Source: an uncultured Pseudomonadota bacterium (GTDB lineage: Bacteria > Pseudomonadota > Gammaproteobacteria > Competibacterales > Competibacteraceae). From it: DNA of 36,823 nucleotides. Both the position numbers and the translations under genes were made by a program. The stretch lies in assembly GCA_903844665.1 (NCBI GenBank), contig CAIMUS010000050.1:1-36823 (forward strand). Reading direction: 5' to 3'. The first letter of the stretch is position 1, and the number at the start of each line of letters is the position of its first letter. Positions 1-36,823 of this stretch are shown here, piece after piece. Below the pieces are notes generated by a model. It ran no database searches. It was given only the letters and a program-made list of their open reading frames with translations, and was not told the origin of the DNA.

Positions 1-101
1 CTCCCCGACCCTCCCCCACAAGGGGGGAGGGAGTTATTGCAAAACAGCTACTTAGCGTATTCCCCCTCCCCTTGTGGGAGGGGGCTAGGGGGAGGGGGCT
101 G
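1..101. repeat. C-rich/G-rich dispersed repeat (partial)
   Basis: This stretch contains two inverted copies of a motif resembling CCCTCCCCCACAAGGGG, at about 8-33 and 61-90. The same motif pair lies inside the MITE at 26917-27112, so this is a member of the same dispersed family. The window edge cuts it, and no terminal inverted repeats are visible here. Confidence 0.7.
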
Positions 102-218
102 AACGCTTACGTGGCGGCGGTATCGAACCGCCGCAACAGCGCGCTATTCATCCCCGCCCTGAAGGACGGGGCTTTTCGCGCAATTTTGGTAACGCGACTC
201 GTACCGTTGGCGGCAAGC

Positions 219-878
219 ATGAATATTCCCAGCCATTTACTGCCTTCCGATTGGCTTTTTTTCGCCGATGTGGTGGGCGCCGTGGTGCTCTGGCAGGCCA
301 TCCGTTATGCGCCCTGGCGACAGTTACGGGCCGCCGGGTTGCAGCAACTGTTTTCAGGGTCGGTGGTGGCGCTGCTGTTGCTGTGGAGTTTGGGCGCCGG
401 CTTGAAGCCGGGCCTGGGTTTTCACTTCCTGGGAGTGACGGTATTCACCCTGATGTTCGGCTGGTCGATGGGAGTGCTCGGCGTCGGTCTGGCGACGTTG
501 GGACTGGCGCTCAAGGGAGGAGGGCTGGAGGCGGTGGCGCTGAACGCCCTGCTGTTCGGCGCATTGCCGGTGTCGGTGAGCTATCTCGTTTACCAGTGGG
601 TGGATCGCCATTTGCCCCATCATATCTTCATCTATATCTATTTATGCGCTTTTCTGGGCGCCATGCTGGCCGCCGGTTGCGCGGTCCTCGCCATGGTGGG
701 GCTGCTGGTCGCCAATAATGTCTATTCCTTCGATGAGATGGTGCAGTCTTATTTGCCGTTTCTGCCTTTGTTCTTATTTCCGGAGGGCGTCTTGAACGGC
801 ATGTTGATCACGGTCTTCATCGGTATACGGCCGCACTGGTTGAAGACTTTCGATGATGAGTCTTATTTTAATCGCTGA
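219..878 (+). CDS. ECF-type/CbiM-like integral membrane permease (COG3235-like)
   Basis: A 219-residue, strongly hydrophobic protein with about six membrane segments spread over its whole length, probably in the inner membrane. It resembles proteins annotated as energy-coupling factor ABC transporter permeases (predicted membrane protein COG3235), but no ATPase or substrate-binding partner is adjacent, so the substrate is unknown. The frame is open back to a TTG at 72, but that extension would be translated from the C/G-rich repeat. The ATG at 219, reading MNIPSHLLPSDW, is the natural start. It ends 15 bases before creA and may be co-transcribed with it. Confidence 0.7.
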   Translation: MNIPSHLLPSDWLFFADVVGAVVLWQAIRYAPWRQLRAAGLQQLFSGSVVALLLLWSLGAGLKPGLGFHFLGVTVFTLMFGWSMGVLGVGLATLGLALKGGGLEAVALNALLFGALPVSVSYLVYQWVDRHLPHHIFIYIYLCAFLGAMLAAGCAVLAMVGLLVANNVYSFDEMVQSYLPFLPLFLFPEGVLNGMLITVFIGIRPHWLKTFDDESYFNR

Positions 879-893
879 CGGGGGGAGTCACCC

Positions 894-1370
894 ATGCGAC
901 GTTCTCAGAGTTTTCTTGTATCCAGTCTGTTGCTCGGCGCGCTGGCCGGCGGCAGCCACGCCGAGGAAATCGGCAGTGTCGATACCGTGTTCAAATTCCT
1001 GGGTCCGAATCACAAGATTGTGATCGACGCCTTCGACGACCCCAAGGTCGCGGGCGTGACCTGCTATCTCAGTCGTTCCGAAACCGGCGGGATCAAGGGG
1101 GGACTGGGGCTGGCCGAGGATACTTCGGATGCGTCCATCGCCTGCCGGCAGGTGGGGCCGATTAATATAAAAGAGTCCTTCAAGGAAGGGGAGGAAGTGT
1201 TCAGTGAGCGCCGCTCTATTTTGTTCAAGCGCCTGCATGTGGTCAGGTTTTCCGACAAGACGCGCAATGTGCTGGTCTATCTGGCCTATAGCGACAAGAT
1301 CGTGGAAGGCTCGCCCAAGAATTCGATTTCGGCGGTGCCGATCATGCCCTGGCCGGGGGCGGCGAAATAA
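894..1370 (+). CDS. creA: CreA family periplasmic protein
   Basis: A 158-residue protein with an N-terminal signal peptide (roughly residues 1-23, ending in a GGSHAEE-type cleavage region) followed by a CreA domain. Recognisable CreA blocks are [12 protein letters not shown], the [13 protein letters not shown] segment and the C-terminal [10 protein letters not shown] end. Length matches the family. CreA proteins are exported and of unknown function; in E. coli creA is linked by name to the creBCD operon, but no creBCD genes are here. A clear GGGGGAG ribosome binding site lies at 880-886, 8 bases before the ATG. Confidence 0.9.
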
Positions 1371-1392
1371 CTGGTGGAGTGATGTCGAGCAT

Positions 1393-1743
1393 TCAAAAAG
1401 CATGGGCCAATTCCCGCTGCCGATAGATGGCCCTTAGCTGCTCCGGCAGCAGTTCAGCAGGATAGGCGCCGGTGCGCAGCTTTCCCAAATGCCACCACCA
1501 GTAATGCAACGGTTGGGTGGCATCGTCTTTTAACAAGACTGGGTTGATGTAGGGATTGTCCTGTACCGAAGCGATAACCAATTCATCCAAATCGGCCAAG
1601 GACTGTTGCTCTTGTGGTGTAAGGGACATGTCCGCCAGCGACTGTCGGGCCGATCGCAACCCAAGTCCCTCTCCATCCATCGCTAACTGAAACTCGGCGT
1701 ATTCCCGGTAACGGTTCAGAGGATCAAGTCGTTTAGTCGCCAT
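1393..1743 (-). CDS. Conserved hypothetical soluble protein
   Basis: A 116-residue protein beginning MATKRLDPLNRYREYAEF. It has a Gln/Leu-rich helical middle, a Trp cluster (HYWWWHLG) near residue 80 and a basic C-terminus. No signal peptide, membrane segment or known motif was recognised. The start at 1743 is chosen because GGGAG sits 8-12 bases upstream on the minus strand; a longer frame to 1776 lacks such a site. It is convergent with creA and lies just downstream of the TauE-like gene, 45 bases away in the same direction. I do not recognise the family. Confidence 0.6.
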   Translation of the reverse strand: MATKRLDPLNRYREYAEFQLAMDGEGLGLRSARQSLADMSLTPQEQQSLADLDELVIASVQDNPYINPVLLKDDATQPLHYWWWHLGKLRTGAYPAELLPEQLRAIYRQRELAHAF

Positions 1744-1788
1744 AAAGCATCTCCCAGATTCTAAGTTACGCTTCACCCAGTATAATTG

Positions 1789-2478
1789 TCACCGCAGCAC
1801 CAACCAGATTTGATAGAGGCCGAAGGCGATCACCAGGATGCCGGCACTGCTTCTTACCCATGGTTTACGCACCAGCTTGGACAGAGCGGCGGCGAAGGCG
1901 CCCATGGCCAGCAGTGTCGGCAGGGTGCCCAGGCCGAAACTTAGCATCAGCAATCCGCCCTGGAGGGCGCTGCCGGCGCTGATCGCCCAGATCAGTACGC
2001 TGTAGACCAGCCCGCAGGGCAGCCAGCCCCATACCAGTCCCATGCCCAGCGCCTGAACGGGCGTACGCACCGGCAGCAAGCGCCGTCCCAGCGGCTCGAT
2101 CCGCCGCCATAGCATCCCACCGGCCTGTTCCACCCGCAGCAACAGTCCCTGCCACCAGCCGGCCAGGTAGAGACCCAGCAGAATCAGGAACAGACCGGCG
2201 ATGAACTGCAAAATCTGCTGGCCGTGATGGACCGCGGTCAGATTCGCCGCCCAAGCGCCGACGCCGCCGGCTAGGATTCCCGCCAGGGTGTAACTGGTGA
2301 TACGGCCGGCGTTGTAAGCCAGGAGATAGGGTAGCATGGCCGGGAAGTGCGCGCGGGTGGCGGGTGGCAGACCCAGCGTCAGCGCGCCGACGATGCCGCC
2401 GCACATCCCCACACAATGAACGCCGCCCAGCAGGGCGACCAGGAAGGCGGCTAGATAGCTGGTTTCAGTGGCAAGCAT
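1789..2478 (-). CDS. Sulfite exporter TauE/SafE family membrane protein (COG2836-like)
   Basis: A 229-residue polytopic membrane protein with about six hydrophobic segments. The first segment carries GGVHCVGMCGG, a Cys-containing motif typical of the COG2836 branch (often found near cytochrome cbb3 assembly genes and sometimes called a heavy-metal transport or DsbD-like protein), and a later segment carries GWLPCGLVYS. The paired Cys in transmembrane segments suggest a metal or thiol-redox role; this is inference from the family. The ATG at 2478 gives a protein beginning MLATETSYLAAFLVALLGG. Its start overlaps the end of the HicB-like gene by 14 bases. A longer frame to 2613 is out-of-frame sequence of that upstream gene. 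Confidence 0.82.
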   Translation of the reverse strand: MLATETSYLAAFLVALLGGVHCVGMCGGIVGALTLGLPPATRAHFPAMLPYLLAYNAGRITSYTLAGILAGGVGAWAANLTAVHHGQQILQFIAGLFLILLGLYLAGWWQGLLLRVEQAGGMLWRRIEPLGRRLLPVRTPVQALGMGLVWGWLPCGLVYSVLIWAISAGSALQGGLLMLSFGLGTLPTLLAMGAFAAALSKLVRKPWVRSSAGILVIAFGLYQIWLVLR

Positions 2479-2656
2479 GTTTCTGTCCCTGCCGTTCGTG
2501 CTGGGCTTCCAGGAGTTTTCTCGCCACATCGCGAGCGATTTCCAGGGTTTCGCTAATGGTACGTCCCTGAGCGACCAAGCCTGGAATATCTTCGGAGGTG
2601 GCCAGATAGACACCCTCGGGCAATTTCTCGATATGCAGATTAACGATATGTTCCAT
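2465..2656 (-). CDS. HicB-like (DUF1902-type) antitoxin, orphan
   Basis: A 63-residue protein of the HicB/DUF1902 partial RNase-H-like fold: a beta-hairpin (IVNLHIEKLPEGVYLATSEDIPGL) followed by GRTISETLEIARDVARKLLEA. HicB proteins neutralise the HicA mRNA interferase, but no HicA-like gene is present on either side, so this is an orphan or a stand-alone member. It lacks the C-terminal ribbon-helix-helix or HTH DNA-binding domain of longer HicB proteins. Its 3' end overlaps the start of the TauE-like gene, implying translational coupling. Its upstream side borders a dispersed palindrome at 2696. Confidence 0.75.
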   Translation of the reverse strand: MEHIVNLHIEKLPEGVYLATSEDIPGLVAQGRTISETLEIARDVARKLLEAQHERQGQKHACH

Positions 2657-2695
2657 AAGTCGATTCTCTATGGTAGCGTGTGATTAAGCGTGTAG

Positions 2696-2766
2696 GGGTG
2701 GGTTAGGCGCTGGCAGCGCCGTAACCCACCGTTGATGGTGCGTTACGCTGTGCTAACGCACCCCAC
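2696..2766. repeat. Dispersed palindromic repeat, GGGTTAGGCGCTGGCAGCGCC family (copy 1)
   Basis: GGTGGGTTAGGCGCTGGCAG and its partner GCGCCGTAACCCACC form a hairpin, followed by a second arm with GGTGCGTTACGC and GCTAACGCACC. Two further copies are at 3079-3116 and 3797-3856, so the short TA-rich interval contains three copies within 1.2 kb. Confidence 0.8.
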
Positions 2767-2841
2767 TACTTTACATCTCTGTAGGTTGGCACGCGGGTGA
2801 ATGGTATTATTTTGATCTTAATTCTGGTTTGGAGAAGTGGT

Positions 2842-3093
2842 ATGGAAAAGGTCAGGCTTTCATCGAAAGGTCAGGTTATCCTGCCGAAGTCGGTTCGCAA
2901 TGCGCACGGCTGGCAGCCGGGGATGGAGTTCATCATCGAGGAAGTTGCAGAGGGCGTATTGCTGAAACCGTTCAAACCGTTTGAACCAACCCGGCTTGAA
3001 GATGTTATCGGCTGCGCGGGCTATAAAGGGCCGGCCAAGACCCTTGAGGAAATGGAACAGGCCATCGAACGGGGAGTGCGTAGGGTGGGTTAG
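2842..3093 (+). CDS. AbrB/MazE/SpoVT-type antitoxin, orphan
   Basis: An 83-residue swapped-hairpin AbrB-fold protein; the signature VRLSSKGQVILPKSVRNAHGW and GMEFIIEEVAEGVLLKP occupies residues 4-43, followed by a C-terminal toxin-binding tail (TRLEDVIGCAGYKGPAKTLEEMEQAI). It would bind its own promoter and neutralise a PIN-domain VapC-like toxin. No toxin gene follows: the last codons (ERGVRRVG) run into the dispersed repeat at 3079, and the next gene is on the other strand. The start ATG at 2842 has GGAG 8 bases upstream. The partner was probably lost by recombination at the repeat. Confidence 0.8.
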   Translation: MEKVRLSSKGQVILPKSVRNAHGWQPGMEFIIEEVAEGVLLKPFKPFEPTRLEDVIGCAGYKGPAKTLEEMEQAIERGVRRVG

Positions 3094-3116
3094 GCGCTGG
3101 CAGCGCTGTAACCCCC
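3079..3116. repeat. Dispersed palindromic repeat (copy 2)
   Basis: GTAGGGTGGGTTAGGCGCTGG followed by CAGCGCTGTAACCC repeats the first arm of the element at 2696. It overlaps the last codons and stop of the AbrB-type gene. Confidence 0.75.
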
Positions 3117-3135
3117 ATAGCAATTGAAATGAATC

Positions 3136-3480
3136 TCAAGGATATTCATTCTTGATGATTTGCCTGATGTCTTTTTCCAATATCGGTACTTTATTGCAGA
3201 CCGCATCCCAAACAACATCATAATCGACGCCAAAATAAGCATGAATCAATCTATCACGCATACCTGCTATTGCTCGCCATTCAATATGCGGATAACGTTG
3301 CCGTATTGAATCAGGGATTTGCTTTGCTGCTTCGCCGATTACTTCAATACTGCGTACAAAGGCACGCTTAAGAGTCTCGTCATGTAAGAATGTATCCTTG
3401 TCAATGCCCTTGACGCTTTTACCGATATACATTGCTTCTTCAAGAATATGGTAAAGGTACTCACGCGCTGTTGGAGCCAT
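3136..3480 (-). CDS. HepT-like HEPN ribonuclease toxin (DUF86)
   Basis: A 114-residue all-helical HEPN protein of the HepT family. The catalytic motif Rx4HxY is present as RDRLIHAY near residue 77. HepT is an RNase toxin that its MNT nucleotidyltransferase partner neutralises by adenylylation of the motif tyrosine. The start ATG at 3480 lies inside the 3' end of the mntA-like gene (20-base overlap), so the two are translated together. The upstream frame to 3510 is unlikely because it would overlap more. It sits directly downstream of its antitoxin and about 100 bases from two dispersed repeats. Confidence 0.9.
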
Positions 3481-3772
3481 ATTCAACCTCACGCAAAATA
3501 TTCGGCCCAATATAGGGACTTAACGATTCCGGCGTGACCAGATCGACACGCCTGCCTAATATTTCCTCCAGGAAGAAAGCAAGGTGCATGAAGTTATCGA
3601 AGGTTTTTTTACCTGTCTCGAATTCAACAAGAATATCTATGTCGCTCTGGGGTTTTTGCCGCCCTTGCACAAAAGAGCCAAACAAGCCATAGCGTTTAAC
3701 TCCAAAGCTTTGCAGATGGGGTTGATGTTTACGGAGAAGCGTAAACACCTGTTCTTTCGTTTGTACCATCAT
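3461..3772 (-). CDS. MntA-like minimal nucleotidyltransferase antitoxin
   Basis: A 103-residue MNT protein with the Pol-beta-type motif GSX10DXD, seen as [20 protein letters not shown] at residues 31-50, and a later conserved acidic position in GRRVDLVTP. These residues coordinate Mg-ATP for AMP transfer onto HepT. It begins with two consecutive ATG codons at 3772 and 3769, preceded by GAGGTGA. The gene pair forms a complete HEPN/MNT toxin-antitoxin module beside the restriction operon; such modules also act in phage defence. Confidence 0.9.
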
Positions 3773-3796
3773 TCCGTCACCTCATCATAGATAGCC

Positions 3797-3856
3797 CGTA
3801 GGGCGGGTTAGGCGCTGGCAGCGCCGTAACCGTTACGCTACGTTAACGCACTCTAC
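3797..3856. repeat. Dispersed palindromic repeat (copy 3)
   Basis: GTAGGGCGGGTTAGGCGCTGG / CAGCGCCGTAACC followed by GTTACGCTACGTTAACGCAC. It lies between the HEPN/MNT pair and the end of the restriction operon and could also act as a hairpin at the operon's 3' end. Confidence 0.75.
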
Positions 3857-3870
3857 TAATCGGTATATCC

Positions 3871-4863
3871 CTATGCCAAGAACACTTGTCTGAAGCTGTC
3901 GTAGTACTGACCGGCAACTCGGGCACTCATCGCTGCCATGGCGCCGAGTTCGACAGTAAAGCGGACGTCGCTGACCTCATTTGGTACAGGGCCGCGAATG
4001 GCTGGAATCGTGGCAAGATCGTAAAAAACCACGCTTGCCCGGGCAAGATGCTCATCAAACCGATGAGCGAGCACTTGCGGTAGTGTTGCCCCAAGCGATC
4101 CTGCCACCACACTGTGCAGCTTAACTACTAAATCCGGTCGTGCTGTTAGGTGCTTTTCAATACGGAGAATGAGTTCATCGAGAGCAAGCCCGCCGCCAGA
4201 TCGCTCCACGAATACCGATCCCAGAATACCCTCGGTTCCCTCTGGTGGGATGCATTGCTCCATCGAAAATTGGTGCCGACGTTGGCGGAGAGAACTTGTC
4301 TTGACCTCCAGGCGAAGCCTATTAAGGGCGAAGTCGAAATGCTCGAATTGATCCGCTCGCCAAGCCTCCATAAGCCGGATAGGGTTTGTTGCCAGATCGA
4401 TGACAATAAGCTCGCCGAAAAGACCCTGCGGACCCTTGATCGAAGGGTGAGAAAGGCGTTGGAAGAGCGATGCAAGAGCATCAATCGCAGCGACGATTTG
4501 GTCTGTACTGGCCTGTAGTTCTAATTGCTCAAAAATGCGTGCCGCGACAATAAGAAAGTATCGACGCAGTTCTCGATCTTCGGCAAGGCATTCAATGACC
4601 GTTGCTAGTACGTCTTGGCTTTTGTTGTTAAGGGAAAACCGGCATCTGACATTAAAGGTAACACGCAGATGCTGGAGCAGAATTGGGGCATGAACCCGTT
4701 TATCTGGGACCATTTCGATGAGGATCGCTGGGCGATCATCGAGCGTCCGCCCAATTAGCTGATCGGGGCGGCCCGGAAATGGTGCTATGCTGAAGACGCG
4801 CTCATTATCGGCGCTATGCGGCGGTAACGGGAGTGTATTGTACAAATGCTCGAGGTCTATCAC
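3871..4863 (-). CDS. PD-(D/E)XK nuclease of the DUF4420 family (restriction subunit)
   Basis: A 330-residue protein of the DUF4420 'PD-(D/E)XK motif' family. The catalytic core is visible as GLFGEL (E151), FDFAL (D177) and LEVKTSS (E186, K188), giving an E-x(n)-D-x(n)-ExK layout. The N-terminal 140 residues are mixed beta strands and helices with no other motif. It is the last gene of a four-gene operon: its GTG start at 4863 overlaps the TGA stop of the Z1 gene (GTGA), so translation is coupled. Members of this family occur beside Z1 and MORC-like ATPases and are predicted to cut DNA in those restriction systems. Activity is inferred, not shown. Confidence 0.88.
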   Translation of the reverse strand: MIDLEHLYNTLPLPPHSADNERVFSIAPFPGRPDQLIGRTLDDRPAILIEMVPDKRVHAPILLQHLRVTFNVRCRFSLNNKSQDVLATVIECLAEDRELRRYFLIVAARIFEQLELQASTDQIVAAIDALASLFQRLSHPSIKGPQGLFGELIVIDLATNPIRLMEAWRADQFEHFDFALNRLRLEVKTSSLRQRRHQFSMEQCIPPEGTEGILGSVFVERSGGGLALDELILRIEKHLTARPDLVVKLHSVVAGSLGATLPQVLAHRFDEHLARASVVFYDLATIPAIRGPVPNEVSDVRFTVELGAMAAMSARVAGQYYDSFRQVFLA

Positions 4864-7109
4864 ACGTCATTGTCCTGTACGATCCAGCCGGCAGCAAGTC
4901 GAGATGGAACCCACACGGCCACGACCGGAACCTGGGTCGCGAGTTCGGCGTTGTCTACGTCCGTGAGCCTCAATAGGTGAATTTGGATCGTGACCCGGTT
5001 CGGAGCATGAAGTTCACGGTCGCCTGGGTAAATCGATCCACGTCGTACTCGCTCGACCGGATAGGCACCTTGGAAGAGGTTTGTGATCCGACCTTCGCGC
5101 TTCAGGCCACGCTGTCTCTCTTCGCCAGGGCTCATCCGATAGACGTGGCATAATTCGTTCAGATCACGATCTAAGGCGCGTCGTAACTGGAGCATGAGAC
5201 CTGTGAACCGCTGTGCATCGGTCGAAGCAGGGATCTTCAAGGGGATCAGAAGATCCTGAAGAATCGTCTCGAGCCGGATGTCTTGTGCGAGGAGATGCCG
5301 CTGTGCGTCTGTACGGTCTGGATGTCCGTCATCAGGCAACATCTCCAGTCCGTTGAGGAAGTTGCTTACGAGCCAGCGGTTCGCTTCGAGAATATCGGGA
5401 GTTGCGAGCGGATAGGCTGGCGCCAGCCACTCGTTCGATAGCAGTCCTTGCATGTAGTCGAGACGAAGCACATTATGCCGTGTCGGGCGGAGCGACGGCG
5501 ACATGATAAACGCTCGCTTCCATTCGCTCAGAGGACGACCCGGCTGCCGGTATTCTTGAAGCTGGCTACGGATATCCTCCTCGTGTTCGACGTAGTTGTG
5601 AAAGGCATCGATTACATCCGACGGAAGGTAGATCCGGCAATATCCAAGGTACGAGCTTTTGTATCCAAAGAAGCGCCCGCGTTGCTGTAAAGTGTCGGCA
5701 TTGCGAACACCAACGCCTCGGGGCATGTACGTAACCGTTAAGCCCTCAACGGTAAATCCACGATCAACGGCCTGTCCCGCAACAAGGATCCAACTGTAGG
5801 TATCGCTCCATGGCACAAACGGAGTTTTGCCTCCTCTAGCATTCACTTCGAGCACGCGCGTCAATCGGATTGCGCGAGGTAAGACCCCTGAAATTTCGGT
5901 GAAGGAAGGTAATTCTGGTTCAGTGACATGGAGGTCGTTGTAAGCGCTTTGGAATTCTTCCAAGAGTTCGACGGCAGCCGGTGTGTCGGGACGACTGAGA
6001 ATGCTATCCCAATGAGCCTTAACCCGAGACACCCAGCCTGTGTAGGCTGAATGCCGCTCGGTCCGGTGTGAGGGATGGATCAGCATTGAACGGTTACCGC
6101 GTGGATTAGACCGTACATAGTTGGCGGCCACGCCGATCATGAATATGCGTAGAGCCTCAAGCAGTGATGACGGTGGGTCGTCCACTACCTCCGGATCGAC
6201 TGCAAGTTCCTCTTCTGGGATCTCACGCACATAGGTATCCCGTCGCTCAATGAAGAACTCACGTCCGCCCACGTATCCAGATCCGGGCTCCAAGACCTCC
6301 ACGAACTTAGGTGACAAGGTATCGATCAGGCTAATCAAAAGAGGTGCCTGCGGCGTTGCTGTGTATTGTAGGAAGGTATGATGAGGAATGCATTGGCGAA
6401 TTTCGCCAATGCATCGATACGTGGTACTCTCGTCGGCTTGGCGCACTTTCGTATTCATGCTCGCCTGATCGGCCTCGTCATCAATGATGAGAACTGGAGA
6501 CCGTCTGAGATCAACGCCCTGTAGCAAATCGCGTAAATTCGCAAGATGCGTATGATTCTTCATGACAGTAATCAGAGCCGTTAGCTTCTGGTCCATTGGT
6601 GTGGCATCATCATGCCAGTCGCGGAGGATGTCTTGTAAGGTTCGGAGGTCGCGATCTGGGCGAGGGTTGGAGAGCATGGTCCATTTGCGATCCCGAGAGG
6701 TGTCGAGTCTGAGATCCTGGCGAATACGTCTTGTCGACTGATCAAACAATGAGGTGGAGATCCCTGTCATCACAATAACCATTTGGAACCGATTGTCTCG
6801 GGCTAGCGCGGTCACGGTGGTAAACGAGAGCGTCTTGCCACTTTGCACGTAGCCGATCACTAAACCTGTCTCAGTTTGAACTGGGGCGTCCGGCCCGATA
6901 CAGCGCGCTAAGATAGACGCCGAGGCATCTATAATACGCCTCATTATGATTGGGTCTTCGCGACCGCGGAACACATGTTCCAAAAGTTCGTGTGTTTCTG
7001 TCCCTTCGATAGGCTGCCAAATTGCGCCTGCACTATATGCGGGGGCTTGAAGGATAGCGGTGCCTGTCTGCGGCGCAGTTGGCTGTGAAGAATAATGATC
7101 TGGGGTCAT
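4860..7109 (-). CDS. Z1 domain-containing helicase-like ATPase
   Basis: A 749-residue superfamily-II-like ATPase with the Z1 domain. Visible motifs are the Z1 Walker A variant GYVQSGKT (86-93), Walker B DDEAD (210-214), the TATPQA motif III (250-255), GQAVDRGFT (445-453) and the arginine-finger motif QQRGRFFGYK (475-484). Z1 proteins are predicted to translocate on or remodel DNA in MORC/MutL-linked restriction-modification systems. The ATG at 7109 overlaps the stop of the upstream ATPase gene as ATGA, and its own stop overlaps the nuclease start, so all three downstream genes form one translation-coupled unit. Length and motif order are complete; no damage is seen. Confidence 0.92.
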   Translation of the reverse strand: MTPDHYSSQPTAPQTGTAILQAPAYSAGAIWQPIEGTETHELLEHVFRGREDPIIMRRIIDASASILARCIGPDAPVQTETGLVIGYVQSGKTLSFTTVTALARDNRFQMVIVMTGISTSLFDQSTRRIRQDLRLDTSRDRKWTMLSNPRPDRDLRTLQDILRDWHDDATPMDQKLTALITVMKNHTHLANLRDLLQGVDLRRSPVLIIDDEADQASMNTKVRQADESTTYRCIGEIRQCIPHHTFLQYTATPQAPLLISLIDTLSPKFVEVLEPGSGYVGGREFFIERRDTYVREIPEEELAVDPEVVDDPPSSLLEALRIFMIGVAANYVRSNPRGNRSMLIHPSHRTERHSAYTGWVSRVKAHWDSILSRPDTPAAVELLEEFQSAYNDLHVTEPELPSFTEISGVLPRAIRLTRVLEVNARGGKTPFVPWSDTYSWILVAGQAVDRGFTVEGLTVTYMPRGVGVRNADTLQQRGRFFGYKSSYLGYCRIYLPSDVIDAFHNYVEHEEDIRSQLQEYRQPGRPLSEWKRAFIMSPSLRPTRHNVLRLDYMQGLLSNEWLAPAYPLATPDILEANRWLVSNFLNGLEMLPDDGHPDRTDAQRHLLAQDIRLETILQDLLIPLKIPASTDAQRFTGLMLQLRRALDRDLNELCHVYRMSPGEERQRGLKREGRITNLFQGAYPVERVRRGSIYPGDRELHAPNRVTIQIHLLRLTDVDNAELATQVPVVAVWVPSRLAAGWIVQDNDV

Positions 7110-8647
7110 GGTTGTGAAAGAGCCTCAGCAATGATGTCATTAACATTTTGTAGAAACACGCTAGAGCCTTTATACCCGACCTCTCGGGTGACAACCTCAG
7201 CAACCCCAAGGGCCGCAGCAAGGCGTAGCAGCGCGTCGGTATCCTCAGTATCCGTGCCGGCGAATCGCACCATAAATGGGTGCGCCATTGAGACCCGAAG
7301 ACCTAAACGTCGCGGCTCTTCATGAATGCCAGCAGATGGTTTATCGCTGATCTGCATCCAGTCAGCAGCCTCATCGTTAGTAAGTTCAATGGTAATTTGC
7401 CATGCCTCGCCTCGGAAATGAACATTGATTATCCGAGAGGCAAGTTGGGTTTGTGGCTCCGGAAGTATCTGCGGTGGAGACATTGGCAAAGGCAGCCTTG
7501 CTTCAATCCCAGCAAAAGCATTTTCCAAACCTGCCTTTAGTGCATCAGCAGTACTCGAGACGGCTTCGGTGGCCGCCCGTGTCAACTGGCCCCGCGATGA
7601 ACGGGCACGATAGCCTTCTGCCTGCTTCAAGAGCGGCATGTCATCCGAGTCAAGATGCTCCTTTAGCAAGTCTAGGAATGGTTGTTCGTTATCATCCCAA
7701 CGGAACCCATCCTTTGTATGAGAGACCTTAAAACCTTCCAGATGAAGCTCTCCGAACAAGCGTTGATATCTATAGCTGTTGGCGTTGCCAAAGATGATAT
7801 CCGGTCGGTAACCCTCGTCGCCGCTGCCTTGAATAAGCCGACCGCGCCGGAAAAGGGCAAAGCCAGCGCGTGATGTACTACCGACCGCTCGAATTGCTGC
7901 AAACCCGTGAACATTGAGATCGTTACCAAAGTCGAAACTAATGTCTTTACGCCATGATCGGAGTTGTCCATCTGGCTCTCGGTAATAAGGTGCCATAAGA
8001 ACTGCCGGATCTTCATACTGTAACAACCGGCCATCAAAAAAAAGGTCAAGTGCTCCGCCACGAATAAAGACGCGGTAGATATCCGTGAGATGCTCTCTGA
8101 TTTTGCTAAGTGTACGTCCCATAGGCCGCCGATGCAGATCCTCTAAGATAATTTCTGTGTAATGTTCCTCAATTCGTGCCAGTCGTTCTTCAATTGCGAG
8201 TTCGCTGATATCATCATTTACAATCTGATTAATGTCGAATTTGATGGTGCGTTGAATAGCTTCATTCAATGCCTTTGTTCGTACTTGCCAACGAGATGCA
8301 AACCAACAGGCAGCACTTTTCATGCCCATCCCAAACTCGGATAAGCCATTTTGGTATGGTGGTACAGCGGCAGGTCGAAAAGCACGAGCGTAATCACTCG
8401 CGGCAATTCCTGCGGCGTTGTCACGAATAACCAATCGGGGTATCGGCGAATCGTGAAGTTCAATAGTAACTTTGAGTTTCACTCGGGAGCCGTGAAGAAC
8501 AGCTAGTGCCTCTCGGTGCATGGAGAAACTCTGGAGCGAGTTATCGACAAATTCTGCTAAGGCAAACCACGGCTTATAGTTCAGATGGCGTAAAACACTT
8601 AGAACACTGACCCCAGGTCTAATATTGACGGTCCTGATGGTTATCAT
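7106..8647 (-). CDS. MORC/MutL-like GHKL ATPase of a restriction-modification system
   Basis: A 513-residue ATP-binding protein with a GHKL (HATPase_c) domain at the N-terminus: N-box ALAEFVDNSLQS (E32, N36), G1 box IRDNAAGI (76-81) and G2 box EFGMGMKSAA (104-113). An S5-like middle domain carries a conserved Lys-containing stretch, SHTKDGFRW, near residues 315-325, and a variable C-terminus follows. Prokaryotic MORC-like ATPases are thought to act as ATP-gated clamps that couple modification sensing to nuclease action. It begins 23 bases after the methyltransferase stop. The final four bases overlap the Z1 gene. Confidence 0.88.
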   Translation of the reverse strand: MITIRTVNIRPGVSVLSVLRHLNYKPWFALAEFVDNSLQSFSMHREALAVLHGSRVKLKVTIELHDSPIPRLVIRDNAAGIAASDYARAFRPAAVPPYQNGLSEFGMGMKSAACWFASRWQVRTKALNEAIQRTIKFDINQIVNDDISELAIEERLARIEEHYTEIILEDLHRRPMGRTLSKIREHLTDIYRVFIRGGALDLFFDGRLLQYEDPAVLMAPYYREPDGQLRSWRKDISFDFGNDLNVHGFAAIRAVGSTSRAGFALFRRGRLIQGSGDEGYRPDIIFGNANSYRYQRLFGELHLEGFKVSHTKDGFRWDDNEQPFLDLLKEHLDSDDMPLLKQAEGYRARSSRGQLTRAATEAVSSTADALKAGLENAFAGIEARLPLPMSPPQILPEPQTQLASRIINVHFRGEAWQITIELTNDEAADWMQISDKPSAGIHEEPRRLGLRVSMAHPFMVRFAGTDTEDTDALLRLAAALGVAEVVTREVGYKGSSVFLQNVNDIIAEALSQP

Positions 8648-8670
8648 GCTAATTCCAACCTATCACGCTC

Positions 8671-10032
8671 TTATGGTGTGATCAATATTGGCTCATAGCC
8701 GCCAAGAATGTGACCCGGAACTACGGTCAGTAGCTCTCCAGATACACAATGATCTTCTAAATCTTTAGGTCTCTCACCAACAAGTTGGCAGGCTATTGCT
8801 TCAACAACATCGACGTTCACTGCATTACCGAGTGCCTTATAGGTGGCTGTTTGTGTCGCCGGCAAGTGAATAAGTTCACCCATACTCTGAAGCCGTGCGC
8901 ACTCCCGCATTGTCATATAGCGGCGCTCCCAGGGAATAACAGGAATTTGGCTTGTGGTGAGTGCTACTAAGGACGGCGCGGCGGTTGGACGCTTCGCCCT
9001 AATGCCGGATGCACGGAACTGAATAATGGTTTTCCATAGATTTCGAGGGCCACCTTTCCAATTCCATTCGAGCTTCTGAAAACTAGGTGCAAATTCACGA
9101 ATCGAGGGTAACCAAGTATCGATCACCTTATTATGGCGCTGGTAAAATGCTCTATTCTGCTCAATAAAATGGATCTTCCAATTCGGAAAAGCTGGGGAGG
9201 GATCTCGTGCGTAAGCAGGAAGCGCGGCTAGCATATTATCGGGCGAGAGACCTTTCAGTGGTACCCCAAATGCACCTTTGAACAAACTGATATTCAGGAG
9301 ACCATGATGGATAGGTGTGCCAGTCGAGATTGGATAGGTCGCTCCGAATTCCATTGCCCAGATGGGAAATGATGGAAGGTTTTCATGTTCTGGGAGTTGA
9401 TCCAGAAGGTGTTGCCAAGCCTCAAGATATCGAATGAAAGAAGCGGAGAGCGGTTTTGCGTCATTCGGATGCTTGTCTAATACGGAGCAAATGTTGAGAT
9501 CTTCAGATTTATGTGTTGCTTTAGGAGGTTCAAATTTACTAAGCCCATATCGGTCGCCAATAATAAAAGCGCGCTCTCGGATCTGAGGTACACCGAACAT
9601 GTGTGGAGAAAGGCATATTAAATTAATGTCGTAGCCGACTCCATGCAATTGCTTCTCGACTTGCCACCAGGTTTTACCACTAGCATGCCTCGTTAAGTTC
9701 GGAACATTTTCAATGATTAAAAAACGAGGGGCATGTTGCTCAAGGATCTTGATGACATAGCCAAATAGATCACCCCACTGCGGGCACTCGAATCCTTTCT
9801 GACCGCCTGCTTTTGAAAATGGCTGGCATGGAAAGCCTGCACACAGGATATCATGTGAGGGCACACTGCTATAACATGTGCGGATGTCCCCAGTAGGTCT
9901 CAGCCCAAAATTTTTTTCATAAATATAGGCAAGTTCTGGATCGATTTCGGATGCAAACACACATTCATGGCCAAGACGACTTAGGGCTAGATGGAAACCT
10001 CCGAGACCAGCGAACAGATCGATAAATCTCAT
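8671..10032 (-). CDS. DNA (cytosine-5-)-methyltransferase
   Basis: A 453-residue C5-cytosine methylase. Motifs in order: I ([10 protein letters not shown], near 5-14), IV with catalytic Cys ([12 protein letters not shown], Cys 69), VI (ENVPN, about 108), VIII ([10 protein letters not shown], 150-159), a long target-recognition region of about 180 residues, and IX-X ([11 protein letters not shown] and [16 protein letters not shown]). It protects host DNA from the downstream MORC/Z1/DUF4420 machinery. The recognition sequence cannot be read from the protein. Start choice: ATG at 10032, immediately preceded by an in-frame GTG at 10035; a weak GAAAG lies about 12 bases upstream. It is the first gene of the operon. 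The region is less GC-rich than flanking genes, suggesting acquisition by transfer. Confidence 0.93.
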
Positions 10033-10035
10033 CAC

Positions 10036-10475
10036 TAAATTCTTTCTTTCAAATCAACTGCTTATCGGGTTGAACAGATCTGCTCCTTAATTCCCTTCCT
10101 CAAGCAGGATATATATCTCTAGTCAAGCTCACAGACATTAACGTATCTTATAATACCAGTATGTATTAAGCTTGATCAAATTGTTAAGTTCGAAAAGACG
10201 CAAATATTATAGAATGTGAGGTAATTTCAAGCCACCTATAATGTAAGTTTGCCCCAGTATTCCTCTCATTGCCGATCCGCCCGACAGGTGCATGGCATTA
10301 GCATATGTTAGGCAGATGTTTCGTTCTACCAAGCTCCAGTCAGCGTCAAGTGCTCCTGCATCTCATGGTAGAAATAGTTATCACGAATGCCAGAGTTTTC
10401 AGGCTGTTGCGTGGTCGGCATGCCGTGTCCGGTCACACTCTTATCCCTACCGGGTGCAATTTAAAGTGTTACACG
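10036..10475. other. Intergenic region, no supportable gene
   Basis: About 440 bases between the methyltransferase start and a REPIN element. The first 220 bases are AT-rich and hold the candidate promoter. The remainder contains a minus-strand frame of about 40 codons (around 10308-10435, ending GAW) that resembles protein sequence but matches no family I recognise; it may be a gene fragment. No Vsr-type endonuclease or controller-protein gene is present. Confidence 0.6.
10150..10179 (-). promoter_or_regulatory. Candidate sigma-70 promoter of the restriction-modification operon
   Basis: On the minus strand TTGATC (10174-10179) and TATTAT (10150-10155) are 18 bases apart in an AT-rich block upstream of the methyltransferase. 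The predicted leader would be roughly 110 bases. Another TTGAAA further upstream has poor spacing. This is a motif-based guess only. Confidence 0.35.
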
Positions 10476-10551
10476 GTAGGAGCGAGCTTGCTCACGAATC
10501 CGGCCAAGTTGCCGCCGTGCGCTCCCTTCGCGAGCAAGCCCGCTCCTACGA
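10476..10551. repeat. REPIN-like element, GTAGGAGCG family (copy 1)
   Basis: Two inverted REP units, GTAGGAGCGAGCTTGCTC and GCGAGCAAGCCCGCTCCTAC, flank a short variable core. The layout matches Pseudomonas-type REP doublets (REPINs) that are mobilised by RAYT proteins. Further copies are at 13546-13620 and, more degenerate, at 28900-28976. No RAYT gene is in the window. Confidence 0.85.
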
Positions 10552-10600
10552 ACAACGGTAGCGAAAACCTCCGGCAGTTGCAATTGCGCCCATACCCAAC

Positions 10601-11638
10601 CTACCGTCGGGTGTTCGCCAGCAGGGTATCCAGTTGCGCGTCGCTCAACTCAATATGATAGAAAAGCTGATAAAACTCACGGGCCTGAGTCCGGATATCA
10701 CCTTTAAAGACATCCGGATAGAACAACTGTGGCAGCCATTTGAGGCCCAGCAGCCGGTTCAGCGAGGTCGGATGATCCACCCAACCAAAGGGCAAACCCG
10801 GTGAGAGATAGACCCGCCTGGCTTTGACCGCCGCGACAGCCTGCCAACGAGGATCGTTCCAGACCTTGTTAAAAAAGCCCCCATCCAGGGCAATAATCGT
10901 ATCCGGATTCCAGGCGGCCACCTGTTCCACGGCAACACCGACATGCCCCTGCCGGTCGGGAATAACCGCCACATTCACGGCGCCCACCCGCTCGATAATT
11001 TCGCTGCCGATAGCGCCGCGTAAGTTTGTCTCCAGACCCTCGGGACCGTCGGCAAGATACACCTTGGGACGCTGCTCGGGCGGAATTTTGGGAAGCAGGC
11101 TGTCCAGTTCCTGATAGGTCTGTTCGGCATAGCGGGCCAGTTGCCCGGCGCGTTCCGAAACCCCCAGCAGACCGCCCAACAGGCGCAAAGACGCTGGAGT
11201 TTTATCCAGGGCGCCGTCCAGCAGCACATAAGGCAGACCGGTCTGTTGTTGGGTTCGTTCCGCCAGGGCGATATAGGGAGAGTAGACGGAGCCGAAATCC
11301 ACAATCAACTCGGGCCGAACCTTGAGCACCGCCTCCGCCGAAACGCTGTTGTCACGTCCCGTCAGGCGGCCGACTGCCGGCAGCTCACGATAGGGCGGCG
11401 CAATGAAAGCCAGGGCCGCCGGGTCCAGCGGACGCGGCCAGCCGACGAGCTTATCCGGCGCCAGTGCGTAGAGCAGCACGCTGGCCGTCGGTCCGGCGGC
11501 GAATACCCGCTGGATGGTCGCCGGCACGGTCACCGTCCGCCCGGTTGCATCGGTAATGGTATGCTCTTCCCCCTGTGCGCCCGGCGCCAGCACCAGCGCC
11601 GCCAGGGTCAACAGCCATCGTGTGATTAGAGGGCGCAT
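10601..11638 (-). CDS. ABC transporter periplasmic binding protein, metal-chelate/cobalamin type (PF01497-like)
   Basis: A 345-residue exported protein: signal peptide at residues 1-23 (ending PGAQGEE), then a two-lobe helical-backbone binding domain. Typical features are ITDATGRTVTVPATIQRVFAAG at the mature N-terminus, VGRLTGRDNSVSAEAVLKVRPELIVDFG, and the C-terminal FGWVDHPTSLNRLLGLKWL. The class binds iron-siderophores, haem, cobalamin or molybdate/tungstate (MolA type). Placement beside tupA/tupC and moaB favours an oxyanion or metal role, but the ligand is not determined. No clear Shine-Dalgarno precedes the ATG at 11638. The partner permease and ATPase are not adjacent. A hairpin terminator separates it from tupA. 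Confidence 0.8.
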   Translation of the reverse strand: MRPLITRWLLTLAALVLAPGAQGEEHTITDATGRTVTVPATIQRVFAAGPTASVLLYALAPDKLVGWPRPLDPAALAFIAPPYRELPAVGRLTGRDNSVSAEAVLKVRPELIVDFGSVYSPYIALAERTQQQTGLPYVLLDGALDKTPASLRLLGGLLGVSERAGQLARYAEQTYQELDSLLPKIPPEQRPKVYLADGPEGLETNLRGAIGSEIIERVGAVNVAVIPDRQGHVGVAVEQVAAWNPDTIIALDGGFFNKVWNDPRWQAVAAVKARRVYLSPGLPFGWVDHPTSLNRLLGLKWLPQLFYPDVFKGDIRTQAREFYQLFYHIELSDAQLDTLLANTRR

Positions 11639-11670
11639 AATGATTATTTAGAGAGTTCATCTGCTGGAAT

Positions 11671-11698
11671 AAGAAAAGGGACGGCAGGGAGCCGTCCC
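11671..11698 (-). terminator. Rho-independent terminator after tupA
   Basis: On the minus strand GGGACGGC (11691-11698) pairs with GCCGTCCC (11678-11685) around a five-base loop, followed by TTTTCTT. It lies about 50 bases past the tupA stop and separates tupA from the next binding-protein gene. Confidence 0.85.
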
Positions 11699-11746
11699 AA
11701 AAGAAAGGCGCCACGAGTAGGGCAACGCGACGCCTGATTGAGACGG

Positions 11747-12601
11747 TCAGGAGCCACTTGGCTTGGCGTTAGGGAAAAACAACTGCTGTCCATCTACTTT
11801 AAAGGATGCAATCGCCTTTTGTCCATCGGCAGAAAGCAGCCAGTCGATAAAAGCCTGTCCATCCTTGACCTTGACGGTGGGGTGTTTCGCCGGATTGACC
11901 AGGATCAGGCCGTACTGGTTGAACAGCCGCGGGCTGTCCTGCACCAGGACTTCCAGCCCACCCTTGTTCTTGAAGCTGATCCAGCTAGCCCGGTCGGTCA
12001 GCGTGTAGGCATCGAGGCCGCTGGCGGTATTCAGCGTGGCGCCCATGCCGGAGCCGGTTTCCCGATACCACTGGCCGCTGGCCGCCTTGGGATCGACATT
12101 CGCCGTCTTCCACAGCTCCAGTTCCAGCTTATGGGTGCCGCTGTCGTCGCCGCGCGAGGCAAACGGCGCCTTGGCCGCGGCGATCTTCTGCAGGGCCGCC
12201 ACCGGCTCATGCTGACCGCGGATGCCGGCGGGGTCGGTTTTGGGACCGACGATGACGAAGTCGTTGTACATCACATCGAAACGCTTCACCCCGTGACCCT
12301 CCTGGATAAATTTCTCCTCCGACGGTCGATGATGGACCAGCAGCACGTCGGCATCGCCGCGCTCGCCCAGTTGGATGGCCTGGCCGGTACCGACCGCCAC
12401 GACTCTGACCTCGATACCCGTTTGTTTTTGAAACAGCGGCAGCAGGTAATCGAACAGGCCAGAATTCTGGGTCGACGTCGTCGACGCGACGGTAATGAAG
12501 CGTTCCTCCGCCAAGCCGGGGTTTAGCAGCAGGCCGGCGAGGGCCAGGACCGACAGCAGACCCAGGCCGCTGCGACGCAGATAATTTACGATCATTCTCA
12601 T
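11747..12601 (-). CDS. tupA: Tungstate/molybdate ABC transporter substrate-binding protein
   Basis: A 284-residue periplasmic protein with an N-terminal signal segment (to about residue 31, NPGLAEERF) and the TupA signature ITVASTTSTQNSGLFDYLLP near residues 36-55, followed by DVLLVHHRPSEEKFI and FASRGDDSGTHKLELELW. The TTS and SRGDDSGT residues form the oxyanion pocket in this family, which has very high affinity for tungstate. The ATG at 12601 is preceded by GAGGT at proper spacing. It follows tupC by 18 bases and is terminated by the hairpin at 11671-11698. The expected permease tupB is missing from the cluster. Confidence 0.9.
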   Translation of the reverse strand: MRMIVNYLRRSGLGLLSVLALAGLLLNPGLAEERFITVASTTSTQNSGLFDYLLPLFQKQTGIEVRVVAVGTGQAIQLGERGDADVLLVHHRPSEEKFIQEGHGVKRFDVMYNDFVIVGPKTDPAGIRGQHEPVAALQKIAAAKAPFASRGDDSGTHKLELELWKTANVDPKAASGQWYRETGSGMGATLNTASGLDAYTLTDRASWISFKNKGGLEVLVQDSPRLFNQYGLILVNPAKHPTVKVKDGQAFIDWLLSADGQKAIASFKVDGQQLFFPNAKPSGS

Positions 12602-12619
12602 TGGCGTACCTCGCGGTGG

Positions 12620-13393
12620 TTAAAGCACCAAATCTCCCCGCAGGAAAGCGGCTGCTTCCCGGCAGCGGGGTTGAGCGAAAAACTCGGTGGCAGGGGTCTG
12701 CTCCAGCAAACGACCCTGGTGCAGAAACAGGACTTCCCGGGCCAGGCGGCGCGCCTGCCCGAGGTTGTGGGTGGTCATCATGATGGTGGTCCCGGCGTTA
12801 CGGATCAGCCGAATCAGTTGCTCGATACTGCGGGTGGCGGCCGGGTCGAGATTGGCGGTGGGTTCGTCCAGAAACAGCGCCTGCGGCTGCAAAGCCCAGG
12901 CGCGGGCAAGCGCCAGCCGCTGCTGTTCTCCACCCGAAAGCACCCTGGCCGGTTGATCGGCCAGATGCATTAACCCGGTGCGCGCCAGCGCCTCCGCCAC
13001 CCGGATCTTGCGCTCGTGGCGCGCCACCCCCCGCACGCCCAGGGCGTAGGCAATGTTGGCGGCGGCGGAACGGCGCAGCAACACCGGCCGCTGGAATACC
13101 ATGGCCCGGTGGGGGCGTGCCTCCGCTGGCGATCTGCCGTTCCAATCCAGCGCGCCGGCAGTCGGCGTCAGCAGGCCGTCACAGAGGCGCAGCAGCAGGC
13201 TCTTGCCGGCGCCGTTGGGACCCAGCACCACCAGCAAGGTCCCCGCTTCGAGCACGAAGGAAACCGTGTCGAGCAGGCGCCGGCCGGCGGCCTCGAAGCT
13301 CAGCCCGGATACGGTCAGCGGCAGGATGGACGGCGCCGGGTCGACGCCGACATCAGGGTATTGCAGTACTGCGGAGAGTTGCCCGTTGGCCAT
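12620..13393 (-). CDS. tupC: Tungstate ABC transporter ATP-binding protein
   Basis: A 257-residue ABC ATPase with Walker A GPNGAGKS, Q-loop VFQRPVLL, signature LSGGEQQRLALARA, Walker B ALFLDEPTANLDP and switch His in MMTTHNLGQARRLA. Length and the short C-terminus match TupC/tungstate importers. The ATG at 13393 (MANGQLSAV) is preferred over a GTG at 13438. It lies directly upstream of tupA and downstream of a REPIN. It would energise import together with a permease, but none is encoded next to it. Confidence 0.85.
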   Translation of the reverse strand: MANGQLSAVLQYPDVGVDPAPSILPLTVSGLSFEAAGRRLLDTVSFVLEAGTLLVVLGPNGAGKSLLLRLCDGLLTPTAGALDWNGRSPAEARPHRAMVFQRPVLLRRSAAANIAYALGVRGVARHERKIRVAEALARTGLMHLADQPARVLSGGEQQRLALARAWALQPQALFLDEPTANLDPAATRSIEQLIRLIRNAGTTIMMTTHNLGQARRLAREVLFLHQGRLLEQTPATEFFAQPRCREAAAFLRGDLVL

Positions 13394-13545
13394 GCAGTCG
13401 ATCCAGTCTCGCTGAGATGGGCAGGATTGCACCCACACCGTGTAAATCTTGTCGATATGACTGCGAGATTATGTATGGCAAAGCATAGATAGGGCAAGTT
13501 TGTAATAAAAACAGAATAATGCAGTTATATGCAAAATGACTGTAT

Positions 13546-13620
13546 GTAGGAGCGGGCTTGTTCGCGCATCCGGCCGGCCTGCCGCCACCCATTTCCTTCG
13601 TAAGCAGGCTCGCTCCTACT
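13546..13620. repeat. REPIN-like element, GTAGGAGCG family (copy 2)
   Basis: GTAGGAGCGGGCTTGTTCGCG and GTAAGCAGGCTCGCTCCTAC flank a core that begins CATCCGGCC, as in copy 1. It lies between moaB and tupC, in the upstream region of tupC. Confidence 0.85.
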
Positions 13621-13643
13621 GCATAACACGTTTTGACAACGTA

Positions 13644-14165
13644 TTACCGTTCCCGCACGCGCGGCAGCAGTTCCACCAGATTGCAGGGCCGGGTGCGGCA
13701 ATCCAGTTGCGTCTTGATCAACCGGTCCCAACCGGTACGGCAGGCGCCGGTCGAGCCGGGCAGACAGAAGATATAGGTGCCGTTGGCCAGCCCGGCCAGA
13801 CAGCGGGATTGCAGGGTGGATGTGCCGACCTCCTCCCAGGACAGCCACCGGAAGATTTCGCCGAAACCTTCGATTTCCTTATCCAGCAGCACCCGGATCG
13901 CTTCCGGGGTGCTGTCCCGCCCGGTAAGGCCGGTGCCGCCGGTGCTGATCACGACGTTGACCGCCTCGTCCGCGATCCAGCGCGAGACCACGGCGCGGAG
14001 TCGATAAATATCATCCGGCACGATCAGTTTTTCGGCCAGCCGATGGCCGGCCTCCTGCAACCGCTCGACCAGCACCCGGCCCGAGGCGTCATCGGCCTCG
14101 TTACGGCTATCGGAAACGGTCAGCACCGCTATGTTGAGGGGTTTGAACTCTTGCTGTTCAGTCAT
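13644..14165 (-). CDS. moaB: Molybdenum cofactor biosynthesis protein B
   Basis: A 173-residue MoaB/MogA fold protein. Recognisable blocks are IAVLTVSDSRNEADDASG (residues 12-29), VISTGGTGLTGRDSTPEA (about 72-89), and FCLPGSTGACRTGWDRLI near 135-152. MoaB/MogA-type enzymes adenylylate molybdopterin before metal insertion. The ATG at 14165 has AGAGGTG upstream. Location beside tungstate uptake genes supports a shared Mo/W cofactor role. Confidence 0.93.
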   Translation of the reverse strand: MTEQQEFKPLNIAVLTVSDSRNEADDASGRVLVERLQEAGHRLAEKLIVPDDIYRLRAVVSRWIADEAVNVVISTGGTGLTGRDSTPEAIRVLLDKEIEGFGEIFRWLSWEEVGTSTLQSRCLAGLANGTYIFCLPGSTGACRTGWDRLIKTQLDCRTRPCNLVELLPRVRER

Positions 14166-14204
14166 CGTGCACCTCTGTGAATAAGCTGGTTATGGTCATG
14201 CTTT

Positions 14205-14293
14205 GTAGGCCCTCCTGTCGGGTTACGACGCGCCCGCCAAGTTCCTGCTATCTCCAGGTTTGGTGAAAGGGCGCGTCTAACCCGACCTACGGG
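14205..14293. repeat. Dispersed palindrome, CGGGTTA...GACGCGCCC family (copy 1)
   Basis: Arms TGTCGGGTTACGACGCGCCC and GGGCGCGTCTAACCCGACCT flank a core. Copies also at 16611-16720 and 27664-27747. The 14166-14486 interval contains nothing else that can be supported beyond this repeat and the upstream region of cbpA. Confidence 0.82.
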
Positions 14294-14486
14294 GATTTTC
14301 ACGGTAACCCAGGCAGGCGCTGATGTTGGCCTGCCTTTGAAATCTTGCGTTGCAGCGATATTTCCAATACCTTGGAAACCGCACAGCCATGCGTTTCTTC
14401 GCACGCTTTACCCGTTGCTTGAAACCGGCCAGTCCGGGATAGTCGTCCTGTTCCCAACTCTAACTATAGCCTTCCGAATACCAACC

Positions 14487-15416
14487 ATGCAGTATAAGGA
14501 TTATTACCAGATCCTGGGGGTTCCCCGCACGGCGTCGGAGGAGGCGATCAAGAAAGCCTATCGCCGCCTGGCCCGTAAATATCATCCCGATGTCAGCAAG
14601 GAAGCCAACGCCGAGGAGCGCTTCAAGGAACTCTCCGAAGCCTACGAGGTGCTGCGCGATCCCGACAAGCGCAGCGCCTATGACCAGCTTGGCGCCAACT
14701 GGAAAGCGGGCCAGGAATTCCGGCCGCCGCCGGGCTGGCAACAGCACCATGAATTTCGTGGCGGTGGCGGCTTCGGCGGGGGCGCCTTCAGCGATTTCTT
14801 CGAATCCCTGTTCGGCGATCTGGGCATCGGCGGCAGGCGGCGTGGTTTCCAGCAGGCCGGCGAGGACCAGCAGGCCCGTATCGAGATCACGCTGGAGGAA
14901 GCCTATCACGGCGTTACCCGCACCCTGCAGGTGCAGATTCCCGAGGTGGACGTCAGGGGGCATGGCGTCACCCGCCGTAAATCCCTGAATGTCAGGATTC
15001 CGCCGGGGGTCGGCAACGGCCGGAAGATTCGCCTGGCCGGCCAGGGCGCGCCTGGAATGGGCGGCGGCGCCAGCGGCGATCTATATCTGGAAGTCCGGCT
15101 GCTACCGCATCCCCTGTATCAGGTGGAGGATAAAAATATAACCCTGACGCTGCCGCTGGCGCCCTGGGAGGCGGCGTTGGGCGCTCAAGTCCAGGCGCCT
15201 ACCCTGGGCGGCACGGTCAGCCTGAATATTTCGGCCAATTCCCAAAGCGGGCAGAAACTGCGGCTGCGCGGTCGGGGTCTGCCGGGCAGTCCGCCCGGCG
15301 ACCAGTACGTGGTTTTGCAGATCGTCAATCCGCCGGCCGATTCCGTGGCGGCGCGCGAACTGTTCCGGCGCATGGCCGGGGAGCTGGATTTCAATCCGCG
15401 CGCTCACCTGGAGTAG
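14487..15416 (+). CDS. cbpA: DnaJ-family curved-DNA-binding co-chaperone
   Basis: A 309-residue class II J-protein. Residues 4-68 form the J domain with the HPD tripeptide at 33-35; a Gly/Phe-rich linker (about 80-115, [24 protein letters not shown]) follows, and then two C-terminal beta domains. No zinc-finger CxxCxGxG repeats are present, which separates it from DnaJ and places it with CbpA. It would stimulate DnaK ATPase and bind DNA. The start ATG at 14487 ([11 protein letters not shown]) is set by the conserved J-domain N-terminus; an upstream extension would be unrelated sequence. No cbpM modulator gene follows. Confidence 0.93.
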
Positions 15417-15417
15417 C

Positions 15418-16572
15418 TCAATCCTCCGCGTCCGGCCGGGTGAAATACTCGGTCAGCGCCTCGAGAAACTGGGGATTGAGCGAAGCGGCGATACCCAACT
15501 TGCGAATCCCCTTGATTTTTTCCAACAGCCGGGAGAAAGGCAGGAAGCCAAAGGCAGTGGCCAGGGGCTTGGACCGCAACTGGAAGGTAGGGCGCCGAAT
15601 TTCCTGTTCGACCCGGTAGCGGCGCTCATCGGGAGCGACCAGGTACAGTTTGATGTCCAGGCTGGGTCGCAGCGCCAGCAGATCGTTCAGCCGCAGCAGG
15701 CCCGCATGCAGAGACGGGGTGGATTCCACTTCGAAGGCCGCCACGATCGAGTCGCCTTTCAGCCACAGCACATCGAGCGACTCGATGGCGCGTTGGGTGG
15801 CTTCGTTGAATTGCGGCGGCAGAGCTTCGACCAATCCCGGCAACTGACCCAGAACCCGGTTATTCCAGGTCCGCGTTCGCTCATGCCGGGCCAGCCACAG
15901 CTCCAATCCCATCTCGGCGCCAAGGGTGAGCAACTGGTACAGGATTTCCGCCTGGCGAACGCCACTCCCGGCCTCATCGGGTGAGACGGTTTCCACCGCC
16001 TCGGGTATGCTCACCAGTTCCTCCACTGTCTTTTTGCCGGCCCTGATCTTGACCCGGAGCAGCGGTTTGCGCGCCGGCTCGACGGATTCGAGGGGTCCCG
16101 TGTTCTGGGCGGCTTCCTGCAGCAGTTTCAGGATGAGCCTGCCGTCCTCGGGCTGCTGCAAACGACTCAGGCTGCTGCGCAACAGCTTTTTAAACTTACC
16201 GGCATCCTTCGGCCCGGTATAAAAGGTGACCTTGCCTTCCAAATTATCCATCGGCAGGCCCTGCTCCGGTTCAAGGGTGACGAGTGGGCTGACCTCCAGC
16301 CGCACGGGGAAGTCGGCCTCCCGCCAGATCGGCCGCGTATCCTGGCTGGGGCCGATGACCTGCAGCGCGCCCACCCAGCGCATGGCGCTGGCGAGATAGC
16401 ACAACAGAATATCGTCGGCCTGGACCTGTTTGGCGATTTCATGCCGGCTTTGGGGAAAGCCACTGATCGTCCCTCCAGCCGCCAGAAATTCCTGCCAGGT
16501 GGCGCTGGTGAACAGGCTCAACCAGTAATTCGCGTGCTTTTCAGGTTCGAGAATTTTTAAAAACTGGAACAT
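15418..16572 (-). CDS. EVE-like (PUA/YTH superfamily) domain fused to a predicted nuclease-like domain
   Basis: A 384-residue protein. Residues 13-95 resemble an EVE domain: NYWLSLFTSATWQEFLAAGG, then DDILLCYLASAMRWVGALQV, then RPIWREADFPVRLEV. EVE domains are modified-base readers. Residues 205-345 hold a second domain with EILYQLLTLGAEMGLELWLARHERT, LDVLWLKGDSIVAAFEVE (D267, E281, E283) and KLYLVAPDERR, suggestive of a degenerate PD-(D/E)XK fold in which the usual Lys is not in the ExK position. A linker of about 60 residues joins them. The combination fits a modification-dependent restriction protein, but this is inference. It is convergent with cbpA (2-base gap). ATG at 16572 preferred over TTG at 16593. 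Confidence 0.72.
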   Translation of the reverse strand: MFQFLKILEPEKHANYWLSLFTSATWQEFLAAGGTISGFPQSRHEIAKQVQADDILLCYLASAMRWVGALQVIGPSQDTRPIWREADFPVRLEVSPLVTLEPEQGLPMDNLEGKVTFYTGPKDAGKFKKLLRSSLSRLQQPEDGRLILKLLQEAAQNTGPLESVEPARKPLLRVKIRAGKKTVEELVSIPEAVETVSPDEAGSGVRQAEILYQLLTLGAEMGLELWLARHERTRTWNNRVLGQLPGLVEALPPQFNEATQRAIESLDVLWLKGDSIVAAFEVESTPSLHAGLLRLNDLLALRPSLDIKLYLVAPDERRYRVEQEIRRPTFQLRSKPLATAFGFLPFSRLLEKIKGIRKLGIAASLNPQFLEALTEYFTRPDAED

Positions 16573-16610
16573 TTTCTTGCACGTTCTCTGCAAAAGTTTA
16601 AGTAAAAATC

Positions 16611-16720
16611 CCCGTAGGTCGGGTTAGACGCGCCCTCTACCGAATCGGCAAATAGCAGGGACGTTACGGGCGCGTCGTAACCCGACATGGGGGCCTTGCC
16701 GGCGCGCCGTAACCCGACAT
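16611..16720. repeat. Dispersed palindrome, CGGGTTA...GACGCGCCC family (copy 2)
   Basis: GTAGGTCGGGTTAGACGCGCC and GGCGCGTCGTAACCCGACAT, with an additional half unit (GGCGCGCCGTAACCCGACAT) to 16720. The context AAAATCCCCGTAGGTCGGG is shared with the copy at 27664. It occupies the upstream region of the EVE-like gene. Confidence 0.82.
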
Positions 16721-16749
16721 CGCGGCCTAACCTAACCTGCCGGTTGTCG

Positions 16750-16777
16750 GCCGGCGGGGACGCCGGCGCTCCCAGGG
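16750..16777. repeat. Dispersed GCCGGC...GCCGGCGCTCCCAGGG hairpin
   Basis: GCCGGC-GGGGA-CGCCGGCGCTCCCAGGG matches, in inverted orientation, the sequence at 36762-36791. It lies in the 290-base gap between the EVE-like gene and prk, which otherwise shows no gene. Confidence 0.6.
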
Positions 16778-16863
16778 GCAAGCAGGCGTCTCACACTTTC
16801 AATTGCACCCTTTACGAATCGTCGAATCGATCTTAACACGAAAATAGGGTAGCACAGGAAAGG

Positions 16864-17742
16864 TTAAATCTCCCTGAAGCGGGCATTGACCAATTCCTCG
16901 ATCCGGGGTTGCAGGATGATTTCCATGGCCAGACCCATCTTGCCGCCCGGCGCCACGATGGTATTGCGGCGGGACATGAAGGAGCCATGTAGGATGCTGA
17001 GCAGATAGGGAAAATCGACAGGATCTGTCTTGGGATTACGAAACCGGATCACCACGAAACTCTCGTCATAGGTCGGAATTTCGCGGGCGATAAAGGGATT
17101 GGAGGTATCCACCGTGGGCACCCGCTGAAAGTTGACATGGGTTCTGGAGAACTGGGGCGTGATGTAGTGGGTGTAATCGTACATGCGCCTGAGAATAGTG
17201 TCGGTCACCGCCTCGGCGCTGTAACCGCGCTGGGCCGTATCGCGGTGAATCTTTTGAATCCATTCCAGGTTGACGATAGGCACCACGCCGATCAGCAAAT
17301 CCACATATTGGGCTACGTTGACCATGTCCGTCACCACCCCCCCGTGCAGTCCTTCGTAAAACAGGAGGTCGGTATCGGGCGGCAGCGGCTCCCAGGGCGT
17401 GAATGTGCCCGGTTCCTGACCGAAGAACTCCGCTTCTTCGGCATTATGAATGTAATACCGCCGCATGCCGGCGCCGGTCTCGCCGTATTCCCGGAACAAC
17501 TCTTCCAGCTTGTCCCAGTGGTTGCCTTCCGGGCCGAAGTGGCTGAGGATTCTCCCCTCTTTCTGCGCCAGTTCCACCTGATGCTGCATTTCGGCACGGT
17601 CGTAGCGGTGAAAGCTGTCGCCCTCCACGACGACGGCATTGATGCCGTCCCGTCGGAAGATATGCTCCATGGAGCTCTTGATAGTGGAAGTGCCCGCTCC
17701 GGATGAGCCGGTAATCGCAACAACTGGATGCCGTTTTGACAT
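16864..17742 (-). CDS. prk: Phosphoribulokinase
   Basis: A 292-residue class I (proteobacterial) phosphoribulokinase, which makes ribulose-1,5-bisphosphate from ribulose-5-phosphate and ATP for the Calvin cycle. The P-loop is GSSGAGTST at residues 12-20; the substrate segment VVEGDSFHRYDR and EGNHWDKLEELFREYG, the Walker B-like LLFYEGLHGG, and the HGSFMSRRNTIVAPGGKMGL C-terminal block are all family features. Full length. The ATG at 17742 is preceded by AGGAGCGG. RuBisCO genes are not in the window; the gene stands alone between the EVE-like gene and the divergent nit gene. It is the main evidence for autotrophy. Confidence 0.96.
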   Translation of the reverse strand: MSKRHPVVAITGSSGAGTSTIKSSMEHIFRRDGINAVVVEGDSFHRYDRAEMQHQVELAQKEGRILSHFGPEGNHWDKLEELFREYGETGAGMRRYYIHNAEEAEFFGQEPGTFTPWEPLPPDTDLLFYEGLHGGVVTDMVNVAQYVDLLIGVVPIVNLEWIQKIHRDTAQRGYSAEAVTDTILRRMYDYTHYITPQFSRTHVNFQRVPTVDTSNPFIAREIPTYDESFVVIRFRNPKTDPVDFPYLLSILHGSFMSRRNTIVAPGGKMGLAMEIILQPRIEELVNARFREI

Positions 17743-17863
17743 GCTCCGCTCCTGTCGTTAGAGTCAATTCTTGACCGGTATGGCGTAATGATCGGCCAGA
17801 TGATAATGAATCGCATGAATTTAATACATAGTTGAAGCTCCACCCCTGCCGAAGGTAGCAACG

Positions 17864-18685
17864 ATGACTGTGGTCGCCGCATTGCAAATGGTCTCCGGGC
17901 CGGATATTGCAGCCAATTTACGGGATGCCGAAGATTTAATCCATCGGGCCGCCGCAAGTGGCGCCCGACTGGCGGTGCTGCCGGAAAATTTCGCCTTGAT
18001 GGGACTGCGTGAGACGGACAAGCTGGCGGCGCGGGAGCCGGCGGGCGAGGGTCCGATCCAGGCGTTTCTGGCGGCGCAGGCGGCCCGCCACCGGCTGTGG
18101 CTGGTGGGAGGGACCATTCCTCTGGTCGCCGGGGCGGACGACAAAGTGCGCGCCGCCTGTCTGGTGTTCGATCCCCAGGGCCGGCTCGCCGCCCGTTACG
18201 ACAAGGTCCACCTGTTCGATGTTCAGGTCGTGGAGAGCGGGGAAAGCTACCGGGAATCCGCCACGATCGAGCCGGGTAATGAGCCGGTCGTGGTCGAGAC
18301 ACCGTTCGGGCGGCTGGGTCTGGCGGTGTGTTACGACCTGCGCTTTCCGGAACTGTGCCGTCTCCTGCTCGACCGGGGCATGGAGATACTGGCGCTGCCC
18401 GCCGCTTTCACCGCCACCACCGGCAGGGCGCACTGGGAAATTCTGCTGCGCGCCCGCGCGATCGAAAACCTCTGTTATGTCATCGCCGCGGCCCAGGGCG
18501 GCAGGCACGCCAATGGCCGGGAAACCTATGGCGACAGCATGATCGTCGATCCCTGGGGGGCGATCCTGGGGCGGCGGCCGGCGGGTCCCGGCATCGTCCT
18601 GGCCGAACTGGACCGCGACCGGCTGCATACGTTAAGGCGACAGTTCCCGGCTATTCACCATCGCCGGCCCGAGCTCGGGGGATGA
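17864..18685 (+). CDS. Carbon-nitrogen hydrolase (Nit/omega-amidase type)
   Basis: A 273-residue nitrilase-superfamily enzyme with the Glu-Lys-Cys catalytic triad: E41 in LPENFALMG, K114 in RYDKVHLFDV and C156 in LAVCYDLRFPEL. These blocks match the Nit1/Nit2 branch, whose members hydrolyse deaminated glutathione or omega-amides such as alpha-ketoglutaramate. The gene commonly precedes tldD in gammaproteobacteria, as it does here. A GAAGGTAG sequence precedes the ATG. It ends about 100 bases before tldD, with a perfect 28-base palindrome in between. Confidence 0.92.
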   Translation: MTVVAALQMVSGPDIAANLRDAEDLIHRAAASGARLAVLPENFALMGLRETDKLAAREPAGEGPIQAFLAAQAARHRLWLVGGTIPLVAGADDKVRAACLVFDPQGRLAARYDKVHLFDVQVVESGESYRESATIEPGNEPVVVETPFGRLGLAVCYDLRFPELCRLLLDRGMEILALPAAFTATTGRAHWEILLRARAIENLCYVIAAAQGGRHANGRETYGDSMIVDPWGAILGRRPAGPGIVLAELDRDRLHTLRRQFPAIHHRRPELGG

Positions 18686-18722
18686 ACCGAAAAACGGCAT
18701 GGCGGTCTTTCAATGTTAAGCA

Positions 18723-18750
18723 GTAGGGGCGGTTCGCGAACCGCCCCTAC
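18723..18750. repeat. Perfect 28-base palindrome, GTAGGGGCGGTTCG family (copy 1)
   Basis: GTAGGGGCGGTTCG followed immediately by its reverse complement, forming a cruciform-capable hairpin between nit and tldD. A longer 34-base version lies at 36724-36757. No T-tract follows, so it is not a canonical terminator. Confidence 0.9.
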
Positions 18751-18787
18751 CTCGTAAATGCATTAAATTTTCCACAGGATCAAGGCC

Positions 18788-20236
18788 ATGATGACCGACA
18801 CTCTTGCGATTGCCCGTAGTCATATTCTTGCCCCCGCCGGTCTGGGGGAAGAGGATCTGGATAAAGCGCTGACCTGTCTGTTCGATCACACCATCGACAG
18901 CGGCGACCTGTATTTTCAGATCAGCCGGCACGAATCCTGGTCCCTGGAGGACGGCGGCGTCAAGCACGCCAGCCATAATATCGAGCAGGGTTTGGGCGTG
19001 CGCGCCGTCAGCGGTGAAAAAACCGGTTTCGCCTATTCCGATGAAATCGTACTGCCGGCCCTGCTGGAAGCTTCCCAGGCGGCCCGGGCTATCGCTCATA
19101 GCGGCAACAACGGCCGGTTACAGGCCTGGCGGGCACAGACCGGTCTGAGTCTGTATGAGCCGCTGGATCCGCTGGAGACTTTATCGGCGGCGGAAAAGGT
19201 GCGCCTGCTGGAAGCCGTGGATGCCGAGGCCCGGCGGCAGGACCCGCGGGTCAGTCAGGTGATGGTCAGTCTGGCGGCGGTCCACGAGGTGATCCTGGTG
19301 GCCGGCAGCGACGGCACCCTGGCCGGCGATGTACGGCCGCTGGTGCGGCTGAACGTCAACGTTATTGTCGAGCACAACGGTCAGCGGGAACAGGGTGGCA
19401 GCGGCGGCGGCGGCCGGGTGGCTTACGGTTATTTTCTGGATCGGGAGCGCGCGCTGGGCTATGCCCGTGAAGCGGTGCGGCAGGCTCTGATCAAACTGGA
19501 GGCGGTGGAGGCCCCGGCGGGCAGCATGACCGTGGTGCTGGGACCCGGTTGGCCCGGCGTGCTGCTGCACGAAGCGGTGGGGCATGGGTTGGAAGGCGAT
19601 TTCAACCGCAAAGGCACCTCGGCCTTCGCCGGTCGGCTCGGCCAACAGGTGGCCTCTCCGCTGTGCACCGTGGTGGATGACGGCACGCTGGCGAGCCGGC
19701 GCGGTTCGCTCAATATCGACGATGAAGGCACGCCCACGCAGTACACCGTGCTGATCGAAAACGGCGTGCTGAAAGGCTATATGCAGGACAAGCTCAATGC
19801 ACGGCTGATGGGAATGGCGCCGACCGGCAACGGTCGCCGTCAATCCTATGCTCACCTGCCGCTGCCGCGGATGACCAATACCTATATGCTGGCCGGTCCG
19901 CACGATCCCGCCGAGATCATCGCTTCGGTGGACAAGGGTTTGTATGCGGTCAACTTCGGCGGCGGTCAGGTGGATATCACCTCGGGCAAGTTCGTGTTCT
20001 CCGCCAGCGAAGCCTATTTGATCGAAAACGGCAAGGTGACCCGGCCGGTGAAAGGCGCCACCCTGATCGGCAACGGTCCCGATGTGCTGACCCGGGTTAG
20101 TATGGTCGGGAACGATCTGCGGCTCGACGAGGGGGTAGGCACCTGCGGCAAGGACGGTCAGAGCGTGCCGGTCGGGGTCGGACAGCCGACCTTGCGAGTG
20201 GATGGGCTGACGGTCGGGGGAACGCGGGCGGGTTAA
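18788..20236 (+). CDS. tldD: Metalloprotease TldD
   Basis: A 482-residue TldD protein, one half of the TldD/TldE heterodimeric metalloprotease. The zinc motif [11 protein letters not shown] is at 261-271 (His 261, Glu 262, His 265/266 region). Family blocks [39 protein letters not shown] and the C-terminal [21 protein letters not shown] are intact. The complex processes microcin B17 and degrades CcdA in E. coli. Two adjacent ATGs at 18788 and 18791 follow AAGG. Its partner pmbA lies 1.5 kb downstream, separated by decayed accessory DNA. Confidence 0.96.
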
Positions 20237-20342
20237 GAGATGACGTTACGCTGGCGGAATTTATCTTCAATTTTTCGATTGTGAGGTTAACCTGTGCAGG
20301 TCAGGGTCACAGGTCGGGGTCACCCAATCTCCAATCCGAGGC

Positions 20343-20682
20343 GACGCGGTTTAAAATATCTCATGGCCAATCCACCCCCTATCCGCTGGCATCTGAACTG
20401 CTGGCATCCTCGCTGAAAGTTGAACGTTTGCTTTATGGTTTATGGAGGTTACTGATGAAAAACGCCCCCGAACTTCAAGAAATCACGCCGGAATATGTGA
20501 TGCAACTGGGTGAAGAGTTGATCGATGCGGTGCTGGAAGCAACCCCCGCTGACAAGGCCATGAAACACTTCACGGTCGAAGAGCGTCTGGCTGGCCTCGA
20601 CCCCAAGGAGCGTCTGGCCGGCCTAACGCCTGACCAGATTCGCCGCTATCTGGAACAGCTTGAAGAGTCCAATCCACAATAA
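20343..20682 (+). pseudogene. Internally deleted gene of an Rpn-like nuclease-type family, C-terminus intact
   Basis: The segment starts with a conserved leader (GACGCGGTTTAAAAT) and an N-terminal fragment reading MANPPPIRWHLNCW from ATG 20363. It then shifts frame into a C-terminal fragment that can be translated from ATG 20455 (GGAGG at 20444) as a 75-residue peptide, MKNAPELQEITPEYVMQLGE. That peptide ends in two EERLAGL/KERLAGL repeats and a helical tail (TPDQIRRYLEQLEES), typical of the C-terminus of Rpn/DUF4351-like proteins. The central catalytic part is missing. It is probably a remnant, though the 75-residue product could still be made. Confidence 0.6.
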
Positions 20683-20708
20683 GGCTGTCCCATTCAGGTC
20701 TCAACATG

Positions 20709-20815
20709 GACGCGGTTTAAAATGTGTTATGGCCGATCCGCTCCCTACCCGCTGGCATCGCCTGCTGGACGCCCTGTTGGACGCGGTGCTGAGCCTCGTC
20801 GGGATCATGTCATTC
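20709..20815 (+). pseudogene. N-terminal fragment of the same Rpn-like family, second copy
   Basis: A near-copy of the first 60 bases at 20343 (GACGCGGTTTAAAATGTGTTATGGCC), 366 bases further on, continues as MADPLPTRWHRLLDALLDAV. This resembles the N-terminus of a family of hypothetical nuclease-like proteins. It is interrupted by the dispersed repeat at 20815, after which the open frame to 20884 is repeat-derived. Confidence 0.55.
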
Positions 20816-20873
20816 AGCCGGAGGAACCTGGATTACGCTTCGCAAGCTCCGCTCCATCCAGGCTACGCCGGCT
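20815..20873. repeat. Dispersed CCTGGATTACGC...ATCCAGG repeat (copy 1)
   Basis: AACCTGGATTACGCTTCGCA and CTCCATCCAGGCTACGCCGG form an imperfect inverted repeat with a GCAAGCTCCGC core. Similar copies are at 23417-23473, 35003-35101 and 35610-35669. The copy here lies about 60 bases beyond the end of the truncated yjgA and cuts the Rpn-like fragment. Confidence 0.85.
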
Positions 20874-20933
20874 GTCGTCAGTGAACTCGGTAGCAGTTGC
20901 CATCTTCTCAAACTCCATATTGACATTCGACAA

Positions 20934-21242
20934 TCAGCGTTGTGAGGGTACATGCTCCGGCTTGGCAAGCCCCAGCGCCGCACGAATCGGCTCCGGATCG
21001 ATCTCCCGCATCAACCTGCCGATATACTGCAACTGCCGCTTGCGGGCGCCGCGCTGAGTCATCTGCCGGGCGGCCAGCACCGCTTCGCGCAGTTCCTCCG
21101 GCAACGGGATTTTTTCCAGTTGCGTCGGCTTCAGAGTTACCAGCGTCGCTCCCAGGTCCTGCAAGGCGAGGGCTTCGCGCTTGCGCTGGCTCTTGCTGGG
21201 CTTGTCGATTTGTTCAGGAAGTTGCTGTTCGCGTGTATCCAT
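20934..21242 (-). pseudogene. yjgA: Ribosome-associated factor YjgA (DarP), C-terminally truncated
   Basis: The 102-residue product starts with KPSKSQRKREALALQDLGATLV, then LEKIPLPEELREAVLAARQM and RGARKRQLQYIGRLMREIDPEPIRAAL, which matches the N-terminal half of YjgA/DUF615. Family members are about 160-180 residues; this one ends after EPIRAALGLAKPEHVPSQR, so the C-terminal half is gone. YjgA associates with 50S ribosomal precursors. The position, divergent from pmbA, is the conserved one. The missing end abuts repeat-rich decayed DNA, so the gene is probably damaged, although the N-terminal half may still be expressed. Confidence 0.75.
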
Positions 21243-21386
21243 CTGTTTCTGCTTGCCAAAGGATGAACTGCTTTGCTTGTTATAGTTTTTTTCCCCAAGG
21301 TTTGCAAATCGCGCAGAAGTTGCTAAGTTTACGGTAATTTTTCCATGACCAGATTAAATCGGTCCAATTGGCTGTGAAAGTCCGCT

Positions 21387-21629
21387 ATGAACGCAATAGT
21401 GATAGAACACGTAAAAGCCAGTGATCTGCCTGACGTTTGGCGTACGAAGCTCAACGCTGGTATGGATGCGCGCGTCACGGTGCGCATCGAGGAAGAGATA
21501 ATAGCACCAGAGACCGCTACAAAGGAGGAGGCCGAATCCGCCTTCGGGATGTGGCGCAACCGGGAAGATATGGCCGACCCGGAAGGCCACGTGAGGCAGT
21601 TACGGGCGCCACGCTTCAAGGGCGATTGA
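21387..21629 (+). CDS. Small antitoxin-like protein, orphan
   Basis: An 80-residue acidic protein, MNAIVIEHVKASDLPDVWRT, with a central VTVRIEEEI strand and a C-terminal FGMWRNREDMADPEGHVRQLRAPR. The latter block is shared with short antitoxins that accompany PIN-domain toxins, where MWRDR.DM sits in the toxin-binding tail. No intact toxin follows; a 15-codon toxin-like remnant begins directly after its stop. It lies between yjgA and pmbA, in decayed accessory DNA. Confidence 0.6.
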   Translation: MNAIVIEHVKASDLPDVWRTKLNAGMDARVTVRIEEEIIAPETATKEEAESAFGMWRNREDMADPEGHVRQLRAPRFKGD

Positions 21630-21630
21630 G

Positions 21631-21678
21631 GATTTCACTCCGGTCGAAGGACTCAAGATCGTGCGGTTTGAGCCATAA
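21631..21678 (+). pseudogene. Possible C-terminal remnant of a PIN-type toxin
   Basis: Immediately after the antitoxin-like gene, an open segment reads DFTPVEGLKIVRFEP followed by a stop. The DF-x-PVEGLKIV pattern resembles the last strand of VapC toxins. This suggests an internal deletion that removed most of the toxin. The call rests on 15 residues, so it is weak. Confidence 0.3.
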
Positions 21679-21750
21679 ATGATCGATGTTCTTTGCACCA
21701 TCCTGATATTCGTGGGTCAATGGTGGTATTCATTTTGATTACCGGAATCA

Positions 21751-23124
21751 ATGAACACACCATCAGGTAACCCTATGCCAGTACCCTCCACAACTGCTGC
21801 TCTGCCGGACCCATCCCGGCTCGAAGCACTGGTCGCCGCGATCCTGGCGGAAGCATCCGCCCAGGGCGCCACTGCCGCCGAAGCGGCGGTCAATTTCAGC
21901 ACGGCGCTGTCGGTCACCGTGCGCCTGGGCGAGGTGGAGACCCTGGAGCATCACCGCAGCCGGGGACTGGGCGTGACCGTCTACTTCGAGCAGCGTAAAG
22001 GCTCGGCCAGCACTTCCGACTGGAGTCCGGATGCCATTCGCGAGACCGTCCGCTCCGCCTGTGATATCGCCCGCTATACCGCCGCCGATCCCTGCGCCGG
22101 ACTCGCCGACCCGGAGCGCCTCGCCAGGGAAATACCCGATCTGGAGCTGTATCATCCCTGGGCGCTCGGCGCGGAACAGGCCATCGAGATCGCCCGAGCG
22201 TGCGAAGCGGCGGCGCTGGGTCATGATTCACGGATTCGCAATTCCGAAGGCGGCAGCGTCGCCACTCAGGAAGGTTGCTTGGTGTATGGTAATTCCCATG
22301 GCTTCTGCGGCGGCTACTCCAGCACCCATCACTCGCTGAGCTGCTCGGTAATCGCCCAGGATGACAGCGGGATGCAGCGGGATTACTGGTATACCGTGGA
22401 TCGCCGGCAGAGCGCCCTGGAACCGGCGGAGACGGTGGGCCGGCAGGCGGCGATGCGGGCTTTGCGGCGGCTCAACAGCCGGCGTCTGAGCACCCGCGAG
22501 GCGCCGGTGTTGTTCGCGCCGGAGCTGGCGCGTGGGGTGATCGGCCACTTTATCGGCGCCATTAGCGGCGGCGCCTTATACCGCAAGTCCTCTTTCCTGC
22601 TAGATAGTCTGGGCCAGCGACTCTTCCCCGACTTTCTCACCATCCGGGAAGAACCGCATTTGTTGGGGGCCCTGGGCAGCACTCCCTTCGACGCCGAGGG
22701 CGTGGCCACTCTGGAGCGGGAACTGGTCAGCAGCGGCGTGCTACAAGGCTATGTGCTGGACAGCTATTCGGCCCGCCGGTTGGGAATGCAGACCACCGGT
22801 AACGCCGGTGGGGTGCATAATGTGACGGTGGAGCCGGGACCGTTGGATTTCGCGGGTCTGCTAAAGCAGTTGGATACCGGCCTGGTGGTCACCCATCTGA
22901 TGGGTCACGGCGCCGATCTGGTGACCGGGGATTACTCCCGCGGCGCCGCCGGCTTCTGGGTGGAAGGCGGGGAGATTCAATATCCGGTGGAGGAAATCAC
23001 CATCGCCGGGAATCTGCAAGCGATGTTCCTGGGGATCGCCGCCGTGGGCAACGATCTGGATTTGCGGGGCAATATCCGCTGTGGCTCGCTACTGATCGAC
23101 CGCATGACGATTGCAGGAGAGTGA
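21751..23124 (+). CDS. pmbA: Metalloprotease-associated protein PmbA (TldE)
   Basis: A 457-residue TldE/PmbA protein, the non-catalytic partner of TldD; it lacks the HExxxH motif, as expected. Family blocks include SRGLGVTVYFEQRKGSAST, the RIRNSEGGSVAT segment, GNSHGFCGGYSSTHHSLSCS and GYVLDSYSARRLGMQTTGNAGG with the C-terminal VEEITIAGNLQAMFLGIAAVGNDL. It is predicted to form the peptide-degrading heterodimer with TldD. The start at 21751 gives MNTPSGNPMPVP; ATG 21775 is an alternative. No close Shine-Dalgarno is apparent. Confidence 0.95.
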   Translation: MNTPSGNPMPVPSTTAALPDPSRLEALVAAILAEASAQGATAAEAAVNFSTALSVTVRLGEVETLEHHRSRGLGVTVYFEQRKGSASTSDWSPDAIRETVRSACDIARYTAADPCAGLADPERLAREIPDLELYHPWALGAEQAIEIARACEAAALGHDSRIRNSEGGSVATQEGCLVYGNSHGFCGGYSSTHHSLSCSVIAQDDSGMQRDYWYTVDRRQSALEPAETVGRQAAMRALRRLNSRRLSTREAPVLFAPELARGVIGHFIGAISGGALYRKSSFLLDSLGQRLFPDFLTIREEPHLLGALGSTPFDAEGVATLERELVSSGVLQGYVLDSYSARRLGMQTTGNAGGVHNVTVEPGPLDFAGLLKQLDTGLVVTHLMGHGADLVTGDYSRGAAGFWVEGGEIQYPVEEITIAGNLQAMFLGIAAVGNDLDLRGNIRCGSLLIDRMTIAGE

Positions 23125-23416
23125 ACGGCCGAATCCTGCATTTTGCCTTGCTTCATGCAGGCTATAGCGGGGCGGCCGGGCTTGATTATTCGGCGAAACC
23201 GGGATGGTAGTGTTACAGAAGTGTTGGTGCAATAGATTTTAGTCAGTTAAATCAATTGCTTGTTACAACCAAGCAATACTTTTAGGACACTACCCGTGCC
23301 TGCTAATGGATTTTCTGACCAATTTGCTTGGTTGAATGGTGGCTATCCATGTGCTATTTATGAACTTAAAGTGCTGGCGCTTCTGTAATCGGATGGATGG
23401 AGTAGCGTGGAAGTGG
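23125..23416. other. Low-GC intergenic DNA with a 30-codon open frame
   Basis: No established gene. A GTG-started frame at 23296-23388 reads VPANGFSDQFAWLNGGYPCA and continues to a stop after ELKVLALL. It looks protein-like but is short, has no clear ribosome site and no recognised family; it may be a gene remnant. Confidence 0.3.
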
Positions 23417-23473
23417 TCAGGAGCAACCTGGATTGCGCTCCGCAAGCTTTGCTCCAGCCAGGCTACGCTGGCT
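23417..23473. repeat. Dispersed CCTGGATTGCGC...CCAGG repeat (copy 2)
   Basis: AGGAGCAACCTGGATTGCGC and TGCTCCAGCCAGGCTACGC form the same imperfect inverted repeat as at 20815. It is upstream of the integron-like cassette cluster. Confidence 0.8.
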
Positions 23474-23500
23474 ACAAAAGCAACGGATGGCAAAAAACAA

Positions 23501-23549
23501 GACCTGCCCCCTTCTTCTGACCTGCCCCCTTCTTCTGACCCCTTCTTCT
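23501..23549. repeat. Tandem GACCTGCCCCCTTCTTCT repeat
   Basis: Two exact 18-base units (23501-23518, 23519-23536) and a shortened third (GACCCCTTCTTCT, 23537-23549) lie just upstream of the first cassette gene. The unit is a variant of the GGGGTCAGGC-type repeat seen later in the cluster (complementary strand). Confidence 0.85.
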
Positions 23550-23566
23550 AACTGTAGAATACTGTA

Positions 23567-24184
23567 ATGGGAAATTCAACTGAGAAGAGTGTTGCAAGCG
23601 AGGCCGTAATCAAGATCGCCGAACGCATCAATAAACTCTTGATTACCGCGTTTCTCCTAGCCATAGCTGCCGTCATAACGAAGCTGACCGCAGGAAGTAC
23701 CATGAAGATTCCGAGTACGGACATCGCCATTCCAATAACCTATTTCTGGATCGTTTTCGCTGTATTCACTGGAGCCCACGCTTATCTTGCTATTTTCTTT
23801 AAAGGCGCGTGTGGACATTTATTTTATAAAGACCATAAAAACGCGATGAACACCTGGGAGAAATTGACGCGGAATGGCCCCATCTTCTTTAATGGGATGA
23901 GGCCGCGTCTTTTACCTGATCTGCCCCCTGCAACAAAGAATGCTACCCGTGCCGTGGCGCCAATGGCGGTTAATGATGGAACAACTTGGCTTCATTATGG
24001 CATGGCCATTCTTCTTTTCTTCGCGATACTCCCCTTCGACCCAATTACTTTCGGCTTAGGGGTGGCTCTCATTTTGGTATTACTGAATTGGTTCCTAGGT
24101 TCATCATGGGCTATTGCGGTCTCAGAATTGACGCTGGAAGAAGGAAAGGCCAAGTACTTACGGCGACCGAAGCCGGACGCCTAA
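23567..24184 (+). CDS. Four-helix membrane protein, integron cassette gene
   Basis: A 205-residue protein with four hydrophobic segments: about 22-40 (LLITAFLLAIAAVITKLTAG), 50-68 (PITYFWIVFAVFTGAHAYLA), 140-155 (HYGMAILLFFAILPFD) and 160-180 (GLGVALILVLLNWFLGSSWA). A charged, hydrophilic stretch of about 70 residues separates helices two and three. No enzymatic motif is seen and I do not recognise the family. It is typical of cassette-borne unknowns: no ribosome site of note, moderate GC, and a stop codon embedded in an attC-like core (CGCCTAACC at 24179-24187). Confidence 0.6.
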   Translation: MGNSTEKSVASEAVIKIAERINKLLITAFLLAIAAVITKLTAGSTMKIPSTDIAIPITYFWIVFAVFTGAHAYLAIFFKGACGHLFYKDHKNAMNTWEKLTRNGPIFFNGMRPRLLPDLPPATKNATRAVAPMAVNDGTTWLHYGMAILLFFAILPFDPITFGLGVALILVLLNWFLGSSWAIAVSELTLEEGKAKYLRRPKPDA

Positions 24185-24217
24185 CCCGTCGCTGCAGCGG
24201 ACTCGGCCCGCTGCAGT
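24178..24217 (+). other. Partial integron attC site
   Basis: GCCTAACC at the end of the upstream gene is an attC R'' box. It is followed by a hairpin of exact nine-base arms, CTGCAGCGG and CCGCTGCAG. The expected R' box (GTTRGGC) is missing because the sequence switches at 24218 to the GATGGGGTCAGGC repeat. The right part of the site was therefore replaced. Confidence 0.65.
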
Positions 24218-24322
24218 GATGGGGTCAGGCTTGCAATAGAGTTGTTCGCAAATATCGGCCTCTAACTTATTGAACAACAAAGGAATTTTTTATGATGGGG
24301 TCAGGCTTGCATAGTTGATGAT
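24218..24322. repeat. GATGGGGTCAGGCTTGCA repeats flanking an 80-base spacer
   Basis: Two direct copies of GATGGGGTCAGGCTTGCA (24218 and 24294) enclose a spacer that itself has the inverted arms GTTGTTC and GAACAAC. Further copies are at 25842-25887. Sequences of this type often border RAYT/IS200-like elements; no transposase is present. Confidence 0.75.
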
Positions 24323-24337
24323 ATGCGTTTAGCCTTG

Positions 24338-24398
24338 ACCTAACCAATCGCTCCAGCCGATGCCGCTGACGCGGCACGGCTGAGCTTAACCGTTAGGT
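24338..24398 (+). other. Integron attC recombination site (complete)
   Basis: R'' ACCTAAC (24338-24344) and R' GTTAGGT (24392-24398) are exact inverse complements. Between them CAGCCG-A-TGCCGC pairs with GCGGCA-CGGCTG around a TGAC loop, leaving one unpaired A, the extrahelical base that directs integrase strand choice. Total 61 bases. This is a textbook attC fold read directly from the sequence. It marks the boundary before the PIN toxin cassette. Confidence 0.88.
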
Positions 24399-24448
24399 GC
24401 CAAAAGAACCGGGTGGTTTTCTGGAGGACTTTGGGGTAATGTACACCC

Positions 24449-24922
24449 ATGAAACCAAAAGTCTACCTCGAAACCACTATCCCTAGTTACTTAACGGCCC
24501 GGCCGAGTCGCGACTTGGTGACGGCTGCGCACCAACAGATTACGCGCGAGTGGTGGGATACCCGACGCCACGCTTTTGATCTGTTCGTCTCACAAATGGT
24601 GCTCAACGAAGCGGGAGCCGGCGATCAAGAGGCTGCTGCACGCCGAGTGGCAGTCCTAACGCCTCTGCCACTGTTGAACCCACACGAGGAGGAGGCGGAA
24701 CTGGCGCAGACGTTGATCGAGCACGTCCCTCTGCCGACAAGCGCCGCGGCGGATGCGCTCCACATTGCCATCGCCGTCGTCAACGGGATGGATTATCTCC
24801 TCACGTGGAATTGTACCCATATTGCCAATGCTACGTTGCGCAGCCGCATTGAAGGGGTCTGCCGCAGTAAAGGCTTCGAGGTGCCGATAATCTGTACTCC
24901 TGAAGAATTGTTGGAGGGGTAA
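24449..24922 (+). CDS. PIN-domain toxin (VapC-like), integron cassette gene
   Basis: A 157-residue PIN-domain protein. It begins MKPKVYLETTIPSYLTARPS, with the first acidic position as Glu in YLETT instead of the common DTN (frequent in this subfamily), then SQMVLNEAGAGD, SAAADALHIAIAVVNGMDYLLTWNCTHIAN and a C-terminal VPIICTPEELL. PIN toxins are Mg-dependent RNases. The downstream gene begins five bases after its stop and is the presumed antitoxin; toxin-first order fits this subfamily. The ATG at 24449 is 50 bases after the attC site. Confidence 0.85.
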   Translation: MKPKVYLETTIPSYLTARPSRDLVTAAHQQITREWWDTRRHAFDLFVSQMVLNEAGAGDQEAAARRVAVLTPLPLLNPHEEEAELAQTLIEHVPLPTSAAADALHIAIAVVNGMDYLLTWNCTHIANATLRSRIEGVCRSKGFEVPIICTPEELLEG

Positions 24923-24927
24923 GAACC

Positions 24928-25152
24928 ATGGCGATTGACAGCGTTGTTGCGGAGGTGCGGCAAGCCCGCGAAGCGTACGCAAAGCAATTCAATTATGACG
25001 TCTATGCCATGTGGCGCGACCTTAAGGAGCGGCAACACAAAAGTGGCCGGAAAGGTATCTCGCTGTCACCGAAGCGTATAGAGCCTGTGGCACTCGGGAC
25101 GTCCACACAGCGACGGGAACCACCTAACAAGGGCATGGAGCCGACGCCGTGA
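24928..25152 (+). CDS. Antitoxin-like partner of the PIN toxin
   Basis: A 74-residue protein starting MAIDSVVAEVRQAREAYAKQ, followed by FNYDVYAMWRDLKERQHKSGRKGISL. The AYAKQFNYD...RDL.ER core is the pattern of small proteins that follow this PIN subfamily. GGAGGGG lies 9 bases before the ATG. The final residues PPNKGMEPTP are encoded by the attC site at 25122, so the C-terminal tail is cassette-junction sequence and is probably not functional. Confidence 0.7.
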   Translation: MAIDSVVAEVRQAREAYAKQFNYDVYAMWRDLKERQHKSGRKGISLSPKRIEPVALGTSTQRREPPNKGMEPTP

Positions 25153-25180
25153 ACGGCGCGGCTCATGCCCGGCGTTCGCC
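25122..25180 (+). other. Integron attC-like site with degenerate right end
   Basis: R'' ACCTAAC (25122-25128) is followed by GGGCAT-G-GAGCCG-A-CGCCG pairing with CGGCG-CGGCTC-ATGCCC around TGAA. This leaves two unpaired bases (G and A) on the same arm, the arrangement expected for attC extrahelical bases. The right box GTTCGCC (25174-25180) departs from GTTRRRY, so this end is degenerate. It separates the PIN cassette from the next gene pair. Confidence 0.75.
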
Positions 25181-25208
25181 GAATCGGAAAAGGAACAACG
25201 CGTCGACG

Positions 25209-25637
25209 ATGATCCCAGACTTTCGCGAAGACGGTTACCTGCCGGAGGGATTGCATCTCGCAACCGAGGCTGAGATCATTTTCCGATTCGGCGCCTCAAC
25301 GAATCAGCGGCGTCGTTTGGCATTGCGACTGAGACGCTGGATCGAACTGTCGCGAAGTGTTGCCGCAAAAAGACTGTTTGTCGATGGCAGCTTTGTCACG
25401 GCGAAACCCAAACCCAACGACGTCGATGCCGTTGTTTGGCTTGCCGACGACTTCGTCGACCGCGTGTCTCGGGGCGATATCGAGGCCGTCGAACTGGAGA
25501 CCATGCTCCTAACCAGACGGCCCGAAGAGATTTTCGCCGCGGAAGATCGCCGTGATTGGGACGACTGGGTAGAATTCTTCAGTCGGACACGCGAACCCGA
25601 CGGAAGGCGAAAAGGCATTGTGGAGGTGAAGCTTTGA
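25209..25637 (+). CDS. DUF6932-like (nucleotidyltransferase-like) protein, cassette gene
   Basis: A 142-residue protein starting MIPDFREDGYLPEGLHLATE. It has AEIIFRFGASTNQRRRL near 20-36, then RLFVDGSFVTAKPKPNDVDAVVWL (about 56-79). The GSFVTAKPKPNDVDAV block resembles the GS-x(n)-DxD motif of nucleotidyltransferases, as in MNT-type antitoxins. It then continues to a basic C-terminus. Families with this layout are called DUF6932. The frame extends upstream to 25149 through the attC site, but ATG 25209 is the natural start. Its stop overlaps the start of the next gene. Confidence 0.65.
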   Translation: MIPDFREDGYLPEGLHLATEAEIIFRFGASTNQRRRLALRLRRWIELSRSVAAKRLFVDGSFVTAKPKPNDVDAVVWLADDFVDRVSRGDIEAVELETMLLTRRPEEIFAAEDRRDWDDWVEFFSRTREPDGRRKGIVEVKL

Positions 25638-25837
25638 TTACGACAACTGGCGAATACGAAAAGGCGCAGTCCGAACTTCAAGACTTGCAGGAACGGCTTG
25701 CCGAACTACAACGCAATCACCCGATTGGAGAAAAAGGGTTCACGAAGGCCGGAATTCGCAAATTGATTGCCAGGCTTAACGAGGAACTCGCCGTGTTCGA
25801 GGGCAGTGAAGAAGCGCGTTCCTCGCCGTCAACCTGA
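25634..25837 (+). CDS. Small coiled-coil protein paired with the DUF6932-like gene
   Basis: A 67-residue protein with a leucine/glutamate heptad-like helix, YEKAQSELQDLQERLAELQ, followed by FTKAGIRKLIARLNEELAVF. It starts at TTG 25634, which overlaps the upstream stop (TTTGA); GGAGGT at 25622-25627 has ideal spacing for this codon, which decides the start. Pairing with a nucleotidyltransferase-like protein suggests a two-gene toxin-antitoxin-like cassette. This is an inference. No attC follows; a GGGGTCAGGC repeat begins five bases after the stop. Confidence 0.6.
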   Translation: MITTTGEYEKAQSELQDLQERLAELQRNHPIGEKGFTKAGIRKLIARLNEELAVFEGSEEARSSPST

Positions 25838-25841
25838 TACG

Positions 25842-25887
25842 TGATGGGGTCAGGCTTGCATAGTTGATGATGGGGTCAGGCTTGCAC
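25842..25887. repeat. GATGGGGTCAGGCTTGCA repeat, two tandem copies
   Basis: Copies at 25842 and 25868 are joined by TAGTTGATGATG, as in the copy at 24294. They mark the right-hand end of the cassette cluster, next to the L,D-transpeptidase gene. Confidence 0.8.
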
Positions 25888-25919
25888 GGAGATCATCTTG
25901 CTGACTTCAAGCGAATTAT

Positions 25920-26816
25920 TCAGGAACTGGATCTTTTAGACGAATCAGGCTGCTTCCAGATATAGAGCGGCATGCCGACCTGCAACTGGTGGGCCAGATA
26001 GTCGGCGTCCCAGATGGAGACGCGCACGCAACCGTGCGAGGCGGGTTCCGGCGGGACGTTGGGGGAACCATGCACGGCATAACCATTATAAAAATACCAG
26101 GGTCGGTACAGTTCACCCAGGTAGGATGTCCGCCAGCCGTTATAGAAGCGCAGGATCGAATAATCCCCCGCCGGAGTCACCGCCTTGACCCAGTTGCCCG
26201 CTTCCTCCTGATACGGTTTGCCGTTGCCGCTACTGATCGGCATGATCGCCGTGACTTTATCCCGCTTGATCAGATAGAGCACCTGCCGGTTGAGATCGAT
26301 CTCCACCCGGTCGGGCTTGTCCTGCCGTGCCGGCAGCGGCGGTGCGGAGTAGGCGCAGAGGGCATGCCAGTCGTTGTTCCGCCAGGCCGGGGTGCGGGGC
26401 AGATCGAGCGCCTTGTGAACAGCGATAACGGCGGAACGGGTCTGGGCATCATAGACCCCGTCGACCTCGTTCCGATAGAAACCCGCGCTGGAAAGTAATT
26501 GCTGAAGAGCGGCCACCTTGTCCCCCTTCTGGCTGGGTTTAAGGGCGAAGTTGGCGTTCGCCAGCACCGCGCACTGCGCGGCGAGGGTTGGGGTGGCAAT
26601 GGTTGGTTTGCCGGATGGTGGTGGCGGTTGGGGCGCCGCTGGGGCCGGAGGTGCGGGAGTCGCGGCTGTTCCCGGCGGGGTTGCGGTTTCGGTTGGCGCC
26701 GTCGTCGCCTGGATATCGGAGAGAGTTTTACCCAATAGCGTTTGCAGTTCGTTCAGGCTGCTGCAGGCGCTGGCCAGTAAAACGACGGGCAGGAAGAGCA
26801 AAAACGCAGGTCTCAC
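25920..26816 (-). CDS. L,D-transpeptidase (YkuD) lipoprotein
   Basis: A 298-residue exported lipoprotein. Lipobox ASAC at Cys 18 follows a hydrophobic signal (MRPAFLLFLPVVLLASAC). A Pro/Ala/Thr-rich linker (about 38-75) leads to a peptidoglycan-binding-like domain (KGDKVAALQQLLSSAGFYRNEVDGVYDAQTRSAV) and a YkuD domain ending in HGSPNVPPEPASHGCVRV with the catalytic Cys in SHGCVR. Such enzymes make 3-3 cross-links or attach lipoproteins. The start is a GTG at 26816, chosen because GGAG lies 9 bases upstream and the lipobox then sits correctly; the longer frame starts at an unsupported TTG. Confidence 0.88.
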   Translation of the reverse strand: MRPAFLLFLPVVLLASACSSLNELQTLLGKTLSDIQATTAPTETATPPGTAATPAPPAPAAPQPPPPSGKPTIATPTLAAQCAVLANANFALKPSQKGDKVAALQQLLSSAGFYRNEVDGVYDAQTRSAVIAVHKALDLPRTPAWRNNDWHALCAYSAPPLPARQDKPDRVEIDLNRQVLYLIKRDKVTAIMPISSGNGKPYQEEAGNWVKAVTPAGDYSILRFYNGWRTSYLGELYRPWYFYNGYAVHGSPNVPPEPASHGCVRVSIWDADYLAHQLQVGMPLYIWKQPDSSKRSSS

Positions 26817-26916
26817 GACGCATGACTCCTTAAACAGGCCGGGGTTCGATCGAGGTGTCAAAGTTAGGCAACGCTAAACCCACCTGTTAACTGACAATCC
26901 CAGGAGTAGGGAATTA

Positions 26917-27112
26917 GAGCCTGTATAAAAACTAACATCATGATAATACTAGCTAATTTCCCCAGAGATACGTCCCCTCCCCCCTTGTGGGGGAGGGGCA
27001 GGGTGGGGGGTAAAGCGTGGGGCGCCGCCGCAACCGTTCATTCTGTGGGCCGTTTTCAACCCCTCTCCCCAACCCTCCCCCACAAGGGGGGAGGGAGTTT
27101 TTATACAGCCTC
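26917..27112. mobile_element. Miniature inverted-repeat element (MITE), 196 bp
   Basis: Terminal inverted repeats GAGCCTGTATAAAAACT (26917-26933) and AGTTTTTATACAGCCTC (27096-27112) match at 16 of 17 positions. TTA directly flanks both ends (26914-26916 and 27113-27115), consistent with a 3-base target duplication. The interior is the C-rich/G-rich repeat also found at window position 1 and encodes no protein. The ends resemble IS5-family termini, which suggests trans-mobilisation; no transposase is in the window. Confidence 0.8.
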
Positions 27113-27183
27113 TTAAATCTGGGGAGAGAGTCACGGCCTGGACCGGCCAGCTCTCTCCCATCCAACCGGTGGTCGCAGACCGG

Positions 27184-27615
27184 CTAACGAGACCGGGAAT
27201 CCACCATCATGGTGGCTTCGCCTTCCACCACGACCTTGTCTTTTACCGTGCACTGGGTGGCCAGAATCACCCGGCGGCGCTCGGTATTGATCTCTTTGAC
27301 GGTCACGATAGCGGTGACGGTTTCACCGATCCGGACCGGCGCCTTGAAGCGCAGGCTCTGGGTGATGAAGATGCTGCCGGGGCCGGGCAGACGGGTTCCC
27401 AATACGGCGGAAATCAGGCCGCCGGAGAATTCACCATGGACGATGCGCCCCTTGAACATGGTCTGGGCGGCAAACTCTTCGTTAATGTGGATCGGATTGC
27501 TGTCACCGGTGATGCCGGCGAACAGAACCACATCCGCCTCGGTCACCGTTTTGGCAAAGGAATCGCTCATGCCCACTTGCAGGTCTTCAAGATAGTAGCC
27601 ATGCAGATCTTTCAT
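27184..27615 (-). CDS. MaoC-family (R)-specific enoyl-CoA hydratase
   Basis: A 143-residue single hot-dog-fold protein of the MaoC/PhaJ type. The hydratase motif is GDSNPIHINEEFA near residues 37-49, with catalytic Asp and His; later blocks are RIVHGEFSGGLISAVLGTRLPGPG and RFKAPVRIGETVTA. It hydrates enoyl-CoA, linking beta-oxidation with (R)-3-hydroxyacyl-CoA for PHA synthesis or fatty-acid metabolism. The start ATG at 27615 has GGAG upstream. A longer frame to 27648 lacks support. It stands alone between a MITE and a dispersed palindrome. Confidence 0.9.
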   Translation of the reverse strand: MKDLHGYYLEDLQVGMSDSFAKTVTEADVVLFAGITGDSNPIHINEEFAAQTMFKGRIVHGEFSGGLISAVLGTRLPGPGSIFITQSLRFKAPVRIGETVTAIVTVKEINTERRRVILATQCTVKDKVVVEGEATMMVDSRSR

Positions 27616-27663
27616 AGTCAGCTCCAAAAATTTTTTACTTGTTAGCAATTTTACCGTGAAAAT

Positions 27664-27747
27664 CCCCGTAGGTCGGGTTAGCCGCGCCCGCTACCGGGCC
27701 AGCCAATAGCAGGGACGTTATGGGTGCGTCGTAACCCGACATGGGGG
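27664..27747. repeat. Dispersed palindrome, CGGGTTA...GACGCGCCC family (copy 3)
   Basis: GTAGGTCGGGTTAGCCGCGCC and GGGTGCGTCGTAACCCGACAT, with the same upstream context (AATCCCCGTAGGTCGGG) and internal AATAGCAGGGACGTTA as copy 2. It lies between the MaoC gene and mtnA. Confidence 0.85.
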
Positions 27748-27775
27748 CTACATAGTGTAGCAAAACCTCTCCAGC

Positions 27776-28840
<1,065 letters not shown>

Positions 28841-28899
28841 CGTTCCGAACCGCCCCGGGATTGGCGGAATGGCCATGGCAAAAAGATTTTTCGAATACG

Positions 28900-28976
28900 G
28901 GCAGGACCGAGCTTGCCAGCGCACAGCGCCGGAGGGCTACCGAACGCTCCGTTCGCGAGCCAGCCCGCTCCGGTAG
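28900..28976. repeat. REPIN-like element, GTAGGAGCG family (copy 3, degenerate)
   Basis: GGCAGGACCGAGCTTGCCAGC and TTCGCGAGCCAGCCCGCTCC with a CCGG-rich core match copies 1 and 2 with several changes. It occupies the mtnA upstream region. Confidence 0.6.
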
Positions 28977-29020
28977 TTGAGCAAGGGGACCGGCCGGCGG
29001 CCCAGGCCGGTCCAGAAGAG

Positions 29021-29719
29021 TCAAACATTGGGCGATTCAACCGGTTCCAGCCGATAGCCATGCTGATAGACAGCCTTGAGCTGCCAGCCATGCTCGGGTC
29101 CCAAGTCCAGCTTGGCGCGGATCCGGCTGATATGGGTATCCACGGTGCGCGTGTTGAGATTGGGATTGCGGCCCCAGACGCTTTCCAGGATGTGGCCACG
29201 CGATATCACCCGGCCGGAGTAGCGAAATAAGAACAACACCAAATCGAATTCTTTTTGGGTCAGTTCGATGGGGGCATCGTTCAAATAAACCTTGTGAACG
29301 ACCAGATCGAACCGGTATTGCCCGAACTCCAGCACCTGTTGTTTATCGTTTTGGGGGATGGCGCGACGGCTGAGCGCCCTGATGCGGGCCAGCAGCTCCA
29401 GCCGCTTGACCGGTTTGACCATATAGTCGTCCGCGCCCTTCTCCAGGGCCAGCACGATATCCTTTTCCTCGTCCTTGCCGGTCACGAACAGAATTGGGAT
29501 CGGCCAGTCGATATGTTCCCGTATCCACCGCAAGACCTCGATGCCATCCGTGTCCGGCAGCATCCAATCCAGGACGATCAGATCGAAGGTGTCCTGGCAT
29601 AAGTGATAGATGAACATTTTCCCCAACCCAAAAACCTGACAGTCATAACCCGCTTCCGCCACCCATCCCTGCATCATCTTGGCTAACAGCGGATCATCCT
29701 CGAGCAGCGCGATGCGCAA
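29021..29719 (-). CDS. OmpR/PhoB-family response regulator, orphan
   Basis: A 232-residue response regulator. The receiver domain has D8/D9, phospho-acceptor D51 in IVLDWMLPDTDG, T80 and K102 in MVKPVKR. Residues 130-228 form a winged-helix output domain (PIELTQKEFDLVLFLFRYSGRVISRGHILESVWG). It starts at TTG 29719; GGAGG six bases upstream supports this. No histidine kinase is next to it. Two tandem 31-base repeats in its upstream region are probable binding sites, shared with the divergent OmpA-like gene. Confidence 0.92.
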   Translation of the reverse strand: MRIALLEDDPLLAKMMQGWVAEAGYDCQVFGLGKMFIYHLCQDTFDLIVLDWMLPDTDGIEVLRWIREHIDWPIPILFVTGKDEEKDIVLALEKGADDYMVKPVKRLELLARIRALSRRAIPQNDKQQVLEFGQYRFDLVVHKVYLNDAPIELTQKEFDLVLFLFRYSGRVISRGHILESVWGRNPNLNTRTVDTHISRIRAKLDLGPEHGWQLKAVYQHGYRLEPVESPNV

Positions 29720-29751
29720 GGTAAACCTCCTTTATTCTATATACAACACTT

Positions 29752-29813
29752 TTTGCAAATCTGACACAATGGTGTATCATAATTTGCAAATCTGACACAA
29801 AGGTGTATGATTA
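29752..29813 (+). promoter_or_regulatory. Two tandem 31-base operator/promoter-like repeats
   Basis: TTTGCAAATCTGACACA begins at 29752 and again at 29783, three helical turns apart. Each unit contains an interrupted palindrome (TGACACA-N4-TGTATCA, and TGACACA-N4-TGTATGA), and each could also be read as a sigma-70 promoter toward the OmpA-like gene (TTGCAA, 16-base spacer, TATCAT or TATGAT). The block lies between divergent genes, so it may be an operator for the response regulator, autoregulated. Both readings are inference. Confidence 0.6.
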
Positions 29814-29970
29814 CACACTAAAGATACAGTACGCCCTGACGGCGACCCCTTGATCCAGCATAATCATGACCCGATTATAGCTCTGGCAGGCAAGTTACAC
29901 GAATATCCAACGGGTGGCAGCAACCCACGGTTTGGACTCACAGCGCAAACAATTGCGAGGAGATTATACG

Positions 29971-30555
29971 ATGAAAGTAAGATTGCAAAAGCTTAGACTT
30001 GGTGTGGCCGCGTCGGCGGTCCTGATAGCGGCGGGCGTTTATGCCGCCGAAGGTGATATGTATGTCCAGGACGGCTTCGGCGGACCGGTGAAAGATCCCT
30101 TCGGCAGGTGTGTGCTGAGCGCAGGGGGAAGCCGGGTACCGGGTTGTGTGGAAGAGGTGGCTGTCATCCCACCGCCGGTCCCGGTGCATGAAACCATGAC
30201 GCTGGGCGCCGATACCTTCTTCAATTTCGACAAATACGACCTCAAGCCGGCGGGCATGGCCAAGCTGGATGAACTGGCGGCCAAACTGCAACAACTCGGT
30301 TCCGCCGTTACCGCCATCAGCGTGACCGGTCATACCGACAGTGTCGGTTCCGAAGCCTATAACCTTAAACTGTCCGAGAGGCGCGCCCAGACCGTGGTGA
30401 ATTACCTGGAGCAACGGGGCGTCAACCCCAACATTATCCAGGCGCGCGGCATGGGTAAGTCCAATCCTGTCGCCAGCAATGCAACTCCCGCCGGCCGCGC
30501 CCAGAACCGCCGGGTGGAAATCACGGTGGACTCGATGCAGCCATCGCGCGGCTAA
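29971..30555 (+). CDS. OmpA-family outer-membrane/periplasmic peptidoglycan-binding protein
   Basis: A 194-residue exported protein with signal peptide (residues 1-25, ending GVYAAEGD). A short variable N-terminal region with two Cys (GRCVLSAGGSRVPGC) is followed by a C-terminal OmpA domain: TFFNFDKYDLKPAG, VTGHTDSVGSEAYNLKLSERRAQTVVNYL, and ARGMGKSNPVASNATPAGRAQNRRVEI. No beta-barrel is encoded, so it is a small OmpA/Pal-like peptidoglycan anchor. AGGAG sits 9 bases before ATG 29971. A terminator follows. Confidence 0.92.
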   Translation: MKVRLQKLRLGVAASAVLIAAGVYAAEGDMYVQDGFGGPVKDPFGRCVLSAGGSRVPGCVEEVAVIPPPVPVHETMTLGADTFFNFDKYDLKPAGMAKLDELAAKLQQLGSAVTAISVTGHTDSVGSEAYNLKLSERRAQTVVNYLEQRGVNPNIIQARGMGKSNPVASNATPAGRAQNRRVEITVDSMQPSRG

Positions 30556-30587
30556 CATACTAACAACGTAGATTTTCAGGGAGGCCC

Positions 30588-30617
30588 CGCCCCGGCATAG
30601 CCGGGGCGTTTTTTTTT
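30588..30617 (+). terminator. Rho-independent terminator after the OmpA-like gene
   Basis: GCCCCGGC (30589-30596) pairs with GCCGGGGC (30600-30607) around an ATA loop, and a run of nine T follows at 30609. A strong, canonical terminator. Confidence 0.95.
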
Positions 30618-30687
30618 GGGGGACGGCCGCTGCGACTTCGGCGAGACTCGTGGTTATAATGCCCGGACCTCGTTTCGGGTAACCGCC

Positions 30688-32001
30688 ATGCAAACCATTG
30701 ACACCTTATTAAGCGCGCGCTGGATCATCCCGGTGGAACCGCCAGGCCGGGTGTTGGAAGACCATGCCCTGGCGATAAGAGATGGGCGGATCGTGGCTGT
30801 TCTGCCTACGGTCGAAGCGGTAAGGCGCTATGCCGCCGCCACCCGGTTGGATCTGCCGGCGCATGCCCTGTTGCCGGGCCTGGTCAATGCCCATACCCAT
30901 GCCGCGATGAATCTGTTACGGGGACTGGCGGATGACCTGCCCTTGATGGAGTGGCTGCAACACCACATCTGGCCGGCGGAGCAGCGCTGGATCGGCGCGG
31001 AATTCGTGCATGACGGCACCCAGGCGGCGATGGCGGAGATGCTGCGGGGCGGCGTCACCTGCTTTAACGATATGTATTTTTTCCCCGACGTGGTGGCCGC
31101 GGCCGCGCGCACTTGCGGGATGCGCGCCTGCGTCGGGTTGATCGTGGTCGATTTTCCCACCGCCTGGGCCGCCGATGCGCAGGGCTATCTGGACAAGGGG
31201 GTGGCCCTGCACGCCGCGCTGCACGGAGAACCGCTGCTCCGCACGGTATTCGCCCCGCATGCGCCATATACGGTGAGCGATGCGCCCCTGGCCAGAGTCC
31301 GCGAACTGGCGGACGAACTGGATATCCCCATCCATATACACCTGCATGAAACCGCCGCCGAAGTCGAGCAATCCCAGGCGCGGCGGGGCCGGCGGCCGCT
31401 GGAGTTGCTGGACGACCTGGGGTTGCTGTCACCCCGCCTGCTGGCGGTGCACATGACCCAGTTGACCGAGGCGGAGATCGCCCGTATCGCCACGGCCGGC
31501 GTGCAGGTGATCCACTGTCCGGAATCGAATCTGAAACTGGCGAGCGGCTTCTGCCCGGTGGCCAGGCTGCTGGCGGCCGGCGTCAATGTGGCCTTGGGCA
31601 CGGATGGGGCGGCCAGCAATAACGATCTTAATCTGTTCGGCGAAATGCGCACCGCCGCGCTGTTGACCAAGGCGGTGGCGGGTGACGCCGCCGCCCTGCC
31701 GGCCCACCAGGCGCTGCGCCTGGCGACGCTGAACGGCGCCCGCGCCCTGGGTCTGGAGCGGGACATCGGTTCGCTCGAACCCGGCAAATGGGCCGATGTG
31801 ATTGCCGTCGATCTGGGTACGATCGAGGCGGAACCGGTCTATCAGCCGGTGTCGCAACTGGTATACGCCACCGGCCGCCAGCAGGTGAGCGATGTTTGGG
31901 TCGCCGGACGGCGGCTTTTGAAAAACCGCGAATTGGTCACCCTGGATCGGGAAGATATCGTGCGGCGGGTGCGGGCGTGGGGGCATAAAATCAGCCGATA
32001 G
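30688..32001 (+). CDS. mtaD: 5-methylthioadenosine/S-adenosylhomocysteine deaminase (TRZ/ATZ family)
   Basis: A 437-residue amidohydrolase. The metal site is NAHTHAAMNLLRG (about residue 68), followed by IHLHETAAEVEQS, VIHCPESNLKLASG and LGTDGAASNNDLNLFGE with the catalytic Asp. It deaminates MTA, SAH or related adenosines to the inosine forms. In gammaproteobacteria it often sits near mtnA, consistent with the gene at 27776; together they handle MTA through the inosine route. ATG 30688 is set by homology to MQTIDTLLSARWIIP; the longer frame to 30616 runs through the upstream terminator. Confidence 0.93.
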   Translation: MQTIDTLLSARWIIPVEPPGRVLEDHALAIRDGRIVAVLPTVEAVRRYAAATRLDLPAHALLPGLVNAHTHAAMNLLRGLADDLPLMEWLQHHIWPAEQRWIGAEFVHDGTQAAMAEMLRGGVTCFNDMYFFPDVVAAAARTCGMRACVGLIVVDFPTAWAADAQGYLDKGVALHAALHGEPLLRTVFAPHAPYTVSDAPLARVRELADELDIPIHIHLHETAAEVEQSQARRGRRPLELLDDLGLLSPRLLAVHMTQLTEAEIARIATAGVQVIHCPESNLKLASGFCPVARLLAAGVNVALGTDGAASNNDLNLFGEMRTAALLTKAVAGDAAALPAHQALRLATLNGARALGLERDIGSLEPGKWADVIAVDLGTIEAEPVYQPVSQLVYATGRQQVSDVWVAGRRLLKNRELVTLDREDIVRRVRAWGHKISR

Positions 32002-32141
32002 CGACCTTATGGGGCAAAGGCCTGTCGGTTCGGCGCGGTTCCGGCAAGGCCGCCAGAACCGCAATACAGTAGGCCACCTTGCACAACAGCCGGATTAGGT
32101 TAGTATGGCTCGCCACGGTTAATTATCTGCGGCTCCGCACT

Positions 32142-32915
32142 GTGAACAAGCTTTATATCTGGGAAAACCGCGCCTTTTATCTGGGGGTATTGCCGGATAT
32201 GTCCGAGCATCGCCTGGGGGGAGCCGCCCTGTGTCTCGGCATCGACAGGCCGTTCCAGGTATTGGAGAGCGAAAGCGACGCCTGGCAGACCTGTAGAAGC
32301 GTCCTGGCGCCACCCGGTTGCATGCATGAGATCAATCTGGGGGGCGCACCGATGGCGGTGCTGTTTCTGGAACCGGAGAGCGAGCACTACCGCATCGTGC
32401 GGGATGCGATGCAGGGCGGCGAGTGGCAATGCCTGTACAGCCTGACGCATGAAGCCACGGCCCTGAGCATCGTCAGCGAGCTCTACCTTCAGGTCTACGA
32501 CGCCGACAGCGCCTACAGTCTGCTCGATCGGATCATCGATCCGCAGCAACTGGCTCCCGATATCAACCGCTCCCTGGATACCCGGATCAAACGGGTCGTG
32601 CAACTGATCAAGGAAGATATTTCCCAGAGTTATTCGGTCGAGGAACTGGCGGAACGGGTCAATCTGTCGCCCACCCGGCTGGTGCATCTGTTCAAGGAAC
32701 AGACCGGCGTTCCCGTCCGCCGATTCCGGCAATGGAACCGGATGAAAGCGGTGGTGGCCTGTGTCGCCGGCGGTGGCACCCTCACCGATGCGGCCTTGAA
32801 CGCGGGCTTTTCCGACTCGGCCCATTTCAGCCGGGCGTTTCGCAACATGTTCGGCCTGAAACCATCCTTTGTGTTCAACCGTTCGGCCGAGTTGACCATT
32901 TTCATCGGCCGTTAA
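32142..32915 (+). CDS. AraC-family transcriptional regulator
   Basis: A regulator with a variable N-terminal sensor (about 160 residues) and a C-terminal pair of helix-turn-helix units: SYSVEELAERVNLSPTRLVHLFKEQTGVPVRRFRQW and GGTLTDAALNAGFSDSAHFSRAFRNMFGLKPSF. These are classic AraC/XylS repeats. The start is uncertain: GTG 32142 (VNKLYIWENRAFYLG) is the best internal start, with only TTG 32079 further upstream; neither has a strong ribosome site. It ends 18 bases before aguA and could regulate it. Confidence 0.85.
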   Translation: MNKLYIWENRAFYLGVLPDMSEHRLGGAALCLGIDRPFQVLESESDAWQTCRSVLAPPGCMHEINLGGAPMAVLFLEPESEHYRIVRDAMQGGEWQCLYSLTHEATALSIVSELYLQVYDADSAYSLLDRIIDPQQLAPDINRSLDTRIKRVVQLIKEDISQSYSVEELAERVNLSPTRLVHLFKEQTGVPVRRFRQWNRMKAVVACVAGGGTLTDAALNAGFSDSAHFSRAFRNMFGLKPSFVFNRSAELTIFIGR

Positions 32916-32933
32916 GCCATTCAACTCTCCGTT

Positions 32934-33977
32934 ATGTCCACCTCGAAGATTGTGCTTCCGGCTGAATGGCAGCCGCAGGCGGCGGTTCTGCTCACCTGGC
33001 CGCATACCCACAGCGATTGGCGGCCCTGGCTGACGGAGGTCGATCGCACCTGCACGCTGCTGAGCGCCGAGATCAGCCGGCGGCAGACAGTGCTTATCGG
33101 CTGCTATGACGCCGACCATCGGGATCATGTTCAGATCCTCCTGCGCGCCGCCGGCGCGATAGCGGAGCGCATCCATCTTTATTGCGTTCCCTCCAATGAT
33201 GCCTGGGCGCGCGATCATGGCCCGATCACTGTGTATCGGGACGGCGTTCCCGTTTTGCTGAATTTTCGGTTCAATGGCTGGGGCGGTAAATTCGCGCATG
33301 AACTGGATGATGAAATTACGGTGCGCCTGCATCGGCTGGGCGCCTTCGGCGCCACCCCGATCCAGTCCGTGGATCTGATCCTGGAAGGCGGCAGCATCGA
33401 ATCCGATGGTCAGGGCGCTTTGCTGACTACCAGCCGCTGCCTGCTGACGCCGACCCGCAACGGCCTGCCACGTGAGGTTTTGGAGCGGCGCTTGCGCGAA
33501 TTGCTGGGAATCGAGCGCTTTTTATGGTTGGACCAGGGCCATCTGGGCGGTGACGATACGGACAGCCATATCGATACCCTGGCCCGGTTTTGCGATCCCG
33601 GAACCATCGCCTATCAGACCTGCGCGGATCCCGCCGACAGCGATTATGCATCGCTCCGGGCAATGGAACAGGAACTGCGGACATTCCGCACGCTGGCCGG
33701 CAAACCTTACCGGCTGGTCCCGCTGCCATGGCCCCGGCCCCGTTACAGCGAGGAGGGCCAGCGTCTGCCCGCCGGTTACGCCAATTTTCTGATCATCAAC
33801 GAGGCGGTACTGGCGCCGATTTACGACGATCCGGCCGATGCACAGGCATTGGCGTGTTTGCGCGCCTGTTTTCCCGGACGGGAGGTGATCGGGATTCCCT
33901 CTCTGCCGCTGATCCGACAATATGGCAGTTTGCATTGTGTGACTATGCAATTGCCCGCCGGGGTTTTCAAAACCTAA
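32934..33977 (+). CDS. aguA: Agmatine deiminase (peptidyl-arginine deiminase family)
   Basis: A 347-residue deiminase that would convert agmatine to N-carbamoylputrescine and ammonia. Motifs: VLLTWPHTHSDW at the N-terminus, NDAWARDHGPITV, ILEGGSIESDG, LGGDDTDSHIDTLARF, and the catalytic Cys in YGSLHCVTMQLP near the C-terminus. The segments are in family order and the length is normal. No N-carbamoylputrescine amidohydrolase (aguB) is adjacent, though the Nit protein at 17864 belongs to the same superfamily. Confidence 0.92.
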   Translation: MSTSKIVLPAEWQPQAAVLLTWPHTHSDWRPWLTEVDRTCTLLSAEISRRQTVLIGCYDADHRDHVQILLRAAGAIAERIHLYCVPSNDAWARDHGPITVYRDGVPVLLNFRFNGWGGKFAHELDDEITVRLHRLGAFGATPIQSVDLILEGGSIESDGQGALLTTSRCLLTPTRNGLPREVLERRLRELLGIERFLWLDQGHLGGDDTDSHIDTLARFCDPGTIAYQTCADPADSDYASLRAMEQELRTFRTLAGKPYRLVPLPWPRPRYSEEGQRLPAGYANFLIINEAVLAPIYDDPADAQALACLRACFPGREVIGIPSLPLIRQYGSLHCVTMQLPAGVFKT

Positions 33978-34031
33978 CTCTGAAACTCTCTGAAACTCTC
34001 GTCCTGAAACTCCCCTAACGTCTTGGGCGCA

Positions 34032-34350
34032 ATGTGGATAAAATGGATTGAATGCCGACTGGACGGCAGCCCGTTCGATGCGCAACCCATGCACGACCAC
34101 GATCAACGTTTCAAGACTCTGCTCAAGACCTTTCTGCCGGATGGCCGACGATGCTTTCGAAGAGGTGAAGACGATGGGTACGACTTGGTTTGAACAGGGA
34201 TTGGAACAAGGTTTGGAACAAGGTTTGGAACAAGGTTTGGAACAAGGTTTGCGGTGAGGATTGCAACGGGGCTTGCAGCAAGGGAAAGCGCGTAGATACC
34301 ATGAGGAAGTCCAGCGGTAACTGGACCGCAGGCGGTATCCACTGCAATAG
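34032..34350 (+). pseudogene. Decayed Rpn/DUF4351-like nuclease gene
   Basis: From ATG 34032 an open frame includes HDHDQRFKTLLKTFLPD, a typical N-terminus of Rpn-like transposase/nuclease-family proteins (HDQRFKTLL...). The frame then shifts: the following segment reads DAFEEVKTMGTTWFEQGLEQ in another frame and contains four exact 12-base repeats coding LEQG (34201-34248), then a TGA and continuing GLQRGLQQGKARRYHEE. The central catalytic region is absent. The result is an internally deleted, frameshifted gene. Confidence 0.65.
34201..34248 (+). repeat. Four exact tandem 12-base repeats (TTGGAACAAGGT)
   Basis: Four copies of TTGGAACAAGGT encode the LEQG repeat of the pseudogene's C-terminal helix. 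The exact identity suggests recent slippage expansion. Confidence 0.95.
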
Positions 34351-34692
34351 ATGCAAACCATTGCCGAAATGCCGGAATTCATTCGCCGAGCCGAGCCTCT
34401 GCTATCCTATGAGGAACGGCACGATCTCATCAGTCACCTGGCGATGTTTCCCAAAGCAGGTGTTATCATGTCAGGCGCGGGTGGCATTCGTAAGCTCCGG
34501 TGGGGGCGTCAAGGCATGGGCAAAAGCGGTGGGGTTCGAGTTATTTACTACTTTCATAACGAGCAGATGCCACTTTATTTACTCACCGTTTTCGGCAAGA
34601 GTGAAAAGGCTAATCTCAGCAAAGCTGAACGCAATGAGTTAGCCAAGCTCGTTCGGCTTTTGGTTCAAGCGTGTAACGGTAGACATGACTAA
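34351..34692 (+). CDS. RelE/HigB-type toxin
   Basis: A 113-residue RelE/ParE-superfamily toxin: a helical N-terminus (MQTIAEMPEFIRRAEPLLSY), then GAGGIRKLRWGRQGMGKSGGVRVIYYFHNEQMPLYLLTVFGKSEKANLSKAERNELAKLV. This is the HigB-2/NadS-partner arrangement, whose products cleave mRNA at the ribosome. The ATG at 34351 abuts the pseudogene end. The last eight bases overlap the antitoxin gene. The order is toxin first, normal for HigBA. Confidence 0.9.
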   Translation: MQTIAEMPEFIRRAEPLLSYEERHDLISHLAMFPKAGVIMSGAGGIRKLRWGRQGMGKSGGVRVIYYFHNEQMPLYLLTVFGKSEKANLSKAERNELAKLVRLLVQACNGRHD

Positions 34693-34984
34693 AGCATTTG
34701 AGAGCATCAAACAAGGGCTGCAAGAAGCGATTACTCATGCGCAAGGTAGGCCAGTGGAGGCCGTCGTTCACGAGATACCGGCCTCGATCGATGTGAAAGC
34801 GGTTCGAAAACAAGTTGGCATGACACAGGAACAATTTGCGGCTTCCTTCGGCATTAGCTTAGGTACTCTTCGGCATTGGGAGCGAGGGGATCGTATCCCA
34901 CGCGGGCCTGCGCTTGTGTTGCTGCATGTGGTTGCTAAAGAACCCCGGGCGGTTCTACGGGTGTTATCGCACAATAAAAGCTAA
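34685..34984 (+). CDS. HigA/NadS-type HTH antitoxin
   Basis: A 99-residue XRE-type antitoxin: residues 50-85 form the HTH, VGMTQEQFAASFGISLGTLRHWERGDRIPRG, followed by ALVLLHVVAKEPRAVLRVL. The N-terminus (MTKAFESIKQGLQEAI) matches the NadS-like subfamily. Its start overlaps the toxin gene by 8 bases, so expression is coupled; it should autorepress the pair. Confidence 0.92.
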   Translation: MTKAFESIKQGLQEAITHAQGRPVEAVVHEIPASIDVKAVRKQVGMTQEQFAASFGISLGTLRHWERGDRIPRGPALVLLHVVAKEPRAVLRVLSHNKS

Positions 34985-35002
34985 CGCGGGTTACGCTGGC
35001 TC

Positions 35003-35101
35003 GTAGCCCGGATGCAGGCCGAAGGCTGGAATCCAGGATTTTCGGGCGGACCCCGGATTGCGCTCCGCCAGCTCCGCTCCATCCTGGCTACGCTGGCTTA
35101 T
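35003..35101. repeat. Dispersed GGATTGCGC...CATCCTGGCTACGC repeat (copy 3, with extended half)
   Basis: A left half (GTAGCCCGGATGCAGGCCGA) and the GGATTGCGCTCCGCCAGCTC / CATCCTGGCTACGCTGGC pair repeat the element at 20815 and 23417. It fills most of the gap between the HigA-type gene and the truncated vapC; no gene is supported in 34985-35217. Confidence 0.75.
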
Positions 35102-35217
35102 CAGCCGTACCGTACTGGTGCAATCGCTGGCGGAATTGGACCTGTAACGACAGGCAAAGCAGAAGAAAAGCCGGGCCATCCCCGATTTCTTCCGTTGCAC
35201 CTGGGAGCTCTTCGGTT

Positions 35218-35652
35218 TCACATCTCATCGCCGAGCAGCGTGACACCTTCCGTAGAGGCAAAGTCGCGGTCGAATGTCATGACTTCAGAGACTCCTTCGT
35301 GCTCAGCAAGGTAGCGAATCAGGTAATCGGAGAGGTCCGCGGTTCCGGTACGGAACGTCTCTACTGCCTGGGCAATTTGGGGGCGCATCTGGAACCGGAA
35401 CCGGCTCGAGCCCAACAGCCATTCCCAGGCATCGGCAATCTGCTCCCGGTCAAACCCATAGCGTCGACTGCGCAAGAGCCAAGTCAACTCACACACGACC
35501 GGGATGGTAACCAGGAAATCATCCGAGTTCTCTTCCGGCTGATCGATCAGCTTGCCTGCGATAGGCGATTGTCTGGGATCGTCCGATGGGCCATGATCAT
35601 CATTTCGGCCAGCCGGAAGAACCTGGATTACGCTTCGCAAGCTCCGCTCCAT
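35218..35652 (-). pseudogene. PIN-domain toxin (VapC-like), 5' end replaced by repeat
   Basis: The frame contains a good PIN domain from SDDPRQSPIAGKLIDQ onward, with TIPVVCELTWLLRSRRYGFD, DLSDYLIRYLAEHEG and VMTFDRDFAST. The canonical N-terminus (MxxLDTNVLLR), which carries the first catalytic Asp, is replaced by sequence translated from the dispersed repeat at 35610 (MERSLRSVIQVLPAGRNDDH). The remaining protein should be inactive. Its AbrB-type antitoxin is also missing. The neighbouring intact vapBC pair is a different subfamily. Confidence 0.7.
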
Positions 35653-35669
35653 CCAGGCTACACCGGCTT
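35610..35669. repeat. Dispersed CCTGGATTACGC...ATCCAGG repeat (copy 4)
   Basis: Nearly the same sequence as the copy at 20815, including AACCTGGATTACGCTTCGCA and CTCCATCCAGGCTACACC. It replaces the start of the vapC pseudogene. Confidence 0.88.
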
Positions 35670-35742
35670 AATTATCTGATTCTCGTTGAGGCTGTTCACT
35701 TTTTACCTGACCGACATTCCGCTTGTCTTACCGGAGGCAAAT

Positions 35743-36012
35743 ATGACCGCTTTGATCGCGAAGCTATCCAGCAAGGGGCAATTGTTAATTCCCAAAGAAT
35801 TGCGGGAACAATTGCATTGGGAGGCTGGCATAGAGTTAACTTTAGTACCCACCGGGCACGGCATTTTTTTACAGTCATCCGTTAAAAAGGCGAAGCACAA
35901 TCTAGCTGATTTGCGAGGTATGTTGAAGTATGAGGGTCCGCCGATTTCGCTCGAAGAGCTTTGTAAGCCCATTGATCTTGGCGAGACCAATAGTGACGAA
36001 GACAACTCATGA
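35743..36012 (+). CDS. vapB: AbrB/VapB-type antitoxin
   Basis: An 89-residue swapped-hairpin antitoxin, with LIAKLSSKGQLLIPKELREQ and EAGIELTLVPTGHGIFLQ near the N-terminus, then a toxin-binding tail (ADLRGMLKYEGPPISLEELC). GGAGG sits 8 bases before ATG 35743. The stop overlaps the vapC start as ATGA. It is the same class as the orphan at 2842. Confidence 0.9.
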   Translation: MTALIAKLSSKGQLLIPKELREQLHWEAGIELTLVPTGHGIFLQSSVKKAKHNLADLRGMLKYEGPPISLEELCKPIDLGETNSDEDNS

Positions 36013-36407
36013 TTGCCTTGGATACCAATGTACTTATCCGACTGATCATCTTCGATGATCCGATGCAAAGCGGTATAGCCGATGACCTGATTCGTAATAA
36101 TCGGATCTTTATCAGCAAGGGTGTGCTGATGGAATCAGAATGGGTATTGCGGTATCGCTATAAGTTCCGACGTGAGCAGATTGCTGCCTTCGTACAAAGC
36201 GTCCTCGACGCCAGTAACAGTTTGATCGAGGATGAACAAGAAGTTCAAAATGCGCTCGAGTGGTACAGCCTCGGCGCCGATTTTGCCGATGCGTTGCATT
36301 TGGCGGCTTGCGGTACTGCGATCATGCACACCTTTGACCGTGATTTTTGTCGGCGAGCACAGGACGCCGGAGTGGCCCCAACAGTACGGGTGCTGGAATT
36401 GAAGTGA
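36009..36407 (+). CDS. vapC: PIN-domain toxin VapC
   Basis: A 132-residue intact PIN RNase. Catalytic positions are in MIALDTNVLIRLI (D5), MESEWVLRYRYKF (E42 region), GADFADALHLAACG and MHTFDRDFCRRA. It is translated from an ATGA overlap with vapB, giving a complete toxin-antitoxin pair. It is the last supportable gene in the window. Confidence 0.95.
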   Translation: MIALDTNVLIRLIIFDDPMQSGIADDLIRNNRIFISKGVLMESEWVLRYRYKFRREQIAAFVQSVLDASNSLIEDEQEVQNALEWYSLGADFADALHLAACGTAIMHTFDRDFCRRAQDAGVAPTVRVLELK

Positions 36408-36423
36408 GTAGTTGTAGATCTAG

Positions 36424-36523
36424 GGTGCATTAGCGTAGCGATTAGCGTAGCGTAATGCGCCGTATGAGGTGGGTAAGCCAAAAAATCATTCGGCGGAATA
36501 CGGCCTTGCGGTCTATTCCGCCC
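36424..36523. repeat. Composite dispersed repeat: GGTGCATTAGCG and GGCGGAATACGG hairpins
   Basis: GGTGCATTAGCGTAGCGATTAG and AGCGTAATGCGCC form one arm pair; AATCATTCGGCGGAATACGG and CGGTCTATTCCGCC form another. The layout is common in gammaproteobacterial intergenic repeats. The rest of 36408-36823 shows no gene. Confidence 0.65.
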
Positions 36524-36587
36524 TTGTATTATTAATTTGGTGATGTCATTATAGGTTTTATGGATATTCCCTGCCTTAAGATTCACC

Positions 36588-36605
36588 CCTGGAGTGCACT
36601 CCAGG
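36588..36605. promoter_or_regulatory. Candidate MerR-family operator palindrome
   Basis: CCTGGAGTGCACTCCAGG is a perfect 18-base palindrome of the type found in the spacer of metal-responsive MerR-family promoters. On the plus strand TTCACC abuts it as a possible -35; on the minus strand TCGAAC overlaps its edge and TGAATC lies 19 bases further. No MerR gene or target gene is present next to it in the window. Confidence 0.35.
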
Positions 36606-36723
36606 TTCGAGCGACTGGATGCTGTTTGCGCCCTTGAGACACCAAGCTCGTCACGTAGATTGTTGCAGCAGTCGATCCTCGGATGGGGGTATCCACTTAA
36701 GTCGGGACACTTTGCAGGCTGAG

Positions 36724-36757
36724 CCCGTAGGGGCGGTTCGCGAACCGCCCCTACGGG
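36724..36757. repeat. Perfect 34-base palindrome, GTAGGGGCGGTTCG family (copy 2)
   Basis: CCCGTAGGGGCGGTTCG is followed by its exact reverse complement. The inner 28 bases equal the copy at 18723. It has no T-tract and no flanking gene. Confidence 0.9.
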
Positions 36758-36761
36758 GATT

Positions 36762-36791
36762 CCCTGGGAGCGCCGGCATTTTGCCGGCTGT
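36762..36791. repeat. CCCTGGGAGCGCCGGC hairpin (inverted copy of 16750)
   Basis: CCCTGGGAGCGCCGGC-ATTTT-GCCGGC is the inverted counterpart of 16750-16777, sharing the 16-base CCCTGGGAGCGCCGGC. Confidence 0.6.
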
Positions 36792-36823
36792 TGACTGGCG
36801 TCGATGCCCTGAGGCCGGCGAAG

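Follow-up and report, generated by a model that had tools for sequence, protein, structure and literature searches.

The window analyzed here, a stretch of 36,823 nucleotides from an uncultured member of the Competibacteraceae, contains an intact operon of four genes that quite probably encodes a horizontally acquired, ATP-dependent restriction-modification system, much like CglI and NgoAVII, in which a MORC-family ATPase would serve as an added clamp. The four minus-strand ORFs are all co-directional, and the transcription order in the window sequence is DCM>MORC>Z1>DUF4420:

8671–10032, minus strand: C5-cytosine DNA methyltransferase (DCM), ATG start at 10032, GTG start possible at 10035
8648–8670, minus strand: gap of 23 bp between the DCM and MORC genes, without overlap (sequence)
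7106–8647, minus strand: MORC-family GHKL ATPase (GHKL, S5, and a variable C-terminal part)
7106–7109, minus strand: ATGA overlap of the MORC stop and the Z1 start (sequence)
4860–7109, minus strand: Z1 protein, SF2 helicase/translocase of 749 aa (Pfam Z1, AlphaFold model)
4860–4863, minus strand: GTGA overlap of the Z1 stop and the DUF4420 start (sequence)
3871–4863, minus strand: DUF4420 protein (Pfam DUF4420, model)

An earlier note on this DNA had placed four co-directional minus-strand ORFs at these same coordinates, and the sequence bears this out. It had also described all four genes as joined by overlaps, which holds for the two overlapping junctions listed above, whereas the DCM and MORC genes are spaced apart. 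All four proteins scored above their Pfam cut-offs (DCM: DNA_methylase, 218.8 bits, cut-off 22; MORC protein: HATPase_c_3, 56.6 bits, cut-off 25; 4860–7109: Z1, 139.7 bits, cut-off 25; 3871–4863: DUF4420, 88.0 bits, cut-off 27), and these matches, together with the motifs of all four, support the proposed assignment to the MORC/Z1/DUF4420/DCM operons. The motifs had been called intact, and indeed the active-site residues are all kept and match invariant positions in up to 40 relatives. The reported lack of AIPR and Vsr genes at the locus was also correct and extends to the whole host assembly (4.88 Mb, 348 contigs, 98.9% complete), where profile searches detected neither AIPR (PF10592) nor Vsr (PF03852); both searches gave matches in other genomes of the same batch. 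We conclude that all four genes are genuine and intact and that their identification was right.

The DCM also matched TIGR00675 (206.9 bits) and contains the C5 methyltransferase motifs I, IV (PCQ, with C70), VI (ENV), VIII (QxRxR, here QIRER), and X (GNAV, here GNAVN). Its catalytic residues are invariant in 30 relatives, save one Q-to-H exchange. The best PADLOC match was DruM2 (253 bits, residues 2–425), and this whole-length likeness to the Druantia methylase includes the target-recognition region (TRD), which is of a DruM2-like type; no other Druantia gene is present at the window locus. Among the relatives compared, the mean identity was 48% for the TRD versus 58% for the catalytic part. 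Given this conservation of the TRD, one shared target motif is predicted for the 31 listed loci with a methylase of this type, and the enzymes of Enterobacter, Thioclava, and Rathayibacter are expected to share it.

MORC proteins are GHKL-S5 ATPases of the MutL/topoisomerase/Hsp90 kind, and their animal and plant members act in DNA silencing and compaction. For the bacterial relatives of MORC, a function in restriction systems was predicted in 2008, with DNA looping between recognition and cleavage sites as their proposed role (PMC2292703), and we found no test of a bacterial MORC in restriction among the open-licence papers searched. The window protein combines the GHKL motifs with the S5 sequence GFALFRRGRLI, which fits the signature GhXhhpXXRhl that was defined for the family (PMC2292703). 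Residues E32, N36, D76, G106, G108, K110, R270, and K312 are invariant across the relatives. No solved MORC structure provided a usable sequence match for this protein.

The Z1 protein carries a Walker A motif (G86..K92-T93), a DEAD-like Walker B motif (D210-D-E-D214), motif III (T250-A-T252), and the arginines of motif VI (Q476/R477/R479, within QQRGRFFG), as typical of Z1-type SF2 helicases. A sequence search for solved structures found none matching this protein. The AlphaFold model (33 sequences; mean pLDDT 89.3, pTM 0.85) has three predicted parts:

about residues 79–275: RecA1
residues 315–525: Pfam Z1, corresponding to RecA2 with a helical insert (about 351–416)
residues 531–749: C-terminal domain

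In VIA-align comparisons, the model reached Z-scores up to 17.1 to the SF2 motors RIG-I, FANCM, Mfd, RadD, and RecG, and the fold alignment spans both RecA lobes (residues 32–530). DDX6 and eIF4A, whose fold comprises just two RecA lobes, aligned with Z-scores of 14–15 over about 330 residues within 32–509. The top Foldseek rows included HsdR of EcoR124I and the type ISP enzyme LlaBIII, both of which are ATP-dependent restriction motors. Since Pfam Z1 falls at residues 315–525 of a model that aligns to these two-lobe proteins, the model points to the “Z1 domain” being RecA lobe two of an SF2 translocase. If true, Z1 would no longer count as a domain of its own but as the motor's RecA2 lobe, and the Z1 proteins of MZA and CglI could be interpreted in the same concrete terms. 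The view that Z1 biochemistry is poorly known can thus be narrowed, as this predicted RecA2 lobe is complemented by published biochemistry of the CglI/NgoAVII N/H proteins (PMC4267653, PMC5737866).

The DUF4420 model (31 sequences; pLDDT 93.5) comprises two domains:

residues 1–138: N-terminal domain, beta-rich (model)
residues 139–330: PD-(D/E)XK nuclease domain with E151, D177, and E186-x-K188

The best VIA rows were all PD-(D/E)XK nucleases (Hjc, Z 7.2; SPARDA nuclease, 6.2; DpnI, 6.1; EcoRV, 5.1), and BglI and HincII were also among the best structural matches; the similarities are modest, with a best Z of 7.2 and Foldseek E-values above 0.1, but they form a coherent list. E151, D177, and K188 are invariant in 34 of 34 relatives, and position 186 is E or D. 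The DUF4420 profile, the E-D-(E/D)xK site, and the restriction-endonuclease fold of the model indicate a PD-(D/E)XK nuclease that carries an additional N-terminal domain. The novel RE-fold nuclease that Iyer et al. described for their third type of MORC operon now goes by the name DUF4420. The sequence search for solved structures found none matching DUF4420, and no B3-like site-reading domain, as in R.CglI, was found in the window system.

When 398 genomes of the phylum were searched with the 749-aa Z1 protein, full-length relatives at 40–50% identity appeared in two loci (L003 and L004), along with many longer Z1 proteins that match the window Z1 in the motor core only. An alignment of the full-length relatives then served to scan GTDB contigs and IMG/VR; with two plasmid records added, at least about 95 loci with flanks were collected. 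Our own profiles for the four proteins, AIPR, and Vsr revealed a sharp split, with Z1 scores of 281–1231 bits in at least 40 loci, the remaining 55 large Z1 proteins scoring 165–254 bits. Among the loci listed, the median Z1 length was 743 aa in the short group and 923 aa in the long, MZA-type group. The short-Z1 loci, at least 40 in number, cover at least eight phyla and come from Pseudomonadota, Acidobacteriota, Actinomycetota, Bacteroidota, Chloroflexota, Planctomycetota, Ca. Levyibacteriota, Ca. Poribacteria, and unassigned viral contigs. Close relatives occur in cultured strains of Enterobacter cancerogenus, Rathayibacter, Labedella, Thioclava, Flavobacterium, and Pedobacter. In Rathayibacter festucae the same four genes are annotated on a 45-kb plasmid. 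No copy of the operon was found in E. coli at megablast sensitivity.

Of the 96 Z1 proteins placed in a maximum-likelihood tree by a quick search with SH-aLRT support, those of the short-Z1 group form one side of a branch with a support of 98, apart from the long Z1 proteins of MZA-type systems. Motif VI reads DT(I/L/V)QQR(A/G)RFFG in the short branch and DTL(M/L)QMGRWFG in the long one. Two CglI-like loci (L058, L060) and NgoAVII-N join beside the short-Z1 branch (support 100), although the placement of NgoAVII-N is weak because of its very long branch and is regarded as tentative. On this tree AIPR changed twice and was confined, among the loci listed, to one subclade of the long branch, where its gene comes immediately after DUF4420 or Z1 in 17 of 55 long-Z1 loci; it occurs in none of the 40 short-Z1 loci listed. 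Vsr, which lies directly upstream of the DCM in 5 of these 40 loci, is sporadic, with 19 changes. The suggestion that Vsr/AIPR-free versions form a clade is therefore supported for the lack of AIPR, whereas a clade of Vsr-free loci is not supported. A division of the MORC partners into paraMORCs (long Z1) and MORCs (short Z1) was rejected, as the S5 signature was present in 34 of 35 short-Z1 and 19 of 19 long-Z1 partners, placing both in the MORC family; the match in the short-Z1 partner of L057 was spurious and lay elsewhere in the protein.

According to gene-order counts tallied by hand from the locus lists, the MORC gene immediately precedes Z1 in all 39 testable short-Z1 loci, and DUF4420 immediately follows Z1 in 34 of 37. 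A DCM of the window type is present in 31 of the 40 loci listed, and the exact order DCM>MORC>Z1>DUF4420 in 25, an order that recurs across at least eight phyla. Other DCMs, often paired, were found in L040, L053, L054, L055, and L056. In two Hymenobacter loci an HNH endonuclease replaces DUF4420 (L032, 12146–13027; L057, downstream of Z1), and L056 has neither nuclease after Z1. HNH genes, related or other, also follow DUF4420 in L038, L041, L117, and L121. Pairwise identities of the four proteins were correlated across the 25 complete loci (Spearman 0.49–0.86; none of 2000 permutations reached the observed correlation for any protein pair), most strongly for Z1 and MORC (rho = 0.86) and least for DUF4420 and DCM (0.49), which means that the set is inherited largely as a unit with MORC and Z1 as the tightest pair. 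The recurring gene order and the correlated identities exceed what chance would give. The four-gene minimum proposed earlier thus stands in part: by gene content, MORC and Z1 are the constant core, whereas the nuclease and the methylase are exchangeable modules. In L119 (8394–14658) MORC-Z1-DUF4420 lie on one strand and a DCM of the usual type is convergent on the opposite strand, and this divided operon shows that a separate promoter can drive the methylase.

Methylase swaps did not reveal the site-reading domain, as divergence at such swaps gave no systematic signal in 150 pairs. L054 (13412–15591) has two unrelated C5 methylases downstream of MORC-Z1-DUF4420, and its closest relatives, L038 and L039, have the usual single DCM upstream; this natural swap is useful for mapping target specificity. 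The DUF4420 N-terminal domain of L054 is about 10 points under expectation against L038/L039 (2.4 sd, one event), and it is similarly low in L033/L051, which share the same methylase, so that the N-terminal domain as site reader is a weak lead.

As far as the published description goes, the window locus has the composition of the third type of MORC operon described by Iyer, Abhiman and Aravind (2008), with the same four kinds of genes: MORC, an SF2-Z1 helicase, an RE-fold nuclease with E-D-ExK, and a cytosine methylase (PMC2292703). The differences are that Vsr and AIPR, listed there as frequent partners, are both missing from the window locus, and that the window sequence DTLQQRGRFFG fits the Z1 signature DThhQXuRhFG of the same study at 10 of 11 positions, with Q for the second h, whereas the long branch keeps the original. 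Compared with the MZA system (mzaABCDE), three window genes are homologous to MzaB (MORC), MzaC (Z1), and MzaD (DUF4420). The MZA models scored only 20, 101, and 16 bits on these homologues (NCBIfam cut-offs 850, 1500, and 420, respectively), AIPR (MzaE) is missing and no sigma-like MzaA was seen, and the MZA Z1 is about 180 aa longer and occupies a separate tree branch. With scores this far under the cut-offs and AIPR absent, the window locus is ruled out as an MZA system. AIPR-bearing long-Z1 loci also remained under the strict MZA cut-offs, yet scored far higher (e.g., 359/691/125). One side match concerns the MzaB-like ATPase of L063 (8185–9663), which weakly matched the NCBIfam BbrUII/HgiDII model over its GHKL part (41 bits, cut-off 550), hinting that the BbrUII/HgiDII type II enzymes may carry a GHKL domain.

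The putative Z1-DUF4420-methylase system of Miller et al. 2022 shares the core of Z1, a PD-(D/E)XK DUF protein, and a cytosine methylase, but its Z1 has about 925 aa and one of its types includes AIPR, as in the long branch, so that the window locus is outside by size (PMC9523054). As an operon type, the composition dates back to a prediction of 2008, and MZA and the 2022 prediction (PMC9523054) cover the long-Z1, partly AIPR-bearing relatives. The short-Z1, AIPR-free branch was found neither separated nor named in the open-licence literature. We see about an even chance that this branch is a separate, cross-phylum type of ATP-dependent restriction-modification system outside the MZA models, with a MORC clamp and a two-RecA-lobe Z1 translocase as its irreducible core and an exchangeable nuclease (DUF4420/HNH) and methylase. 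If so, it would be the simplest known setting for a MORC ATPase working in DNA restriction.

The closest functional guide is provided by CglI, NgoAVII, and BceSIV, which share with the window locus a C5 methylase, a separate nuclease, and a separate SF2-Z1 ATPase. In CglI/NgoAVII, the ATPase and the nuclease depend on one another as well as on ATP and unmethylated target DNA; the ATPase of N/H.CglI (DEAD, Z1, and C parts) is stimulated only with the nuclease partner on unmethylated, site-bearing DNA, dimerizes through its Z1 part, and supports a cleavage that involves translocation (PMC4267653, PMC5737866). The window locus is not of the CglI/NgoAVII type itself, as the nuclease there is a PLD-type protein with a B3 site-reading domain and MORC is absent, whereas the window combines a PD-(D/E)XK nuclease with MORC. 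By analogy with CglI/NgoAVII, the window Z1 would be the motor, DUF4420 the nuclease, and the DCM the protecting methylase. The DCM would methylate cytosine in a target sequence on the host DNA, and a complex of Z1, MORC, and DUF4420 would recognize this site on unmethylated incoming DNA. Upon ATP binding the MORC GHKL-S5 dimer would close around the DNA as an ATP-gated clamp, while Z1 would act as an SF2 double-strand-DNA translocase with two RecA lobes. The complex would hydrolyze ATP and move along or loop the DNA, and the DUF4420 PD-(D/E)XK nuclease would cut the unmethylated molecule. Beyond gene identity and predicted fold, we infer complex formation, methyl-sensitivity, translocation, cleavage, and phage or plasmid restriction. 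As the operon is intact, AIPR-free, and has cultured relatives, it can be tested which of the four parts suffice, what MORC contributes, and by which subunit the site is recognized.

Abortive infection, without classical restriction, is another way in which conserved defence-type operons can work. The operon might thus be a signalling defence that shares parts with MZA, in which the methylase marks self and sensing of invading DNA triggers general DNA damage or growth arrest instead of cuts at sites in unmodified foreign DNA. The homology of MzaB, MzaC, and MzaD to the three non-methylase genes points in this direction, as does AIPR, an abortive-infection family (PMC2292703, PMC9523054), in MZA. 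However, AIPR is absent from all 40 short-Z1 loci listed and from the host genome, and a cognate methylase of one family in 31 listed loci is expected for methylation-based discrimination of self and non-self, so that we consider this explanation unlikely.

Still less probable is silencing or condensation instead of cleavage, in which unmethylated plasmid or phage DNA would be loaded with MORC and the Z1 motor and compacted by them, the nuclease being secondary. Eukaryotic MORC proteins have been reported to load on and compact DNA, and it would fit such silencing that MORC and the motor are the sole invariant pair with the strongest co-inheritance and that the nuclease is replaced in two listed loci and absent in one. 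Yet a nuclease with intact residues directly follows in nearly all testable loci listed (34/37), and in Hymenobacter it is another nuclease, HNH, that takes the place of DUF4420. Damaged copies do exist among the relatives, with a split Z1 in L032 and L121 and an IS element in L114, but that the window locus is a decayed or orphan system with an active methylase and an inactive restriction part is very improbable, as its four ORFs are full-length, its two translational overlaps are present, and all checked invariant residues are kept. ATP-dependent restriction-modification is thus the reading that we prefer.

The GC content of the operon is 0.51 versus 0.59 for the rest of the window, and no short Z1 was present in the other searched genomes of the host's family, a few of which have a long Z1. 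Both observations fit a recent horizontal acquisition. Directly downstream of DUF4420, on the same strand and with a GC content of 0.43, lies a second defence-type module:

3136–3510 and 3461–3772, minus strand: HepT-like RNase toxin / MntA-like nucleotidyltransferase antitoxin (PADLOC PDC-S09)

Operon and MntA/HepT pair fit a small, recently acquired defence cluster. An exact 19-nt repeat, GCGCTGCCAGCGCCTAACC, occurs on the minus strand at 2701–2719, 3088–3106, and 3806–3824 (0.05 copies expected by chance). Its copies lie inside a hairpin-like REP-type element around a MazE-like gene (2797–3093) and the MntA/HepT pair, and an 18-mer of the repeat has only one other, imperfect copy in the genome. 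A REP-like palindrome (GTAGGAGCGGGCTTGCTCGCGAA...GTGAGCAAGCTCGCTCCTAC) is located at about 10500–10570 between a BtuF-like gene and the operon, near the GC shift. Relatives gave no empty site from which to date the insertion point, because the family does not conserve the BtuF-like neighbour.

Directly beside the DCM of other short-Z1 operons we observed a large serine recombinase and a small conserved ORF (L116, 4856–7009; L118, 6377–6760; L120, 4459–6676; L114, 3677–5529; L119, 14549–17081), with a DUF2924 gene in L119 and L120. This neighbourhood suggests a mobile module that carries the short-Z1 operon. The IMG/VR matches do not indicate carriage by phages, since in most of them the end of the operon coincides with the provirus boundary, next to a serine recombinase; these loci may be mobile islands miscalled as provirus.
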